DNA of 64,000 nt, taken from assembly GCF_000337535.1 (NCBI RefSeq), contig NZ_AOIP01000012.1:1-64000 (forward strand), written 5' to 3'. The notes beneath the pieces were generated by a model that was given only the letters and a program-made list of their open reading frames with translations, searched no databases and had not been told where the DNA came from. Below, piece after piece: positions 1 through 64,000 of the stretch. This stretch comes from Natrialba aegyptia DSM 13077 (GTDB lineage Archaea; Halobacteriota; Halobacteria; Halobacteriales; Natrialbaceae). How positions within the stretch are numbered: the first letter of the stretch is position 1; every line of letters begins with the position of its first letter. The position numbers and the translations under genes are program-made.

Positions 1-164
1 CCCCGATCTCCTGTAGCCGCAAGGAACGGATTATTATAGCCCGAATAACATGGACGGACGGTTGAGAACGGGTCTACCGGTTTCCCCGCACTGGGATCCC
101 CTCCCTGCGGCCGAATCGAAATTGCACTGTTTGACAGACGAAACGGTCCACTGTCAACGGGAGA

Positions 165-1184
165 TTACTCGAGGCTGATGACGACTTTCCCCTGATGCTC
201 GCCGGCCTCGACGTATCGGTAGGCCTCGCGGACATCGGCGGCGTCGAAGGTACGGTCGATCACCGGCTCCATTTCCGAGGCGGCCATCGCCTGGGTCATC
301 CGGTCGAACATCGCGCGGCTGCCGACGCCCATCACGCCCTCGACGGTGAGCGCCTTGTGGAGGATCGGGCCCGGATGAACCTGTCCCTCCTGCCCGGCGA
401 GGACGCCGATGAGGTGGACGTGCCCACTCGGAGCGGCCGCCGCGAGTGACCGTTCGAGCGTTCCCGGGCCGCCGACCTCGACGACGTGGTCGACGCCACC
501 GCCGGTTCGCTCCCGGACGAGTTCACCCCAGTCGGGCGTTTCCTCGTAGTTGCACGTCCACGTCGCGCCCAGGTCGCGGGCGCGCTCGAGTTTGTCGTCG
601 CTGGAGGAGATCACGAAGACCTCGGCTCCGTGGAGTGCTGCGAACTGGAGGGCGAACGTCGAGACGCCGCCGGTTCCGAGCGCGAGGACGCGCTCGCCCG
701 CGCCGAGCCCGCCGTCTTCGACCAGCGCGCGCCAGGCGGTCAGCCCGGCACACGAGAGCGTCGCCCCCTGTTCGTATGAGAGGTGATCGGGCAGGGTCGT
801 GAGGCTCGCTGCGGGAAACGTGACGTACTCGGCCAGCACACCGTCGACGTTGCCGCCAGTCGTCCGGGCGATCTTCTCCCGCGTTCCGGGACCGTCGATC
901 CAGTCGGGTGCGAACGGCGTCGCGACCCGCTGGCCGTCCGAGAGTCGGTCGACCTGGTCGCCGACCGCGACGACCTCCCCGGCACCGTCGGAGAGCGGAA
1001 CGACCGGCAATTCCGAGCCGGGGTAGGCGAGTTCGTCGTTGGCGATCGCCAGATCCCGGTAGTTGAGCGAGGCGGCGTGGATTCGAACGAGCGCCTCGTC
1101 GGCGTCCGGCTCCGGTCGGTCGCGCTCGGTTTCGACGATGCCCGCGTAGTCACTCGTCGCGTCTTGCACCTCGTAGGCGTACAT
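165..1184 (-). CDS. Zinc-type/quinone oxidoreductase-like MDR dehydrogenase
   Basis: A 339-aa medium-chain dehydrogenase/reductase. The N-terminal GroES-like domain contains NYRDLAIANDELAYPG and a VVPLSDGAGEVVAVGD segment. The Rossmann domain carries the glycine-rich ALGTGGVSTFALQFA motif and binds NAD(P)H. The catalytic-zinc Cys/His ligands of classical alcohol dehydrogenases are not evident (NYRD replaces the C-x-x-D region), so a zinc-independent, quinone-reductase-like enzyme fits best. The ATG at 1184 is preferred over an upstream in-frame start because family members begin close to this Met. The substrate cannot be inferred, and the gene stands alone upstream of the FEN1 gene's 3' end. 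Confidence 0.88.
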   Translation of the reverse strand: MYAYEVQDATSDYAGIVETERDRPEPDADEALVRIHAASLNYRDLAIANDELAYPGSELPVVPLSDGAGEVVAVGDQVDRLSDGQRVATPFAPDWIDGPGTREKIARTTGGNVDGVLAEYVTFPAASLTTLPDHLSYEQGATLSCAGLTAWRALVEDGGLGAGERVLALGTGGVSTFALQFAALHGAEVFVISSSDDKLERARDLGATWTCNYEETPDWGELVRERTGGGVDHVVEVGGPGTLERSLAAAAPSGHVHLIGVLAGQEGQVHPGPILHKALTVEGVMGVGSRAMFDRMTQAMAASEMEPVIDRTFDAADVREAYRYVEAGEHQGKVVISLE

Positions 1185-1275
1185 AGCCGGATGGACGGGA
1201 CGGCCCAACTTCGGTGCTCCGCTTACCGACCGTTTTGCTGGCTCTGCGATAGTCTCCTGGTACTCACATCATGTG

Positions 1276-2253
1276 TCACGTCCAGCGATCGAGCCCCGTC
1301 TGCGTGACGCTCTCTTCGATGCGCTCGAAGCCGCGCTCTATCTCCCCCGGATCGACGCCCCACTCGTCGGTGACGTATTCCCGAGCCGCGTCCAGATCCG
1401 GATCGAGCGTCGTGCTGAACTCGTAGTCGTCGGTCACGTTCGGCTCGCGGAAGAGTTCGCGGACGCGGTCGCCGTACCGGATCGAGTCGCCGCGGGCCTC
1501 GAGCACGCCCCAGAGGTCCCCGTGCTCGGTGATCTCCGCGATGGCCGTTTTCGGGCCGATACCGGAGACACCTTCGTTGAAGTCGGTGCCGATGAGGATG
1601 GCGGCGTCGATGAGCTGTTCGAGGGTCAGGCCGTGGTGGTCGAGCGTCGCCTGGAGATCCATGCGCTCGGGGTCGCCCTTGCTCGTCAGTTGGCGGAGCG
1701 TGAGCGGCGCGCCGAAGAGCAGGGCGTCGTAGTCCTCCGAGCCGACGTAGTCGGCGTCGCCGCGCCGGGCCATGTGCGCGGCCTGGGCCTCGCCCTCGGC
1801 GGGAGCTTCGACGATCGGCACGTCGAGCAGTTCGAGGAGCTCGCGACTGGTCTCCTGAATCGTCGGGGTGAGCCGCTGGGTTCGGGACTCGAGTTGGGCG
1901 ATGGCGACCTCGTCGCCCTCCTCGCGGGCGGTCTCGAGTTGCTCCTCGTAGGTTCGGCGCTGGTCCCGCCGGGATTCGATCTCGTCTTCCTTGAGCTCGG
2001 AGGGGCCGCCGTCGAAGACCATCACCGGCGTCACGTCGTTTTCGAAGAACTTGGGCAGTCCCTGGACGATGCCGACCAGATTGGCGACCTCGGTCCCGTC
2101 CCCGGTCGTGTATTTCGCGCTGTTGGTCCACTTGACCGTCGTCGTCAGATAGCGGTAGAGCCAGTTGTGCGCGTCGACGGCGACGACGCCCTCGATGTCC
2201 GCGAACGGAACCTCCTCGATGACGGCGATGTCGCGCAAAGCAGCGTTTCCCAT
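1276..2253 (-). CDS. fen: Flap endonuclease FEN1
   Basis: A 325-aa structure-specific 5'-flap endonuclease/5'-3' exonuclease of Okazaki fragment maturation and repair. The start MGNAALRD places the conserved Gly2 used in the active site. Acidic metal ligands are visible in VAVDAHN (D27), [23 protein letters not shown] and [10 protein letters not shown], and the helix-hairpin-helix [16 protein letters not shown] follows. Length matches archaeal FEN1. The C-terminus ends QTGLDRWT, which sits where the PCNA-interacting peptide lies; it lacks the usual FF pair, so PCNA binding would use a non-canonical motif (inference). It is probably transcribed alone. Confidence 0.97.
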
Positions 2254-2335
2254 TGCCTCTCTATTCGGGCGAGCGGGTTTTGAATCGTTGGCTTCCGTCG
2301 CGAGTTCACTCGCCGTCGGAATTCCTCAACGATAG

Positions 2336-2350
2336 AAACACTTTTAATTT
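2336..2350 (+). promoter_or_regulatory. TATA-box promoter of the PQQ-propeller gene
   Basis: The stretch aacacttttaatttc lies about 27-41 bp before the GTG at 2377. That spacing predicts a leaderless or near-leaderless transcript and supports the GTG start. Confidence 0.55.
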
Positions 2351-2376
2351 CCACTCATACAGATTCGATACGTACT

Positions 2377-3777
2377 GTGAAGAACTCCGTCGAGAACGTC
2401 AGTCGACGGGCAGTTCTCGCCGGGGCGGGATCGCTACTCGTCGCGGGCTGTCTCGGCGCTGAGCGGACGCCCGGGACCAGTGATCTCGACTGGCGAATGT
2501 ACGGCCGCGACCCGGGTCGGACGCGGTTCGTCCCGAACGCGTCCCTCCCGCGCGACGGCGTCGATATCGCCTGGGAACGCTCGGTCAGCGCCTCCGGCTG
2601 GTACCCGCCGGTCGTCGCGAACGAAACCGTCTACTGCCAGTACAGCAACGGACTCTTCGTCCTCGACGCCGCGACGGGGGAAGGGACGCGTGCGAGCACC
2701 TACGGGCCGTTCGGCCGCGATATCTTGCCGATGGCGTTCGCCTCGACCGAACTCTACCGGGACGGCGTGTTGGTCGTTCCGTATGACACCGTCATCGGCG
2801 GCTACGCTGCCGGCCGCGACGGCTGGCCAGACTCGGTTTCGGGGATCGGCCAGGAACGCGCTCGCTGGTGGCTCGACGGCGACTCGACGAGCACGTCTCG
2901 ACTGCCCCCCAGAGCTTCCGCCGGCGAGTGGCTCGGCTCGCCGCTCGTCGTCGACGGGACGCTCGTCTCGTTGCATCCACGGTCGGCGACGCTTTCTGCG
3001 AGCGATAGCGACGACGGAAGCAACCGCTGGCGATTCGACCTCGAGACGGTCGCCGCCGACGGATACGTCGCCTCCCCGGTCGGCCACGTCGTCGATACGA
3101 CAACCGGTACCGCCGTCGTCAAACTCCGGACGCGGCGGGAGGAGGCCGCCGTCGTCGTCCCGCTGCTCGTCGGAATCTCCAGCGAGAACGGGTCGCTCGA
3201 ATGGCAAACGACCACGGACGAAGTCTCATCCGGCGACACGAACCCGGGCGTCGAACCCGCGGACAGTCTCACAACGCGCGACGGCACTGTCTACACGATC
3301 GACTGGAACACATCGACCCGAGCGCTTCGTCTCTGTGAACTCGACGCTGCGACCGGTGAACTCGGCTGGACGAAATCGCTCGATCGAACCGAACACATCG
3401 GTGTCGCCGTCGACGAGGCGCGGCTCTATCACGTCGGGTTGATCGACCGCGAGGAGGTACCCGAGACGTTCCGCATCGTCGCACTCGACCGCGACAGTGG
3501 CTCCCGACGGTGGGCTGTGACGATCGACGATGCGCCGTTGGATCCCCGACTTCCGTACGGGGCACCGCCGACGGTCGCCGACGAGCACCTGCTCGTTCCC
3601 GGCAAGCGGGGACTTCACGCACTCGATCGGGGAACCGGCGAGATCCTGTGGACGTTCACAGAGATGGTCCCGACCAGCGGCGGCGGGTCGGTCGAACGCA
3701 GCGGGATGACGCCGGCCGTCGTCACCGACGACCGCATCGTGATCGGAACGACGCTCGCGCTCTACGGACTCGAATAG
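2377..3777 (+). CDS. PQQ-like beta-propeller lipoprotein, Tat-exported
   Basis: A 466-aa protein starting at GTG. Residues 9-26 form a twin-arginine lipoprotein signal (SRRAVLAGAGSLLVAGC) whose Cys would be lipidated, placing the protein on the outer face of the membrane. The mature part shows repeated blades with the PQQ/quinoprotein-like pattern: YCQYSNGLFVLDAATGEG, LCELDAATGELGWTK, VALDRDSGSRRW and LHALDRGTGEILWTF. These blades form an eight-bladed propeller in the family, usually as a binding scaffold; no PQQ-binding enzyme residues can be assigned. The next gene starts 1 nt after the stop, so the two are translationally linked. Confidence 0.87.
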   Translation: MKNSVENVSRRAVLAGAGSLLVAGCLGAERTPGTSDLDWRMYGRDPGRTRFVPNASLPRDGVDIAWERSVSASGWYPPVVANETVYCQYSNGLFVLDAATGEGTRASTYGPFGRDILPMAFASTELYRDGVLVVPYDTVIGGYAAGRDGWPDSVSGIGQERARWWLDGDSTSTSRLPPRASAGEWLGSPLVVDGTLVSLHPRSATLSASDSDDGSNRWRFDLETVAADGYVASPVGHVVDTTTGTAVVKLRTRREEAAVVVPLLVGISSENGSLEWQTTTDEVSSGDTNPGVEPADSLTTRDGTVYTIDWNTSTRALRLCELDAATGELGWTKSLDRTEHIGVAVDEARLYHVGLIDREEVPETFRIVALDRDSGSRRWAVTIDDAPLDPRLPYGAPPTVADEHLLVPGKRGLHALDRGTGEILWTFTEMVPTSGGGSVERSGMTPAVVTDDRIVIGTTLALYGLE

Positions 3778-3778
3778 T

Positions 3779-4729
3779 ATGTCGACACCGAACGATTCGA
3801 ACGACGGGACGCCGACTGGCACCGAACCGTCACAGCAGCCGGCGGACGATGCTTCCGTCGGATTGATCGGCCTCATCCGAATCACCATCGCCGTGCTCCG
3901 CGCTCGACCGTCGTTACTCGTCCCCTTCGCGCTCGCCGGCGTGGTCGGAGCGACGAGTGCAGTCGCCAGGATCGAATCGCCGTATCCCGTCGATATGGTG
4001 GCGTTTCCCGCCAACGGCGTCGTCCACCTTTCGGTCGCACTGGTACCGGCACTGGAGCCGATGGTCGAGGTGAACTCGGGTCTCGTTCTCGGGCTGAAAC
4101 CGGCGTTCCTGGCCGTACTCATCGGCTGGCAGGTCGGACTCGCGCTCGCGGTGACGGTGGCGTTTGCGGGGGTCGTTCGGGCGGCGGCTCGTTTAATTTC
4201 GAAAACGCACGCGATCTCATCGCCATCGGCGACATCCGAAGTCGGGGCTGACGAGAGCAAGGGACTCATTCCGAGTCTCGTCCCGTCACCCGTCCGACTC
4301 GGCTGGCTCTTCGCGTACGTGCTCGGGATCCAGATCGTGCTGCTCGCCGGTCTTTTCGTGGTTGGAGCGTTCGGAATCGGACCCGGACCCGGATCGACCG
4401 GACTCGGTCCGCTTTTCGGATGGCTGTTCGTCGTCGTTCCCATCGCGAGCGGACTCTTTCTAACGCCCGCAGCGATCGTGATCGGCGGCAAACGCCCGAT
4501 CGAGGCTGCGATTGAGAGCGCCGCATACGCCGTGAGACGTCCGCTCTCGGTCGTCGCGTTACTCCTCGCTACCGGCTATCTCGGCACCGTCCTGACCGGC
4601 GTCTTTCACGGCGGACCGTCCCCGCGGATCGGCGTCGCACTCGGAACGTTCACGAGCGTCGCCGTCGGCGGGACACTCCACGCAATCGTCGTTGCAGCGG
4701 CGTACGTTTGCTGGTCGGCCGACAGCTAG
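3779..4729 (+). CDS. Multi-pass membrane protein coupled to the PQQ-propeller gene
   Basis: A 316-aa protein with a short polar Ser/Thr-rich N-terminus and about six hydrophobic segments (for example LLVPFALAGVVGATSAVA, LGIQIVLLAGLFVVGAF, LSVVALLLATGYLGTVLTG). It resembles the DUF4013/YIPF-like haloarchaeal membrane proteins in layout only, and I cannot name a family with certainty. Its ATG overlaps the end of the lipoprotein gene, so the pair probably works together at the membrane. The stop overlaps the 3' end of the convergent GNAT gene by 4 bp. Confidence 0.8.
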   Translation: MSTPNDSNDGTPTGTEPSQQPADDASVGLIGLIRITIAVLRARPSLLVPFALAGVVGATSAVARIESPYPVDMVAFPANGVVHLSVALVPALEPMVEVNSGLVLGLKPAFLAVLIGWQVGLALAVTVAFAGVVRAAARLISKTHAISSPSATSEVGADESKGLIPSLVPSPVRLGWLFAYVLGIQIVLLAGLFVVGAFGIGPGPGSTGLGPLFGWLFVVVPIASGLFLTPAAIVIGGKRPIEAAIESAAYAVRRPLSVVALLLATGYLGTVLTGVFHGGPSPRIGVALGTFTSVAVGGTLHAIVVAAAYVCWSADS

Positions 4730-5346
4730 CGCGGCGATTCCGCGTCAGTCTCTCCCGTCGCTTCCGGTGGTGGCTCGCTTCCACACCGGGAGTCGAGAAA
4801 CGAGTGTTCGGCGTCGGAGAGGTCGCGGCTGCGGAACTCGTCGAGACCGGCCTGATACGCGTCTCGAGTTCGGCCAGCGACTTCCGAAGCAGCGGGTTCA
4901 TCGGCCGCAATGTCGGAGGGGGGAGCGGTCTCGCTATCGATCGTCACCGTCGGTGGATACTCGAGTACGAGTTCGGCGATGCCGGTCGTCTCGCCGGTGT
5001 AGCCGAAGCCGGCGCGGTAGAGCGCCTCGTAGGCGAAGGGGTTGTTGACGGCGATGCGGAGGCGGTCGTAGCCGTGCTCTCTCGCGCGGTCGCGGACGAG
5101 GGCGACGAGTTCGGGACCGATCCCCTCGCCGCGGCGGTCGCGGGCGACCGTGACGTATCGCAACCAGAGCGTGTTTTCGTCGGTTCGGTCCTCGTTGAAC
5201 GCGATAGCTCCGACGGTGGTGTCGTCCTCGCGGGCGACAGCCTTCCCCGTATTCGTCATGACGAACTTGCCGGCGTAGCTGAACCGCGTGTGATCGAGGC
5301 GCAGTTTCGGTCCGTCCGGCGGCCACGCGAGCAGTTCGTAGTCCAC
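4726..5346 (-). CDS. GNAT family N-acetyltransferase
   Basis: A 206-aa acetyl-CoA-dependent acyltransferase. Motif A of the GNAT fold is clear: LRYVTVARDRRGEGIGPELVA gives the R/Q-x-x-G-x-G/A acetyl-CoA loop. It is followed by the NNPFAYEALYRAGFGYTGE motif B region. After residue ~140 there is an acidic C-terminal extension of about 65 residues (ETAPPSDIAADEPAASEV) not needed for catalysis. The start is GTG. The acceptor substrate is unknown. It converges on the membrane-protein gene with a 4-bp overlap. Confidence 0.87.
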   Translation of the reverse strand: MDYELLAWPPDGPKLRLDHTRFSYAGKFVMTNTGKAVAREDDTTVGAIAFNEDRTDENTLWLRYVTVARDRRGEGIGPELVALVRDRAREHGYDRLRIAVNNPFAYEALYRAGFGYTGETTGIAELVLEYPPTVTIDSETAPPSDIAADEPAASEVAGRTRDAYQAGLDEFRSRDLSDAEHSFLDSRCGSEPPPEATGETDAESPR

Positions 5347-5440
5347 GGTGGAATCGAACGGTCGTTGGGACGAGAGCCACTAATAGACACCGGAGTGATG
5401 CGTTCTTGGGGAATTACCAGTAGATATTCCAGTTGGACAA

Positions 5441-5452
5441 ACCATTATAGCG
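5441..5452 (+). promoter_or_regulatory. TATA box of the membrane protein gene at 5482
   Basis: accattatagcg lies about 30-40 bp before the ATG at 5482, which argues against the much longer upstream reading frame being translated. Confidence 0.5.
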
Positions 5453-5481
5453 CCGGTTGTGGTACGACAGCCAGAACCAGT

Positions 5482-6033
5482 ATGAGTGCTGAATCCGACA
5501 CCCAGTCTGCGGTCGGCATCGAGAACTCGATTGGCTGGCCGATCGGGAGCGCGCTCGGTGGCGCAATCGGTGCGCTCGCGTTCGGGCTCCTCATGTGGGT
5601 CTACGACCCGGATACCGTGTCCGCTGCGATCCCCGGCATATACGGGCTCGATCCAGTAGGTGTCGTCGGTTGGGGCATCCACATCGTTCACGGAATCCTG
5701 CTGGGGCTCCTCTTCGGGCTGCTCGTCACTCGTAACGTGTTCCTCGGCGTGATCATGACGAGTCCCGAAACGGGAGCACTCTCGCGAACCGGCCTCACAC
5801 TTCGCCTCATCGGGGCCGGGTTCGTCTTCGGATTGGCTATCTGGGCGATCCTGCCGTTGCTCGTCCTCCCCGTCTGGATCGAAGCGATCGGCACCGGTAC
5901 CGCGACCGAGTTTCCGACCACTGCGATCGAGAGCATGCTCGGGCACGTCATCTTCGGGTCCGTTCTCGGTCTCGTCTTCGCGCTCGTCACCGACCTTCGC
6001 TCGCGCTCGCCCGGGACGCCACTCGAAGGGTAG
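5482..6033 (+). CDS. Small haloarchaeal membrane protein with four to five TM helices
   Basis: A 183-aa protein with several hydrophobic stretches (SALGGAIGALAFGLLMWVY, HIVHGILLGLLFGLLVT, IGAGFVFGLAIWAILPLLVL, HVIFGSVLGLVFALV). The glycine-spaced helices and the paired HIVHG/GHVIFG motifs suggest an internal repeat of a helix hairpin. No enzyme motif is visible and the function is unknown. The start ATG follows a TATA box with archaeal spacing. Upstream in-frame codons lack start context and lie over the convergent GNAT gene. Confidence 0.8.
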   Translation: MSAESDTQSAVGIENSIGWPIGSALGGAIGALAFGLLMWVYDPDTVSAAIPGIYGLDPVGVVGWGIHIVHGILLGLLFGLLVTRNVFLGVIMTSPETGALSRTGLTLRLIGAGFVFGLAIWAILPLLVLPVWIEAIGTGTATEFPTTAIESMLGHVIFGSVLGLVFALVTDLRSRSPGTPLEG

Positions 6034-6083
6034 TCGGAGACGGCGGCGTACGGTGGAACGCCCACCAGAACAGTGTCGACCGG

Positions 6084-6278
6084 GATTGCTCAGAGCGGGA
6101 TTGCTGCTGCTCGGGAATTTGTTCGCAGCAGCAATGCGCACATCCGTTCGTCAAAAAAATGCGCGGACCGGGATTTGAACCCGACTGCAAGACGGTCGTC
6201 CTCACTTCGTTCGGACGCTGCGACTCGCGCGCTTCAAATCCCTCTTCGCATTTTCTCCCCACGTCTGTTCGTCAAAAA
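6084..6278 (-). repeat. tRNA-Gly-associated hairpin element with duplicated tRNA 3' tail
   Basis: Directly downstream of tRNA-Gly lies a chain of inverted repeats. Hairpin 1 has 8-bp arms 6247-6254/6275-6282 overlapping the tRNA end, with loop motif GACGAACAGACGTG. Hairpin 2 has 10-bp arms 6170-6179/6233-6242 (gggatttgaa/ttcaaatccc). Its distal arm is a second copy of the tRNA T-arm and acceptor 3' strand (6160-6183). A second hairpin-1 loop, GACGAACGGATGTG, is at 6139-6152, followed by a third hairpin (6100-6110/6125-6135). The tail copies are 119 bp apart. A similar module follows tRNA-Arg at 42967. Confidence 0.7.
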
Positions 6279-6349
6279 TGCGCGGACCGGGATTTGAACC
6301 CGGGCCATGAGCTTGGAAGGCTCAGGTCCTACCACTAGACCATCCGCGC
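6279..6349 (-). tRNA. tRNA-Gly (anticodon TCC)
   Basis: On the minus strand the acceptor stem GCGCGGA (6349-6343) pairs with TCCGCGC (6286-6280), and position 73 is A. The D-arm (GGTCTAGTGGTAGGACC), the anticodon stem-loop (TGAGCCTTCCAAGCTCA) with TCC at the anticodon, and the T-arm (CCCGGGTTCAAATCCCGG) are all intact. Total length is 71 nt with no encoded CCA and no intron. A TATA-like ccttaaacg on the minus strand (6372-6380) lies 23-31 bp upstream. Confidence 0.97.
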
Positions 6350-6371
6350 GCACTCCCCGGTTTTGGCTCCA

Positions 6372-6380
6372 CGTTTAAGG
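6372..6380 (-). promoter_or_regulatory. TATA box of tRNA-Gly
   Basis: Minus-strand ccttaaacg sits 23-31 bp upstream of the tRNA 5' end, the usual archaeal spacing. Confidence 0.55.
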
Positions 6381-6432
6381 CTCTTCCTTTTCGATCCGAT
6401 CGCCCGCCCGGAGCGGGGTCGCACCCACGAGT

Positions 6433-7146
6433 TCACTCCTGAGCTCCGGCGACGACTGCATAGCAGTTCCCGCTCGAGAGCTCCCACTCGCGGAGATCGA
6501 GCGCGCTCCGTTCGAGGTCGCGTTCGAACTCGGGCGGCAAGTAGATGTGATAGAAGCGGTCGACGGTCTCGCCGCCGGGGAGGGTCCACTCGACCGTCGT
6601 ATCGAATCCCGTCTCGGCGGCGGCGTCGCTGTCGAAGCGGTCGTGAGCGGTCGACCAGACGCTGACCAGCGCTCGGCCGTCGGGTCGGAGGACGCGCCCG
6701 AGTTCGTCGAGGCTCCGCCGTCGCAGCTTCCGTGTTGGCAGATGGTGGAGCGTTGCAACGTAGATGCCGACGGTGATGGCATCCGTCGCAAGCGGGAGCG
6801 TGGCGGCGTCGCCCTGACAGAGAGCGACGCTGAACTCGTTCGTGCGGGCGCGTTCCCGACCGGTTTCGAGGAGGTTGCGGCTGATGTCGAGACCGAGAAC
6901 GCGGTCGACGGCGTCGGTCGCGGCGAGCAGTTCGGCGTGGCGACAGTTGCCACAGCCGAGGTCGAGACCGACGAGCGGCCGGGTCGCCGAATCGGCTGGT
7001 GCAGTCCGTTCGGCGAGTGGCTCGGTCGTTTCGATGAACGACTCGACTTCGGGCCAGGCGTATTCGCGGGTCGTTGCGAAGTGACTCGCGATGTGATCGT
7101 AGGTGTCACGGACTGTGCTGGGGGTCGCTCTGTCGTCCTCCTCCAT
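6433..7146 (-). CDS. Class I SAM methyltransferase, Trm9/ALKBH8-like
   Basis: A 237-aa Rossmann methyltransferase. Motif I is GLDLGCGNCRHAELL, motif II includes LGLDISRNLL, and motif IV/V reads VATLHHLPTRKLRR...LGRVLRPDGRALVSVWS. This last block closely matches Trm9-type enzymes, which methylate the carboxymethyl group of wobble uridines in tRNA, and also matches generic Methyltransf_11 proteins. The C-terminal part (YHIYLPPEFERDLE) also fits Trm9. Such enzymes need the small zinc protein Trm112, and a Trm112-like gene lies at 17840-18055. ATG 7146 is chosen because family members start shortly before TYDHIASHF. The tRNA substrate is inference. Confidence 0.82.
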   Translation of the reverse strand: MEEDDRATPSTVRDTYDHIASHFATTREYAWPEVESFIETTEPLAERTAPADSATRPLVGLDLGCGNCRHAELLAATDAVDRVLGLDISRNLLETGRERARTNEFSVALCQGDAATLPLATDAITVGIYVATLHHLPTRKLRRRSLDELGRVLRPDGRALVSVWSTAHDRFDSDAAAETGFDTTVEWTLPGGETVDRFYHIYLPPEFERDLERSALDLREWELSSGNCYAVVAGAQE

Positions 7147-7311
7147 TAGCGGGTGTCGGCCCCGGGCGCGCAAAAAGCGTTGCGTTCGACCGTTCGTACC
7201 AGTAGGACAGATTGTTCTGCCGAAGAGAGTATCTGCAGATCATGTCTGTCAACCGACGTGATTAGCTGTGCGTTACGTTCATACGATGGGAGCGCTAACC
7301 GTGAGTACGGA

Positions 7312-7782
7312 ATGAGGCGCGAGCATTTCACGTTACACGTCAGCAATATTGACTGGGTCGAAACTGGCGAGAACCCGAGCAAACCCTCGGTATCGATCGA
7401 CTTTACCGGCCCAGCAGCGACACTCCGTGAGCGCCTTACTGGCCCCGACGACGAAATCCTCGACGCGGGCGAAACCGACGTCGCCTTGCGGCTCCAGGAA
7501 CCGCTCGGAAACGACACCACCGGCGTCGTCAGCGTCACGAACCGCATCACGGGCGATTTCATTCTCGAACTCAACGAGGACGCAGCCGACGTCCTTCAGT
7601 TCATTCGTGCGGCCCGTGGGTACGGCGAGGGTGCGGCCGACGACGAGGGCCGATACGAGGTCGAAATCACGCTCGATGGCGACTCCTTTGTCACCTACGA
7701 CAAACGAACGTTTCTCGTCTACGACGACGAAGGCAGTCTCCTCCGACAGCACAGCCTGATCCCGAGCGGCGTCGAACTCTAG
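7312..7782 (+). CDS. DUF5793 family protein
   Basis: A 156-aa haloarchaeal conserved protein starting MRREHFTL. It is predicted to be a compact beta-rich soluble protein: VSIDFTGPAATLRERL, VALRLQEPL, GVVSVTNRITGDFILELNEDA and the conserved C-terminus LLRQHSLIPSGVEL. I recognise the family from these N- and C-terminal blocks; its function is not known. ATG 7312 is chosen because conservation begins there, whereas the upstream in-frame extension is compositionally different. It stands alone between divergent and co-directional neighbours. Confidence 0.82.
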   Translation: MRREHFTLHVSNIDWVETGENPSKPSVSIDFTGPAATLRERLTGPDDEILDAGETDVALRLQEPLGNDTTGVVSVTNRITGDFILELNEDAADVLQFIRAARGYGEGAADDEGRYEVEITLDGDSFVTYDKRTFLVYDDEGSLLRQHSLIPSGVEL

Positions 7783-7937
7783 TCGAACGCGCCAATTCTC
7801 CCCCATCCGAATCGGACTGCGCCGTTACGTTCGAAGCCGACTCCGCGGTCAGTCGCGCCAGTCACGGGACACACTGCCGGCGCTTGTACATCCGAGCGCG
7901 TGCCTATCACCGGCAGTTTTGCGACCGACCGCCACAC

Positions 7938-7949
7938 AATCCTTAAGCC
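7938..7949 (+). promoter_or_regulatory. TATA box of the UPF0058 gene
   Basis: aatccttaagcc lies 23-34 bp before ATG 7972, which predicts a leaderless mRNA and fixes this start. Confidence 0.5.
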
Positions 7950-7971
7950 GAAACCGTTCGTACCTGTGGGT

Positions 7972-8250
7972 ATGCATAAGGACGAACTCCTCGAGCTACA
8001 CGAAGAACTCGTCGTCATTATGGAGTACTTCGAAGAGCGCGAGGAGGTCGACGAGAGCCTGTTCGAAGCGTACCACCAGCTCGATGTCGATCCCTCGCAT
8101 GTCCATAAATCAAAGAGTGAACACAAACACGCCGTCTTCGTCCTCGGAAACGCACTGGCGGGGGCGATGAGCGAAGACGAGTTCTCGAGCGCGGGCCGAA
8201 TTGGCAAGCGAATGAAAGAACTTGCTGAGGATGCCGAGTCGAAAATATAG
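7972..8250 (+). CDS. UPF0058 family protein
   Basis: A 92-aa helical protein, MHKDELLELHEELVVIMEYFEE..., matching the short archaeal UPF0058 family over its full length. The middle contains VDPSHVHKSKSEHKHAVFVLGNALA and the C-terminus is charged. No catalytic motif is evident, and the family has no established function. The TATA box 23-34 bp upstream of ATG 7972 supports this start rather than the longer upstream frame. The next gene starts 37 nt downstream and could be cotranscribed. Confidence 0.88.
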   Translation: MHKDELLELHEELVVIMEYFEEREEVDESLFEAYHQLDVDPSHVHKSKSEHKHAVFVLGNALAGAMSEDEFSSAGRIGKRMKELAEDAESKI

Positions 8251-8287
8251 GCGAAACGTATTTGTTGCACTTGCCGCTTGTTGAACT

Positions 8288-10948
8288 ATGGACTCGCGCA
8301 CGCAAGAGCGCGTTGAGGAGTGGGATTCTCGCTCGTTCAGTGGTGGTTTCGACGGCCTCTCTGATCTCGCTGACGGTGGCTTTTCGGGAGCCGTCGCTGC
8401 GGGTGGTTCGTGGCTGTATATGCTTAACGGCCGCATCGTCGGCGTTCTCGGCGGTGAAATCACGGATTTCGAGGATGCTACGGGAACCGTTTACCAGGCA
8501 CCGCACCCGTCGTTACCGTTGCTCTGTACGATGAAAGCGCACGGGGGCGACGTTCAGGCGAAGTACTACACGAACGAAACGCCGCTCCGGGAGGTCGACG
8601 AGACGCTCCAGAGCGGATCGTTTACCGGCTATATCGAACTGAGCGAGAACGTTCTCAGCGGCGATTACTACGCGGTTTACTACGGTGGTCGTCGGATGGC
8701 AGCCGCCTACATCGGGAACGCAGAACGGCTTATTACCGGCGACGAGGCCTTCGATCGAGCCGACGATGAGGTCGGCATCTACGAGGTCATCGATGTCGAA
8801 ATCGAGGTCACTGACGTGCCGGGAACAGAAGCGCCAGCAGTGGAGACCGGGACGGAGACGGACACGGACGACAGCGAAACTACCGAAGGCAGGGCGGCGA
8901 CGAGCCACCACGCAGACGTATCCGACCCGGCGGCGGACGACTACGGATCCGTCAACGACACGAGCACGGCGGAGCCGACCGCTGACCCGACCGAGTCAGC
9001 GATCGATCCGATCGACGTTTCCGGCACCGAGTCGGCCGTCTCGGGAAGCGGTATCACCGAGAGCGGCGATTCGAAACTTACAGCGCCTGATTCCGACGAC
9101 TCGGACGGAATCACGGCACCGGCAGATGGTGTCAGTACAACGGATGCCGACTCACCAACTGACCCCACACAAGCACGGTCAGGTGCTCCGGACGAGTCCC
9201 CGGCCCAGGGCGGGATGACGGCCAATCCGGACCCAGAGACGGTCGAAGCAGCAGCGGAGGAACTCGACCAGAACGATATTTCGTGGCTCGAAGACGACGG
9301 GGACGACGGGGACGAGGGGGACAAGGGGGACGATGCTGACGACTCGGAGACAACAACGCCATCCGCCGATCCCGACACGGAGACAGCGGATTCGGCTCAA
9401 CCCCGAACCCAATCCCAATCACAGTCCCAGTCCCAGTCCCAGCCCCAGGAACGAACGCAGGAACAGTCGAACGGCCGCCGGCAGCACCGGAACCAGCCCC
9501 AACCCCAGGAACGGAATCCGGATCGAGATCACAACGTCCCCTCGTCTCGATCACGGGACCCGCCCCAGACTCCACACCGGTCCGCCGACCCCGCCGCCTC
9601 TGCCGACCCTGCCGGTCCAGTCGATCCTGACGCAGACGATCCCGACGCAGCAGAACTCGACCAGCAGTTCGAAGCCGAAGAGCAGTGGCGCGAAACCCGG
9701 TCGATCCCCTCGCTCGATCCCGACAACTCGGCGACCGCGGACGTGGACGCGGATACAGACACAGATTCCACTGCCGGTTCTCGGTCCACATCCGCTGTAA
9801 CAGCCCCATCCCGAACCACCAACGCCCAGCAAGCCCCTTCAAACGGCGATCGAAAGACTCCAGAGACGAACACTGAAACCCAATCGAGTTCATCGTCGTC
9901 TGCTCGGGGATCGCACTCGACGGAAGGAACGCGACGATCGAACAGTTCGGACACGGCATCGGCTGATGCTACCCCAACTGACGACCGACACAAACGCCAG
10001 CTCACCCAGTATACGCGCCGAATCGAAGAACTCGAATCGAAACACGACGCGCTCGCGAACAAGGCTCGCGAACTCAAATCCGAGCGTGACGAGTTACGGG
10101 CCGAAAACCAGGAACTCGCGGCGACGATCGAACAGCTTCGCGGGCGCGTTTCGGAACTCGAGACCGAACTCGAGCAGGCTCGTGCAGGATCGGGTACCGG
10201 CTCCCGACCAGTCGACGCCGAAACCCACCTTTCTCCTGCACAGGCGCTCTCGGGGACGAACCTCTTCGTGCGCTACGCCTCCAAGAGCCAACCGACCCTC
10301 GAAACCGCACACGACGGCGGTGCCGACCGGAGCGAGGTCGCGACGAACCTGCGCCTCGAACACCACACCGAGTTCGACGCCGCGAGCGTCGCCGTCGAAG
10401 ACCAACCCTACGAGGCGTTTCTCACCGAGACGATCGAGCACCGCTTCGTCGACTGGCTCACCGAACGAGTTCTCTACGAGATCCGCGATACCGGCCACGC
10501 CGACGGTCTGGCCGACCTCTACGATGCGATCCCGCGCATCGACCGCGCCGAACTCGGGGCGACGATCTCGCTCGCGGACGACGATACCGACGACGTCCCC
10601 GACCAGGTGACGTTCGATGTCGTCGCCTTCGACAAGATGGGGAACCCGCTCGTCCTCGCGACGTTCAACGACTCGCGCGAACCCGCCAGCCAGGCACTGC
10701 TCGAAGAACTCGAAGAGGCGGCTTCGGCAGTGAAGGCGAACTATCCGGATCTCGCAGCCGCCGTCGCCGTAACGTCGAGTTACTTCGAGCCCGGTGCACT
10801 CGAGGTTGCAGAACAGGCAACGAGCAGCGGCTTTCTCAGCCGCGGCTCGAAGTTGAGTTACGTCAACCTCTCGCGAAAGAGCGGCTACCACCTCTGTCTG
10901 GTCGAATCGCGCAGTGAGGGGTTCCACATGAACGTTCCAGAACTCTAG
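8288..10948 (+). CDS. Large acidic coiled-coil protein, haloarchaeal family (DUF7527-like)
   Basis: An 886-aa protein in four parts. Residues 1-185 form a conserved globular domain (GGFDGLSDLADGGFSG, GSWLYMLNGRIVGVLGGEI, SGDYYAVYYGGRRMAAAYIG). Residues ~186-560 are acidic, low-complexity and likely disordered, including a QSQSQSQSQ run encoded by hexanucleotide repeats. Residues ~566-640 form a coiled coil (RRIEELESKHDALANKAREL). Residues ~648-886 form a second domain (TFDVVAFDKMGNPLVLATF, VAVTSSYFEPGALEVAEQA). Databases often label such proteins regulators without proof. The C-terminal beta-strand pattern resembles an inactive PD-(D/E)XK nuclease fold, which is a weak inference. Confidence 0.8.
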   Translation: MDSRTQERVEEWDSRSFSGGFDGLSDLADGGFSGAVAAGGSWLYMLNGRIVGVLGGEITDFEDATGTVYQAPHPSLPLLCTMKAHGGDVQAKYYTNETPLREVDETLQSGSFTGYIELSENVLSGDYYAVYYGGRRMAAAYIGNAERLITGDEAFDRADDEVGIYEVIDVEIEVTDVPGTEAPAVETGTETDTDDSETTEGRAATSHHADVSDPAADDYGSVNDTSTAEPTADPTESAIDPIDVSGTESAVSGSGITESGDSKLTAPDSDDSDGITAPADGVSTTDADSPTDPTQARSGAPDESPAQGGMTANPDPETVEAAAEELDQNDISWLEDDGDDGDEGDKGDDADDSETTTPSADPDTETADSAQPRTQSQSQSQSQSQPQERTQEQSNGRRQHRNQPQPQERNPDRDHNVPSSRSRDPPQTPHRSADPAASADPAGPVDPDADDPDAAELDQQFEAEEQWRETRSIPSLDPDNSATADVDADTDTDSTAGSRSTSAVTAPSRTTNAQQAPSNGDRKTPETNTETQSSSSSSARGSHSTEGTRRSNSSDTASADATPTDDRHKRQLTQYTRRIEELESKHDALANKARELKSERDELRAENQELAATIEQLRGRVSELETELEQARAGSGTGSRPVDAETHLSPAQALSGTNLFVRYASKSQPTLETAHDGGADRSEVATNLRLEHHTEFDAASVAVEDQPYEAFLTETIEHRFVDWLTERVLYEIRDTGHADGLADLYDAIPRIDRAELGATISLADDDTDDVPDQVTFDVVAFDKMGNPLVLATFNDSREPASQALLEELEEAASAVKANYPDLAAAVAVTSSYFEPGALEVAEQATSSGFLSRGSKLSYVNLSRKSGYHLCLVESRSEGFHMNVPEL

Positions 10949-11148
10949 TCGACAGCATTTGCTTTCTCCGAAACGAACCAGTAGCGTCCACTGCTACCAC
11001 CAGGTGAACGCGGACGAGTTCTCACTGCCGAGAACAGTACGGATCGAGAGATACTTCACCGACCGGAGATAGTCGTGCGGAGCGGTGAAGGATCGAGATT
11101 ACTCTGTTCGAGGCAAGCTAGCGCTGTCGACTGATCAGTTTCCAGGCG

Positions 11149-11454
11149 TTAGCTGTCGGCCTCTGCGACGTCTTCGATCTTCATGCCCTCGAGCTTGTCG
11201 ACGATGTCGTCGATTTTGCCGTCGAGTTCGTCGACGAACTCGACGGTACGCTCGGTTTTGATGGCACCCTGGCTGGAGGGCTCGATGAGGTTTTCTTCCT
11301 CGAGAACGCGGAGGGAGTAGCGAACCTTGTGGTGGGGGTAGCCGGTTTCGTTGGACATCTTCACGATACCGATGGGTTCGTTTTCGATGACCATCTTCAG
11401 GACCTGCAGATGTCGTTCGAGCATATCGACTTCCTTCTCAAGTCGGTCTATCAT
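11149..11454 (-). CDS. Winged helix-turn-helix transcriptional regulator, small
   Basis: A 101-aa protein. An N-terminal helix (RLEKEVDMLERHLQVLKMV) leads into a winged helix: ENEPIGIVKMSNETGYPHHKVRYSLRVLEEENLIEPSSQGAIKTERT. A C-terminal amphipathic helix (VDELDGKIDDIVDKLEGMKI) could dimerise. This layout is a haloarchaeal family of single-domain wHTH proteins. The promoter has a TATA box (cttttaaaag, 11480-11489) 26-35 bp from the ATG and a ctctct-agg-agagag palindrome next to it, suggesting autoregulation (inference). Confidence 0.85.
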   Translation of the reverse strand: MIDRLEKEVDMLERHLQVLKMVIENEPIGIVKMSNETGYPHHKVRYSLRVLEEENLIEPSSQGAIKTERTVEFVDELDGKIDDIVDKLEGMKIEDVAEADS

Positions 11455-11810
11455 GGCATTTGTTAACTTGTCTTTGTAGCTTTTAAAAGTTACTCTCTAG
11501 GAGAGAGCCGTCCACTCTCAACTCGGTGGTCGTTTTTGAGAGTAGTTAACGCTTCCGCTTGCGAGGCACACACATGAATGATGATGATCTATTTTGCCGG
11601 GTAGCGAGTTCGTGCGGACGAATCAGGCGCAGCTATCAGCTTACCCCCCCCCCTCTGTCGGTCGCTGCAAACGTGGATGGATGCGTGTATTCTCGCGCTC
11701 AGGTGGCGGAAATATACCCATAACTGTGTATATGTTGGCAGTCTCGTTCCGGGTGACGCCCCGGTGATACCGTAATCTGTTTATCGGATCGGCAAGAATC
11801 CGCCGCTGTT
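11455..11810. promoter_or_regulatory. Intergenic region with two divergent promoters and palindromes
   Basis: No gene is seen. The left part holds the leaderless promoter of the winged-helix gene (TATA 11480-11489, minus strand), a perfect 6-bp-arm palindrome at 11493-11507, and a further gagagtagttaac motif near 11540 that repeats the gttaac of 11462-11467 in opposite sense. A run of ten C residues spans 11644-11653. The right part holds gtttatcg (11779-11786), 25-32 bp before purA, the likely TATA box of a leaderless purA transcript. Confidence 0.5.
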
Positions 11811-13217
11811 ATGACCGTCACAATCGTCGGGGCTCAACTCGGCGACGAAGGCAAGGGCGGCGTCGTTGACCTCTACGGCGACACCGCCGATGTCGTCGCC
11901 CGCTATCAGGGCGGCGACAACGCTGGACATACCGTCGTCCACGACGGTGAAGAGTACAAGCTATCGCTCGTTCCGTCGGGAGCCGTCCGGGGCAAGGTCG
12001 GCGTCCTCGGAAACGGCTGTGTCGTCAACCCCGAGACGCTGTTCGAGGAGATCGACGCGCTTCGCGAGCGCGGGTTGGACCCGGACGTTCGCGTCGCAGA
12101 GCGCGCCCACGTGATCCTCCCGTACCACCGCGCACTCGACGGGATCGAAGAGGAAGAAAAGGACGACCTCGCCGCCGGCACGACCGGGCGCGGCATCGGT
12201 CCCACCTACGAGGACAAGGCCGGCCGACGCGGCGTCCGCATCGGCGACCTGCTCGATCCCGACGCCCTCCGCGACCGACTCGAGTACGTCGTCCCCCAGA
12301 AGAAAGCCCTCGCCGAGGAGGTCTTCGGCAAAGAAACCGGCGAGGCGTTCGATATCGACCATCTATACGACACCTACCGCGAGTTCGGCGAGCGCCTCGC
12401 TGAGGAGGACATGACCGTCGACTGCGGTACCTTCCTCCAAGAGCGCATCGACGCTGACGAGAGCGTCATGCTCGAAGGCGCACAGGGAACCTCGATCGAC
12501 ATCGACCACGGCATCTATCCCTACGTCACCTCTTCGAACCCGACCGCGGGCGGGGCGACGGTCGGAACCGGACTCGGCCCGACGGTCGTCGGCCAGGGCG
12601 AGGTCATCGGCATCATCAAGGCCTACCTCTCGCGGGTCGGCACCGGCCCGCTCCCGACCGAACTGGGCGGCGTCGAGGGCCAGACCCCCGACTACGATCC
12701 CGCTGGGGCCAGTGCGGACGAGGAAGAACTCGCGACCTACATCCGCGACGAGGGCGGCGAGTACGGCACCGTCACCGGCCGCCCCCGCCGCGTCGGCTGG
12801 CTCGACATGCCGATGTTGCGCCACGCCGCGCGCGCGAACGGCTTTACCGGCCTCGCGATCAACCACATCGACGTGCTCGCCGGTCTGGACGAGGTGAAAG
12901 TCGGCCACAGCTACGAGTTCGACGCCGCCGACTCGGCGAGCAATCAGAACGCAGCCCGTTCCGATGACGGCGACGAACTCCTGACGATGCCCCCGACCAC
13001 CGAACAGTGGGGCCGCTGCGAGGCGACGTTCAAGGCGTTCGACGGCTGGGAGGACGTCGACTGGGCCGCCGTGGCCGAGGAGGGCTACGACGCGATTCCG
13101 GAGAACGCCCGCACCTACCTCGAGTACGTCAGCGATGAACTCGAGACGCCGATCTACGCGGTCGGCGTCGGGCCGGGTCGGGAGGAAACCGTCATCGTCG
13201 AGACGCCCGACGAGTAG
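11811..13217 (+). CDS. purA: Adenylosuccinate synthase
   Basis: A 468-aa GTP-dependent enzyme that joins IMP and aspartate in the first committed step of AMP synthesis. The N-terminal P-loop is GAQLGDEGKGGVVDLYGD. The IMP-binding NAGHT loop is GGDNAGHTVVHDGEEYK, followed by the signature GRGIGPTYEDKAGRRGVR. Later come EGAQGTSIDIDHGIYPYVTSSN and TGRPRRVGWLDM. Length slightly exceeds bacterial PurA because of an acidic insertion (SADEEELATYIRDEGGE) and a halophilic surface. A TATA-like box lies 25-32 bp upstream. Confidence 0.97.
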   Translation: MTVTIVGAQLGDEGKGGVVDLYGDTADVVARYQGGDNAGHTVVHDGEEYKLSLVPSGAVRGKVGVLGNGCVVNPETLFEEIDALRERGLDPDVRVAERAHVILPYHRALDGIEEEEKDDLAAGTTGRGIGPTYEDKAGRRGVRIGDLLDPDALRDRLEYVVPQKKALAEEVFGKETGEAFDIDHLYDTYREFGERLAEEDMTVDCGTFLQERIDADESVMLEGAQGTSIDIDHGIYPYVTSSNPTAGGATVGTGLGPTVVGQGEVIGIIKAYLSRVGTGPLPTELGGVEGQTPDYDPAGASADEEELATYIRDEGGEYGTVTGRPRRVGWLDMPMLRHAARANGFTGLAINHIDVLAGLDEVKVGHSYEFDAADSASNQNAARSDDGDELLTMPPTTEQWGRCEATFKAFDGWEDVDWAAVAEEGYDAIPENARTYLEYVSDELETPIYAVGVGPGREETVIVETPDE

Positions 13218-13284
13218 CGACTCGACGGTCTTCAATCCGTCTCCGATCTACCTCCGGTCACAGCCGCTCCCGTGACAGCGACGG

Positions 13285-15669
13285 CTACGAGATCGGGTAC
13301 AGCAACTGTTTTTGTTCTTCCGGCCAGTAGAACTGTCCGTCGTAGTATATCGGACGGATCGTGTTCGAGATGTACTCGTTGAGACCGTCCGGTTCGATTT
13401 CGTGTGTGATCGTCGCCGGAATCAAGCGCTTTCGTTCCGGCCGGTTTCCTCGCCAGTGGGCGCCGACCGGATCAACCGGGAACGGGACGGAGACTCCTTT
13501 AATAGTGCCGTCATCAGACGTGTGCAGGGATTGAATTTCCGAGGGACGCCACTTCGCGACGAACCGGTGCGTTCCATCTCCGACGACGATCCCGCCGTCA
13601 CCACCGGCACCGCCGCCACCACCGTCATCACCGGAACTGACGGTCGCACAGGTGTGTGCCGTCGCGAGGCTCTGGCCGTACAGGAGCAGTTCGCCGATCG
13701 TCGTCGAGATTGCAGCCTCCTCGTCACCGCTGTCCTCGGTCGGCGCTTCCGGCGTGCTGTAGCCCGCCACACCGGCGATGCTTCCCGTCTCGACGAGTTC
13801 AGTCGCGACCGTCGTGGCGTTCGTCGCATCGAGTTGGAACAGCCCGACCTCGTTTCCGGAGAGATCGGCCGGCTGCAGCGCGCCGTCGGTACACGCCAGT
13901 CCGCGCCCCGTTTCGTCGCACTCGCCGATGTAGTGCAGGAAATCGGCTCCGGTCTCGAACACGGCATCGAGTTCAGCGCGCGTCGGTTCGTCGACGCGTT
14001 CGACGCGGGGCGAGACGGCGTCCGATCGGCGGGTGTAGGTGTCGACGACGGCGGTTCGTGTCGATTCTGAAACGCGGTCGGTTGCGAAAACGATGACGAC
14101 GGTGCGGTCGTCCGATTGGTGTTCGAGATCGGAGAGCCGGTTCTCGTAGGCTGTGAGGGTGGCTGTAAAGGTCGTCCGCCGGGCGGAAGTAGCGGGGGTG
14201 GAACGGGTCTGTTGGCGGGCCTCGGTGGCGTCCGCGTTCGTTTCCGTCGACGCCCTGGTCGCGTCCGCTTCCGTCCCCGTCTCCGTCTCGCTGCCCGTCC
14301 CCGTCTCCGTCTTCAGGGCCGAACGCGATCCGAGCACGCCGTGTATTCGTCGCCTCACAGCCAGTTCGTCCACACTGGTTGCCGTCTCGGCAGCCCGCTC
14401 ACGATTCCGTTCCCGTTCCCGTTTCCGCTCCCGTGCCCGTGCCCGTGCCGATGGCGGCTCGATCGCAGCGAGGTCATAGAGCAGATGCGGGAGCGCGCTG
14501 ACGTGCTCGATCGTCGGGTCGACGGTCATCCGATAGGGCCATCGCGGTAGGATCTCCTCGATCGTCCCGTCGGAAAAGGACAGATACGTCCGGACGCGCT
14601 CGGCGATCGGCTTCCCCGGACAGTCCGTCAATTCGATTCCGGCGCTTCGAAGCTGCTCGGATTCGACCACCGTTAGTTCAGTTGGCTCGACCCACGACGC
14701 CAGCAGGTCGAGGAAAAACGTCCGCCGCAGGAGCGCTCGAACGTCCGTTGGGAACGCGGGACCGGCACTGAACTCGTGGAGCAGTCCGTGTTGTGGAGAC
14801 CGAAGAACAGGTGCGTCTGTCGCGGTTCGGTCGGTACGGGCCGGTGTTCGGACGCGCGCACTGAGATAGTACGCAAGCGGTGCCACCGTAAAGAGTGCTG
14901 ATAGCTCGTTCGGTACGACGAGTTCGAGATCGGTCTCGGGCGTCGCGTCGCGAACCGCGTCGGGAACGCGGGTTTCGTCAGCATCGGCGTCAACCGAGAG
15001 CAGCGGCGGGTAGCCCCGATAGTTGCGGTGGACGCGGTCGACGGTCGTCGTCTCGATCGAGGCGGAGAGGTGCGAGAGTGCGGTGGCGACGCCGTCGGGC
15101 GTCGGAGCGACCGTCACCTCGTCGCGCGGGTAATCGACGGGTGACTTGAAGCCCACGGTCACTCGCGTCGGGTGGGGAAACGAAATCGTCAGCGGGCCGC
15201 GCGAGCGGTTTCGAAGCGTCGCCGGGCCATCGAACCGGAGCCGGACGAAGATGTTCGATTCGAACCGGCAGACGTAGGAACCGTCCGAGAGCGTCAACTC
15301 CTCGTCTCCGGCCTCGACGGAGAGCCGCGAGTTCTGAAACGACGAGTCGTCCCGCTTCGTAACCGATTCGAACGCCGAGTCGGGGCTGTGATCGGCGGCT
15401 GCGTCGCCGTTGCCGTCACCGCCGGTGCCGCGTCGGTCGCCGGCCTCGTCCAGGCGCGTGATATCGACCATATTCAACAGGTCGTATCGGAGTTCGGAGA
15501 CGCGACCGACGGCCGTGGCGTCGATCGGTTCGTCGAACGCGTGGGGATCGTCCAGTCGATCCCAGCCGACGAGACCGAACGAAACGGTGTTTCCAGCGAT
15601 ATCACTGGCTCGAAGCGTTGTCCCGCGTATCGAAACGGTCACGGGATCGGTATCTGTGGAGTGACTCAT
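13285..15669 (-). CDS. Haloarchaeal protein with a degenerate CHAT-like C-terminal domain
   Basis: A 794-aa protein. Its start ATG overlaps the stop of the upstream histidine kinase (ATGA), so translation is coupled. The N-terminal ~400 residues are an unrecognised beta-rich domain (VTVSIRGTTLRASDIAGNTVSFGL). A charged low-complexity linker with ERKRERERNRER and GSETETGTE runs follows. The region ~540-690 reads like a CHAT/caspase-like domain: VIVFATDRV, then ADFLHYIGECDE near residue 579 and LACTDGALQPADLSGNEVGLFQLDA. The usual catalytic His-Gly-His and Cys positions are replaced, so protease activity is unlikely. The CHAT assignment is inference from motif order. Confidence 0.7.
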   Translation of the reverse strand: MSHSTDTDPVTVSIRGTTLRASDIAGNTVSFGLVGWDRLDDPHAFDEPIDATAVGRVSELRYDLLNMVDITRLDEAGDRRGTGGDGNGDAAADHSPDSAFESVTKRDDSSFQNSRLSVEAGDEELTLSDGSYVCRFESNIFVRLRFDGPATLRNRSRGPLTISFPHPTRVTVGFKSPVDYPRDEVTVAPTPDGVATALSHLSASIETTTVDRVHRNYRGYPPLLSVDADADETRVPDAVRDATPETDLELVVPNELSALFTVAPLAYYLSARVRTPARTDRTATDAPVLRSPQHGLLHEFSAGPAFPTDVRALLRRTFFLDLLASWVEPTELTVVESEQLRSAGIELTDCPGKPIAERVRTYLSFSDGTIEEILPRWPYRMTVDPTIEHVSALPHLLYDLAAIEPPSARARARERKRERERNRERAAETATSVDELAVRRRIHGVLGSRSALKTETGTGSETETGTEADATRASTETNADATEARQQTRSTPATSARRTTFTATLTAYENRLSDLEHQSDDRTVVIVFATDRVSESTRTAVVDTYTRRSDAVSPRVERVDEPTRAELDAVFETGADFLHYIGECDETGRGLACTDGALQPADLSGNEVGLFQLDATNATTVATELVETGSIAGVAGYSTPEAPTEDSGDEEAAISTTIGELLLYGQSLATAHTCATVSSGDDGGGGGAGGDGGIVVGDGTHRFVAKWRPSEIQSLHTSDDGTIKGVSVPFPVDPVGAHWRGNRPERKRLIPATITHEIEPDGLNEYISNTIRPIYYDGQFYWPEEQKQLLYPIS

Positions 15670-17684
15670 CGTGTGTCCTCACCAGTCGCGTTCGTGTGCT
15701 CGTCCTCGGTTTCGTCTCCGTCACTGTCTCCGTCTCCGCCTCCGCCGTTGTCCCCCTTACCGTCCCCGTCACTGGCCTCGCCGGTCGGTTTCAATCGGTG
15801 GGCAGGACTACCACTGTCCGGCTCCGGCTCGGTCGTGGAGTCGGGTTCAGGGTCCGCCTCAGAATCAGAACCAGAGTCAGAATCAGAGTCAGATTCGGGT
15901 TCGAATCGAGAGCGCGTTTCCAATCCATCAACCAAACCGGCAGTCGACTCGCTTCCAAACGCCGCTCCGGAACCCCGTTCGCGGTCGAGTTCGCTCGGCC
16001 GTTCGAGCGGACTGGACGCTTCGCTGAACTCGAATCGTGCGCCGGGCGTCGCGGTATCGGCAGTATTCGCTGCCGACGAGAGGTCGAGAGTCCAGCCGTG
16101 TTCCGCGGCGATCTGTGCGACGATCGCGAGGCCGAGGCCGGTGTTGTCGGCCGTACTCGACTGGCCGGGTTCGAGGACCGAGTCGCGTTCGCCCGGCGGA
16201 ATGCCGGGGCCGTCGTCCTCGACGGCGAAGCCGTTCGGGAGGGAGTCGACGCGCACGCTGACCGCTGGGCCGGCGTGTTCGATCGCGTTCCGAAAGAGGT
16301 TCTCGAATAGTTGGAGGAGGCGGCCGCGGTCGGCTGCGAGTTGGGTGTCGCTCGTGGCCTCGAGCGAGGCCGTGTCGGTGTCGACGTTGTTCCAAGCGGT
16401 TGTGGCGATCGTGTCGATATCGACTGGCGGTGGGTCCTCGACGCGCTTGCCGCGGGCCATCGTCAGCACGTCCTCGATCAGCCGCTTCATGCGGTCGTGT
16501 GCACGCTGAATTTCCTCGAGTTCAGCCGTTGCCGTTGGAGCGGCCGCGGCCTCGTCCGTTTGGCTCTCCCGGGCTTTCTGGAGTGCGAGTTCGAGATAGC
16601 CGTCGGCGACGCCGAGCGGGTTTCGGAGGTCGTGGCTGACGATACTCGCGAACTGGTCGAGGCGTTCGTTCTTGCGCTGGAGTTCGCGCTCGCGCAGTTT
16701 GAGTTCGGTGAGGTCGGTGTAGATCAGATAGCCGCGGGTCGTGCCGTCGGTGGTTGCGACGGGGATGTTTCGAAGCAAGAACGGTCGTGGCCCGTCGGCG
16801 GTTTCGCGGACGACCTCGACGTCGGCGCGTTCGGTGAGTTCGGTTTCGACGAGGTGTGTCGGGTGTGACTGTGTTTGCGTTTGCGTTTGTATCTGTGTCT
16901 GTGCCCGTGTCCGTTCCTGCCCAGGCACACCGGCGGTATCGGCCGATTCCGGTTTCGGTTCCGTTTCCGTTCCTGTTCCCGGCCCTGTCCCTTCCGTCGT
17001 GTCAGCCCCCTCAGTCGCCGTCATCCGTGCCGGGAGGAGGAGTTCCGTAAGCGGTTCGCCGACGGCGTCTGCGGCGTCGTACCCGAAGACGCGGATGAAC
17101 GCAGAGTTGATAGCATCGACCAGTTGCGTGCCGTCTTCGATTCGATACTGCAAGGCGGCGTCGGGAACGTTCTCGAACAGCGCCGCGAACTGATCCCGTT
17201 CGGTCTCGAGCGCGCTCTGGTAGGTGACCCGGTTGCGAGCGTTCGTGACCGTCGCGACGAAGAGTTCGCCGAGGTGGCGATCGGCCTCCGAGAACGCGGC
17301 CGGCTCCGTGGCGTGAAACTGGACGACGCCACCGAACTCGAGCGGGATCGACAGCACCGATCGAAACGCGTCGCTCGTGGGTGCGGCGTCCGGAGCCGTC
17401 GTCAGATCGTCGACGACGTACGTCCTGTCCTCGCGGTATGTCTTCCCCGCGATACCCGCGTCGGCCGCGAGCGGTTCGGCCGGGATCAATCCCGCAGTGT
17501 TTGCCGCCTGTGGTTCGAACGCGCCGTCCTCGACGGTACAGATGCTCGCGGCATCGAACTCGATAATGCGATCGACGCCGCTGATGGCGCGCGTATAGAC
17601 TTCCGCGACCGACTCACAGGCCTCGAGATCGGTCGCGAGGCGGCCCAGCTGGGCAACACTATCTCCGAGATGAGCGGCCCCCAT
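15666..17684 (-). CDS. GAF-PAS sensor histidine kinase
   Basis: A 672-aa cytoplasmic histidine kinase with no TM segment. A GAF domain covers residues ~10-160. A PAS domain (~165-330) is interrupted by a low-complexity insert rich in TQ repeats (residues ~235-280). The H-box ASIVSHDLRNPLG places the phosphorylated His at residue 351. The ATPase domain has the N-box FENLFRNAIEHA (Asn466), G1 EDDGPGIPPGE and G2 TGLGLAIV. The C-terminal ~100 residues form an acidic DSDSDSGSDS tail. No receiver domain or cognate regulator lies next to it. The coupled downstream gene is the CHAT-like protein, a possible output partner. Confidence 0.92.
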   Translation of the reverse strand: MGAAHLGDSVAQLGRLATDLEACESVAEVYTRAISGVDRIIEFDAASICTVEDGAFEPQAANTAGLIPAEPLAADAGIAGKTYREDRTYVVDDLTTAPDAAPTSDAFRSVLSIPLEFGGVVQFHATEPAAFSEADRHLGELFVATVTNARNRVTYQSALETERDQFAALFENVPDAALQYRIEDGTQLVDAINSAFIRVFGYDAADAVGEPLTELLLPARMTATEGADTTEGTGPGTGTETEPKPESADTAGVPGQERTRAQTQIQTQTQTQSHPTHLVETELTERADVEVVRETADGPRPFLLRNIPVATTDGTTRGYLIYTDLTELKLRERELQRKNERLDQFASIVSHDLRNPLGVADGYLELALQKARESQTDEAAAAPTATAELEEIQRAHDRMKRLIEDVLTMARGKRVEDPPPVDIDTIATTAWNNVDTDTASLEATSDTQLAADRGRLLQLFENLFRNAIEHAGPAVSVRVDSLPNGFAVEDDGPGIPPGERDSVLEPGQSSTADNTGLGLAIVAQIAAEHGWTLDLSSAANTADTATPGARFEFSEASSPLERPSELDRERGSGAAFGSESTAGLVDGLETRSRFEPESDSDSDSGSDSEADPEPDSTTEPEPDSGSPAHRLKPTGEASDGDGKGDNGGGGDGDSDGDETEDEHTNATGEDTR

Positions 17685-17839
17685 CGACCACGATCACCTC
17701 GCTGGATAGTGTTCGGCTCCGTGCAACTCGTTGTCTCATTGGGAATGAGATACACAGTGTCGTATATATGTTCACTGGTTGCCCATTTCGGTGCGTCCGT
17801 TCCCGAAGCCTTTTGCTGTATGCGATACGCCTACGAAGT

Positions 17840-26934: not shown

Positions 26935-27423
26935 CTATTCGTCATATTCCGCCACGGATTCGCGAAGTGAGTACTCGATCCGGTCGGTTTCGGCGATCGA
27001 TTCACCCTCCAGAATCCGCGCCCGGAGGCCGCCACGGTGGACCAACGCCTCGCGGATTCCCGCTTCGTCGAGGTGGCGCTCGAGGTACGAACACGGCTCA
27101 CAGAGTTCAGTCCCTTCACAGATGGCATCGCCGACACGGAATCGGCTGCCGACCAGGTGATTCAACGGCACTCCTGTCGTCGTCACGTTCCGCCGGTGAA
27201 CGCCGGGTTCGAGTTCGATGTCGTACTCGCGTTCGACGGCTGCGAGCGTTTCGCGTTCGATGAGCGTGAGGTCGCTGCCCTCGCGGGCGTCGAACGTGCC
27301 CTCGGCGCGGTAGTAGCGGTCGCCCTCGAGTCCGCGGTCGGCGACGGCCATAACACGGTCGACTCGTTCCATCGGCGCGCCCTGTTCGGGCGCGATATGA
27401 ATCGCGTGGATGCGACCAGCCAT
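26935..27423 (-). CDS. MOSC domain protein
   Basis: A 162-aa MOSC (molybdenum cofactor sulfurase C-terminal) domain: GRIHAIHIAPEQGAPM, GLEGDRYYRAEGTF, LTLIERETLAAVERE, HRRNVTTTGVPLNHLVGSRFRVGDAICEGTELCEPCSYLERHL. The Cys in ELCEPC is where MOSC proteins carry sulfur. The single-domain size fits YiiM-like relatives that handle molybdenum cofactor or toxic aminopurine analogues. It is monocistronic. Confidence 0.9.
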   Translation of the reverse strand: MAGRIHAIHIAPEQGAPMERVDRVMAVADRGLEGDRYYRAEGTFDAREGSDLTLIERETLAAVEREYDIELEPGVHRRNVTTTGVPLNHLVGSRFRVGDAICEGTELCEPCSYLERHLDEAGIREALVHRGGLRARILEGESIAETDRIEYSLRESVAEYDE

Positions 27424-27599
27424 ACGGTAGTCTGTGGCGGCACCGAGATAGTCGTTCGGTTTCCTCGCGACGCCTGCGTTCGGTTCCGGCGTACAGTCTG
27501 GTTTCCTTCGCTCTCGTCCTCGCCCTCGCAGCCACGAAACACGTCAGCAGCCCCGAAAACATAACAATCCTTTTCCCCGGCGGTCCAGAATCTGAGGGT

Positions 27600-27992
27600 A
27601 TGACGGACGAAAACGAACCCGATACCGCTGTCGACGACAACGGTGACGCCGACGCAAACGACGGCGAAGAAAAGTCCTTCCGCGAACGAGTCGAGGAAAT
27701 CCGCGAAAAGCGCGCCGAAGAGGGCGAAGGCGAGGGCGAGCCCCCGGAGAGTCCGTTCGGCGGTGGCGGCGGACCCGGCGGCATGGGCGGCGGCGGGAAC
27801 CCGTTCGCACAGATGATGGGCGGCATGATGGGAGGCGGCCCCGGCGGTCCCGGCGGCATGGGCGGCGGCCCCGGCGGCAGCGACGAAGTCGGCAACGAAG
27901 AACTCGTCCGCGAGGTGCGCCAACTCCGCGACGAAATGCGCGACCAGACGCGCGCGCTCAAGCGGATCGCGGACGCGCTCGAAGATAACTGA
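27600..27992 (+). CDS. Gly/Met-rich haloarchaeal protein of unknown function
   Basis: A 130-aa protein. The N-terminus is acidic and charged (residues 1-45), followed by a GGGGGPGGMGGGGNPFAQMM / GGMMGGGPGGPGGMGGGPGG low-complexity centre (~50-95). The C-terminal amphipathic coiled coil LVREVRQLRDEMRDQTRALKRIADALEDN likely oligomerises. The short N-terminal helix and coiled coil look like a scaffold or adapter. I do not recognise a named family. It diverges from the MOSC gene. Confidence 0.7.
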   Translation: MTDENEPDTAVDDNGDADANDGEEKSFRERVEEIREKRAEEGEGEGEPPESPFGGGGGPGGMGGGGNPFAQMMGGMMGGGPGGPGGMGGGPGGSDEVGNEELVREVRQLRDEMRDQTRALKRIADALEDN

Positions 27993-28106
27993 TAGCTGAT
28001 CGCTCACGGTTGCCGGAAGCCACGGTTCGGTACGCGACTCCCTCGAGACTCACACTCGAGCCCACTTTTCACAGTCAGTGTGTGTTCCTCCTACGACAGC
28101 CCGTTT

Positions 28107-28141
28107 CCTCACACCTCACACCCCACACCTCACACCTCACA
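28107..28141. repeat. Short CA/CT tandem repeat
   Basis: Between the Gly-rich gene and the PAP2 stop, the motif cacacctca/caccccacac is repeated about four times. No gene is seen in 27993-28199. Confidence 0.5.
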
Positions 28142-28199
28142 GAAATGCCGAATGCTAACCCGACATCGGCGTACCCTCGACCGTCAGCGACGACACCGA

Positions 28200-29069
28200 T
28201 CAGGTGTGATCCGAACTCGAATCCATCTCGCGATCGTCGTCCGCGTCCCGACCCCGAATCGAGGCGATCCAGGCGGAGACGGACCAGCGGTCGACGAGTA
28301 CGCGGGCGAGACTGACGCTGATGTAGGCGAGTCCGAGGCCCGCGAGCACGTCGATCGCCCAGTGGATGCCCAGATACATCGTCGAGAGCGCTATCGAGGT
28401 TCCCAATCCGAGAGTGACGTAAAACCACGTCGGATACTGGTCTCGAGTTCGGTAGGCGAGGAGCGTGACGGTCGTCGCGAGGGAGGCGTGCAACGAGGGG
28501 AAGACGTTCGTGTTTCGGTTGACCTGTCGCGTGAGGTGTTGGTACTGCGGATACGTATCGTACAGCAGCGCCTCGACGAGTTCAGGCATCATGTTCCGCG
28601 GTCCGAAGGCGATGACGAAGACGTAGAGGACGAGTCCGAGGGTGTAGTTGAGCGTGTAGGCGGCCAACAGTTCGCGAAGCGGGCGCGTATCAGCGAGGGC
28701 GAAGTAGGCGACGACCGGAAAGGTGAGCGCGAAGACGTAGCCGTAGATGTAGATAAAGGAGAAGTAGGCCGTCACGGCCGGCGTCTCGAAGGACTGTAGC
28801 CAGAGGATGAACTGGCCCTCGATGTCGTAGATGGCCCAGGTGAGGTTCCAGCCGATCATCCACGAGAGGTCGGGAACGAGCTGTCTGGCGATACTGTTGA
28901 ACAGCAAGGCGACGGTGAGGACGGCCAGCGCGGGTGCCGTAGCGCGAAGCCGGGTGCGCCACTCCGTGCGCGTCACTTGCAGTCGGCGGCGGCCGACGAA
29001 GAGTGCCACGGAGACGGCGATCATGAGCGTGACGACGACGACCAACTGGACGAGAACCTGCGTGAGCAT
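28200..29069 (-). CDS. PAP2-superfamily membrane phosphatase, copy 1
   Basis: A 289-aa membrane protein with about six helices. The PAP2 motifs are partly kept: AFGPRN (C1-like), PSLHASLATT (C2, catalytic His) and YLGIHWAIDVLAG (C3 His-Asp). Such proteins dephosphorylate isoprenoid or phospholipid phosphates, or transfer head groups like inositol phosphorylceramide synthase. Its ATG overlaps the stop of the upstream solute-binding protein gene by one base (TGATG). The same two-gene arrangement recurs at 31206-33912. Confidence 0.88.
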   Translation of the reverse strand: MLTQVLVQLVVVVTLMIAVSVALFVGRRRLQVTRTEWRTRLRATAPALAVLTVALLFNSIARQLVPDLSWMIGWNLTWAIYDIEGQFILWLQSFETPAVTAYFSFIYIYGYVFALTFPVVAYFALADTRPLRELLAAYTLNYTLGLVLYVFVIAFGPRNMMPELVEALLYDTYPQYQHLTRQVNRNTNVFPSLHASLATTVTLLAYRTRDQYPTWFYVTLGLGTSIALSTMYLGIHWAIDVLAGLGLAYISVSLARVLVDRWSVSAWIASIRGRDADDDREMDSSSDHT

Positions 29070-31084
29070 CAGTATCTCACCCGAAGCCGCCCCTCGTCGT
29101 CGTATCGAAAGCCCGCCTCCTCGAACGCCGCTCGTGCCGCCTCGACATCGAGTTCACCGTCAGTCCCGAGGAACGGCGTCTCGGGATCGGTTCCCGTCCA
29201 CGCCAACGAGTCGGGTGTCCACTCTCGGGTGACGGGTGCCGCGATCGGCCGTGCGTGACCGTAGAAGACGTCCGAGACTAACTGTTCTTTGTCGATCAAC
29301 CGGGCGATCACCCGTCTGAACCGCGGATTGGAAAACGGCGCGGTCCGCGCGTTGAAACCGAGGTGGTAGAACGATCCCGTGGACGACTCGATCACTTCGA
29401 TCGGATCCGAGTCGCTGGTTTGCTCGCGTTCGCTTTCGGCTGCGAGCACGTCGTCGACGACGTAGGATTCGAGGGCGAGACTCGTCACGTCCGCCTCGTC
29501 GCTCTCGACGAGTTCGATCGCGGACGTACTCCGCGGATCGATCCGTATTCGGAGCGTCTCGGCGCTGGGCTCGGGGAGCGCGACGGACTCGCGTCGCGTA
29601 AAGTGCTCGTCGTAGCGCTCTAGTGTGACGAACTCGCGCTGGGTCCGGTTTTCGAACTGGAAGGGGCCGCTTCCGACCGGCGGCAGATTCTCGGTGATGA
29701 GAGCTTCCGTCGTTCCGTCTGCGACGGTGATCGCAGGGATACTCGCCGTCTCGGTCCGCTCGGTCCAGATGTGCGCGGGCAAGATCGGAATCTCGAGGAC
29801 GCGTTTGGCGACCGGTTCGCTCGCCGTACAGGTGAACTCGAGTTCGTATTCGCCCTGCTTGGTTACGTCCGCGATCGGATCGACGTGACCGCGGTAGCGT
29901 GGCGACGGCGCGGGGAACTCGCTGTCGTCCCGTGTCGTATCGGACAGAAAGTCGATAGTAAAGGCGACATCGTCGGCGGTGAGTTCGTGGCCGTCGTGGA
30001 ACTGGCAGTCCTCTCGGAGCGTGACGGTCAGCGTGCCAGTGGGCTCGAGTTGGGTATCGGGATTGAGTTCGATATCAGTATCAGTATCAGTATCGGTATC
30101 GATGCCACTACCGTTTCCGGTACGTTCGTCCCCTTCTTCGTTCTCGGCCTCGGTCTCGTTCTCGTTCTCGTTCCACGTCCAATCGGTCCCGAGCCACGGA
30201 GAATATGTCCGATCGCCGTCTTCCTCGACACCGTCCGTTTCCTCGTCGCCCCCTCCAGCATCCGTCCCATCCCCACTCCATCTCGGTACCGCAAGCGAAT
30301 CGTACAGCAATCCCGTGACCAGCCCACGATTTCGAAACTCCACTGCGAGCGGGTTGAGATTCTGCGACGGCCGAGAATCCGTATGGGCCGCTCGAAGCAC
30401 GGCCTCCTCCGTCGTCGGCGGATCGAGTCCGAGATACCCCATACGGGTTGCGAGATGGCCTTGCTTCCAGCCGTCGAACCGATCGGTTCGAACGAGTCTG
30501 AACTCGTGTGGAACGCAAATGGGGACGAACGGTTGTTCGAGCGCGAGTGCTTCGAGGGTCCGGCTGACGGCCTGTTCGCGCTCCTCGCCGCCGGCGCGCT
30601 GCTGGCGATCGAGGTACGTATCGAACGTGAGATTCGTAAAGCCGAACGGATTCTGCCAGCCCGATTCGTCGGCGAATTTCGAGTGGAGGGTTTCGTAGAG
30701 AAAGTCCGGGCGGATATCGCCGGGGTGGCGACCGACGTAGATATCGAAGTCGTGGTTAATCAGGACCGTGCGGCGAAACGCCTCCCGTGACTGCATATCG
30801 ATCTCGATGTCGATTCCGGCAGTTTCCAGCGTCGCGCCGATATCCTGTGCGAGCTGGATACTCTCTCTGTCCCCGTCGGCGGAAAGCGTCGTGATCGTCA
30901 GCGAGAGCTGTTCGACCTCGTTTCGATTGACGATACTGCGGACATGTTGGAGACAGCCACTGGTCGATGCGGAAAGGCCGACCGACGCGGCGAGCATTGC
31001 TCGACGGCTGAGACCGGCGCTATCACGACCTGCGGACGGGGTACGACGGCGGTCCGGACTGGAGGACGGTGGGGGATCACTCAT
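29069..31084 (-). CDS. Peptide/nickel-type solute-binding lipoprotein (SBP_bac_5), copy 1
   Basis: A 671-aa extracellular binding protein. The Tat lipoprotein signal SRRAMLAASVGLSASTSGC ends in the lipidated Cys. SBP_bac_5 features are DFDIYVGRHPGDIRPDFLYETLHSKFADESGWQNPFG, the DGHELTADDVAFTIDFL block, and the C-terminal RFRRVIARLIDKEQLVSDVFYGHARP. A low-complexity insert (NENENETEAENEE and DTDTDTDTD) is absent from copy 2. ATG 31084 is chosen because a TATA box (31113-31120) lies 29-36 bp upstream. No permease or ATPase genes are adjacent; the downstream partner is a PAP2 phosphatase. Confidence 0.88.
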   Translation of the reverse strand: MSDPPPSSSPDRRRTPSAGRDSAGLSRRAMLAASVGLSASTSGCLQHVRSIVNRNEVEQLSLTITTLSADGDRESIQLAQDIGATLETAGIDIEIDMQSREAFRRTVLINHDFDIYVGRHPGDIRPDFLYETLHSKFADESGWQNPFGFTNLTFDTYLDRQQRAGGEEREQAVSRTLEALALEQPFVPICVPHEFRLVRTDRFDGWKQGHLATRMGYLGLDPPTTEEAVLRAAHTDSRPSQNLNPLAVEFRNRGLVTGLLYDSLAVPRWSGDGTDAGGGDEETDGVEEDGDRTYSPWLGTDWTWNENENETEAENEEGDERTGNGSGIDTDTDTDTDIELNPDTQLEPTGTLTVTLREDCQFHDGHELTADDVAFTIDFLSDTTRDDSEFPAPSPRYRGHVDPIADVTKQGEYELEFTCTASEPVAKRVLEIPILPAHIWTERTETASIPAITVADGTTEALITENLPPVGSGPFQFENRTQREFVTLERYDEHFTRRESVALPEPSAETLRIRIDPRSTSAIELVESDEADVTSLALESYVVDDVLAAESEREQTSDSDPIEVIESSTGSFYHLGFNARTAPFSNPRFRRVIARLIDKEQLVSDVFYGHARPIAAPVTREWTPDSLAWTGTDPETPFLGTDGELDVEAARAAFEEAGFRYDDEGRLRVRY

Positions 31085-31111
31085 ATCGTCCGTTGCCACA
31101 GTTCGCCGGGG

Positions 31112-31121
31112 ACGATATAAC
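31112..31121 (-). promoter_or_regulatory. TATA box of SBP copy 1
   Basis: Minus-strand gttatatcgt lies ~28-37 bp before ATG 31084. It places the transcript start just before that codon and excludes the upstream GTG at 31099. Confidence 0.5.
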
Positions 31122-31205
31122 AGTATTGCGCTGTCCCCTGTTCCACTGTCGGAATCCGTGGCGGTTCAGAACGGCCGACGGACGAAACGGTATCCGATCG
31201 CTGTC

Positions 31206-32081
31206 TCACGAGTTCTCCTGCGATGGCGTCGTCACGGTATCACGGTACTCGTGAACTCGCTCGCGGACCTGTTCGAAGATCGCTGTGAGCGACCACCGAT
31301 CGACGAGGTAGGTCGAGAGGGAAACACAGAAGCCGGCGAGTGCGAGTCCGGCGAGCACGTCGATGCCCCAGTGAATGCCCAGATACATCGTCGAGATCAT
31401 GATGCTGATACTGAGACAGACAGCGATGGGGAACCATCGAGGATACGTCGAGCGGGTTTGGTAGGCGAACGTGGCGACGGTTGCTGAGAGGGAGGTGTGA
31501 AGCGAGGGAAAGACGTTCGTGTTCCGGTTGACCTCGGTGGTGAGATACTGTACTTGCGGATTGTTGTCGTACAGCATTGTTTGAGTGAGCTCTTCGACAA
31601 ACACGTTTCGCGGGCCATAGGCGATAAACAGAATGTAGAAGACGAGGCCGATCGCATAGTTGAGCGAGTAGGCTATCAGGAGCCGCCGAAAGTCGATCGT
31701 CTTCGACCGTGCCGCGTACGCAATGACTGGAAAGATGAGCAAAAAGACGTAGCCGTAGACGTAGCTCATCGAGAAGTACGCGTTTGCTTCGGGCGAGGCG
31801 ATCTTCTGAAAGTGTAAGACGAACTCGCCCTCGATGGTGTAAAACACCTCGGTCATGTGGACGCCGTATTCCTGAGAGAGACTGCGTCCCTGCTGTCGCA
31901 TGATTCGATTGAGCAACAAGATTGCAAGGAGCAAGGCGATTGCAGGGGCGCTGGTACGAAGGCGAGACTTCCACTCCTCGCGGAGCAGTGAGAGGCGGTC
32001 CCGACCAACGACGCCCGCGAGTCCGACCGAAAGGAGGATCGAAACAGCGACGACGACCTGCAACAGAAGCTGCGTGAGCAT
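31206..32081 (-). CDS. PAP2-superfamily membrane phosphatase, copy 2
   Basis: A 291-aa paralogue of the protein at 28200-29069. It shares the MLTQLLLQVVV N-terminus, FNSI/LNRI-type helix 2, YGPRN, PSLHTSLSATV and YLGIHWGIDVLAGL motifs. The PAP2 catalytic His residues are retained. It starts 4 nt after the stop of SBP copy 2, so the order SBP then PAP2 is conserved. The likely substrate is a lipid or isoprenoid phosphate at the outer membrane face; how this couples to a binding protein is unknown. Confidence 0.88.
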   Translation of the reverse strand: MLTQLLLQVVVAVSILLSVGLAGVVGRDRLSLLREEWKSRLRTSAPAIALLLAILLLNRIMRQQGRSLSQEYGVHMTEVFYTIEGEFVLHFQKIASPEANAYFSMSYVYGYVFLLIFPVIAYAARSKTIDFRRLLIAYSLNYAIGLVFYILFIAYGPRNVFVEELTQTMLYDNNPQVQYLTTEVNRNTNVFPSLHTSLSATVATFAYQTRSTYPRWFPIAVCLSISIMISTMYLGIHWGIDVLAGLALAGFCVSLSTYLVDRWSLTAIFEQVRERVHEYRDTVTTPSQENS

Positions 32082-32085
32082 TGTG

Positions 32086-33912
32086 TTACCTCAGCAGGTT
32101 TCCGTCGTTGTCGTACTCGTAATCTTCGGCAAACAGTGACCTGGCGGCCTCGACATCAAGTTCGCCGTCGGTTCCGAGGAACGGGGTGACGGGGTCTTTG
32201 TCCTCCCAGACGAGCGAGTCGACCTCGGAGTCACTGTCGGGAGTCCATTTCTCGGCGACGGGCGCGGCGACAGGTCGTGCGTGGCCATTGAAGACCGTTT
32301 CGGTGATCCAACCCTTGTCGACCAGTCGGGCGACGGCACGGCGAAAGCGGGGGTTGCTAAACGGCTCTTTGAGGGTGTTAAACCCGATATGGTAGAACGT
32401 CCAAGACGTATCCTCGACCCGCTCGACTGGATCGTCATCCGAGATTCCACCGAGAGCGTACGTCTCGAGGCGGGCCGTCGTCATGTCCGCCCCGCCGCTT
32501 GTGATCCGGTCGATGGAGGAGGCCGTCCCCGGGTCGACTTCGAGACGAAGTTCGGGGACAGTCGGTTCCGGAACGTCGTCTGTACCCACGGAAAAGTGGT
32601 CCTCAAAGCGTTCGAGGAGTAAGAACTCTCCCTTACTCCGGTCGGCGAACTGGAAGGGGCCGCTTCCGACCGGCGGAATATTGTTGGCCGTGACGAGCGA
32701 CCAGGTCCCCTGCGGCGGTGAGAACTCGTCGGCGCCGGTCACACGTGTATCGACGCGTTCCGTCCAGATGCGCCGTGGCAGAATCGGTACCGTAAACGCA
32801 CGCTCGGCAACTTCGGGACTGGTCGAGGACGAAATCGTCAGGTGGTAGTTGTCCTCGGCGGTGATCGAGTCTACCGCAGCGACCTGGCCGCGATAGCGCG
32901 GTGCCGGCGAGGCCTCCGGCGCGCGACCGAGCGTCGTGTCCGCGAGGAACCGATAGGTGAACTCGACGTCCTGAGCCGTCAGCGGATCGCCGTTGTGGAA
33001 CGTACAATCCTTGCGCAATTCGATCGTCGCGGTCGAGCCGTTCCACTCCCAGTCGGCTGCGAGCCACGGTCTCAGGTTGCTCTCGCTGTCGTCGTCCGTC
33101 TCTTCGTAGGTCGCAAGCGAGTCGTACAGCAAGTCGGTAACGGTCCCTCGCTCGCGGGCCGTCGCCGAGAGCGGATTGAGGTTTCGCGTCGGTCGAGCGT
33201 CGGTGATCAGCGCGTGTAGCTGCTCGACATCCGCCGCCGGTTCGAGTCCGAGATAACCAAGTCGGGTTGCGAGATGTCCATCTTCCCATCCGCTAAAGCG
33301 ATCCGTTTGGACGAGCCGATACTCGTTCGGGATACAGACCGGAATGAACGGTTGTTCGAGGGCGAACCGCCAGAGGAGTTCGGCGATAGCTTCCTCGCGC
33401 TCGGCTCCCTCGACGGTGCGTTGTCGCTCGAGGGCACCATCGAAGGAGGGGTCCGTAAATCGAACCTCGCTATCGAAGGAGGGGTCCATAAACTTAAACG
33501 GATTCTGCCAGCCGCTTTCGTACGCGTACGTCGAGTGTAACGCCTCGTAAAGAAAGTCGGGATTGAAGTCGGCCGGGTGACGCCCGACGTAGATATCGAA
33601 ATCCTGCTCGAGCAGGACCGTCTCGAGGAGTTCAGATCGCGATCGCGTGTTGATCGTTGCGTTGACGCCGACGGAGCGAAGATTCTCCTCGAGATGGCGT
33701 GCGATCTGGGCTCCTTCTCTGTCCCCATCCGCACCGGGCAGTGTGAGAATGGAGACGGACATCCCAGTGGAACTGTTCGGGTCGACGACGCTCTGGACGC
33801 GGTTGATACAGCCGCTTGCTCCGATCGCGAGGCCAGTTGCGCCGGCAGCCAGCATCGCCCGCCGACTAATCCCGTCGGTGGACTCGTCGGACTCGTCTGG
33901 TGGTGAGTTCAT
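32086..33912 (-). CDS. Peptide-type solute-binding lipoprotein (SBP_bac_5), copy 2
   Basis: A 608-aa paralogue of copy 1 with Tat lipobox SRRAMLAAGATGLAIGASGC. Matching blocks include DFDIYVGRHPADFNPDFLYEALHSTYAYESGWQNPF, YRLVQTDRFSGWEDGHLATRLGYLGLEP, GDPLTAQDVEFTYRFLADTT and RFRRAVARLVDKGWITETVFNGHARP. It lacks the asparagine/aspartate repeat insert of copy 1. ATG 33912 is preferred to a GTG five codons upstream. No ABC permease or ATPase genes are nearby. Confidence 0.88.
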   Translation of the reverse strand: MNSPPDESDESTDGISRRAMLAAGATGLAIGASGCINRVQSVVDPNSSTGMSVSILTLPGADGDREGAQIARHLEENLRSVGVNATINTRSRSELLETVLLEQDFDIYVGRHPADFNPDFLYEALHSTYAYESGWQNPFKFMDPSFDSEVRFTDPSFDGALERQRTVEGAEREEAIAELLWRFALEQPFIPVCIPNEYRLVQTDRFSGWEDGHLATRLGYLGLEPAADVEQLHALITDARPTRNLNPLSATARERGTVTDLLYDSLATYEETDDDSESNLRPWLAADWEWNGSTATIELRKDCTFHNGDPLTAQDVEFTYRFLADTTLGRAPEASPAPRYRGQVAAVDSITAEDNYHLTISSSTSPEVAERAFTVPILPRRIWTERVDTRVTGADEFSPPQGTWSLVTANNIPPVGSGPFQFADRSKGEFLLLERFEDHFSVGTDDVPEPTVPELRLEVDPGTASSIDRITSGGADMTTARLETYALGGISDDDPVERVEDTSWTFYHIGFNTLKEPFSNPRFRRAVARLVDKGWITETVFNGHARPVAAPVAEKWTPDSDSEVDSLVWEDKDPVTPFLGTDGELDVEAARSLFAEDYEYDNDGNLLR

Positions 33913-34355
33913 ATCGATTCGGTGCACCTCGGTCGGGTATCGGCTAACAGTCGGTTGGACATCGGTTTCGAGTGTAAAGAATCTGTGGACACTGTGCGCG
34001 CTCGCACGTCACGTCTCATCGAGCGACCGGACCCAGCAAGTCGGACCGGTGAGTCGAGTGCGGGAGAGCCAATCGTCGAACGTGCAGGGAGGGATTGGGA
34101 AACGATCACGGTTCATCTCGTTAAACTGTGGGGGACCTTCGTGCCACGAGTTCGGTTCCGTAGTAGGACGGTTCGATCAGTCGTACACTTCAAAGGGTCA
34201 ACACCCCCAGTATAAAACGCTTCGAAACCATGTTCTCTTGAACGTTGGTTGAAACTAGACGTGTGTGACCGCGCTGTTCCCAGGGATCAGCATCGGTACA
34301 GCCCGGATTAGTGGCGGAACACAACACCAATAGGTTGTGGCGTCCAACCAGCAGT
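33913..34355. other. Long intergenic region with no supported gene
   Basis: The stretch separates divergent genes. It holds the promoter of SBP copy 2 and a TATA-like agtataaaacgc at 34208-34219 on the plus strand. No reading frame with coding character or recognisable RNA was found. Confidence 0.4.
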
Positions 34356-34691
34356 ATGACCGTCGCCGCAGAACGGATCGACCGGCTACACGAACTCGCT
34401 CGAGCGGCAGCAGCCGATGGCGAGGACGACCGGGCGCGGTACTACGTGCGCCTGGCTCGGCGTGTGGCGGAACGAAACCGTCTGACGCTGCCCTGTGAAT
34501 TCCGGCGGTTCACCTGCGATGCCTGCGATGCGTATCTTCGGCCGGGCGCGAACGCCCGCGTTCGGCTTCAGGACGGCCACGTCGTGATCACCTGCGAGTG
34601 CGGCGCACACGCCAGATATCCGTACGGCGATCGGCAAGCCGGGACGGCGACAGCCGATTCGGAGTCGGCAGCCGACGCGAGTCCCGAGTGA
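34356..34691 (+). CDS. rnp4: Ribonuclease P protein component 4 (Rpp21)
   Basis: A 111-aa zinc-ribbon subunit of archaeal RNase P, which matures tRNA 5' ends. N-terminal helices (ERIDRLHELARAAAADGEDDRARYYVRLARRVAERNRLTLP) precede the zinc site CEFRRFTCDACDAYLRPG...VVITCECGAHARYPYG, with the two Cys pairs in place. ATG 34356 fits family length. It is followed by an 11-bp tandem repeat and the YhbY gene, a neighbour common in archaea. Confidence 0.92.
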   Translation: MTVAAERIDRLHELARAAAADGEDDRARYYVRLARRVAERNRLTLPCEFRRFTCDACDAYLRPGANARVRLQDGHVVITCECGAHARYPYGDRQAGTATADSESAADASPE

Positions 34692-34715
34692 CGAACTTTC
34701 GAACTACCGAACTCG

Positions 34716-34803
34716 CGGTGTTCGAGCGGTGTTCGAGCGGTGTTCGAGCGGTGTTCGAGCGGTGTTCGAGCGGTGTTCGAGCGGTGTTCGAGCGGTGTTC
34801 GAG
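34716..34803. repeat. 11-bp tandem repeat, eight copies
   Basis: The unit cggtgttcgag is repeated eight times without error, followed by one decayed unit. It occupies the gap between rnp4 and the yhbY start at 34851. Because 11 is not a multiple of 3, the repeat is open in several frames, which creates spurious frames on both strands. Confidence 0.97.
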
Positions 34804-34850
34804 CGGCGCTCCTTCGAGAGGATTAACCACCTGGATACGATACGTGGCGT

Positions 34851-35099
34851 ATGGACAACCAGCGACTCAAAGAGCAGGCCCACGATGTCGATGTCACGGT
34901 CTGGGTCGGCAAAAGCGGCATCGATGCCGTCGTCGACGAACTCAACGATCAGCTTTCGAACCGCAACCTCGTGAAGGTAAAGTTCCTCCGCGCGGCCCGC
35001 GCCGGGAACCCGACCGAGGAGAAAGCACGGACGCTTGCAGATCGCGTCAGTGCCGACCTTATCGAGACACGCGGGCATACGGCCGTCATGCACCGGTAG
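34851..35099 (+). CDS. YhbY-family (CRM domain) RNA-binding protein
   Basis: An 82-aa CRM-domain protein. The features are LKEQAHDVDVTVWVGKSGIDAVVDELNDQL (KH-like GxxG region), NLVKVKFLRAARAG, and VSADLIETRGHTAVMHR, which carries the conserved T/S-G/R-H-T region. Bacterial YhbY associates with pre-50S particles. The gene follows RNase P component 4, consistent with a role in RNA maturation. ATG 34851 lies 47 bp after the tandem repeat, so the repeat lies in its 5' region and could alter promoter spacing or expression. Confidence 0.92.
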   Translation: MDNQRLKEQAHDVDVTVWVGKSGIDAVVDELNDQLSNRNLVKVKFLRAARAGNPTEEKARTLADRVSADLIETRGHTAVMHR

Positions 35100-35165
35100 G
35101 TGTTCGGATCAATCGAAAGCGATGGTGCTGGCGGCCGATAGTCGCCAGACTCACACGATTGGCGA

Positions 35166-36089
35166 TTACGGATTCGACTCCGTCGACACGAAATAGACGC
35201 CGACAGCCATCACGACCCCGCCAAGGACGAACCGCGAGCCGAGCGACTCGCCGAGCAACGTCGCTCCGAAGACCGCGCCGACGATCGGCTGGATGAAAAA
35301 GAACGCCGAGATAACGCTCGCGTCGACGAACTCCAACCCCTTGTACCAGCAATACCACGCCGCTGCCGTCCCCAGAACCCCGAGATAGAGCACCGCGAGG
35401 ATCACCTGAGGCGTGAACTCGATCGCGCGAAGCGAGGTCCCCGTTCGGGTGAACTCGACCGGGACGAGAACCGCGAGCATCGGCACGGCAGCCACGCAGG
35501 AGTACGTTGCCGTTTCTAACGCCGAATAGCGTTCGATTAACGGCTTTCCCAGCACCGTATAAAGCGCCCAGGTCGCACTCGCGAGCAAGAGCATGAGAAT
35601 CCCCGTCGTCGCGACCCCCGCGAGTTCAGTGAGGTGGTACTGCCCGGAGAGGACGATGACGGTTCCGGCGGTCGCGGTCACAATACCGGCGACGAGTCGC
35701 GGCGAGAGCTCTTCGCCGAGGAGGGCGACGCCGAGCAGGATGGTAAAGATCGGCGTCAGGACGGTGATGAGCGATCCCTGGCTCGCGGTCGTGAAGGCGG
35801 TGCCGAGAAACTGGGTTGCGAGCGAGGCGGCGACGACAGCCCCGAGAGTGAGAAAGCCGAGGCAGTCACGGCGAGTGAACTCGCGCCGGGGATACCGAAG
35901 GCGGACGATGGGTAACAGTGCGGCTGCACCGACCAGGACGCGCAAGAACGCGAGCGTCAGCGGCGGGATGGCGTCGAAGCCCCACTTGCTCACGCCGTAG
36001 AGGCCGCCCCAGAGCGCTGCGGCGGTAAGCGGTGCCAGTGCGAACAGATACGTCGATATCGACGGCAGCGAAACGGAGTTCCGGTACAC
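35166..36089 (-). CDS. EamA/DMT-family transporter
   Basis: A 307-aa ten-helix transporter of the drug/metabolite superfamily with two EamA repeats. The first contains AALWGGLYGVSKWGFDAIPPLTLAFLRVLVGA and ATQFLGTAFTTASQGSLITVLTPIFTILLGVALLGEELS. The second contains LASATWALYTVLGKPLIERYSALE and WYCWYKGLEFVDASVISAFFFIQPIVGAVFGATLLGESL. The start is taken at GTG 36089, which gives normal length; the open frame upstream lacks helices and conserved residues. The substrate is probably an amino acid or metabolite. Confidence 0.9.
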   Translation of the reverse strand: MYRNSVSLPSISTYLFALAPLTAAALWGGLYGVSKWGFDAIPPLTLAFLRVLVGAAALLPIVRLRYPRREFTRRDCLGFLTLGAVVAASLATQFLGTAFTTASQGSLITVLTPIFTILLGVALLGEELSPRLVAGIVTATAGTVIVLSGQYHLTELAGVATTGILMLLLASATWALYTVLGKPLIERYSALETATYSCVAAVPMLAVLVPVEFTRTGTSLRAIEFTPQVILAVLYLGVLGTAAAWYCWYKGLEFVDASVISAFFFIQPIVGAVFGATLLGESLGSRFVLGGVVMAVGVYFVSTESNP

Positions 36090-36159
36090 AGTGTGAACGC
36101 GGAGGAGTATGGACTGCCCGAGAATGGCTGCTCTCGTTAGGATGTTAACCCCGGTCGGC

Positions 36160-36897
36160 TCAGCGCCCGCCGTCCGGTTCGGCGTGGTCGGACTGGTCGA
36201 CCGGTCCGATGGCCGAGACGGCCGAAACGAGGAGCTTCCGTTCGGCCCGACGGAGCGTCTTCGAAACGGCGGCGTCCGAGACCCCGAGTTCAGCTGCGAG
36301 GTCGCCGAGCGTGGCCTCGCGCGGGACGTCGTAGTAGCCGTCGGTGACGGCGCGGTGGATGGTTTCGCGTTCGGTCGGAGTAAGTCGCCGGGCACCGTCG
36401 AGGACCGTTCGGCCGATGGTGTCGGCGCGAACGTCTTCGAGGACGGTCGTCGGATCGACCCGCTCTCGACTGCGGATCTCGTACTCGTCGTCGAGGTCGG
36501 CGAGGACGGTGAGCGTTCGCTCCGCGGCGGCGGCGTCGTCGAAGCCGATCTCCCAGCGCTCGCTTCCGTCGACGTTTTCGAAGGGTGCGGTGAGGTAGCC
36601 GCCGTTGGCGATGACCGTCCCCATCGTGTCGGTCGTCCCCATCGTCAGGTGAACGCGGGCGGTGCCGTCCCGCTTTGCCAGCAGTTCGAACGAGTCGGTT
36701 TCGTCGTGGCTCCGAATCACGTCTAAGCCGCGTTCGACGGCCGCGCGGTCGCTCCCGTCGGCGAGGATGCGCAACTCGAGCTGCGATCGGTCGTGATCGT
36801 AGTGCCAGTGCGGCGTGACGAACGCGACCTCGGCCGCTGAACTCGCCGCGCTCAACGGGCAATCGGCCTGTCGAATCGAGAGCGCGAGACTGATCAT
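36160..36897 (-). CDS. Bat-type helix-turn-helix transcriptional regulator
   Basis: A 245-aa regulator with the bacterio-opsin activator layout. An N-terminal sensory domain (residues ~1-180, LELRILADGSDRAAVERGLDVI, ADLDDEYEIRSRERVDP) is followed by the HTH_10 domain: LTPTERETIHRAVTDGYYDVPREATLGDLAAELGVSDAAVSKTLRRAERKLL. The YYDVPRE motif is diagnostic of this haloarchaeal family. ATG 36897 fits the family start. It probably regulates transcription in response to a metabolic or redox cue not defined here. Confidence 0.9.
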   Translation of the reverse strand: MISLALSIRQADCPLSAASSAAEVAFVTPHWHYDHDRSQLELRILADGSDRAAVERGLDVIRSHDETDSFELLAKRDGTARVHLTMGTTDTMGTVIANGGYLTAPFENVDGSERWEIGFDDAAAAERTLTVLADLDDEYEIRSRERVDPTTVLEDVRADTIGRTVLDGARRLTPTERETIHRAVTDGYYDVPREATLGDLAAELGVSDAAVSKTLRRAERKLLVSAVSAIGPVDQSDHAEPDGGR

Positions 36898-37044
36898 ACG
36901 GACGCCACGCCCCGGGGAACTAATCGTATTGTGGTCTCGGCGAATGCTACGGCTGGAGGACTGCGCGGGTCGAACCGGAGACACAGCAGGCACTCGTCAG
37001 CGCCACCGCCTCCGGATCGATGTGACGGCAGATGAAGTATGAAT

Positions 37045-37348
37045 GTGGAAGCCGCGATTGCCCGGCGTTCCGGCCGGGGGAATCTCGGTTGCCTCCTCCA
37101 CCCCGCGACCCGTCGAGCGACAGGTGTCCGGCGGTCCACTGCTCGCTTCCGCGCCTGATGGGCTGTCGCCGACTAACCACGATGGGACGTCCCTGCGGAC
37201 GGCCACCGTAGACCGCTGTCCCCGACGGACGAGGCTTCCACGTTGGCTCCCGAGGCCCCGGCCGGTCTGACCGGACGCCCGCGGTGTTTGGTCCCCGCTA
37301 AAGGCCATACTGCGGGTAGTGAGCAGGGCCTAACTGCCCGACCTATCC
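37045..37348 (-). ncRNA. SRP RNA (archaeal 7S RNA)
   Basis: The minus strand carries the universally conserved helix 8 signature. Near 37145-37170, CATCAGGCGCGGAAGCGAGC continues with AGTGGACCGCC, giving the GGAA tetraloop closed by CG pairs and flanked by the asymmetric loop TCAGG/GAGCAG, closed by GGCG/CGCC. On either side long complementary arms form helix 5: CGTCCGTCG with CGACGGGTCG, GCCTCGGGAGCC with GGCAACCGAG, and CGCGGGCGTCCGG with CCGGAACGCCGGG. A TATA box (ccttaagtacc, 37368-37378) fixes the 5' end near 37348. About 304 nt matches haloarchaeal SRP RNA. The exact 3' end is approximate. Confidence 0.88.
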
Positions 37349-37367
37349 ATTTGTCTGTATGTGACTG

Positions 37368-37378
37368 GTACTTAAGGA
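37368..37378 (-). promoter_or_regulatory. TATA box of SRP RNA
   Basis: Minus-strand ccttaagtacc lies about 20-30 bp before the predicted 5' end of the 7S RNA. Confidence 0.65.
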
Positions 37379-37446
37379 CCTTTCGTCTCGAGAACCCCGA
37401 GACGGCGCGAGGATCCCCGCCGCGGAGGCGACCGCAAACGACGCGG

Positions 37447-39090
37447 TCAATCCTCCTCTGCACCGTATCGCTCCCGGAACGCGCGGATCTGTCTCCCGGT
37501 GCCGGAGACGACGAGTACGTCCGTCGGCTCGAGTTCTCTCCCGTCAGGGGTGGAGAAAAACGTTCCGTCCCGATCGAGCGCGACGACGGTACAGCCGGTT
37601 TCGAGTCGGACATCCGCGGCCGAGAGTTCCTCGCCGGCGAGGGCCGGTGCGCTGATACGGGCAACGCGGAGACGATCACCGAGGGTCATCGTTTCGTGTT
37701 CGAAAATGCGGAGGGTGATCATTCGCCCGGCGACGTTGGGGAGGGCGAGGACGTCGTCCGCTCCTGCGGTGTGCAGGACCGCCACGCTGGTCGTCGCGTT
37801 CGCGCCGACGATGATGTCGAGATTCGGGTTCAGTGCGCGGGCGGTGAGCGTCGTCAAGATAGCTCTTTCGTCGCTATCGAGCGCGAGGATGAGCGTTCGC
37901 GCGTTCCGGATACCGGCCTCGAGCAGCGTCTCCTCCTCGGTGGCGTCGCCGACCACGTCGACCCGTTCTGCGGGTTCGGTGTCGACGACGGTCGTCTCCA
38001 GACCGGCCCGGACGAGGGTGCCGGCGGCCGTGGTGCCGACGAGGCCGGTCCCGACGACGATGACGGGGTCTCCCATCTCCTGATAGTGGCTGCCCGGCGT
38101 GCCGGTTCGCTCGGCGACGCCGTCGAGTTCGCTTTCGGTGCCGGCGACCAGCAGCGACGTGTTCTCGTCGACGCGGACGCGTTCCGGAAGAAGCGTCACA
38201 AAATCACCCCGAATCCAGGCGCCGAGGACCGTCGCACCGGTCTGTTCGAGCCGTCGAGTGGAGGCGACGGTTTCGCCGAAGAGGTCCGACCCGGGATCGA
38301 CGTGGTACTCGACGATATCGAACGCCGCTTCGAAGTCGGCCTCCTCCTCGATGTCGAGGGTGACGACGTCGCGGACTTTGTCGCCGAGCGCCTTTCCGAG
38401 CCGGTGTTTCGGCGAGAGGACCTCATCGATGCCGGCGTAGCGGAAGTATCGGGCGTCGGAAGGAGCGGCGACGAGCACTAGAACGGTCGCGGTCGGCTCG
38501 TACCGTTCGATCGCGAGGACGGCCCTGATGAGTTCTCGTTCGGTGGCGTCGACGACGACGGCGAGGGCGTCCCCGAGTCGGGCGGCTTCGAGTCCGGCCG
38601 CCGTCGACGGGTCGCGGTGGACGACCCTCAGTCCCGCCTCGTGAAGCGTCTGGGCGCGCTCCGTTTCGCCCTCGAGAACGACGTGGGGCGTCCCGTTTGC
38701 CCCGAGTTCGTCGACGAGTCGCTCACAGTTGTCGGAGTAGCCGATGATGACGACGTGGTCGGAGACGGCATCGGTCTCGGCGGGTGGGGCGGGCTGGACT
38801 ACCTGTCGAAGCCACGGCGTGATGAACTGCGGAATCGCGACCGCGATGTACGCGATACCGGTCACCTGGATCAGCACCATCAGAACGTTCATCCAGAGAC
38901 TTTCCCAGGGTGCGTCCTGGCCGTAGCCGGTGGTCGTCATCGACTGTACGACGATCTCGAACGCCTGATACCACGTGCGTGATTCGCCCTCGTAAACGGC
39001 CATTCCCCACTGGTACGTCGCCGTGTACAGCGCGATCAGGGCGAGCAGCGACGCCAAGTAGACGAGTATTCGTCGGGTCAGTGTTACCAT
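37447..39090 (-). CDS. Potassium channel/TrkA-N (RCK) domain protein
   Basis: A 547-aa K+ channel-like protein. TM1 (ILVYLASLLALIALYTATYQW) is followed by a pore with TTTGYGQD (residues 53-58), matching the K+ filter, and TM2 (LMVLIQVTGIAYIAVAIPQF). Two RCK/TrkA-N Rossmann domains follow, VVIIGYSDNCERLVDEL and VIVVGTGLVGTTAAGTLVRAG, each with a TrkA-C domain (second: VRLETGCTVVALDRDGTFFSTPDGRELEPTDVLVVSGTG). This is the MthK/Kch layout with duplicated RCK units. It moves or senses K+, which is central to the salt-in strategy. Confidence 0.93.
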   Translation of the reverse strand: MVTLTRRILVYLASLLALIALYTATYQWGMAVYEGESRTWYQAFEIVVQSMTTTGYGQDAPWESLWMNVLMVLIQVTGIAYIAVAIPQFITPWLRQVVQPAPPAETDAVSDHVVIIGYSDNCERLVDELGANGTPHVVLEGETERAQTLHEAGLRVVHRDPSTAAGLEAARLGDALAVVVDATERELIRAVLAIERYEPTATVLVLVAAPSDARYFRYAGIDEVLSPKHRLGKALGDKVRDVVTLDIEEEADFEAAFDIVEYHVDPGSDLFGETVASTRRLEQTGATVLGAWIRGDFVTLLPERVRVDENTSLLVAGTESELDGVAERTGTPGSHYQEMGDPVIVVGTGLVGTTAAGTLVRAGLETTVVDTEPAERVDVVGDATEEETLLEAGIRNARTLILALDSDERAILTTLTARALNPNLDIIVGANATTSVAVLHTAGADDVLALPNVAGRMITLRIFEHETMTLGDRLRVARISAPALAGEELSAADVRLETGCTVVALDRDGTFFSTPDGRELEPTDVLVVSGTGRQIRAFRERYGAEED

Positions 39091-39111
39091 GTGCGTTCAC
39101 CTGCGAGCGAT

Positions 39112-39216
39112 CCGATAACCGGTAGTCGGTACCGGCGGTCGATAGCTGGTGGCTGGTGGCCGATGACCGGCAGCCGGTGACCAGCGGCCGATAGCCGATC
39201 GTCGGTAGTCGGTCAG
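39112..39216. repeat. Degenerate GC-rich repeat cluster
   Basis: Variants of a roughly 10-bp motif (ccgatagccg / accggtagtcgg) occur at least eight times between the K+ channel and the DUF5798 gene, in both orientations, and could form several small hairpins. No gene is seen in 39091-39339. Confidence 0.6.
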
Positions 39217-39339
39217 ATAGAAAGTCGACACCGGGCGACGGTATGGTTCTTGGCCGTTGCCAGCGCGTGCTCCCGGGACCTCGTTTCGTTTGCCGGTCGG
39301 AGGAAAAAGCCCATTAGCCAGCCGATGCATCACTGACAC

Positions 39340-39672
39340 ATGGGACTCGGCAGCACCGCAAAGAAGATTCAAGGCCTCTCCGACCGCGCCGAAGCGATGT
39401 ACAAGCAGGTACAAAAGCTCCAACAGCGCATCACGAACCTCGAAGGAGAGGTCGACGACACGCACGACACGGTCGAGCGCATCGACCACCAACTCTCCGA
39501 ACAACGCCAACTGCTGCTCGCCATCGCCGAGGAGCAGGGCATCGACGGCGAGCAAATCCTCGCCGAGGCCGCAATCGACGAAGCTGAACTCGACGACGAG
39601 GAGTCCACAGCGACCGACGACACGGCCACGGACACCGTTGATACCGAGCCGAGCGAAACAACCGCCGAGTAA
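39340..39672 (+). CDS. DUF5798 family coiled-coil protein
   Basis: A 110-aa protein. MGLGSTAKKIQGLSDRAEAMYKQVQKLQQRITNLEGEVDDTHDTVERIDHQL is a long coiled coil, followed by LLLAIAEEQGIDGEQILAEAAID and an acidic Thr-rich tail. I recognise the haloarchaeal DUF5798 family by its MGLGSTAKK start. No function is known. It lies upstream of the cysteine synthase gene on the same strand with a 119-bp gap. Confidence 0.82.
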   Translation: MGLGSTAKKIQGLSDRAEAMYKQVQKLQQRITNLEGEVDDTHDTVERIDHQLSEQRQLLLAIAEEQGIDGEQILAEAAIDEAELDDEESTATDDTATDTVDTEPSETTAE

Positions 39673-39791
39673 CGCCCGTCCGTCCTCGTCCCCGCACGTC
39701 TCACCGCTTGCGAAGTCCGCACCAGACGAGCAGTACGACTGGTCGACCACAAAGGGAAGACCTAACAACAGTGGCAACATTTGCCAGCACG

Positions 39792-40772
39792 ATGACGACC
39801 CACGAGCGACCGTTGGACTCGGTGCTCGAGACGATCGGGCAAACCCCGCTCGTTCGCATCCGCGACGGCCCGCAGGGCGTCCGGATCTACGCGAAACTCG
39901 AGTCGTTCAACCCAGGTGCCAGCGTCAAGGACAGAATCGGCCGCTACATGCTCGAACGCATGCTCGAGCGCGGCGACGTCACCGCAGGCGGCACGATCAT
40001 CGAACCGACCGCCGGGAACACGGGTATCGGCTTTGCGACCGCCGCCCAGCAACTCGGCCTCGACGCTATCTTCGTCGTCCCCGAACGTTTCAGCGTCGAA
40101 AAACAGCAACTCATGGCCGCCCTCGGCGCGGAAGTCATCAACACCCCGACCGAGGACGGCATGGACGGCGCGATCGCCCGCGCCCACGAATTGGCCGACG
40201 AATTAGACGACGCCGTCGTCCCCCAGCAGTTCTCGAACCCGCTCAACACCGAAGCCCACTACGCCACCACCGGCCCCGAAATCTACGACGCCCTCGACGG
40301 CGAGGTCGGTGCCGTCGTCGCCGGCTGTGGCACCGCGGGCACGCTCATGGGCATCGCCCGCTACGCGTTAGAACAGGACCCGGACACCGTCGTCGGTGCC
40401 GTCGAACCCGAGGGCTCCGTCTACGGCGAACTCCTCGGCGACGACCGCGAGGAAGGCGAGTACAAAATCGAAGGCATCGGCACCCACAACGTCGAAACCA
40501 ACGAACTGTTCGATCCCGAACTCGTCGACGCCGTCTACCCGATCTCCGACCGCGACGCCCACGACGAACTCGAGCGACTCGCGCGTGAGGAAGGTCATTT
40601 GGTCGGCTCGAGCGCCGGAGCCGCAAGCGTCGCCGCCAAACACGTCGCCCAGGAGATCGCCGACGGTGAACTCGACGCGACACACGACACGGTCGTTACT
40701 GTGTTTCCGGATTCGAGCGAACGCTATCTCTCGAAGGGGATCTACCGCTCGTTCGAGGAGTGGAGTTCCTGA
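39792..40772 (+). CDS. cysK: Cysteine synthase (PLP-dependent beta-replacement enzyme)
   Basis: A 326-aa fold-type II PLP enzyme forming cysteine from O-acetylserine (or O-phosphoserine) and sulfide. The PLP lysine is K46 in NPGASVKDRIG. The substrate loop is EPTAGNTGIG (residues 71-80), and the phosphate-binding loop is VVAGCGTAGTLMGIARY. The C-terminal GSSAGAASVAAKH helps bind the cofactor. The asymmetric VEPEGSVYGELLGDD...YKIEGIGTHNVETNELFD matches archaeal CysK/CBS-like proteins, so a cystathionine beta-synthase activity cannot be excluded. Start ATG 39792 gives normal length. Confidence 0.93.
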   Translation: MTTHERPLDSVLETIGQTPLVRIRDGPQGVRIYAKLESFNPGASVKDRIGRYMLERMLERGDVTAGGTIIEPTAGNTGIGFATAAQQLGLDAIFVVPERFSVEKQQLMAALGAEVINTPTEDGMDGAIARAHELADELDDAVVPQQFSNPLNTEAHYATTGPEIYDALDGEVGAVVAGCGTAGTLMGIARYALEQDPDTVVGAVEPEGSVYGELLGDDREEGEYKIEGIGTHNVETNELFDPELVDAVYPISDRDAHDELERLAREEGHLVGSSAGAASVAAKHVAQEIADGELDATHDTVVTVFPDSSERYLSKGIYRSFEEWSS

Positions 40773-40975
40773 CCGACGGGCTCATCCGCCGCGGATGACT
40801 GCTGGAGCGTCGTCGCGTCGACAACCTCGAGTTCGTCGTCGCGTTCGACCTCCCACACCCGAAGGACGAGATGTGCCTTGCAGTGGTGTTCGACGACATC
40901 CATGCCCGTCGTCCGGTTTCGGAGGACGAGCTGACAGACCCCGTCGTTCGAGCAGTTCCCGGACCGGTCACACAT
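40742..40975 (-). CDS. Small Cys/His-containing haloarchaeal protein
   Basis: A 77-aa protein, MCDRSGNCSNDGVCQLVLRN..., with Cys2, Cys8, Cys14 and a later HHCKAHLVLRVWEVERDDELEVVDATTL. The Cys/His spacing suggests a zinc site. Codon usage and strand-specific GC3 look coding. Its 3' end overlaps the convergent cysteine synthase gene by 31 bp. The family is not named with certainty and no function is assigned. Confidence 0.6.
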   Translation of the reverse strand: MCDRSGNCSNDGVCQLVLRNRTTGMDVVEHHCKAHLVLRVWEVERDDELEVVDATTLQQSSAADEPVGQELHSSNER

Positions 40976-41036
40976 AGGTACGTCTCTTGTGTAGTCTACT
41001 GGTATGTAAGTCTCTGTCGGTGGTACCCCTCGGTGT

Positions 41037-41462
41037 TCAAACGCGCGACGATTCGGCGTGCAGCCGCCGGTGTTCGACTTTCATACAGCGATCCTGTACG
41101 ACCTGCCGGCCCGCCTCCTCGGCACGGGCGGCCGCTTCGTCGTCTCGAATGCCCTGCTGGGTCCAGATCACGTCGGCGTCCGTCCGTTCGAGCGCCGTCT
41201 CGACGACTCCGGCGACTTCCTCGCTCGGCCGGAACAGACAGACGATATCGATCTCGTCTTCCACGTCCGCGAGCGTATCGAGGGCTTTTCTGCCGAAAAT
41301 CTCGTCCGCGAAGGGGTTGACCGGAATCACGTCGTAGCCGTGGTCCCGGAGATACGCCGGCACGTCGTGGGCCGCCTTGCCCGGCGTTCGCGAACAGCCG
41401 ACCACCGCAATCGTCTCCAGTCCGAGGATTTCCCGGAGCGCAGCGTCCGATTCGAGTGGCAT
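41037..41462 (-). CDS. CoA-binding domain protein
   Basis: A 141-aa Rossmann-fold protein of the CoA_binding_2 family (YccU-like). IAVVGCSRTPGKAAHDVPAYLRDHGYDVIPVNPFADEIFGRKALDTLADV is the nucleotide-binding half. The second half is IVCLFRPSEEVAGVVETAL...IWTQQGIRDDEAAARAEEAGRQVVQDRCMKVEHRRL, with the conserved QxGxxxxEA and C-(I/M)-K-x-E. These proteins bind CoA but lack the ligase domain; their role is unclear. It is near but not overlapping the UbiA gene on the same strand. Confidence 0.9.
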   Translation of the reverse strand: MPLESDAALREILGLETIAVVGCSRTPGKAAHDVPAYLRDHGYDVIPVNPFADEIFGRKALDTLADVEDEIDIVCLFRPSEEVAGVVETALERTDADVIWTQQGIRDDEAAARAEEAGRQVVQDRCMKVEHRRLHAESSRV

Positions 41463-41539
41463 ACACGAGGTTACGAGTTCCGGACAGTTGAATGGCTTCG
41501 TCTTTTCGCTCGGCGTCCGCCTCTCGTCTCGTTATCTCG

Positions 41540-42397
41540 TTAGAACCAGCCGAACTCGAGTTCGAGCGCCGCACGGCCGACGATGAACGCGAGTGCGGCG
41601 AGAAAGGTTCCGTACTTGAGGTGGGACTGACCCGCGGTCGGGTCCTCGAAACTCTCGTAGGCCGCGACGATCATGATCGCGTTCGCCGGTATCACCACGA
41701 GCAGATACGCGAGTTCGAAGTGCCCGAGGACGTAGGGCAGCGGACTCGCGAGGACGCCGATCGCGAGCAGCCCCGCGGCGACGTAGAGCGCGCGGCGCTC
41801 GCCGATCGCGATCGGCAGCGTGTTCAACCCCTCCTCGCGGTCGCCCTCCACGTCCTCGACGTCTTTGATGATCTCGCGGGTGAGCGTCGCGATGGCCGCC
41901 AGCGCACAGAGGACGACCGCCGGCCCGATCTCGCCGACCGCCGCCGCGCCGAACAGAAACGTGCTCCCGACGAGGTAGGCCACCAGCGCGTTCCCCAGCC
42001 CGGGCAATCCCTTGAAGAACTCGGTGTAGGCCACCAGCGCCACCAGGTTGATTCCTGCGATGGCAACCGCAGATCGCGGGAGCGTCAGGGCGAGCGCCAC
42101 GGCCGCGACGAAGAGAACGAGGCTGAACGCGAGCGCGCCGCGCGGGCTCACCGCACCGCGTGGAATCGCCCGCTCGGGCTGGTTGATCCGGTCGATCTCC
42201 CGATCGAAGTAGTCGTTGATCGCGTTTCCTGCACCGACTGCAAGTCCCGTCGCCGCGACCGCTGTCACTGTCTCCGGCGTCTCGGCCGTGACACCACCGG
42301 CGACGAACGCGCCGATGAAGGTCAACACGCTCGCGGCGAGCACGTTCACCGGCCGCGTCAACTCGGCCAGCCCGCGGATCGTCTCCCCCGCTGTCAT
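41540..42397 (-). CDS. Geranylgeranylglyceryl-phosphate geranylgeranyltransferase (UbiA family)
   Basis: A 285-aa membrane prenyltransferase with about eight helices. The first Asp-rich motif is NAINDYFDREIDRINQPERAIPRG, the site that binds Mg2+-diphosphate. The second is KDVEDVEGDREEGLNTLPIAIG. The N-terminus LAELTRPVNVLAASVLTFIGAFVAGG matches archaeal DGGGP synthases, which attach the second geranylgeranyl chain in archaeol phospholipid synthesis. UbiA-type quinone prenyltransferases share the motifs, but the E-H-...-F sequence pattern and length favour DGGGPS. Confidence 0.9.
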   Translation of the reverse strand: MTAGETIRGLAELTRPVNVLAASVLTFIGAFVAGGVTAETPETVTAVAATGLAVGAGNAINDYFDREIDRINQPERAIPRGAVSPRGALAFSLVLFVAAVALALTLPRSAVAIAGINLVALVAYTEFFKGLPGLGNALVAYLVGSTFLFGAAAVGEIGPAVVLCALAAIATLTREIIKDVEDVEGDREEGLNTLPIAIGERRALYVAAGLLAIGVLASPLPYVLGHFELAYLLVVIPANAIMIVAAYESFEDPTAGQSHLKYGTFLAALAFIVGRAALELEFGWF

Positions 42398-42484
42398 TGG
42401 CGATACTGCTCAGGCCGACCGGTTAAACGGTACGATCCGCGGGCGCAGCCGGCGTGTGTCTCCCGTGCGCGCCTGTCATAATTA

Positions 42485-42560
42485 GTATCGCCATCGTCGG
42501 TGTCGGCACCGGTATCGGTATCGACACCGACACCGGCACCAACACCGATATCGGACCCGC
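42485..42560. repeat. Hexanucleotide-type repeat (ccgataccgg/cgacaccgac)
   Basis: About twelve near-perfect 6-bp units with the pattern (g/a)(t/a)(a/c)(t/c)cgg or accgac lie between the UbiA gene and the small acidic ORF. It is similar in composition to the microsatellites inside the coding regions of this window. Confidence 0.6.
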
Positions 42561-42754
42561 TACCGCCAAGCCCCAAGCTCACAACACAAGCCAGATGAAA
42601 CCGTCAGCCACGCCTCCTCCCGCTCGAGCGCGGTCGCGTCCACCGGCACCACCGTCACCGCCCCCGTCTCGTCCGTTCTGAACTCGAGTTCGGGTTCAGA
42701 TTCGTCGGGACTTGGCGGACCGTGATCGTCGGCCGCGGTGAACTCGGCTGTCAT
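42560..42754 (-). CDS. Small acidic haloarchaeal protein
   Basis: A 64-aa reading frame, MTAEFTAADDHGPPSPDESEPELEF..., with a hydrophobic strand pair TGAVTVVPVDATALEREEAWLTV. The acidic start and the T-G-A-V-T-V/W-L-T-V end look like the many 50-65-residue haloarchaeal proteins, but I cannot name the family. The last ten residues (CCELGAWR) are atypical and could be a read-through of a shifted stop. Confidence 0.45.
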   Translation of the reverse strand: MTAEFTAADDHGPPSPDESEPELEFRTDETGAVTVVPVDATALEREEAWLTVSSGLCCELGAWR

Positions 42755-42859
42755 TACCCGTAGGTTGGTGGGCCCAGGTCAAGACCTTCGAGGTGGTTTT
42801 CAGTGGGTGGGAATGGCGGGGTGTGGTGGGGCCTGTCGGAACCGGTGAAAATCGAGTGA

Positions 42860-42868
42860 CTTATACGG
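42860..42868 (+). promoter_or_regulatory. TATA box of tRNA-Arg
   Basis: cttatacgg lies 24-32 bp upstream of the tRNA 5' end. Confidence 0.6.
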
Positions 42869-42891
42869 AACCACCGGATACGAAGGGGTGC

Positions 42892-42966
42892 GGGCGCTTA
42901 GCTCAGTCTGGACAGAGTACTTGGCTTCGGACCAAGCTGTCACGGGTTCAAATCCTGTAGCGCCCA
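42892..42966 (+). tRNA. tRNA-Arg (anticodon TCG)
   Basis: A 75-nt cloverleaf. The acceptor stem GGGCGCT (42892-42898) pairs with AGCGCCC (42959-42965), discriminator A. The D-arm is GCTCAGTCTGGACAGAGTA, the anticodon stem CTTGG/CCAAG encloses CTTCGGA with anticodon TCG, and the T-arm is CACGGGTTCAAATCCTGTAG. No intron or encoded CCA is present. Confidence 0.97.
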
Positions 42967-43068
42967 TGATTTTGCGACGAACGGACGTGAGAAACAAATC
43001 ATGTCCGCGAACGATTTGAATCAGGGAGCAGCTGTGCTGCGACCGTGGTTCAAATCCTGTAGCGCCCA
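42965..43068 (+). repeat. tRNA-Arg-associated hairpin element with duplicated tRNA 3' tail
   Basis: Hairpin 1 has perfect arms 42965-42972/42996-43003 (catgattt/aaatcatg) starting in the last tRNA base, with the loop motif GACGAACGGACGTG (42976-42989). Hairpin 2 has arms 43013-43020/43049-43056 (gatttgaa/ttcaaatc) with a gcagc/gctgc inner stem. Its distal arm lies within an exact 22-bp copy of the tRNA T-arm and acceptor end (43047-43068 = 42945-42966), 102 bp from the original. The architecture is the same as the element after tRNA-Gly at 6084-6278. Confidence 0.75.
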
Positions 43069-43298
43069 CTCGCAGACGACTCGATTCTCAACTAATACTA
43101 ATTCGACTGTAGAGGCGATAGTGGGGGAACTTTCGCTGGTATTGGTGGTCTGTCAAGGGTGGTCGAAATATGATCCCAACAGGAAACGGGTTGCGGCTCC
43201 ATCACATCATGCGATTCTCTTCGCAAATCGGGGGTGGTCGGCGTGACGATTGCGCCGTGGTCGTCGGTCGATCACTCGATCTGTGACCACTGTGGGGC

Positions 43299-43931
43299 CT
43301 ATCCGAAGAGGTTCTGGAGCGTCAGGACGACGAAGAGCAGAATCACCGCTTCGGAGATAACCCACGAGTTCTCGTCCATCCAGTTGCGGACCTGCGGGAG
43401 CGCAGCTTCTGCTCGCTCTCCGAGAAGGAACACGCTGAGCGATGGAACCGCCAAGAGAAACAGCGTGAGCAGGACGAACCCGGTCGCATCCGTGACCGGA
43501 TCGTCGTTTGCCGCGAGGTAGGTTCCAACGCTAACCGAGGTGACGATATCGGTCGGAAAGACGCCGAGGAGGAGAAAACCCAGTTTCAACGAGAGTTGTG
43601 GCGTCGCGTTGGTCAGTTTTCCCATCCACGCCGGCGGCTTCGACACGTCCCGTTTCCGGTAGGTATCCACGGCCGCGTAAAGAAGAAAAACGAGGACGAG
43701 AACATAGAGCAGTTGCTTTGCGCTCGCCCCTAACAGACCGCCGCTAGCACCGAAACTGTTCCCGAAGAGGTACGCGATACCGACGACGAGACTGATAGAG
43801 AGGGACGCGCCGAGAACGTAGGCCGTCGAGTTCGCCCGCCACTGGTCGCTCGTGGCGAGGAAGATCGGGGAGAGTATCTGCGGGCCCGCGATCATCACGA
43901 TGGCTAACGGGAGGACTTCCAGGAAACTCAT
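43299..43931 (-). CDS. GAP/Sap-like (LysE-type) membrane protein
   Basis: A 210-aa protein with six hydrophobic helices (VLPLAIVMIAGPQILSPIFLATS, YVLGASLSISLVVGIAYLFG, LLYVLVLVFLLYAA, LGFLLLGVFPTDIVTSVSVG, VLLTLFLLAVPSLSVFLLG, VILLFVVLTLQNLF). The layout and the P-x-x-L-S-P-x-F motif resemble the GAP/Sap (sulfolipid-addressing) branch of the LysE superfamily, which exports small molecules. The assignment is by pattern, and the substrate is unknown. It is monocistronic. Confidence 0.72.
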   Translation of the reverse strand: MSFLEVLPLAIVMIAGPQILSPIFLATSDQWRANSTAYVLGASLSISLVVGIAYLFGNSFGASGGLLGASAKQLLYVLVLVFLLYAAVDTYRKRDVSKPPAWMGKLTNATPQLSLKLGFLLLGVFPTDIVTSVSVGTYLAANDDPVTDATGFVLLTLFLLAVPSLSVFLLGERAEAALPQVRNWMDENSWVISEAVILLFVVLTLQNLFG

Positions 43932-44172
43932 GGCTCGTACCCGCCGTGATTCGATCTGTTCTGCCGGCCGGCCCCTCCATTTTTGGAGGCGTATTTACTG
44001 GATACCATTACCGTGATTCTCCCCGAAGCGTAGTAGGCCGCCAACGACAATTAGTGTTGTTGTGATTATGTAAAGAGTTCGTCTCAGTTTTTAGAGAGAT
44101 TCCGTTCGCTCGCCTCGCGCCGCAATTACCTGTCTACTCATGGCAACAGTACTCTCCATTTCACGTGAAGTG

Positions 44173-44184
44173 AAGCTTATATCC
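44173..44184 (+). promoter_or_regulatory. TATA box of the DUF5518 gene
   Basis: aagcttatatcc lies 26-37 bp before ATG 44210, so the transcript is probably leaderless. Confidence 0.6.
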
Positions 44185-44209
44185 AGTGACAGCATACTAA
44201 TAATCGACT

Positions 44210-44614
44210 ATGAGAATTAATTGGTCAGCAGTCATAACTGGATTCGTCGTGACCCTCGTGCTCGGGTTCATCAGCGGGATGATCTACGCGGGATCTGATG
44301 CCTCGGTCGCGGTCTTACATTGGGGAACCATCGGTATCCTCGGCGGCCTCACCGCCGGCTACCTCGTCGGTGGAAGAATAGGCAGCGGTGCGCTCCACGG
44401 CGGTATCGCGACCGTCTTCGGATCGCTCATCCTGTTAGTCATCGCAGCGTTTACGACGCTCCTGTTTGCGGGCGTCGTCCCGATGTTCAGCATGGTCGTC
44501 CTGGGCTTGCTCATGCTCGCGTTCTACGCCATCCCCGGTGTACTGGGTGGCGCGATCGGCTCGTGGGCCAAGAGTCGCCGGACAACCACGGAGATGGTCG
44601 GTACGCGGGCCTGA
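44210..44614 (+). CDS. DUF5518 family membrane protein
   Basis: A 134-aa four-helix membrane protein: MRINWSAVITGFVVTLVLGFISG, LHWGTIGILGGLTAGYLVGGRIGSGALHGGIATVFGSLILLVIAAF, and VVPMFSMVVLGLLMLAFYAIPGVLGGAIGSWAKSRR. Glycine-rich helices and the GALHGGIA motif are typical of haloarchaeal DUF5518 proteins. Function is unknown. The gene has its own promoter. Confidence 0.85.
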   Translation: MRINWSAVITGFVVTLVLGFISGMIYAGSDASVAVLHWGTIGILGGLTAGYLVGGRIGSGALHGGIATVFGSLILLVIAAFTTLLFAGVVPMFSMVVLGLLMLAFYAIPGVLGGAIGSWAKSRRTTTEMVGTRA

Positions 44615-44859
44615 GCGACTACCGACAGGACCGATCACTTTTATCGTAATAGCCGTCTTCTCTCGAGGAGTTCTTTGGCGGCCGTTCGTGATCGCTCACG
44701 GCTTTCCGATGGACAGTTCGATTGTTGTTGGTAATATGGGGATATTCAGTGTCGATACTGTGTAATAGCGCACACAAATTCAGGTGTTATTCAAAAATAT
44801 GTGTGACTTTTTCGATGAAGGTCGGAAAAACATTTACTGCCGAGTATGGAGCGTGAGGC

Positions 44860-45060
44860 ATGAACAACATACGCAGTATCGACCTGGACAACCCGCTACT
44901 GTATATCCTCACCATGATAATCACCTGGATAGTCGTAGCAGGCGTCTTTGAGACGGTATTTGCTGATGGTAACTGGACGAACGCAATTAGCCAGGGGATC
45001 GTCGGCGGGCTGGTTTTCGGGGTTGCGATGTACTATCTCATCCAGTATACTGGAAACTAA
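44860..45060 (+). CDS. Small two-helix membrane protein
   Basis: A 66-aa protein, MNNIRSIDLDNPLLYILTMIITWI..., with two TM helices separated by FADGNWTNAISQG and ending GLVFGVAMYYLIQYTGN. A TATA-like aaacatttact lies 25-35 bp upstream of the ATG. No family is recognised. The region is richer in A+T than the rest of the window. Confidence 0.6.
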   Translation: MNNIRSIDLDNPLLYILTMIITWIVVAGVFETVFADGNWTNAISQGIVGGLVFGVAMYYLIQYTGN

Positions 45061-45167
45061 CCCCAGAGAAGAACTCGCGAGGAGCGATTTGACCATGTAT
45101 AATTGAGAAGCCTGGTTTCTTCTGGACACTATCGAACGCCGCTTAGAGAATAGCGTCAGGGTACACG

Positions 45168-46343
45168 TTAGACGACGCGAAGGTCCCTCGGATAGTCGGT
45201 CATGTTCTCGTGCCCATCGTCGGTGACGACGACGAGATCTTCGAGGCGGACGCCGCCGGTTCCCTGTTCGTACAGACCGGGTTCGACCGTGACGACGTGG
45301 CCGGCCTCGAGTTCACCGGCTTGCTGTGCGAGATGCGGCGCTTCGTGAACGTCGAGGCCGACGCCGTGGCCGGTCGCGTGGGGGAAGCCGCTGTCAGGGT
45401 TGTCCGCCGTGCGACCCGTGGGGTAGCCCGCTGACTCGAACACGTCGCAGACGGCGGCGTGGACGGTCTCGCCGGTGACGCCCGCCCGGATGGTGTCCAG
45501 TGCTGCCTCGGAGGCCTCGGAAACGAGGGCGTACCACTCCCGGGTGCGATCGCTGGGGGTGCCCTTCACGACGGTGCGGGTCATGTCCCCGAAGTACCGC
45601 GTCCGCTTGTGTCGGGGGAAGATATCGATGATGATCGGGACGTTCGCTTGCAGCGGTCCGGTGCCGGGATCGTGGGCGCGGGCCCCCGCGGGTCCGGACG
45701 CGACGATGCACTGATCCAGCCCGCAGCCTCGGTTTAGGACCGCGCGTTCGATGCGGTCGCGCACCCGCTCGCTCGTGAGGGGATCGCCGTCGAGGTGCAA
45801 GACGCCGTCCGCGACGGTCGCGCGTTCGAGCAGGTCCTCGGCGGTGGCCATCCCGTCTTCGGCCGCTCGCTGTGTCTCCCTGATGTGGTCGATCTCGTGG
45901 TCGCGCTTGACGGCGCGGATCTCGTCGAGGACATACTCGTACTCCGGCACGACTTCGATGCCGTGCTCGCGCAACAGATCGGCGGTGCCGACCGGGAACG
46001 AGACGGGGACCGACACCGAGTCGATACCGGCGGCGTGGAGGAAGTCCACGGTCACGCGTTTTCTGGCTTTTCGCGGGTCCATGTCCTCGAGTTCAGCCGC
46101 GTTCCTGAACTCGGCGCGGGAGCGGATTTCGTCGCCGTTGCTGTCGCGTTCGGCCTGGCTACATTCGGGGCCTGGCAGGAGGAGGGTGACGCGCTCGTCG
46201 GCGTAGAGCGTGACGAACTCGTCGAGCATGTGGTAGCCGGAGAGGTAGTACTGGTGGCTGTCGTTCCCGTCGGCGTCGATCAGGTAGCCGTCGGTGCCGG
46301 CCTGGTCGAGAAACGCGGTGAGTTGGGGGATCGCCGGTGTCAT
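45168..46343 (-). CDS. M24 family Xaa-Pro aminopeptidase-like metallopeptidase
   Basis: A 391-aa protein with a creatinase-like N-terminal domain (PQLTAFLDQAGTDGYLIDADGNDSHQYYLSGY) and a pita-bread catalytic domain. The five metal ligands are visible: the two Asp in IIDIFPRHKRTRYFGDMTRTVVKG, His in ATGHGVGLDVHEAP, and Glu in VVTVEPGLYEQG and GGVRLEDLVVV. It should cleave X-Pro bonds in cytosolic peptides. ATG 46343 is chosen because the catalytic homology begins just after it; nine upstream codons are not conserved. Confidence 0.92.
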   Translation of the reverse strand: MTPAIPQLTAFLDQAGTDGYLIDADGNDSHQYYLSGYHMLDEFVTLYADERVTLLLPGPECSQAERDSNGDEIRSRAEFRNAAELEDMDPRKARKRVTVDFLHAAGIDSVSVPVSFPVGTADLLREHGIEVVPEYEYVLDEIRAVKRDHEIDHIRETQRAAEDGMATAEDLLERATVADGVLHLDGDPLTSERVRDRIERAVLNRGCGLDQCIVASGPAGARAHDPGTGPLQANVPIIIDIFPRHKRTRYFGDMTRTVVKGTPSDRTREWYALVSEASEAALDTIRAGVTGETVHAAVCDVFESAGYPTGRTADNPDSGFPHATGHGVGLDVHEAPHLAQQAGELEAGHVVTVEPGLYEQGTGGVRLEDLVVVTDDGHENMTDYPRDLRVV

Positions 46344-46489
46344 GGCTCCGACGTTTCGGAGGTCGAGCAATAAGCGGTATTGAGGGGTGGTATCAGGGAT
46401 CGTGCACGTCTGGTTTGCTGACGAATGCTATGATCATCACACTATTTCACCTATCGACTGCGAACCAGTTCCCTATGGGTGTGCAGGTT

Positions 46490-47052
46490 ACAAACTATCG
46501 GCCTTGTTTAGACGCTGTTGAACCCTCCTTCGACTCTCCGCAGACCTCCACGAAACCGGTGGCGTACAGGCTATCAATGCTACTGGCTTTGACCGCCATT
46601 CGGCCAGTTGCCATTACACAAATCGGACTAACTACACGTTCAGATCGGTAAAAACGACAGCGTTGGGTGACTGTGATACCAGCACCGTGTTGGATATTCA
46701 CTGTTCGATGAAGCAGCCACATGACACCCGTTGGATGGCAGGTACTCACCCGGAACCTCAACCGGCTACAGACCGTTACCGCTGACAAAGGTATGACTGG
46801 GACAATCTCCGCAAAGAGCTTCGGGGTTCAGACGTTCGACCAGTGACCAAACACCGAGAGTTCTCCTCGTTAAATATGGCGCACAACACCCGCCAAGACG
46901 ACGACACCTATCACCAACGTTCAAACGTTGAGGCAGTGTTTTTCGCACTCAAGCAGCGGTACAGCGACACGTTCCGGGCACGGACGTGGTTCGGGCAATT
47001 CCGTGAACTCGTGCTGAAAGCGGCTGTAAGAAATGTCGAACTTGCTTCCTGA
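46490..47052 (+). pseudogene. Decayed IS5-like (DDE) transposase
   Basis: Pieces of one transposase are spread over two or more frames: DLHETGGVQAINATGFDRH and TNYTFRSVKTTAL, then CDTSTVLDIHCSMKQPHDT, then GWQVLTRNLNRLQTVTADKG, then YDWDNLRKELRGSDVRPVTK, then the intact end HQRSNVEAVFFALKQRYSDT and RARTWFGQFRELVLKAAVRN. Two frameshifts and loss of the N-terminal third make it non-functional. A 12-bp terminal-type sequence (cttgtttagacg, 46503-46514) lies at its left edge. The remaining 46344-46490 shows no gene. Confidence 0.85.
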
Positions 47053-48004
47053 CTTCGGCCGGTATAGAGGCTGTGGTTAGCAGTTTCCGTGTGGATCGGT
47101 GATATATCATCACAAGGTTCTTTGTTCCGACAAGATAGATGCAAATGCATGTCTTCTCGCAAAACAGTATGCCTTGAGGAGATGGTATGGCCAGAGGTTG
47201 AATCCGCCCTCGAAAACGGAACACGGACAGCAATCGTGGCTGTCGGTTCGATTGAACAACACGGCCCACATTTGCCGTTGAATATGGATACTCTAGATGG
47301 AGACGAGCTTTCACGCCGAATTTCGATAGAGCTGGGCGATGCCCTCGCCGCCCCCACGATTCGCCCCGGATGCTCGGGCCATCACATGGAGTTCCCCGGC
47401 ACGATCACTGTTCCACCCGAGACGCTGATGGACGTGATCCGATCGTACTGCCGATCCCTCGACGAACATGGCTTCGAGTACATCGTCCTCGTCCCGACCC
47501 ACGGCGGTAACTTCGGGCCGGTCAAGACCGTGGCTCCCGACATTGCCCGCGAACTCGAAGCCACGGTGATTGCACTTGCCGATCTTGACGAACACATGCA
47601 ATTGCTGAACGAGGGGCTTGGCGAAGCCGGCATCGAGTACGAACAGGACGTGATCCACGCTGGGGCCGCCGAGACGGCGATGGTGCTGGCCATCGACGAG
47701 GGTCTCGTCAGGACGGAGAACGTCGAGCTCGGGCCCGAAGGCGAAATCTCGCCAGCGCGTCTGCTAAGTGAAGGGTTCAAATCCATTACCGAAAACGGCG
47801 TCCTTGGTGATCCAACGAAGGCAACCACCGAGGCAGGAGAAGTGATCATCCAGAACGTCGTGGAGACGTACGTTGAGCATATCAGAACCGAACGCGATGC
47901 AGTCTGACTGAGCGACCCACCGACACATACGTAGGCTTACTGAACGCCTGATTCGTAGCGTTACCAGCGCAAGGAATCTGGCTGACTTACCTCGTCTAAA
48001 CAAG
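46503..48004. mobile_element. Possible IS5-like element remnant flanking a creatininase gene
   Basis: The sequence cttgtttagacg at 46503-46514 recurs inverted as cgtctaaacaag at 47993-48004. The first copy abuts the decayed transposase and the second lies beyond the creatininase gene. If both are terminal repeats of one element, the creatininase gene is inside it. No target-site duplication is evident, so the outer limits are uncertain. Confidence 0.4.
47149..47907 (+). CDS. Creatininase-family amidohydrolase
   Basis: A 252-aa metal-dependent amidohydrolase. GSIEQHGPHLPLNMDTLDG carries Glu, His and Asp ligands; GCSGHHMEFPGTITVPPETL, VLVPTHGGNFGPV and DVIHAGAAETAMVLA supply the remaining metal and substrate residues. 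Family members hydrolyse creatinine, or act on formamidopyrimidines (ArfB/MftE-like), so the reaction is not fixed. ATG 47149 matches the family start. It lies between a decayed transposase and an inverted-repeat copy, so it may have arrived or moved with the insertion sequence. Confidence 0.88.
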   Translation: MSSRKTVCLEEMVWPEVESALENGTRTAIVAVGSIEQHGPHLPLNMDTLDGDELSRRISIELGDALAAPTIRPGCSGHHMEFPGTITVPPETLMDVIRSYCRSLDEHGFEYIVLVPTHGGNFGPVKTVAPDIARELEATVIALADLDEHMQLLNEGLGEAGIEYEQDVIHAGAAETAMVLAIDEGLVRTENVELGPEGEISPARLLSEGFKSITENGVLGDPTKATTEAGEVIIQNVVETYVEHIRTERDAV

Positions 48005-48027
48005 ACCCATAACAAGTATTCGTCAGT

Positions 48028-48207
48028 ATGACCACGCGTTGGCAGTCACCATATCGAAAGGCGATCATTGGATTTCTCATCGGAACTACGGTAGGGTTAG
48101 CAACCGGAGTTTTTGCAGTCGGAGACCCGTGGCAAGAAGAGATTATTCCTGCTCTTGGAACGGGGATCGGGATTGCGGTTGCGTTCTATTTCGTGGCTGG
48201 AGAGTGA
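48028..48207 (+). CDS. Small two-helix membrane protein (59 aa)
   Basis: A 59-residue frame beginning MTTRWQSPYRKAIIGFLIGT and ending GIGIAVAFYFVAGE. Two TM helices flank a polar VGDPWQEEII turn. The start is a clean ATG 24 bp after the 12-bp IS-type repeat. Composition and hydrophobic pattern resemble the small membrane protein at 44860-45060, though they are not obvious paralogues. Unrecognised. Confidence 0.6.
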   Translation: MTTRWQSPYRKAIIGFLIGTTVGLATGVFAVGDPWQEEIIPALGTGIGIAVAFYFVAGE

Positions 48208-48257
48208 TTTCAGTACTCCTTCCCGATAGCCAACGGTAGATATAAGTCACTACCAGT

Positions 48258-48356
48258 TAACAATTAGAACGGAAGCCACGACGCCGGGTACGAAAGTGCC
48301 CCGGGTGCTGATACACCCGAGACGTGGCTTCCAAACCCTCCCGGGGTTCACAAGCC
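48258..48356. ncRNA. Candidate structured RNA: three-way junction
   Basis: A perfect 10-bp stem (ggaagccacg 48271-48280 / cgtggcttcc 48323-48332) encloses two further hairpins: cgggtac-gaaa-gtgccccg, closed by a GNRA-type GAAA loop, and gggtg-ctgata-caccc. TATA-like boxes face inward from both sides: gatataagtc at about 48237-48246 (plus) and tttatatcc at about 48378-48387 (minus). Each is ~25 bp from the structure, so the strand is undecided. Compensating stem composition suggests RNA, but no family is recognised. Confidence 0.45.
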
Positions 48357-48468
48357 ATGTTTGCGTACATTCTCACGGGATATAAACATCCCGCACGATT
48401 GATGAGTCGAACTGTCCGCGTAGCATCGTCGCTATCCGTCGAATTCGCCGGAATTTCGGGGTGTGACA

Positions 48469-48774
48469 ATGGGGCTGCGTGACGACAATGAGTCGGATAC
48501 CGAACCGAACGAAAACGACGACGCGCACAAGAATCCGGGCGAGACGCACGAACACCCCGGTGACGCACACGAAAATCCCGATCGCGAGACCGACCACGAG
48601 TTCAGAACGTGCCCGCGGTGCGGGGAGCCGATCACCCGAACGACGGTGATCGGGCCGACGGACGCGGTTGCGGGGCCGTGTGGCTGTCGCGTTGCGCCGC
48701 CGGTTCCCGACGACGTAGCGCAGGGGGATCGGGCTGATTGTCCCGAGCGTCCTGAGCGACCCGACGAGTCCTAA
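48469..48774 (+). CDS. Acidic zinc-ribbon-like protein
   Basis: A 101-aa protein starting MGLRDDNESDTEPNENDD. An acidic His-rich N-terminus (residues 1-45) precedes a compact CPRCGEPITRTTVIGPTDAV and AGPCGCRV segment, a C-x2-C...C-x-C zinc site, and a Pro/Asp-rich tail. Small CPxCG-type zinc proteins are numerous in haloarchaea. An ATG six bases upstream is also possible. Function is unknown. Confidence 0.6.
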   Translation: MGLRDDNESDTEPNENDDAHKNPGETHEHPGDAHENPDRETDHEFRTCPRCGEPITRTTVIGPTDAVAGPCGCRVAPPVPDDVAQGDRADCPERPERPDES

Positions 48775-49116
48775 CAGCCGCGGACAGACCCATCCAACGG
48801 GTCTGCCGAACGGAGCGGGTCGCGGCGGGACATCGGATTCCACGCAGCGTGTGATGGGTAGCTGTCCACAGCCATCACAACCACCGCACCACCACCATTC
48901 GAAACCGCAGCGCGGAATCCGAACCGAACTCGCGGCTCGACGCTGTTGTAACGCGAGGCGGTGCTCTCGAACGCCTCGCGAACCTCGACCGTTGCACTGA
49001 ACTCCGTAGATCGAGTTCAGTGCACGGCGGTAAGGAGCAAACGAAACAGGGAGCGTTCGGACGACACACTGGCTCGAACGCACTGTCGTCCCGGCGCTAC
49101 AACGGGGAGCGGTCGC
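48775..49116. other. Intergenic region with two hairpins
   Basis: No gene is seen. A 7-bp hairpin (cagaccc/gggtctg, 48785-48805) lies 10 bp after the zinc-ribbon gene and could end its transcript. An 11-bp perfect hairpin (gcactgaactc/gagttcagtgc, 48994-49023, loop of 8 nt) lies about 95-125 nt past the signal peptidase stop on the minus strand and could terminate or stabilise the surface-protein operon mRNA. Confidence 0.5.
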
Positions 49117-49563
49117 CTACCGCCAGTACGTGCCCGTGATCCACTGCGGCTCGACCGGGCGCGAGAGGCCGGTTTCTTGGTCGTACGACGGGTTGGAATC
49201 TCCTTTCGTGATGTAGCCCTCGTTCGGCGCGGGGCAGTGAACCGCCTCGGCACAGGTGAGCGAGTCGGTCGTGTTCCCCTCGAGCGCAGCGACCCAATCG
49301 TCTCCTTCCGAAACGTACGTCACGGCCCGATGCACCACGAGTCGGTTCGATTCGTTGCCGTCCGCGTGAAAGACGATTATCTCGCCGCTCTCGAGGTCCT
49401 CGTGCGATCCCCACTCGGAGACCACGATCCGGGAATCCCGCTCGATCGTCGGCTCCATGCTGCCCGTCGGGACGTGGTGAATCGCAACGACCAGCGAGAG
49501 CCCGTACAGCAGTCCGCAGATGAGCACGAATCCGCCGCCGGCGATGAGTAGTTCGCGTTTCAT
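49117..49563 (-). CDS. Signal peptidase I, archaeal/SipW type
   Basis: A 148-aa membrane protease with one N-terminal TM helix (LLIAGGGFVLICGLLYGLSLVVA). The catalytic Ser35 is in HHVPTGSMEPTI. Box D has His78 (NRLVVHRAVTYV) in place of the bacterial Lys, and box E is YITKGDSNPSYD (Asp122/Asp128). Ser/His chemistry defines the ER/archaeal/SipW branch. It is the last gene of a four-gene operon, 7 nt after the GLUG protein, and is the likely processing enzyme of the three exported proteins encoded upstream (inference). The usual C-terminal TM helix is absent. Confidence 0.92.
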   Translation of the reverse strand: MKRELLIAGGGFVLICGLLYGLSLVVAIHHVPTGSMEPTIERDSRIVVSEWGSHEDLESGEIIVFHADGNESNRLVVHRAVTYVSEGDDWVAALEGNTTDSLTCAEAVHCPAPNEGYITKGDSNPSYDQETGLSRPVEPQWITGTYWR

Positions 49564-49570
49564 TGGTCTG

Positions 49571-51370
49571 TTAGTCGACGTCGACGGTGAGCGTGGCCGT
49601 CGCCGGTCCCGCGGTCGCCGTCGCTATCGTCTCGGTCGCAGTGCCGAGTTCGACGGTGAGTGTGAACTCGATCGTGGTGTCGATCCGTGCGGCGTCGGCG
49701 GTGGGTTCGAGGTGGGTGAAATCAGAGTCGATAGCTGAGTGAGAGGACAGCGAAACGGTGTCGATGTTCAGGTCGGTGAACGACGGCGTGAGCGTCCCGT
49801 GTGGGAGGTCGGCGGGGTCCAGGAGGTCGGTCGCGGGAACGGTGTGGGCGTCGACAAGCGGTTCGAACGTCGTGCTCCCGCCGGAGGGGGTGGTTCCGCG
49901 GTCGTGGGGGATGGGGGTATCGAGAAGGTGCGGGTAGTCGTCGGGGTCCGTGACGGTCGTCCAGGTGTCCGTGAAGTCGAGGGCCGTATTTGCGCTCGCC
50001 GCAGCGCCTTGCAGTTCGCCCGTCGACAGTCCATCGAGGTCCTCGTCGCCGTCCGCTTCGATGAGACCGACGGCCGTTCCGGAGGCATCTGTGTCCCAGT
50101 AAGTGCGTTCGAGATCGCCGGGATCACCGCCGATGCACAGAAACAGGAGACACGTCCGGTCGGTCTCGTTGACGGCGACGAAGCCGGCTGCGTTGTCGTG
50201 GTCCGGGACGGCGACGGTGGCGTAGGCATCGCTGATGACCCCGGTTTCCTCGATGTCGTCTCCGCCGAGGCCGACGAGCGACAATAATCCGTCGAGGACG
50301 CCGATAACGAGTTCGAGCAGCGAGCCGATCAGCCCCGCGTCTTCGCCTTCGCCGAGTGCGTTCGCTCCCGCGAACCCGCCGACGACGGCGTCGCCGTCGA
50401 TGGTGCCCCGTGCGTAGGCGTCGCGGGTATCGGCGACGTTCAGGCCGACGAACCCGCCGGTGAATCGGTCGCCGGTGACGGAACATTCCGCGTACGAGCG
50501 ATCGATGTGGCCCTGTTCGGTTTCGCCTTCTTCCCGCACGTTCGCCCCGACGAGTCCGCCGACGAGTTCGGTGCCCTGGACGGCACAATCGAGCGCGTAC
50601 GAGCGGTCGATCGTCCCGATGTTTAGCCCGGCGATGGTGCCGACGGCGTTGGGACCCTGAACGTCGCCGTGTATGAGGCCGACGTGGTCGACGGTACCCG
50701 CGTTGACGCCGATCAAGCCGACGCCGTCGTCGTCCCCGTCGATCGTGAGCCCGCAGATTCGGTGGCCGTTGCCCGTAAGCGTCCCCTCGAACGCCTCGTC
50801 CGCGTCGGTATCGGTGAGCGGATCGAATCCGCTTCCATCGTTCCAGGCTCCCGTCTGCGTCGCATTGATGTTATTGCCGAGTTCGTAATGCGCATCGAGG
50901 GCTGCAGCGATCGCCTGGAGTTCGTGATCGGTCGTGATGACGTACGGATCGCTCGCGGACCCGTCTCCGTCCATTCCGTCGAGGACGGCACCGAGATCGG
51001 CCGGCGCGTGGTCGTTTGGCTCGCTCCAGCCGGCGAACGCGCGATCGGCCCGGCCATCGACGTGTGGATTGGCCTCGAGCGTGAACTGGAACTGGTACCC
51101 GTCGGTGAGGACGCTATCGGGAACGTTGGCGTAGTCGACGGTGATCGTCGATTCCTCGGCGACGACGGCCTCGGTGACGATGCCGCAGTTCGTCTCGATC
51201 GTCACGTCCGCAGCGTCGAACTCGATCGAAGCGGCGAACGCTGGTTCCTCGATGCGGAGAAACTGATCGTATCCGAACGCGGACCCGAGGGCCGTCCCAA
51301 GGAGTCCGGCCATCGCCGTTCGGCGCGAGAGCGGTTCGGTCACGGTCGGTTGTCGGTCGGTCGAGTTCAT
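49571..51370 (-). CDS. Exported GLUG-repeat protein of the signal-peptidase operon
   Basis: A 599-aa secreted protein. The signal has twin Arg (SRRTAMAGLLGTALGSAFGY) and ends IEEPAFA|ASIEF near residue 46. Residues ~47-125 begin a beta domain (TVDYANVPDSVLTDGYQFQFTLEANPHVDG). Residues ~135-470 are GLUG-type repeats (FEGTLTGNGHRICGLTIDG, GLIGVNAGTVDHVGLIHGDV, VGGLVGANVREEGETEQGHI), found in adhesins and proteases. The C-terminal ~100 residues resume the beta domain (SSHSAIDSDFTHLEPTADAA then TTIEFTLTVELGTA), matching the two upstream proteins. The GLUG block thus looks inserted into the shared domain. Confidence 0.85.
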   Translation of the reverse strand: MNSTDRQPTVTEPLSRRTAMAGLLGTALGSAFGYDQFLRIEEPAFAASIEFDAADVTIETNCGIVTEAVVAEESTITVDYANVPDSVLTDGYQFQFTLEANPHVDGRADRAFAGWSEPNDHAPADLGAVLDGMDGDGSASDPYVITTDHELQAIAAALDAHYELGNNINATQTGAWNDGSGFDPLTDTDADEAFEGTLTGNGHRICGLTIDGDDDGVGLIGVNAGTVDHVGLIHGDVQGPNAVGTIAGLNIGTIDRSYALDCAVQGTELVGGLVGANVREEGETEQGHIDRSYAECSVTGDRFTGGFVGLNVADTRDAYARGTIDGDAVVGGFAGANALGEGEDAGLIGSLLELVIGVLDGLLSLVGLGGDDIEETGVISDAYATVAVPDHDNAAGFVAVNETDRTCLLFLCIGGDPGDLERTYWDTDASGTAVGLIEADGDEDLDGLSTGELQGAAASANTALDFTDTWTTVTDPDDYPHLLDTPIPHDRGTTPSGGSTTFEPLVDAHTVPATDLLDPADLPHGTLTPSFTDLNIDTVSLSSHSAIDSDFTHLEPTADAARIDTTIEFTLTVELGTATETIATATAGPATATLTVDVD

Positions 51371-51376
51371 GTCGCG

Positions 51377-52552
51377 TTACTCCGGTTCGGTCGTTGCTGC
51401 CCCGTCGAGTGCGATCGTTCCACCGGCGGACACGCCACGGGTGGCGGGCGGCTTTGACGGGGAGTCCGGGTCTGACGGGTCTGACGGAGCCGACGGCTTG
51501 TCGGGTGTTTGCACGATCTTTCGCGTCGGCGTCACAACGACGACGAAGTGCTGTGTCGTCTCGGCTCGCCGGTCGTCGAGTTCAGCGCGAACGATCACGT
51601 CGAGGGCGGTGACCGCCTGGGCGTTCCCGGTCGGTTCAAACGCCGCATACGACGACGAGATCGCAGTGTGTTCAGCGAGTGCCATCGGTCCGTCGTGAAT
51701 GTGTCCCGTCGCGGATCTGGACGGCGTCGGTTCGATGGCGATCGTTCCCGCGGCGATCGGTTCGAAGTCGGAAGCGAACTCGGGTCGGACGAGGAGCGAG
51801 ACGGAGATTTCCGTGCCGGTCTCGATGTCAGCACCGTCGTCGTACGTGATCGTGATCGGCAACTCGCCGCCCGCGAAGTACATCGCGTCGATCCCGCCGG
51901 CGTCACCGTCGACGACGAACTGCTCGGAAAGCGTCTCGGCGGCGACGGTAAAGCCGGCGTCCCGCGAGACGATCACGGTGATCGTGTCGGTCGCCGTGGC
52001 AACCGTTCCGTACGTCTGTGATTCGACCGTCACCGCGATCTCGACGGTCGTTTCTGCTCGCTCGTACCGCTCGGTCGGCGCGAACTCCGCGTAGTCCGCG
52101 GAAACCGCTGAATGGTCGGCGAGATCGATCCCGCTCCGGTCGAACCCGTCCGAACGAAGGGTTCGGGAGATGACGCCGCTGGGCGTCGCGCCGACGTTGA
52201 TCGTGCCCGAGGCCAGCGGCTCGCTCTCGTCGGCGAACGTCGGTCTCACGCCGATCGTAACGTCGAACTCGCTTTCGTTTCGTGCGACGCGATTGAACCG
52301 CTCGTAGGCGATCCGCAGCTCGATCGTCTCACCGGGAATGCGTATCGGCTCGCTGTCGCCTCCGTGCGTGGTGGCGACGACGTCGGCAGGAGAGACGGTC
52401 GCGTCGACGGTAACGGCAGGGTCGTCCTCGCTCCCGCGGCTGTGCAGCACGTACCCGAGTCCAACGCTCCCGGTCGCGCCGATCCCGAGCAGCCCGAGAA
52501 GCGCCGCTCGGCGAGAGATGTCGTACTCCGTCGGCGGCGTGTTGTCGGTCAT
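51377..52552 (-). CDS. Exported protein with two tandem copies of the shared beta domain
   Basis: A 391-aa secreted protein. The signal region SRRAALLGLLGIGATGSVGLGY is followed by SEDDPAVT, echoing the (D/E)(D/E)PAFA motif of its neighbours. The mature part has two related ~150-residue units. Unit 1 contains PLASGTINVGATPSG, DLADHSAVSADYAEFAPTER and TTVEIAVTVESQTYGTVATA. Unit 2 contains PIAAGTIAIEPTPSR, ALAEHTAISSSYAAFEPTGN and ALDVIVRAELDDRRAET. It ends 6 nt before the GLUG-protein gene. Unknown function, probably a structural surface or fibre protein. Confidence 0.82.
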   Translation of the reverse strand: MTDNTPPTEYDISRRAALLGLLGIGATGSVGLGYVLHSRGSEDDPAVTVDATVSPADVVATTHGGDSEPIRIPGETIELRIAYERFNRVARNESEFDVTIGVRPTFADESEPLASGTINVGATPSGVISRTLRSDGFDRSGIDLADHSAVSADYAEFAPTERYERAETTVEIAVTVESQTYGTVATATDTITVIVSRDAGFTVAAETLSEQFVVDGDAGGIDAMYFAGGELPITITYDDGADIETGTEISVSLLVRPEFASDFEPIAAGTIAIEPTPSRSATGHIHDGPMALAEHTAISSSYAAFEPTGNAQAVTALDVIVRAELDDRRAETTQHFVVVVTPTRKIVQTPDKPSAPSDPSDPDSPSKPPATRGVSAGGTIALDGAATTEPE

Positions 52553-52591
52553 TCTATTTCGAACGCTGGTTCGCTATCCTGTGATGGCGGC

Positions 52592-53290
52592 TCAGTCGGT
52601 CGTCTGCGGGGCGTTCTCGGCTTCACCGCCGAGGACGATGTGCCCCCCAACCGCGATTTCGATGTCGTCCTCGTCGATGGTCGTCACCGTGACATCGAGT
52701 TGCACGGTGGCCTCGCTGGAAACGGTGTCATAGCTGGTCGCGGCGACCGCTAACGTGAACTCCAACGTCGTCGTCGCCGACTCGCCGACGCCGTCGGCGG
52801 GCTCGAAGTCCCCGAGTTCGATCTGGCTGTGGTCGTCGATCAGGATGCTGGAGACGCCCAAATCGCCGTCTAACGAGGAGACGATCTCGTCGCTCGGGAG
52901 GGCACCAGCATCGATCGTGGTTTCGAAAATCGTCTCTTCGCTCGCGCCGAGGTCTGCGGAGGCGAGCCCGAGGGTAACGTCGAACTCGTCGACGCCGTCC
53001 CCGACCTGGCTCTCCTGGAAATTGATGTATTCGAACGCGATTTCGGTCTGGCTGCCGTCGATAGCCACGGACGCAACGTTGCCGTCGACGGTGGCAATCG
53101 TGATTCCCTCACCGGTGAGTTGCAGGTCACTGAACGCGAACGCTGGCTCGTCCGTGGCAAAGAACGTTCGGTAGCCGAACAACCCGCCGCTTGCGATCCC
53201 CGCAGCACCGAGTACGGCCGTCCGTCGATTCAAGAGCGCGATACCACGGTCACGATTATCCTCATCCGCCCCAAATATGTCATCTGTCAT
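52592..53290 (-). CDS. Exported single-domain protein, first gene of the signal-peptidase operon
   Basis: A 232-aa secreted protein. The signal (residues 21-52) is NRRTAVLGAAGIASGGLFGY followed by TDEPAFA|FSD, a cleavage context like SipW-dependent TasA/CalY proteins, whose mature chains begin near F-S-D. The mature domain has IAFEYINFQESQVGDGVDEFDVTLG, TTIDAGALPSDEIVSSL, DDHSQIELGDFEPADGVGES and TTLEFTLAVAATSYDTV. ATG 53290 is chosen because a TATA box (53312-53321) lies 22-31 bp upstream; an upstream in-frame ATG would precede the transcript start. Confidence 0.83.
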   Translation of the reverse strand: MTDDIFGADEDNRDRGIALLNRRTAVLGAAGIASGGLFGYRTFFATDEPAFAFSDLQLTGEGITIATVDGNVASVAIDGSQTEIAFEYINFQESQVGDGVDEFDVTLGLASADLGASEETIFETTIDAGALPSDEIVSSLDGDLGVSSILIDDHSQIELGDFEPADGVGESATTTLEFTLAVAATSYDTVSSEATVQLDVTVTTIDEDDIEIAVGGHIVLGGEAENAPQTTD

Positions 53291-53311
53291 GATACTACCG
53301 ACTACGACACA

Positions 53312-53321
53312 GTATATATGG
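53312..53321 (-). promoter_or_regulatory. TATA box of the surface-protein/signal-peptidase operon
   Basis: Minus-strand ccatatatac lies 22-31 bp before ATG 53290. This predicts a leaderless operon mRNA covering 53290 to 49117. Confidence 0.65.
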
Positions 53322-53607
53322 ATTAGAAGTTGTCTCACGAATCGAGAACATGTAGAATCGTTACTACCATGTGGTGATCACTGCACAGCACTCGGCGCGA
53401 GCCGAGTCCGTGCCGAGAGACGGTCTCCGCCCGGACGGCGATGATCACGACCGGCCGTGGTATCCGTACCAATACCGGCCTCGTCAATACCAGTCTCGCC
53501 GCCACCACCACCATCATTTCCCGCCCGTCGAAACGACGGGACGGGACCGGGTCGAACGCACAGGTCGACACGGAGACGAGCAGAAGCCGCGACACGCGAG
53601 AACAGCG
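53322..53607. other. Intergenic region with a GNRA hairpin, no supported gene
   Basis: A perfect 7-bp hairpin with a GCGA loop (actcggc/gccgagt, 53390-53407) lies about 200 nt past the permease stop. Short open frames on both strands lack conserved or haloarchaeal composition. Confidence 0.4.
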
Positions 53608-55194
53608 TCAGCCTTCGGTCTGCGACTCAGTGCCGCCGATCCAGCGGTCCCAGAACGTGTTGAACTCGGTTTCGTCCTCGGTCAGCCGATCGAGTTCAGC
53701 GAGGCCGCGTTCGGTACGGGTTCCCGGAATCGTGTTGTCGAGGACGAGCGCGGCGAGGCCGCCGATGGCCATGCCGGTCGAGCCGATAATGTAGATCGTA
53801 TCGACGACGGCGATGGCCGCCCCCTCGATGACGGGGACGAGGACGGTGCCGGCGATGGCGTCAGCGCCGAGCAGCGGGTCGATCGCGCCGGCGAGGCCGA
53901 CGGCCTCGCGGAAGGCGAGCGTGCTCTCGAAGTTGCCCATGTACGACGGAATCGCGAGGCCGACGAAGAGGGCGAAGCCGACGATGAAGACGTTGCGCGA
54001 GGAGTCGAGGTCGACGTGTTTGAGGTTCCCGATGCCGACGGCGACGATCTGGGCGAACATGGCGATGAAGAGGCCGCCGATGATGGGGTCGGGAATGGTC
54101 GCGATGAGCTGGCCGAAGTAGCCGATAAAGCCGACGAGCAGCATGATAACCGCCCCGAACTGGACGACGTAGCGCGAGGCGACGCCGGTCAATCCGATCG
54201 CGCCGATGTTCTCGGAGTAAGAGGTCGAGCCGCCGGTGCCCATGATGCCCGAGAAGACGTTCATCAGACCTTCCATACCGATGCCGTGGTTGATTCGCTT
54301 TTCGCTGGGGGCGGCGGCACCGGTCAGGTTCGCGACGGCGTAGTAGTCGCCGATGCTTTCGACGATCGAAGCGAGCACGCCGGCGAACATGCCGACGACG
54401 AACGCGGTCGTGACCTCCGGGGAGCCCCACTGGAACGGCCGGATCGGCAGGATGAGCGACGTATTGGTAACATCGCCCAGCGGGACGAAGCCGGGGTGGC
54501 CGCTGCTGAGGACGCCTGTCGCCGACAGCACCGCGGCGACGATCCAGGAGATGCCGATTGCCAGGATGACCGGATACAGTCTGAACGCCCGGTGTTTGAG
54601 ATCGAGGTACTGCGAGAACAGCAGGATGAGTCCGAGCGTGAGCCCGAGGAGCCACCAACTCTGCTCCGGCGACGTGATCTGGTCGGCATCGAACAGCGCC
54701 AGCCCGATCAGGGCGATGGTGGGCGCGATGGCGACCGGCGAGAGGTACCGCTGGAGTTTCCCGACCAGGCCGAAGTACCCCATCGCGACCTGGACGACCG
54801 CGGCGAGGATGATCGCCCCCTGTAACTGCACCAGTGCGGCCTGCCAGTCCCCGCCCGCGCCGCCGGCGGTGACGACGCCGATAATGGCGAGCGCGGGTGC
54901 GAGCATCGAGAACGGCGCGCCCTGGACGATCGGGTACCGGTTGCCGAACGTCGTCTGGGCGAGCGTCGCGATTCCCGAGACGACGAAGAAGGTCCCGATG
55001 AACTGCGGCCACAGTGGATCCGGCATCCCCATTGCATCCGCCAGAAACAGCGGCACGGCGATGTTCGCGCCGACCATCGTCAGATAGTGCTGGACGCCGA
55101 GCACGGCCGACTCGCCGAACGGCGGCTGGTCGTCGATACCGTACTCGATGTCGTCCGCGCCCGCGTTCCCCCCTGCTGTGTCTTCCCCCGTCAT
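53608..55194 (-). CDS. NCS2-family nucleobase (uracil/xanthine) permease
   Basis: A 528-aa transporter with about 14 helices. NCS2 signatures are GVQHYLTMVGANIAVPLFLADAMG, IVQGAPFSMLAPALAII, YFGLVGKLQRYLSPVAIAPTIALIGLALFDAD, VESIGDYYAVANLTGAAAPSEKRINHGIGMEGLMNVFSGIMGTGGSTSYSENIGAIGLTGVASR and PDPIIGGLFIAMFAQIVAVG. It imports a purine or pyrimidine base with a cation. ATG 55194 is preferred over an upstream start because the extension lacks family similarity. It is monocistronic. Confidence 0.94.
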   Translation of the reverse strand: MTGEDTAGGNAGADDIEYGIDDQPPFGESAVLGVQHYLTMVGANIAVPLFLADAMGMPDPLWPQFIGTFFVVSGIATLAQTTFGNRYPIVQGAPFSMLAPALAIIGVVTAGGAGGDWQAALVQLQGAIILAAVVQVAMGYFGLVGKLQRYLSPVAIAPTIALIGLALFDADQITSPEQSWWLLGLTLGLILLFSQYLDLKHRAFRLYPVILAIGISWIVAAVLSATGVLSSGHPGFVPLGDVTNTSLILPIRPFQWGSPEVTTAFVVGMFAGVLASIVESIGDYYAVANLTGAAAPSEKRINHGIGMEGLMNVFSGIMGTGGSTSYSENIGAIGLTGVASRYVVQFGAVIMLLVGFIGYFGQLIATIPDPIIGGLFIAMFAQIVAVGIGNLKHVDLDSSRNVFIVGFALFVGLAIPSYMGNFESTLAFREAVGLAGAIDPLLGADAIAGTVLVPVIEGAAIAVVDTIYIIGSTGMAIGGLAALVLDNTIPGTRTERGLAELDRLTEDETEFNTFWDRWIGGTESQTEG

Positions 55195-55289
55195 CGTGAA
55201 CTCACCGGATAACGCGCGAGCGCGCTCAAAGACGTGTTGATGTTCGCGCTTCGCCGTACCGATTGTTGTCACTAATCAGATGGATGCAG

Positions 55290-55502
55290 CTACTCGACGC
55301 CGTCATCGGAACGGTCGGGGTGGCCGTCCTGTTCGTACTCTCGCAACACCGACGTGATCGTCCGCGAGACCTCTTCGAGCGCGACGGCGTTCGTCTTCCG
55401 AAGGTCGCCCTCCTGGGCCGCATCGAGGTGGCGAAGCGCCTCGCGCAGGTGATCGCCGATCTCGGTCTCGGTTGCGGTCTCGCTGTCGTGGTCGTCTGTC
55501 AT
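55290..55502 (-). CDS. Small acidic helical protein
   Basis: A 70-aa protein, MTDDHDSETATETEIGDHLR..., dominated by amphipathic helix (EALRHLDAAQEGDLRKTNAVALEEVSRTITSVLREYEQDG). It resembles many short haloarchaeal regulators/hypotheticals without a named domain. It lies between the permease and the divergent cobyrinate synthase gene. The first in-frame ATG at 55502 is used; a very long upstream frame is the shadow of cbiA. Confidence 0.62.
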   Translation of the reverse strand: MTDDHDSETATETEIGDHLREALRHLDAAQEGDLRKTNAVALEEVSRTITSVLREYEQDGHPDRSDDGVE

Positions 55503-55751
55503 AGTCGCACCCGGACAACCTTGTAACCGATTCAGGCCGTTAAGTTCGTCGGCGGTACCGGCGTGCCACGTCGCTTGAGCGACCGATCGCCGTCGAATCG
55601 CCCCTCCCACCGACGAGTTCAAGTGAAGTTGCGCGAAGACAACCACAATGGCAGACCGTCGTTCGCGACCGAGCGGAAACGTGGCGTACAGCAGCACCCG
55701 TGCAAGACGGAACCGAGGACGGAGCCGGGACCGGGGCCGGAGACGAGTTCG

Positions 55752-57152
55752 ATGAAGGGAATCGTGCTCGGCGGCGTCAGCTCCGGCGTCGGCAAGACGG
55801 TCGCGACGCTGGCGACGATACAGGCGCTCTCGGATGCGGGCCGCGAGGTGCAGCCGGCGAAGGCGGGGCCGGACTTCATCGATCCGAGCCACCACGAGGC
55901 GATCGCGGGTCGCCCCTCGCGAACGCTCGACCTGTGGCTCTGCGGGGCCGACGGACTCGAACGGAACTACGCTCGCGCCGGGACCGCCGACGGCGCACGC
56001 GCCGGCACCGCAGCCGCCACCACCTCGACGGCGCAACCGGACATCTGCGTCGTCGAGGGCGTAATGGGGCTGTACGACGGCGACGCCTCGAGTTCGGCGA
56101 TGGTCGCCGCTGAACTCGATCTGCCGGTCGTTCTCGTCGTCGACGCCAAGGCGGGCATGGAGAGCGTGGCGGCGACCGCGCTCGGCTTTCGAGAGTACGC
56201 CGCGGAAATCGGCCGCGACGTCGACGTGGCGGGAATCATCGCCCAGCGCGCACACGGCGGCCGTCACGAACGAGGGATCCGGGAGGCGCTGCCGGACGAC
56301 CTCGAGTTCTTCGGGCGGATTCCGCCGAACGAGGCCCTCGAAATTCCCGATCGGCACCTCGGGCTCGAGATGGGGTCGGAGTCGGCGCTCCCGCGCGCGG
56401 CGCTCCGGGAGGCCGCCGAGACCCTGGAGACCGACCGGTTGCTCGCGGCCGCCCGCGAACCGTCCGCACCCGATCGCGAGCGCGCTGCTCCGGACCCCGT
56501 CGAGACGACGGTCGCCGTGGCCAGCGATCGGGCGTTTTGCTTTCGGTACCCCGCGACGATCGAACGCCTCCGCGAGCGCGCCGAACTCGTGACGTTCTCG
56601 CCCGTCGCCGGCGATCCCGTGCCGGACTGCGACGGCGTCTACCTCCCCGGCGGCTACCCCGAACTGTACGCTGCCGAACTCGAATCCGCGGGGACGCTCG
56701 CCGAACTCGGGACGCGGGCGAGCGAGGGACTCCCGGTCTTCGGCGAGTGCGGTGGCCTGATGGCGATGAGTCAGTCGCTGACCACGACTGGCGAAGACGA
56801 TGCCGAGCGAGAATCCGGGACCGGGACGACCCACGAAATGGCCGGCATCCTACCCGCGGACGTCACCATGCACGATCGCTACCAGTCGCTCGATCACGTC
56901 GAACTCGCGGCCGTCGACGACACGCTGACCGCCCGCGCTGGCGAGACGATCCGGGGCCACGAGTTCCACTACTCGAGCGCGACCGTCGATTCGGACGCGC
57001 GCTTCGCCTTCGAAACGGTCCGCGGGTCGGGGATCGACGGCGACCACGACGGGTTGATGGCGTACCACTCGCTCGGCACCTACGCACACGTCCATCCCGA
57101 GAGCGGCGCGTTCGATCGGTTCCTCGAGTTCGTCTCCGGCACCCGCGAGTAG
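55752..57152 (+). CDS. cbiA: Cobyrinic acid a,c-diamide synthase
   Basis: A 466-aa two-domain enzyme that amidates side chains a and c of cobyrinate with glutamine and ATP. The ATP-binding dethiobiotin-synthetase-like domain begins MKGIVLGGVSSGVGKTVATL and includes QPAKAGPDFIDPSHHEAIAG and VVEGVMGLYDGDASSSA. The C-terminal class I glutamine amidotransferase has the nucleophile Cys in VFGECGGLMAMS and the catalytic His in SLGTYAHVHPES. Start ATG 55752 sits at the P-loop as in the family. It joins CbiX as a second cobalamin gene in this window but is not operonic with it. Confidence 0.93.
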   Translation: MKGIVLGGVSSGVGKTVATLATIQALSDAGREVQPAKAGPDFIDPSHHEAIAGRPSRTLDLWLCGADGLERNYARAGTADGARAGTAAATTSTAQPDICVVEGVMGLYDGDASSSAMVAAELDLPVVLVVDAKAGMESVAATALGFREYAAEIGRDVDVAGIIAQRAHGGRHERGIREALPDDLEFFGRIPPNEALEIPDRHLGLEMGSESALPRAALREAAETLETDRLLAAAREPSAPDRERAAPDPVETTVAVASDRAFCFRYPATIERLRERAELVTFSPVAGDPVPDCDGVYLPGGYPELYAAELESAGTLAELGTRASEGLPVFGECGGLMAMSQSLTTTGEDDAERESGTGTTHEMAGILPADVTMHDRYQSLDHVELAAVDDTLTARAGETIRGHEFHYSSATVDSDARFAFETVRGSGIDGDHDGLMAYHSLGTYAHVHPESGAFDRFLEFVSGTRE

Positions 57153-57346
57153 GCGAGTACAGCACTCGCCGGCCGGTTTCGTCCCGCCGTTGCCGCGCTG
57201 AACTCGGCGGTTCCGGTCACCGGTTCGCAGCGGCGACTATCACGACCGCGACACCGGTGGCGGAGAGTACTCCCCGGATCGGCCAAAACGGGTGCACACG
57301 CAAGGGCAATTACCACAGCGCTGTTTCTCGTGTATTGTTCCAGATA

Positions 57347-58444
57347 ATGATAGATGGGACAGACAGCGGCGACGCCAGTAAACAGGTCGGCCGCAGCGAT
57401 GAGGCGCGCGTGCGGGAGAGAGTTGGAGACGGAGGCGAAAACGGAAACGGAAACGGAGATGGGATCGAGACGACGAATACCGGACGATGGCTCGTCACCG
57501 ATGGCGGCGAAGAGAGCAGCGAGACCGACGAGGGAGAGGACGAGAACAGCACCGCCGACGAGAGCGAGGCGGACGACGAGGATCAGGAGCAACCGAACGA
57601 GGCCGAAGACGGGGACGAGGAGGCCGGTGAAGAATCCGAGGCTGGCGGTGACGGTTCGGAGAGCGATGAGAGCGACGAAAGCGAAGGTAAAGGTGAGGAC
57701 GAGGAGCCGACCAGCGCCCACGTCGAGGACGCCGAAGACGTCTACGAGGGTGACGAGGCGAACGGCGTCCTCCACCTGGATCTCGACGGCCTGTTTCTCG
57801 ATTTGCTCGGGCTCGAGGTCAACCTGAACCCGGTCACGCTCGACGTGTCGGCCCGGCCGGGCGAGAACAACTTACTCGGCAATCTGCTTTCGAGCGTGAC
57901 CGGGCTGCTAGACGGTCCAGCGGCGCTGTTGGACAAGGTCACGTCGCTGGTCGAAAAGCCGGTGAACATGTTGCAGTCGGCGCTTGGAAAGCCGATAACC
58001 TGGCTGAAATCTGCTCCGGGTACCGCGCTCGACTGGCTCAAATCGCTCCCTGGGGCGCTGCTGGGAAAGGTGAAGACGTTGCTCGGCCGGCCTCAAGGCG
58101 GCGAGCAGGAACCCGAGGGCGACGAAGCGGAAGCCGAAGCCGAGGGTGAAGACGAGGACGCCGAGGCCGAAGACGGTACCAATGACTCCGACGCGGAAGA
58201 CGGCGAAAGCGACGATACCGAGTCGGATACCGGGCCGCTCGCCCCGATCACGAGTTCGCTTTCGTCGGCGGGAGACACGGCGAAACAGAAGGCGGTCGGG
58301 TTGCTTCCCGGGTTGCCGGTCGAGGAACTCATCGCGACGGTCGTTCGCGAGGTCATCAAGCAACTGGTCGAACAGGCGGAGACGGCTAGTGAGGAATCGA
58401 GCGGACAGGAGTCTTCGAACGCCGACGCACAGCCGGAGGCCTAA
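57347..58444 (+). CDS. Very acidic protein with conserved amphipathic centre, cluster gene 1
   Basis: A 365-aa protein. Residues ~1-135 are a Glu/Asp/Ser-rich, likely disordered arm (GENGNGNGDGIETTNTGRWL, then ESDESDESEGKGEDEEPTSA). A conserved-looking core (~140-250) reads GVLHLDLDGLFLDLLGLEVN, then LNPVTLDVSARPGENNLLGN, then LLSSVTGLLDG, with repeated amphipathic PITWLKSAPGTALDWLKSLPGALLGKV helices. A second acidic arm and a helical end (PVEELIATVVREVIKQLVEQAETA) follow. No enzyme motif and no signal peptide. The next ATG starts 2 nt after the stop. Function is unknown; possibly membrane-surface or self-assembling. Confidence 0.72.
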   Translation: MIDGTDSGDASKQVGRSDEARVRERVGDGGENGNGNGDGIETTNTGRWLVTDGGEESSETDEGEDENSTADESEADDEDQEQPNEAEDGDEEAGEESEAGGDGSESDESDESEGKGEDEEPTSAHVEDAEDVYEGDEANGVLHLDLDGLFLDLLGLEVNLNPVTLDVSARPGENNLLGNLLSSVTGLLDGPAALLDKVTSLVEKPVNMLQSALGKPITWLKSAPGTALDWLKSLPGALLGKVKTLLGRPQGGEQEPEGDEAEAEAEGEDEDAEAEDGTNDSDAEDGESDDTESDTGPLAPITSSLSSAGDTAKQKAVGLLPGLPVEELIATVVREVIKQLVEQAETASEESSGQESSNADAQPEA

Positions 58445-58446
58445 GT

Positions 58447-59049
58447 ATGAGTACTGAGACGGATTCAGAGTCAGATTCGGAGTCGGATTCGGACACAAAC
58501 ATGGACACGGACGCGAACGCGAACTCGAACTCGAACTCGGTAATGGAACGAATCGACTACGAGAAGATCGCCGAAAACATCGATCTTCATGAACTACTCG
58601 AGGGAACGCAGTGGGAGGACGAGATCGACGACGACAAACCGTTGGGAGAGGCGCTTGGCGCGTTACTTGGGGCGATTATCGGACGCAAGCTCGGTGCGAG
58701 TCTCGGGCGGACGATCGGTGAACTCTCACTCGAGGAAATTCTGAGCCGAAGCGAAGACGAGGAAGCGGACGAAGACGAAGGCGGTTCGGAGACGGACGAG
58801 GCGGAAGAGCAAGCAGTCGAAGGCGAGTCCGACACTGCGGATGCTGAAGACACCGATGACGCCGAGGAGAGTGACGGAAATGCAGAGAGCGGAGACGACG
58901 AGGAAACCGATGACGAGGAGACTGATGGAGATAACGGCGATTCGGACAACGACGAAAACGGAGACGGGGACACCGACACAAACGACTCGGACGAGACCAG
59001 TGACACCGAGAGTGACGACGGCGAAGACACCGACACAGAGGATGACTAA
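58447..59049 (+). CDS. Acidic glycine-zipper protein, cluster gene 2
   Basis: A 200-aa protein. A Ser/Asp repeat start (DSESDSESDSDTN, NANSNSNSV) precedes MERIDYEKIAENIDLHELLEGTQW. A glycine-zipper helix pair follows: GEALGALLGAIIGRKLGASLGRTIGEL (residues ~67-95). The rest (~105 residues) is nearly all Asp/Glu/Ser/Thr. Glycine zippers pack helices tightly and are common in pores and membrane-associated assemblies. An almost identical LGRTIG-type zipper recurs in the next gene. An internal ATG (MERIDYEK) is an alternative start. Confidence 0.68.
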   Translation: MSTETDSESDSESDSDTNMDTDANANSNSNSVMERIDYEKIAENIDLHELLEGTQWEDEIDDDKPLGEALGALLGAIIGRKLGASLGRTIGELSLEEILSRSEDEEADEDEGGSETDEAEEQAVEGESDTADAEDTDDAEESDGNAESGDDEETDDEETDGDNGDSDNDENGDGDTDTNDSDETSDTESDDGEDTDTEDD

Positions 59050-59142
59050 CCGCTCCCACCAGTCCCATCTCGATCCCTGCTCTCAGCCCCTGCAGCATCG
59101 ACACAACTACCGTCGACGCCGCCAGCGGCCCTGCCCCACGAA

Positions 59143-59151
59143 TCGAGGTGA
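59143..59151 (+). promoter_or_regulatory. Shine-Dalgarno-like site deciding the GTG start at 59157
   Basis: tcgaggtga lies 5 nt before GTG 59157 and matches the 16S 3' end complement; no ATG is available nearby. Confidence 0.5.
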
Positions 59152-59156
59152 GATCC

Positions 59157-60002
59157 GTGAGTGAGGACACCGGACTGCAGGAACTCGTCGCCGAGGAAGT
59201 CACCGACCAACTCGATGTCGCCGACCTCATCGACGGCGGCTCCATCGAGGACGGAATCGACGCCGGCGAAATCGGTGCCTCCGTCGGCCGCCAGTTCGGC
59301 GAGCGACTCGGACGAACCATCGGTGCCTCCGTCGGTGGCGAAATCCACGACACGCTTTCGAGTGCGTTCGAATCGGGGACGGATGCGGCCGACGGCGAAG
59401 GTGAAGAGGAAGAGGAAAACGGAGATGGGAACGGAGGCACAAAACCGACAGCCGACACCCTCACACTCAAACAACTCCTCGCTGAACTCGTCACGGCGAT
59501 TCGGACCGGATTCGTGACGGCGCTCGACGATAGCAACGCGCGCGACTCGGTCGAGTCCATCGCCCAGAACGTCACCGAGGGAACCAGTCTCGAGGGCGTT
59601 TTCGAGACGAGTTCAGAAACGGAGACGCAGGAGGAGGGGGCGGACGGTGAGGATGAGAGCGGTGCCGAGGCGGCTGAGACTGCTGATGCGGATGACCGAG
59701 ATGCCGATACCGAACTCGAGCAGGCACCGGAGGATCTAGAGAACCTTCGGCGGGAGACGTTGGTGGATTTCCTGGGCGTGATGTCGTATCAGGATCTCCA
59801 GTCCGTTGCCAAGGAAGTCGGCGTCAAGGCGAACCTCAGCCGCGAGGAGATGACGGACGAGATTATCGAGACGGTGGCTGCCGAGGAGGGCGACGGGGCG
59901 AATGGAGACGCGGATGAACGTGACTCTGGCGGTGGTGGGGAAGATGGTGGCGGTGGAGACGGTGGCGACGACACCGACGGGGAGAGTAGCGACTCCGAGT
60001 GA
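59157..60002 (+). CDS. Acidic glycine-zipper protein with SAP/Rho-N-like helix module, cluster gene 3
   Basis: A 281-aa protein starting at GTG after a GAGGTGA site. The N-terminus (LQELVAEEVTDQLDVADLID) leads to a glycine zipper GEIGASVGRQFGERLGRTIGASVGGEI (~40-66). A second helical block is LKQLLAELVTAIRTGFVTALDDS. Acidic linkers separate this from a C-terminal LRRETLVDFLGVMSYQDLQSVAKEVGVKANLSREEMTDEIIETV module (~200-245). Its two helices and turn resemble SAP or Rho-N domains, which bind nucleic acid. The end is Gly/Asp-rich. The function of the combination is unknown. Confidence 0.7.
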   Translation: MSEDTGLQELVAEEVTDQLDVADLIDGGSIEDGIDAGEIGASVGRQFGERLGRTIGASVGGEIHDTLSSAFESGTDAADGEGEEEEENGDGNGGTKPTADTLTLKQLLAELVTAIRTGFVTALDDSNARDSVESIAQNVTEGTSLEGVFETSSETETQEEGADGEDESGAEAAETADADDRDADTELEQAPEDLENLRRETLVDFLGVMSYQDLQSVAKEVGVKANLSREEMTDEIIETVAAEEGDGANGDADERDSGGGGEDGGGGDGGDDTDGESSDSE

Positions 60003-60150
60003 GTAATCGAGGCGGAAGAACGGCGGCGATGCCGGAGTCGCCGAGGTGCGTGCGTGGACGCCGGAGCGAAATCCAACCCCAACCCGGAACTGGCCGGGAA
60101 ACGTTCACGACGCTCGCACCCCAGTACCCCACACAGACCGGGTGAGAATC

Positions 60151-60981
60151 ATGAGTGACGACGACCTCCGGACGCGGGTGACCGAGATACTCGAGACGGC
60201 CGATGCCCAGGCGGGGTCGCTGGTCGACGGCGACGATTCCCCGAGTGAGTCGACGGTGACGGCGGCTGCGGCCGATGCCGGCGACCTGCTCGCGTCGACC
60301 GACCCGCGGGAGCTACTCGAGGCGATCGGTCTGGGGACACTGCCGGACGGAACAGAGCCGGAGACGCTTCCGGAGGCGATCACGCGCGGCGACCCGGCGC
60401 ACGTCGAGGATCTCGAGCGCCTGTTGCGGCTCGCACGGCTCGACGAGCGTTCGGATGAGGAGACGCTGGACGACGCGGTCGGTGAACTGCAGGCGGCGAT
60501 TCATGCAGACGGCGACACCGACGGCGATGGCGACCGGAGTGACGACACATCCGAGAGCGACGCTGCAGCCGCTGCAGCTGACGACACGGAGGCGGATGAC
60601 GACGCTGACACCGAGACCGACAGCGACGCACTCGAGTTCATCGAGGACGAACTCGGGTCGGCGGTGGGCGAGCGATTGACGTCGTTTAGCGAGGATATCG
60701 AGGGATTACAGGAGCGACTCGCCGCGGCTGGCGTCGATGTCGGTGTGGGAGACGATGATAGGGAGGACGGGGGCGACGAGAGCGACGGCGACGGGACTGC
60801 TGATGACGATACCGATGACGGCCTTCTCGATCCGGATCTCAGTACGGATCTCGGTTCCGATTCGGCCGGCGAACGGACCTCGCGCGGCGTCGCGCGATAC
60901 TCCACGGTCGCACCGTCACCGGGAGACCGCGCGGACATGAAGACACCGGCCCGGTTCTCGACGATGCCGAAACGGGACTGA
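60151..60981 (+). CDS. Acidic protein of unknown function, cluster gene 4
   Basis: A 276-aa protein preceded by ggtga 5 nt before the ATG. Helical N-terminus: MSDDDLRTRVTEILETADAQ, DAGDLLASTDPRELLEAIGLG and DPAHVEDLERLLRLARLDERSDEETLDDAVGELQAAI. An acidic linker follows, then a helix (EFIEDELGSAVGERLTSFSEDIEGLQERLAAAG) with a GSAVGERL segment that recalls the zipper motif of genes 2 and 3. The basic C-terminus (GERTSRGVARYSTVAPSPGDRADMKTPARF) is a striking charge reversal and may bind a partner or nucleic acid. Confidence 0.68.
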   Translation: MSDDDLRTRVTEILETADAQAGSLVDGDDSPSESTVTAAAADAGDLLASTDPRELLEAIGLGTLPDGTEPETLPEAITRGDPAHVEDLERLLRLARLDERSDEETLDDAVGELQAAIHADGDTDGDGDRSDDTSESDAAAAAADDTEADDDADTETDSDALEFIEDELGSAVGERLTSFSEDIEGLQERLAAAGVDVGVGDDDREDGGDESDGDGTADDDTDDGLLDPDLSTDLGSDSAGERTSRGVARYSTVAPSPGDRADMKTPARFSTMPKRD

Positions 60982-61049
60982 CCACCGGACGCGCTGTCGA
61001 TACCGGATCCGGGTTCACCTCTTTCACCGAGGACCGCATACGGGCCGGT

Positions 61050-61499
61050 ATGTACGACTCACTTCTCGTCGCGACGGACGGCAGCGACGCCGCAACGACT
61101 GCCACCCATCACGCCGTCTCCCTTGCGACCGAACTGGATGCGGCCGTGTACGGTCTCGCCGTGCTCGAATCGCGCACCGAGTACGACAACGCCATCGTCG
61201 ACCCCGACGAACGCGAGCGCAAACGGCGCGCGGCGGCCGAATCCGCGCTCGCTGAACTCGCGGACGAAGCGACTGCAGCGGGCGTGCCGGTCGAGACGGA
61301 GATTCGCTCGGGCGTGCCACACGAGGAGATTCTCGCGGTCGCAACGGAGCACGACGTGGGCGCGGTCGTCATCGGCGCTCGCGGGAGTTCGAAACTCAAG
61401 CGGGCGCTGCTCGGGAGTACCGTGGATGCCGTCGTTCGCTTTGCGGATCGCCCGGTGCTCGTCGTCGAGGACGATGCCGAACCGGTTCGGTCGAACTAG
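61050..61499 (+). CDS. Universal stress protein (UspA family)
   Basis: A 149-aa UspA domain starting MYDSLLVATDGSDAATTATHHAVSLA. The ATP-binding motif G-x2-G-x9-G-S/T is complete (GARGSSKLKRALLGST), so it is probably an ATP-binding, dimeric UspA. The ending VVRFADRPVLVVED is typical. It sits 68 bp after the acidic cluster and upstream of acs on the same strand; UspA genes often flank transport or energy genes in haloarchaea. Confidence 0.93.
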   Translation: MYDSLLVATDGSDAATTATHHAVSLATELDAAVYGLAVLESRTEYDNAIVDPDERERKRRAAAESALAELADEATAAGVPVETEIRSGVPHEEILAVATEHDVGAVVIGARGSSKLKRALLGSTVDAVVRFADRPVLVVEDDAEPVRSN

Positions 61500-61530
61500 T
61501 CGCGTCGCCGTCTGCCTTTCCGGCGGAGGA

Positions 61531-61541
61531 ACGTTTATTCC
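61531..61541 (+). promoter_or_regulatory. TATA box of acs
   Basis: acgtttattcc lies 28-38 bp before ATG 61569, so acs has its own leaderless promoter. Confidence 0.55.
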
Positions 61542-61568
61542 GTTGACCGACTTCGGTCCGAACGACAT

Positions 61569-63551
<1,983 letters not shown>

Positions 63552-63638
63552 ATTTCGCGATTTCAAATACAGCGAAATAGAATCGGAGCTAAACCCCTCC
63601 CCGTTTCTGATACCGGCCGAATACGGCGATCACAGCCG

Positions 63639-63651
63639 ATACAATTATATT
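63639..63651 (+). promoter_or_regulatory. TATA box of the gene at 63675
   Basis: atacaattatatt lies 24-36 bp before ATG 63675, which supports that start. Confidence 0.6.
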
Positions 63652-63674
63652 CCTCTCAGCTGAAAGCGCGAAAC

Positions 63675-64000
63675 ATGACTGCGGAGGCAGCCGACACGGC
63701 CCCGCTCTCTCCCCGCCAGTACGAGTTCATTCTCGACGCCGCAGAAACTTACCGGGAGGGACTCGTCGTGCGCTGCTGTGGCGAAGTCGGTCTCCGCCCG
63801 GCCGAACTCGCCGCGCTCACGGTCGGCGACATCGAGCAGGTGCGGATCGATCCGCCGCGATACGTGGTTCGCGTCCCCGCCGTCGGTGATCAGGAGGGGA
63901 CCGGCCACACTGCGTACCTCCCGACGCGGGTCGAGCAGGAGGCGCGTCGGTACGCCCGGAGCAACGGGCTGGGGGCCGACGACCGGATTTTCGACGTGAC
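63675..64000 (+). CDS. Integrase-like N-terminal domain protein, probably a Bat-type regulator (partial)
   Basis: The first ~108 codons are seen and the gene runs off the window. MTAEAADTAPLSPRQYEFILDAAETYREGLVVRCCGEVGLRPAELAALTVGDIEQVRIDPPRYVVRVP is the N-terminal half of a tyrosine-recombinase catalytic fold: the GLRPAELAALTVGDI segment carries the first conserved Arg. In haloarchaea this fold also heads Bat-like regulators (integrase-like, GAF/PAS, HTH_10) next to acs genes. The truncated C-terminus prevents a choice between a true integrase and a regulator. Confidence 0.7.
   Translation, partial: MTAEAADTAPLSPRQYEFILDAAETYREGLVVRCCGEVGLRPAELAALTVGDIEQVRIDPPRYVVRVPAVGDQEGTGHTAYLPTRVEQEARRYARSNGLGADDRIFDV

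Follow-up and report, generated by a model that had tools for sequence, protein, structure and literature searches.

A conserved accessory operon of Natrialbaceae predicted to encode three exported beta-domain proteins and a Sec11-type signal peptidase

In Bacillus subtilis, TasA, TapA and the signal peptidase SipW are encoded in one operon (PMC9674648). The type I signal peptidases Sec11a and Sec11b of Haloferax volcanii are of the archaeal/eukaryotic type, and a 2015 review considered the cleavage of a Tat signal peptide by an archaeal Sec11-type enzyme as still to be shown (PMC4343526). We analysed 64,000 nucleotides of Natrialba aegyptia DSM 13077 (contig NZ_AOIP01000012.1, positions 1 to 64,000; hereafter, the window), which contain a four-gene cluster, P1-P2-P3-P4. 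Like the TapA-SipW-TasA operon of Bacillus (and SipW-TasA/CalY of B. cereus), this cluster combines predicted exported, beta-rich proteins with its own Ser/His signal peptidase. Unlike the Bacillus operon, its exported proteins have no sequence or profile relation to the Bacillus ones, their twin-Arg regions are without the SipW-cognate motif, the peptidase is of Sec11 ancestry, and the three paralogues differ in domain make-up, one of them carrying a GLUG-type insert. The haloarchaeal SipW-cognate clusters (TIGR04088/M73) are also comparable in outline, with several exported proteins, one S26 gene and an RR in the signal region, but they differ in the signal C-region, in an unrelated mature profile and in the S26 subtype.

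The four genes are all located on the minus strand and span 49117–53290 in the open reading frames of the window. P1 (52592..53290, 232 aa) is predicted to be exported by the Tat route and has a single family domain and, at its C-terminus, the tail VGGHIVLGG; P2 (51377..52552, 391 aa), also predicted to be Tat-exported, has two tandem family domains, a Pro-rich linker and a GG tail; and P3 (49571..51370, 599 aa), the third predicted Tat-exported protein, has a family domain split by a repeat insert and is without the GG tail. P4 (49117..49563, 148 aa) is a truncated Sec11-type signal peptidase I with one N-terminal hydrophobic segment. The intergenic gaps of P1/P2, P2/P3 and P3/P4 are exactly 39, 6 and 7 nt, so that the spacing given in a first-pass annotation of this DNA is borne out by the coordinates. 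The leaderless promoter proposed in the same annotation fits as well: a TATA-box-like catatata (53313..53320, minus strand), at −30 to −23 from the ATG start codon of P1, is preserved in all four operon loci, and its position is consistent with a leaderless start.

The cluster is a real, conserved, accessory export operon. The same four-gene order is found in Natrialba taiwanensis (G005), Natronolimnohabitans sp. A-GB9 (G050) and Natrinema limicola (G197), and the complete operon is thereby known from four species, belonging to three genera of Natrialbaceae, with protein identities of about 40%; few genomes carry it. Outside Natrialba, the operon proteins are 39–70% identical to the window copies, and the P2, P3 and P4 genes overlap or nearly overlap in the orthologous operons, some of the overlaps being 4 nt. 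The P1/P2-form exported domain is similarly patchy, being detected by profile search in 5 of 125 Natrialbaceae genomes and in 5 of the 392 Halobacteria genomes sampled; among these five, G049 has genes resembling P1, P2 and P3 but no P4. In a sister Natrialba genome (G002), both flanks align, and 575 bp (L175:9103-9676) stand opposite 4.9 kb in the window (48711-53619); in another (G001, L176), unrelated genes fill the operon site. The operon is thus an accessory module at a variable chromosomal locus. A creatininase-family gene (PF02633; 47089-47907) adjoins the operon, and its stretch is also unaligned to sister G002.

The three predicted exported proteins begin with twin-Arg segments (NRRTAVLG in P1, SRRAALLG in P2 and SRRTAMAG in P3), followed by a G-rich hydrophobic stretch and a cleavage context (TDEPAFA in P1, SEDDPAVT in P2 and IEEPAFA in P3), of which the P2 version (PAVT) is the weakest. 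The signal region of P1 comprises residues 1–52 (53135..53290, minus strand) and ends in DEPAFA, the putative cleavage site. The common twin-Arg core and acidic PAxA context to which the first reading had drawn attention are seen in all three proteins and recur in the orthologues. We searched for the motif [DE][DE][PSA][ATS][FVLM][ATS] after the twin-Arg segment, and found it in 11 of the 55 Tat-like N-termini compared (all 11 being operon proteins) and in none of the remaining 44, a count that is a background measure only because the three proteins of the window themselves served to define the motif; the independent evidence for the motif is its recurrence in orthologues. The AxA context immediately precedes the domain, whose first strand aligns with the point at which domain 2 begins inside P2. 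In the family members, the twin-Arg signal and AxA were judged by sequence pattern, from which Tat export of P1–P3 is predicted. We considered whether the signal region is related to SipW signals and rejected this: the hhalign alignment was confined to the RR and the hydrophobic part, and either set aligns about equally well to generic Tat signals.

Profile comparison resolves P2 into two copies of the P1 domain, domain 1 at 51965..52426 and domain 2 at 51524..51958, followed by a Pro/Ser-rich linker (51434..51523) and the C-terminal tail VSAGGTIALDGAATTEPE (51380..51433; all minus strand). Because the Pro-rich linker precedes the tail, the tail lies outside domain 2. The corresponding tail of P1 (IDEDDIEIAVGGHIVLGGEAENAPQTTD; 52595..52678, minus strand) carries a GG motif conserved in relatives. 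A strand-like GGxIxL tail closes both P1 and P2, and the GG motif is found in solitary and viral members of the family as well; P3 is without the GG tail in all orthologues. The family domain of P3 is split at profile position 82/83, with positions 3–82 at 51029-51265 and positions 83–153 at 49613-49825, and the insert (49835..51028, minus strand) comprises approximately 400 residues and contains GLUG-type repeats with four VGGxxGxN motifs. In the window P3 the GLUG repeats are degenerate (E 0.28, four motifs), and in the P3 orthologue of N. limicola the match reaches 7.5e-31 over seven stretches. The insert is similar to modules with which haloarchaeal surface proteins adhere, and regions with comparable repeats occur commonly in long reading frames of haloarchaea. 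The AlphaFold2 (AF2) model of P1 has a confident beta-rich core (pLDDT 80–89), and in this monomer the tail strand sits in its own sheet, which counts against the assembly reading preferred below. The AF2 model of P3, built from an alignment of four rows, had a mean pLDDT of 35 and was discarded as unreliable. The best PDB fold matches of the P1 model are Asf1-type sandwiches (E about 1e-3, TM 0.3–0.5), which we took as generic Ig-like sandwich similarity, setting aside kinship to Asf1.

No model in Pfam, NCBIfam or PHROGs covers P1–P3. Against a viral fold library, the P1 model matches five small proteins (best E 1e-7), one of which is from HSTV-1 and was assigned to gp30 by its length. In the tailed archaeal viruses HSTV-1 and HRTV-28, gp30 (L122:20719-21288) and gp42 (L123:5839-6411) are, by translation, single-domain proteins that carry a twin-Arg signal and, at the C-terminus, the tail VGGSGTI; their genes adjoin tail-region genes and have no annotated function. 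A search profile joining the P1 domain and the viral proteins recovered full-length solitary relatives (below 1e-10) in about 50 of the 392 genomes of Halobacteria, and one genus of another family accounts for many of these; the tally of 245 of 392 genomes is inflated by short twin-Arg signal matches. The solitary members matched no Pfam or NCBIfam domain model beyond generic Tat-signal models. In signal-free hhalign comparisons, the operon and solitary families align with a probability of 98.5 (E 3.7e-15, 155 columns; reversed control 0.2), an E-value that is optimistic because the profile that recruited the solitary set included P1; the colinear full-length match and the clean reversed control support homology. 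The viral pair aligns with the solitary family at a probability of 96.6 (E 4.8e-10; reversed control 0.2). The direct match of mature P1/P2 to the viral profile is weak (probability 2.3, E 0.02), and the kinship between operon and virus therefore runs via the solitary family and the fold match. The sequence profile of P1/P2 against HSTV-1 gp30 alone was rejected, the match being confined to the signal region; tblastn of P1 in phages gave chance matches only, and in IMG/VR neither P1 nor P2 retrieved a relative, the scan with HSTV-1 gp30 returning HSTV-1 itself and nothing else.

These comparisons place P1–P3 in an unnamed haloarchaeal family of beta-domain proteins with predicted Tat export, most members of which are encoded by solitary genes. 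The solitary members (for example, L156, L161 and L164) and the two viral proteins share with the operon the same mature domain, with a twin-Arg segment and AxA before it, and share with P1 and P2 a G-rich C-terminal tail. Unlike the operon, they are encoded by one gene or a tandem pair without a neighbouring peptidase, and those examined have neither the GLUG insert of P3 nor the double domain of P2. What is new here is an exported haloarchaeal family with viral members, common to archaeal tailed viruses and outside every Pfam, NCBIfam and PHROGs model, together with a Sec11-type peptidase that has been co-opted and tied to substrates of the twin-Arg type. At L158:6011-8114 and L166:6014-8176, two family genes stand in tandem with no S26 gene close by, and the second gene of the former and the first gene of the latter have an extra C-terminal region with no Pfam match. 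At L164:4346-6662, in a relative from another family, a solitary gene of the protein family lies beside rtcB-like and archease-like genes, identified by eye only.

The fourth gene had been read as a small Ser/His signal peptidase I, and this assignment stands. P4 scores 28.3 bits against Peptidase_S26 (Pfam PF10502; cut-off 22.9) and 47.8 against TIGR02228, just below the cut-off of 51.85, and its Ser35, His78, Asp122 and Asp128 are invariant in the four orthologues. By profile and catalytic residues, P4 is a Sec11-type signal peptidase I, and its cleavage activity is predicted. In the S26 tree, the P4 clade is fully supported, long-branched and nested by fully supported branches among housekeeping Sec11-type enzymes; the three SipW-cluster S26 enzymes form a separate, fully supported group. 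This placement makes P4 a truncated, diverged Sec11 offshoot rather than a SipW-type peptidase, and its score against the SipW model NF046067 is 39.5 bits for a cut-off of 190. P4 and Sec11a/Sec11b of H. volcanii are alike in being Ser/His/Asp type I signal peptidases, whereas P4 stops just past the catalytic region and is tied to one operon: in the samples searched, P4 orthologues were found only there. The genome holds two other S26 peptidases, both with a C-terminal extension that P4 is without. The linkage seen here, of a signal peptidase gene with twin-Arg-type substrates, is rare.

The reading we prefer, which we regard as evenly poised between right and wrong, is that of an accessory Natrialbaceae surface-protein operon, and a surface structure is a reasonable idea for its product. 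The precursors of P1–P3 would leave the cell via the twin-Arg route. P4, a shortened duplicate of a housekeeping Sec11-type peptidase, would probably cut off the signal regions at AxA, leaving a mature chain that is proposed to start at the domain's first strand. The GG tail, be it that of P1 or of P2, may then dock into an adjacent subunit and so build up an assembly on the cell surface; being placed on a Pro-rich linker, the P2 tail would be able to reach another molecule. P3, since it is without the GG tail, would act as tail acceptor only and as the terminal subunit, and with its GLUG-type repeat module it may be the adhesive end of the assembly.

Alternatively, P1–P3 may be secreted or surface paralogues that do not assemble, with P4 as a redundant, travelling general peptidase and the housekeeping Sec11 enzymes processing the same proteins, an explanation that we consider unlikely but of real weight. 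Solitary relatives share the EPAxA context without an adjoining peptidase (for example, ATEPAFAL in L156, with 12 kb around the gene read), and the same context without a nearby S26 gene is found among 13 family loci (L155-L167) and L084; the motif is therefore not private to P4. Together with G049, which keeps the P1-, P2- and P3-like genes, these relatives indicate that the family in itself does not require P4, and the two other S26 peptidases of the genome could do the processing. Against redundancy, each of the four operons has kept P4 beside its three partner genes, in some cases with the 4-nt overlaps noted above; its clade is distinct and long-branched, not that of an enzyme recently copied from a housekeeping one; and a linker-borne tail such as that of P2 has no obvious role in a lone secreted protein. 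The earlier description of an operon with its own peptidase is thus upheld as regards the retention of P4 but not as regards a private pairing of motif and peptidase.

A stronger form of the surface-assembly reading, which we judge improbable, would have P4 dedicated to Tat precursors, with its cut and the GG tail driving a donor-strand-like fibre of TasA-independent origin, built from a family shared with tailed archaeal viruses. The viral relatives also allow a distinctly improbable explanation, in which the operon is a virus-related surface coat, a module traded between halovirus and host that masks or occupies a receptor (superinfection exclusion or anti-adsorption). It would account for the single-domain, Tat-type gp30 and gp42 beside tail-region genes, for the fold and profile matches linking P1, the viral proteins and the solitary family, and for the variable chromosomal site of the operon. 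However, no integrase, tRNA gene or viral gene is seen beside the operon in the open reading frames of the window, and sets of two or three architectures are not known from a virus here.

Kinship to TasA, implied by the earlier likening of the locus to SipW-TasA, is not supported by the profile, sequence and fold searches. In P1–P3, the Peptidase_M73 profile has no match at E<=1, and the SipW-signal and CalY models have none. In the whole genome, neither PF12389 (M73) nor TIGR04088 (SipW signal) finds anything at E<=0.1, and they are above cut-off in 9 and 18 of 61 relatives, respectively. The profile check of the exported domain against TasA/CalY that the first-pass annotation had suggested was run here and gave no match: a TasA-type chain is absent from the PDB profile-search matches, and TasA is absent among the 50 best PDB fold matches of the P1 model. 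For AbpA, checked at the sequence level, profile A9 finds no pilus chain among PDB sequences. The mature profile of the operon compared with true haloarchaeal SipW/M73 proteins gives an hhalign probability of 0.1 (E 0.59; reversed control 0.2), and the canonical haloarchaeal SipW-cognate clusters (L119, L120 and L121) each have their own S26 gene of a different subtype. That P1–P3 are TasA/CalY family members making matrix fibres with a SipW-type peptidase, for which the shared outline of a signal peptidase and beta-rich exported substrates in one operon would speak, is barely credible in the face of these profile, fold and tree results, and we consider the homology largely refuted. What holds of the proposed mirroring is the outline; by sequence, the likeness to bacterial TasA-SipW seems to be one of layout only, which suggests convergent evolution of an operon pairing a peptidase with structural proteins. 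Elsewhere in the window, at 28200-33927, the list of open reading frames contains two adjoining paralogous pairs, each of a twin-Arg/lipobox solute-binding-like protein and a membrane protein of approximately 290 aa.

Follow-up and report, generated by a model that had tools for sequence, protein, structure and literature searches.

A four-gene operon of acidic proteins, probably accessory to gvpC-less gas vesicle gene clusters, in Natrialba aegyptia and other Halobacteria

The four-gene set is located at positions 57347-60981 of the window, the 64,000-nucleotide stretch of Natrialba aegyptia DSM 13077 DNA that was analyzed. Gene 1 (57347-58444, 365 aa), gene 2 (58447-59049, 200 aa), gene 3 (59157-60002, 281 aa when counted from the start common to its homologues), and gene 4 (60151-60981, 276 aa) are all encoded on the + strand and are separated by intergenic gaps of 2, 107, and 148 nt, and the original prediction of four consecutive, extremely acidic genes of the same orientation was correct in coordinates, strand, and gaps. 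An in-frame GTG is present at 59148, ahead of the gene 3 start shared by the homologues. Asp and Glu together account for 27.1%, 40.5%, 28.5%, and 29.7% of the residues of genes 1 to 4, respectively (window median, 18.6%), which places the four proteins at ranks 1, 2, 3, and 5 among the 56 called genes of the window; rank 4 belongs to a spurious ORF antisense to a permease gene. No family in Pfam or NCBIfam was matched by any of the four. Viral contigs contained no relative, and a phage or virus origin was rejected on this ground. A plasmid collection yielded no match under a low-complexity filter that could mask the gene 1 core, and a phylum sample gave no occurrence outside Halobacteria.

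From the N- to the C-terminus, gene 1 comprises an acidic linker, a conserved core, amphipathic helices, a second acidic linker, and a C-terminal helix (LPVEELIATVVREVIKQL). The core (57758-57916, +; aa ~138-190, VLHLDLDGLFLDLLGLEVNLNPVTLDVSARPG-NNLLGNLLSSVTGLLD) is the diagnostic segment of the locus. The LLG core recognized in the original prediction proved to be real and is the best-conserved segment of the four-gene set, with a dN/dS of about 0.05 among Natrialba. Gene 1 is a new family without a library match. When predicted alone, the core gave a low-confidence structure (pLDDT about 51-65). A divergent GvpA-type hairpin was rejected as its identity, there being no match to GvpA/J/M with hhalign. 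Similar GNLLGNLL motifs may occur in bacterial proteins.

Gene 2 consists of an N-terminal domain with a glycine zipper (LGEALGALLGAIIGRKLGASLGRTIGE; 58642-58725, +), in which Gly recurs at each fourth residue, followed by a disordered acidic tail. Gene 3 has an N-terminal domain and zipper of the gene 2 type, an acidic linker, and a Rho-N/SAP-like C-terminal module; a long helix is predicted at aa 36-78, and its zipper (59274-59339, +) is formed by Gly40-44-48-52-56-60, of which Gly 48, 52, and 56 are invariant and Gly 40, 44, and 60 are each conserved in at least 90% of 38 homologues. The N-terminal domains of genes 2 and 3, approximately 70 aa in length, are homologous (hhalign E about 1e-22; score 155 versus at most 21 for the shuffled-column control), and the zipper that had been described as common to both genes is a genuine, conserved GxxxG repeat. 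Gene 2 scored 11-14.5 bits against the Pfam glycine-zipper families, under their cut-offs of 24-29. Self-assembly driven by the zippers is plausible.

The order of the four genes recurs across Halobacteria with unrelated flanking genes, and in 45 of 46 complete loci all four are adjacent and on the same strand, genes 1 and 2 overlapping by 4 nt in most of them. Neither of the two patterns named as refuting the original prediction was seen: homologues are not single and scattered, and zipper conservation is not lost where linkers vary. The zipper, core, and tail segments are under purifying selection; the linkers evolve rapidly while zippers and cores are kept, and the interpretation of the four genes as a conserved functional set or operon is supported.

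Gene 4 is composed of a helical N-terminal domain and the basic tail noted in the original prediction (GVARYSTVAPSPGDRADMKTPARFSTMPKRD; 60871-60978, +), which bears two STVAP/STMP motifs and is homologous to the tail of GvpI. The long GvpI-like protein encoded in the main gas vesicle (gvp) cluster matched gene 4 in profile comparison at E=2.1e-20 (score 146, against at most 21 with shuffled columns). The N-terminal parts alone matched at E=2.6e-11, and the tail matched those of the long GvpI-like proteins at E=9.6e-10 and that of canonical GvpI at E=5.7e-6. Of the 13 other gvp families compared with gene 4, none matched, and derivation of genes 2/3 or 4 from GvpC or any other Gvp was rejected, the sole exception being gene 4 with the GvpI-like protein. 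The helical N-terminal domain is shared with long GvpI, the type represented by the 'distant GvpI' Nmag_0338 of Natrialba magadii (PMC3403918), whereas a basic tail with ST(M/V)P is found both in long GvpI and in GvpI of Halobacterium and Haloferax. Unlike GvpI, gene 4 is acidic overall, is encoded in a separate operon, and, together with its orthologues, lacks the terminal (I/L)YGxR(F/L) box that follows the repeats. Nor does it occupy the place of GvpI between gvpH and gvpJ, which in G000 is filled by the long GvpI-like gene. These profile matches identify gene 4 and the long GvpI-like protein as paralogues.

Co-occurrence was assessed in 242 genomes, using gvpA/J/M (PF00741) as the marker for gvp shell genes. 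The gene 1 core was found in 78 genomes and the shell marker in 97, and all 78 fall within the 97; 145 genomes carry neither, and an intact gene 1 was found in none of the gvp-negative genomes. The association is strong in a test that ignores kinship (Fisher 1.1e-45) and is retained within Natrialbaceae alone (gene 1 vs gvp, 52/0/3/6; p=1.5e-6). Control genes from the window did not nest within the gvp-positive genomes as gene 1 does: the gene at 4729-5346 was present in 242 of 242 genomes and was therefore useless as a control, and a permease present in 171 was absent from several gvp-positive genomes and present in many gvp-negative ones. Since gene 4 is paralogous to the GvpI-type gas vesicle protein and the set follows the gvp genes, the earlier statement that no known family explains the set is not supported.

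Eight gvp-positive genomes (G070, G125, G157, G179, G185, G193, G234, and G239) carry neither gene 1 nor GvpC, and the set is therefore not absolutely required. Among the eight, G157 keeps a gene-2-like ORF and G193 is decayed. In G193 the two unlinked loci are both broken, with the gvpN AAA core, the gene 1 core, and the gene 4 frame all lost; in G092 gvp is absent and the four-gene locus is reduced to remnants of genes 1 and 3. Because the majority of positives are Natrialbaceae and the co-occurrence test takes no account of kinship, the operon could be a lineage-restricted one of unrelated function that is merely found in gvp-positive clades. This is highly improbable, since gene 4 has a gas vesicle protein as its homologue, several other families show the operon linked to gvp, and co-loss and joint decay are seen within genera. 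We conclude that genes 1-4 very likely constitute a single operon of gas vesicle accessory proteins, encoded apart from a main cluster of the gvpC-less type.

In 14 of the 78 genomes, no more than about 5 kb separates the gene 1 homologue from gvp genes; at one locus (L069) the complete four-gene set adjoins gvpO-A/F-G-H, and in some families the homologue is found inside the gvpF-M accessory operon, between gvpH and gvpJ. Such placement is consistent with a role for the four proteins early in nucleation or assembly, where they would act with GvpF-M as a chaperone or scaffold and be absent from the finished shell. Halobacterium GvpI is likewise an accessory protein, which pairs with GvpH as a heterodimer and binds GvpL and GvpC (PMC9501494). 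The operon is, however, unlinked in most genomes and is therefore separately controlled, and we consider this role somewhat unlikely.

The gene 3 C-terminal module bears on a different role. This helix-extended-helix module (59739-59894, +; aa 195-246) is predicted with high confidence (pLDDT about 93; helices 191-208, 211-221, and 229-246), and the structural neighbors of the predicted fold include the Rho N-domain (aa 201-246; rmsd 1.8-2.4 A, Z 5.5-5.9) and DEK SAP (Z 4.5-4.9), both being weak matches with Foldseek E>1. Rho_N profile matches were obtained in 4 of 38 members of the gene 3 family (best E=0.0075); gene 3 of the window had no such match, its C-terminus being under family cut-offs by sequence. 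The SAP/Rho-N-like assignment of the original prediction is thus weakly but consistently supported. SAP/Rho-N-like folds are in many cases nucleic acid binders, and a module of this kind, together with zipper oligomers and acidic tails that fit clustering, would suit proteins that tether or cluster vesicles, with the nucleoid or other vesicles as possible partners, and stand aside from shell building. Against this, the structural match is weak, the gene 1 family has no such module, and a GvpI paralogue in the operon points to assembly, so that positioning or inheritance of vesicles is an unlikely function. Membrane association, also proposed earlier, found no supporting feature; the zipper helices contain Arg and Glu (IGASVGRQFGERLGRTIGASVGGEI), unlike membrane spans, and the surface relevant to the set is more likely the GvpA shell than a membrane. 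The literature search found no work in which a glycine zipper or a SAP domain is connected with gas vesicles.

The main gvp cluster of the same genome is located on another contig and is organized as gvpO-N-A / gvpF-G-H-(long I)-J-K-L-M. Relative to the canonical gvpACNO and gvpDEFGHIJKLM, it shares A, F, G, H, J, K, L, M, N, and O, whereas C, D, and E are absent and the unlinked genes 1-4 are additional; gvpA is followed at once by gvpN with no gvpC in between, and no Halo_GVPC repeats (PF05465) were found in the genome. GvpC occurs in 11 gvp-positive genomes, none of which has gene 1 (p=7.6e-10, kinship ignored), and the two never clearly co-occur among the 97 gvp-positive genomes. Like the four-gene set, GvpC, the outer stiffening protein, is acidic and helical and occurs only with gvp genes, and its role is presumed to be the same. 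These observations would fit a coat or stiffener, with the operon specifically taking over from GvpC at the outer shell; gene 1 would bind the ribs of GvpA and be cross-linked by genes 2 and 3. However, four proteins would stand in for one, the GvpC repeats are missing, hhalign gave no match between GvpC and the gene 1 core or genes 2-4, and some gvpC-less clusters lack the operon. The exclusion could also reflect two inherited cluster types instead of functional replacement, because the long GvpI form likewise accompanies the absence of gvpC. A coat of this kind is accordingly advanced as a tentative possibility.

Genes 1-4 are probably adaptor, scaffold, or coat proteins, which would act in the place of GvpC. 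As a second GvpI-type adaptor, gene 4 would dock to the accessory complex through its STMP tail and helical domain; genes 2 and 3 would use the glycine zipper to assemble as helical oligomers, spacing out their long acidic tails, and the Rho-N/SAP-like head of gene 3 may provide one further contact, with nucleic acid or protein. The hydrophobic core and amphipathic helices of gene 1 would attach to the GvpA shell, either as it grows or once it is complete. Jointly, the four proteins may form a scaffold or coat that sets vesicle shape and strength, the task of GvpC in Halobacterium.

In the literature searched, the gvpC-less main cluster and the extended GvpI are known, and the four-gene operon is not mentioned. 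The reviewed carriers of gvpC-less clusters were reported to be gas-vesicle-negative (PMC4390858), and the system may therefore be silent or otherwise employed. It is conceivable, if quite improbable, that in Natrialbaceae and their relatives the gvpC-less gvp genes, with the operon and the extended GvpI, specify a second GvpA-shell architecture and not ordinary buoyant vesicles. The product would be either another kind of compartment based on GvpA or a gas vesicle that is conditional and positioned and bears a coat of its own.

Parts lists for gas vesicles have so far been taken from single gene clusters, and genes 1-4 were overlooked because they are mostly encoded away from the gvp cluster. 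With the operon, the gas vesicle system would gain a minimum of three protein families (genes 1-3) as well as a second protein of the GvpI type, and with them new parts for engineered gas vesicles. The operon also offers a concrete reason for which transfer of the main cluster alone to another host might fail or yield abnormal vesicles, and it bears on the stated puzzle that many haloarchaea carry gvpC-less gvp clusters and yet are called gas-vesicle-negative.

All four genes were read from the window as ORFs on the same strand: gene 1 at 57347-58444, gene 2 at 58447-59049, gene 3 at 59157-60002, and gene 4 at 60151-60981. These ORFs agree with the original prediction of four same-strand reading frames separated by gaps of 2, 107, and 148 nt. 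Aspartate plus glutamate account for 27-40% of residues in the four products, against a window median of 18.6%, which makes them the most acidic real genes in the window. A large acidic-looking ORF at 53410-54825 on the plus strand was set aside as a spurious antisense reading of a permease gene (53608-55272, minus strand). In Natrialba, the operon is flanked upstream by cobB (cobyrinate diamide synthase; window 55752-57152) and downstream by genes for a universal stress protein and acetyl-CoA synthetase (61050-63551). The archaeal signal recognition particle RNA (Rfam RF01857) was located at 37042-37353 on the minus strand of the same window.

The conserved LLG core of gene 1 was found in 78 of the 242 sampled Halobacteria genomes, representing 31 of 73 genera, and 63 neighborhoods were examined, with some genomes represented twice. 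Genes outside the window were called with a composition-based caller, and these calls are heuristic. The order gene 1-gene 2-gene 3-gene 4 was repeated across loci with unrelated flanks, and the genes were adjacent and on one strand in 45 of the 46 loci in which all four were called. Cobalamin genes flank the operon in many Natrialbaceae and different genes do so elsewhere; the complete synteny with cobB, the universal stress protein, and acetyl-CoA synthetase is confined to some members of that family. A 4-nt overlap between genes 1 and 2 is usual among the homologous loci, a pattern characteristic of translational coupling. Comparisons among Natrialba species yielded dN/dS values of approximately 0.05 for the gene 1 core, 0.06-0.13 and 0.13-0.19 for the glycine zipper domains of genes 2 and 3, respectively, up to 0.11 for the C-terminal module of gene 3, and 0.09-0.15 for the gene 4 tail, with most linkers of the four genes under looser constraint. 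In gene 3, six glycines at four-residue spacing were invariant or almost so in 38 homologues.

A homologue of gene 1 lies inside or next to a gas vesicle (gvp) cluster in several families, and when two match tables were combined, gene 1 and gvp genes were no more than about 5 kb apart in 14 of 78 genomes. Three loci (L052, L066, and L070) share the order gvpF-G-H-[gene 1]-[zipper gene]-[GvpI-like]-gvpJ-K-L-M, and at L069 the complete four-gene set adjoins gvpO-A/F-G-H. At L062, L068, and L073, beside gvpO-A, the gene 2 homologues are fused to the Rho-N/SAP-like end that is found elsewhere on gene 3, which makes a compact two-gene form of the operon. Gene 1 homologues of 620-770 aa were found close to gvp genes at L060, L077, and L078. 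In the L060 protein the core is preceded on its N-terminal side by long repeat-like stretches that resemble Ig/carboxypeptidase-type repeats, which suggests that the gene 1 core is a portable module.

The main gvp cluster of the window genome is on another contig (locus L102) and comprises gvpO, N, A, F, G, H, a long form of I, J, K, L, and M. For O, A, F, G, J, K, L, and M the assignment was confirmed by Pfam; the product of gvpN is an AAA ATPase. Using single profile comparisons with shuffled-column controls, gene 4 matched the long acidic GvpI-like protein of this cluster over 245 columns (E=2e-20), and the latter matched canonical GvpI (E=1e-15). The N-terminal part and the tail of gene 4 each matched the long GvpI-like protein independently, and the tail also matched canonical GvpI; no match of gene 4 to the other gvp families was obtained in the profile comparison. 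An N-terminal extension of more than 200 residues has been described for the GvpI of N. magadii (PMC3403918). Between gvpJ and the gene for the long GvpI-like protein lies an ORF of 74 aa (L102:11989-12213, contig C30 of the window genome); it had no family match and is probably the counterpart of Nmag_0337, an extra gene mentioned in the same paper (PMC3403918).

The gvpA/J/M shell family (PF00741) was present in 97 of the 242 genomes, among them all 78 with gene 1, and GvpC repeats were present in 11 gvp-positive genomes, none of which has gene 1; kinship among genomes was ignored in both statistics, and the GvpC count disregards single weak matches, one of which is in a gene 1 genome (G236). 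Gene 1 and GvpC are both absent from eight gvp-positive genomes, whose gvp loci, G185 excepted, were inspected. GvpI is short in the canonical gvpC-containing clusters examined and long in the clusters of gene 1 genomes. Natrialba magadii, Natrinema pellirubrum, Halopiger, Haladaptatus, and Natronobacterium have been reported to be without gvpC, D, and E and to be gas-vesicle-negative (PMC4390858), and no mention of the four-gene operon was found in the literature searched.

In genome G193 a gvp cluster persists, but its gvpN no longer has the AAA core, and the distant operon has lost the gene 1 core and the gene 4 reading frame. Genome G092 is without gvp genes, and fragmentary copies of genes 1 and 3 are all that remains at the corresponding syntenic position. 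Both cases represent natural decay and are counted as a tie between the operon and gas vesicles.

Structure prediction of gene 3 gave a long zipper helix spanning residues 36-78. At the C-terminus it gave, with high confidence (pLDDT of about 93), a module of three helices, the structural neighbors of which, at modest scores, included the Rho N-domain and the SAP domain of DEK. The gene 1 core predicted alone gave no confident fold, which would fit a core that folds on a partner. As a whole the operon could provide a coat in place of GvpC, an assembly scaffold, or a positioning device; each of the three is judged less likely than not, with the likelihood falling slightly in that order. As for the parts of the operon, gene 4 would serve as a further adaptor of the GvpI type, genes 2 and 3 would form zipper oligomers bearing acidic brushes, with gene 3 supplying an extra binding head, and gene 1 may be in contact with the GvpA shell.
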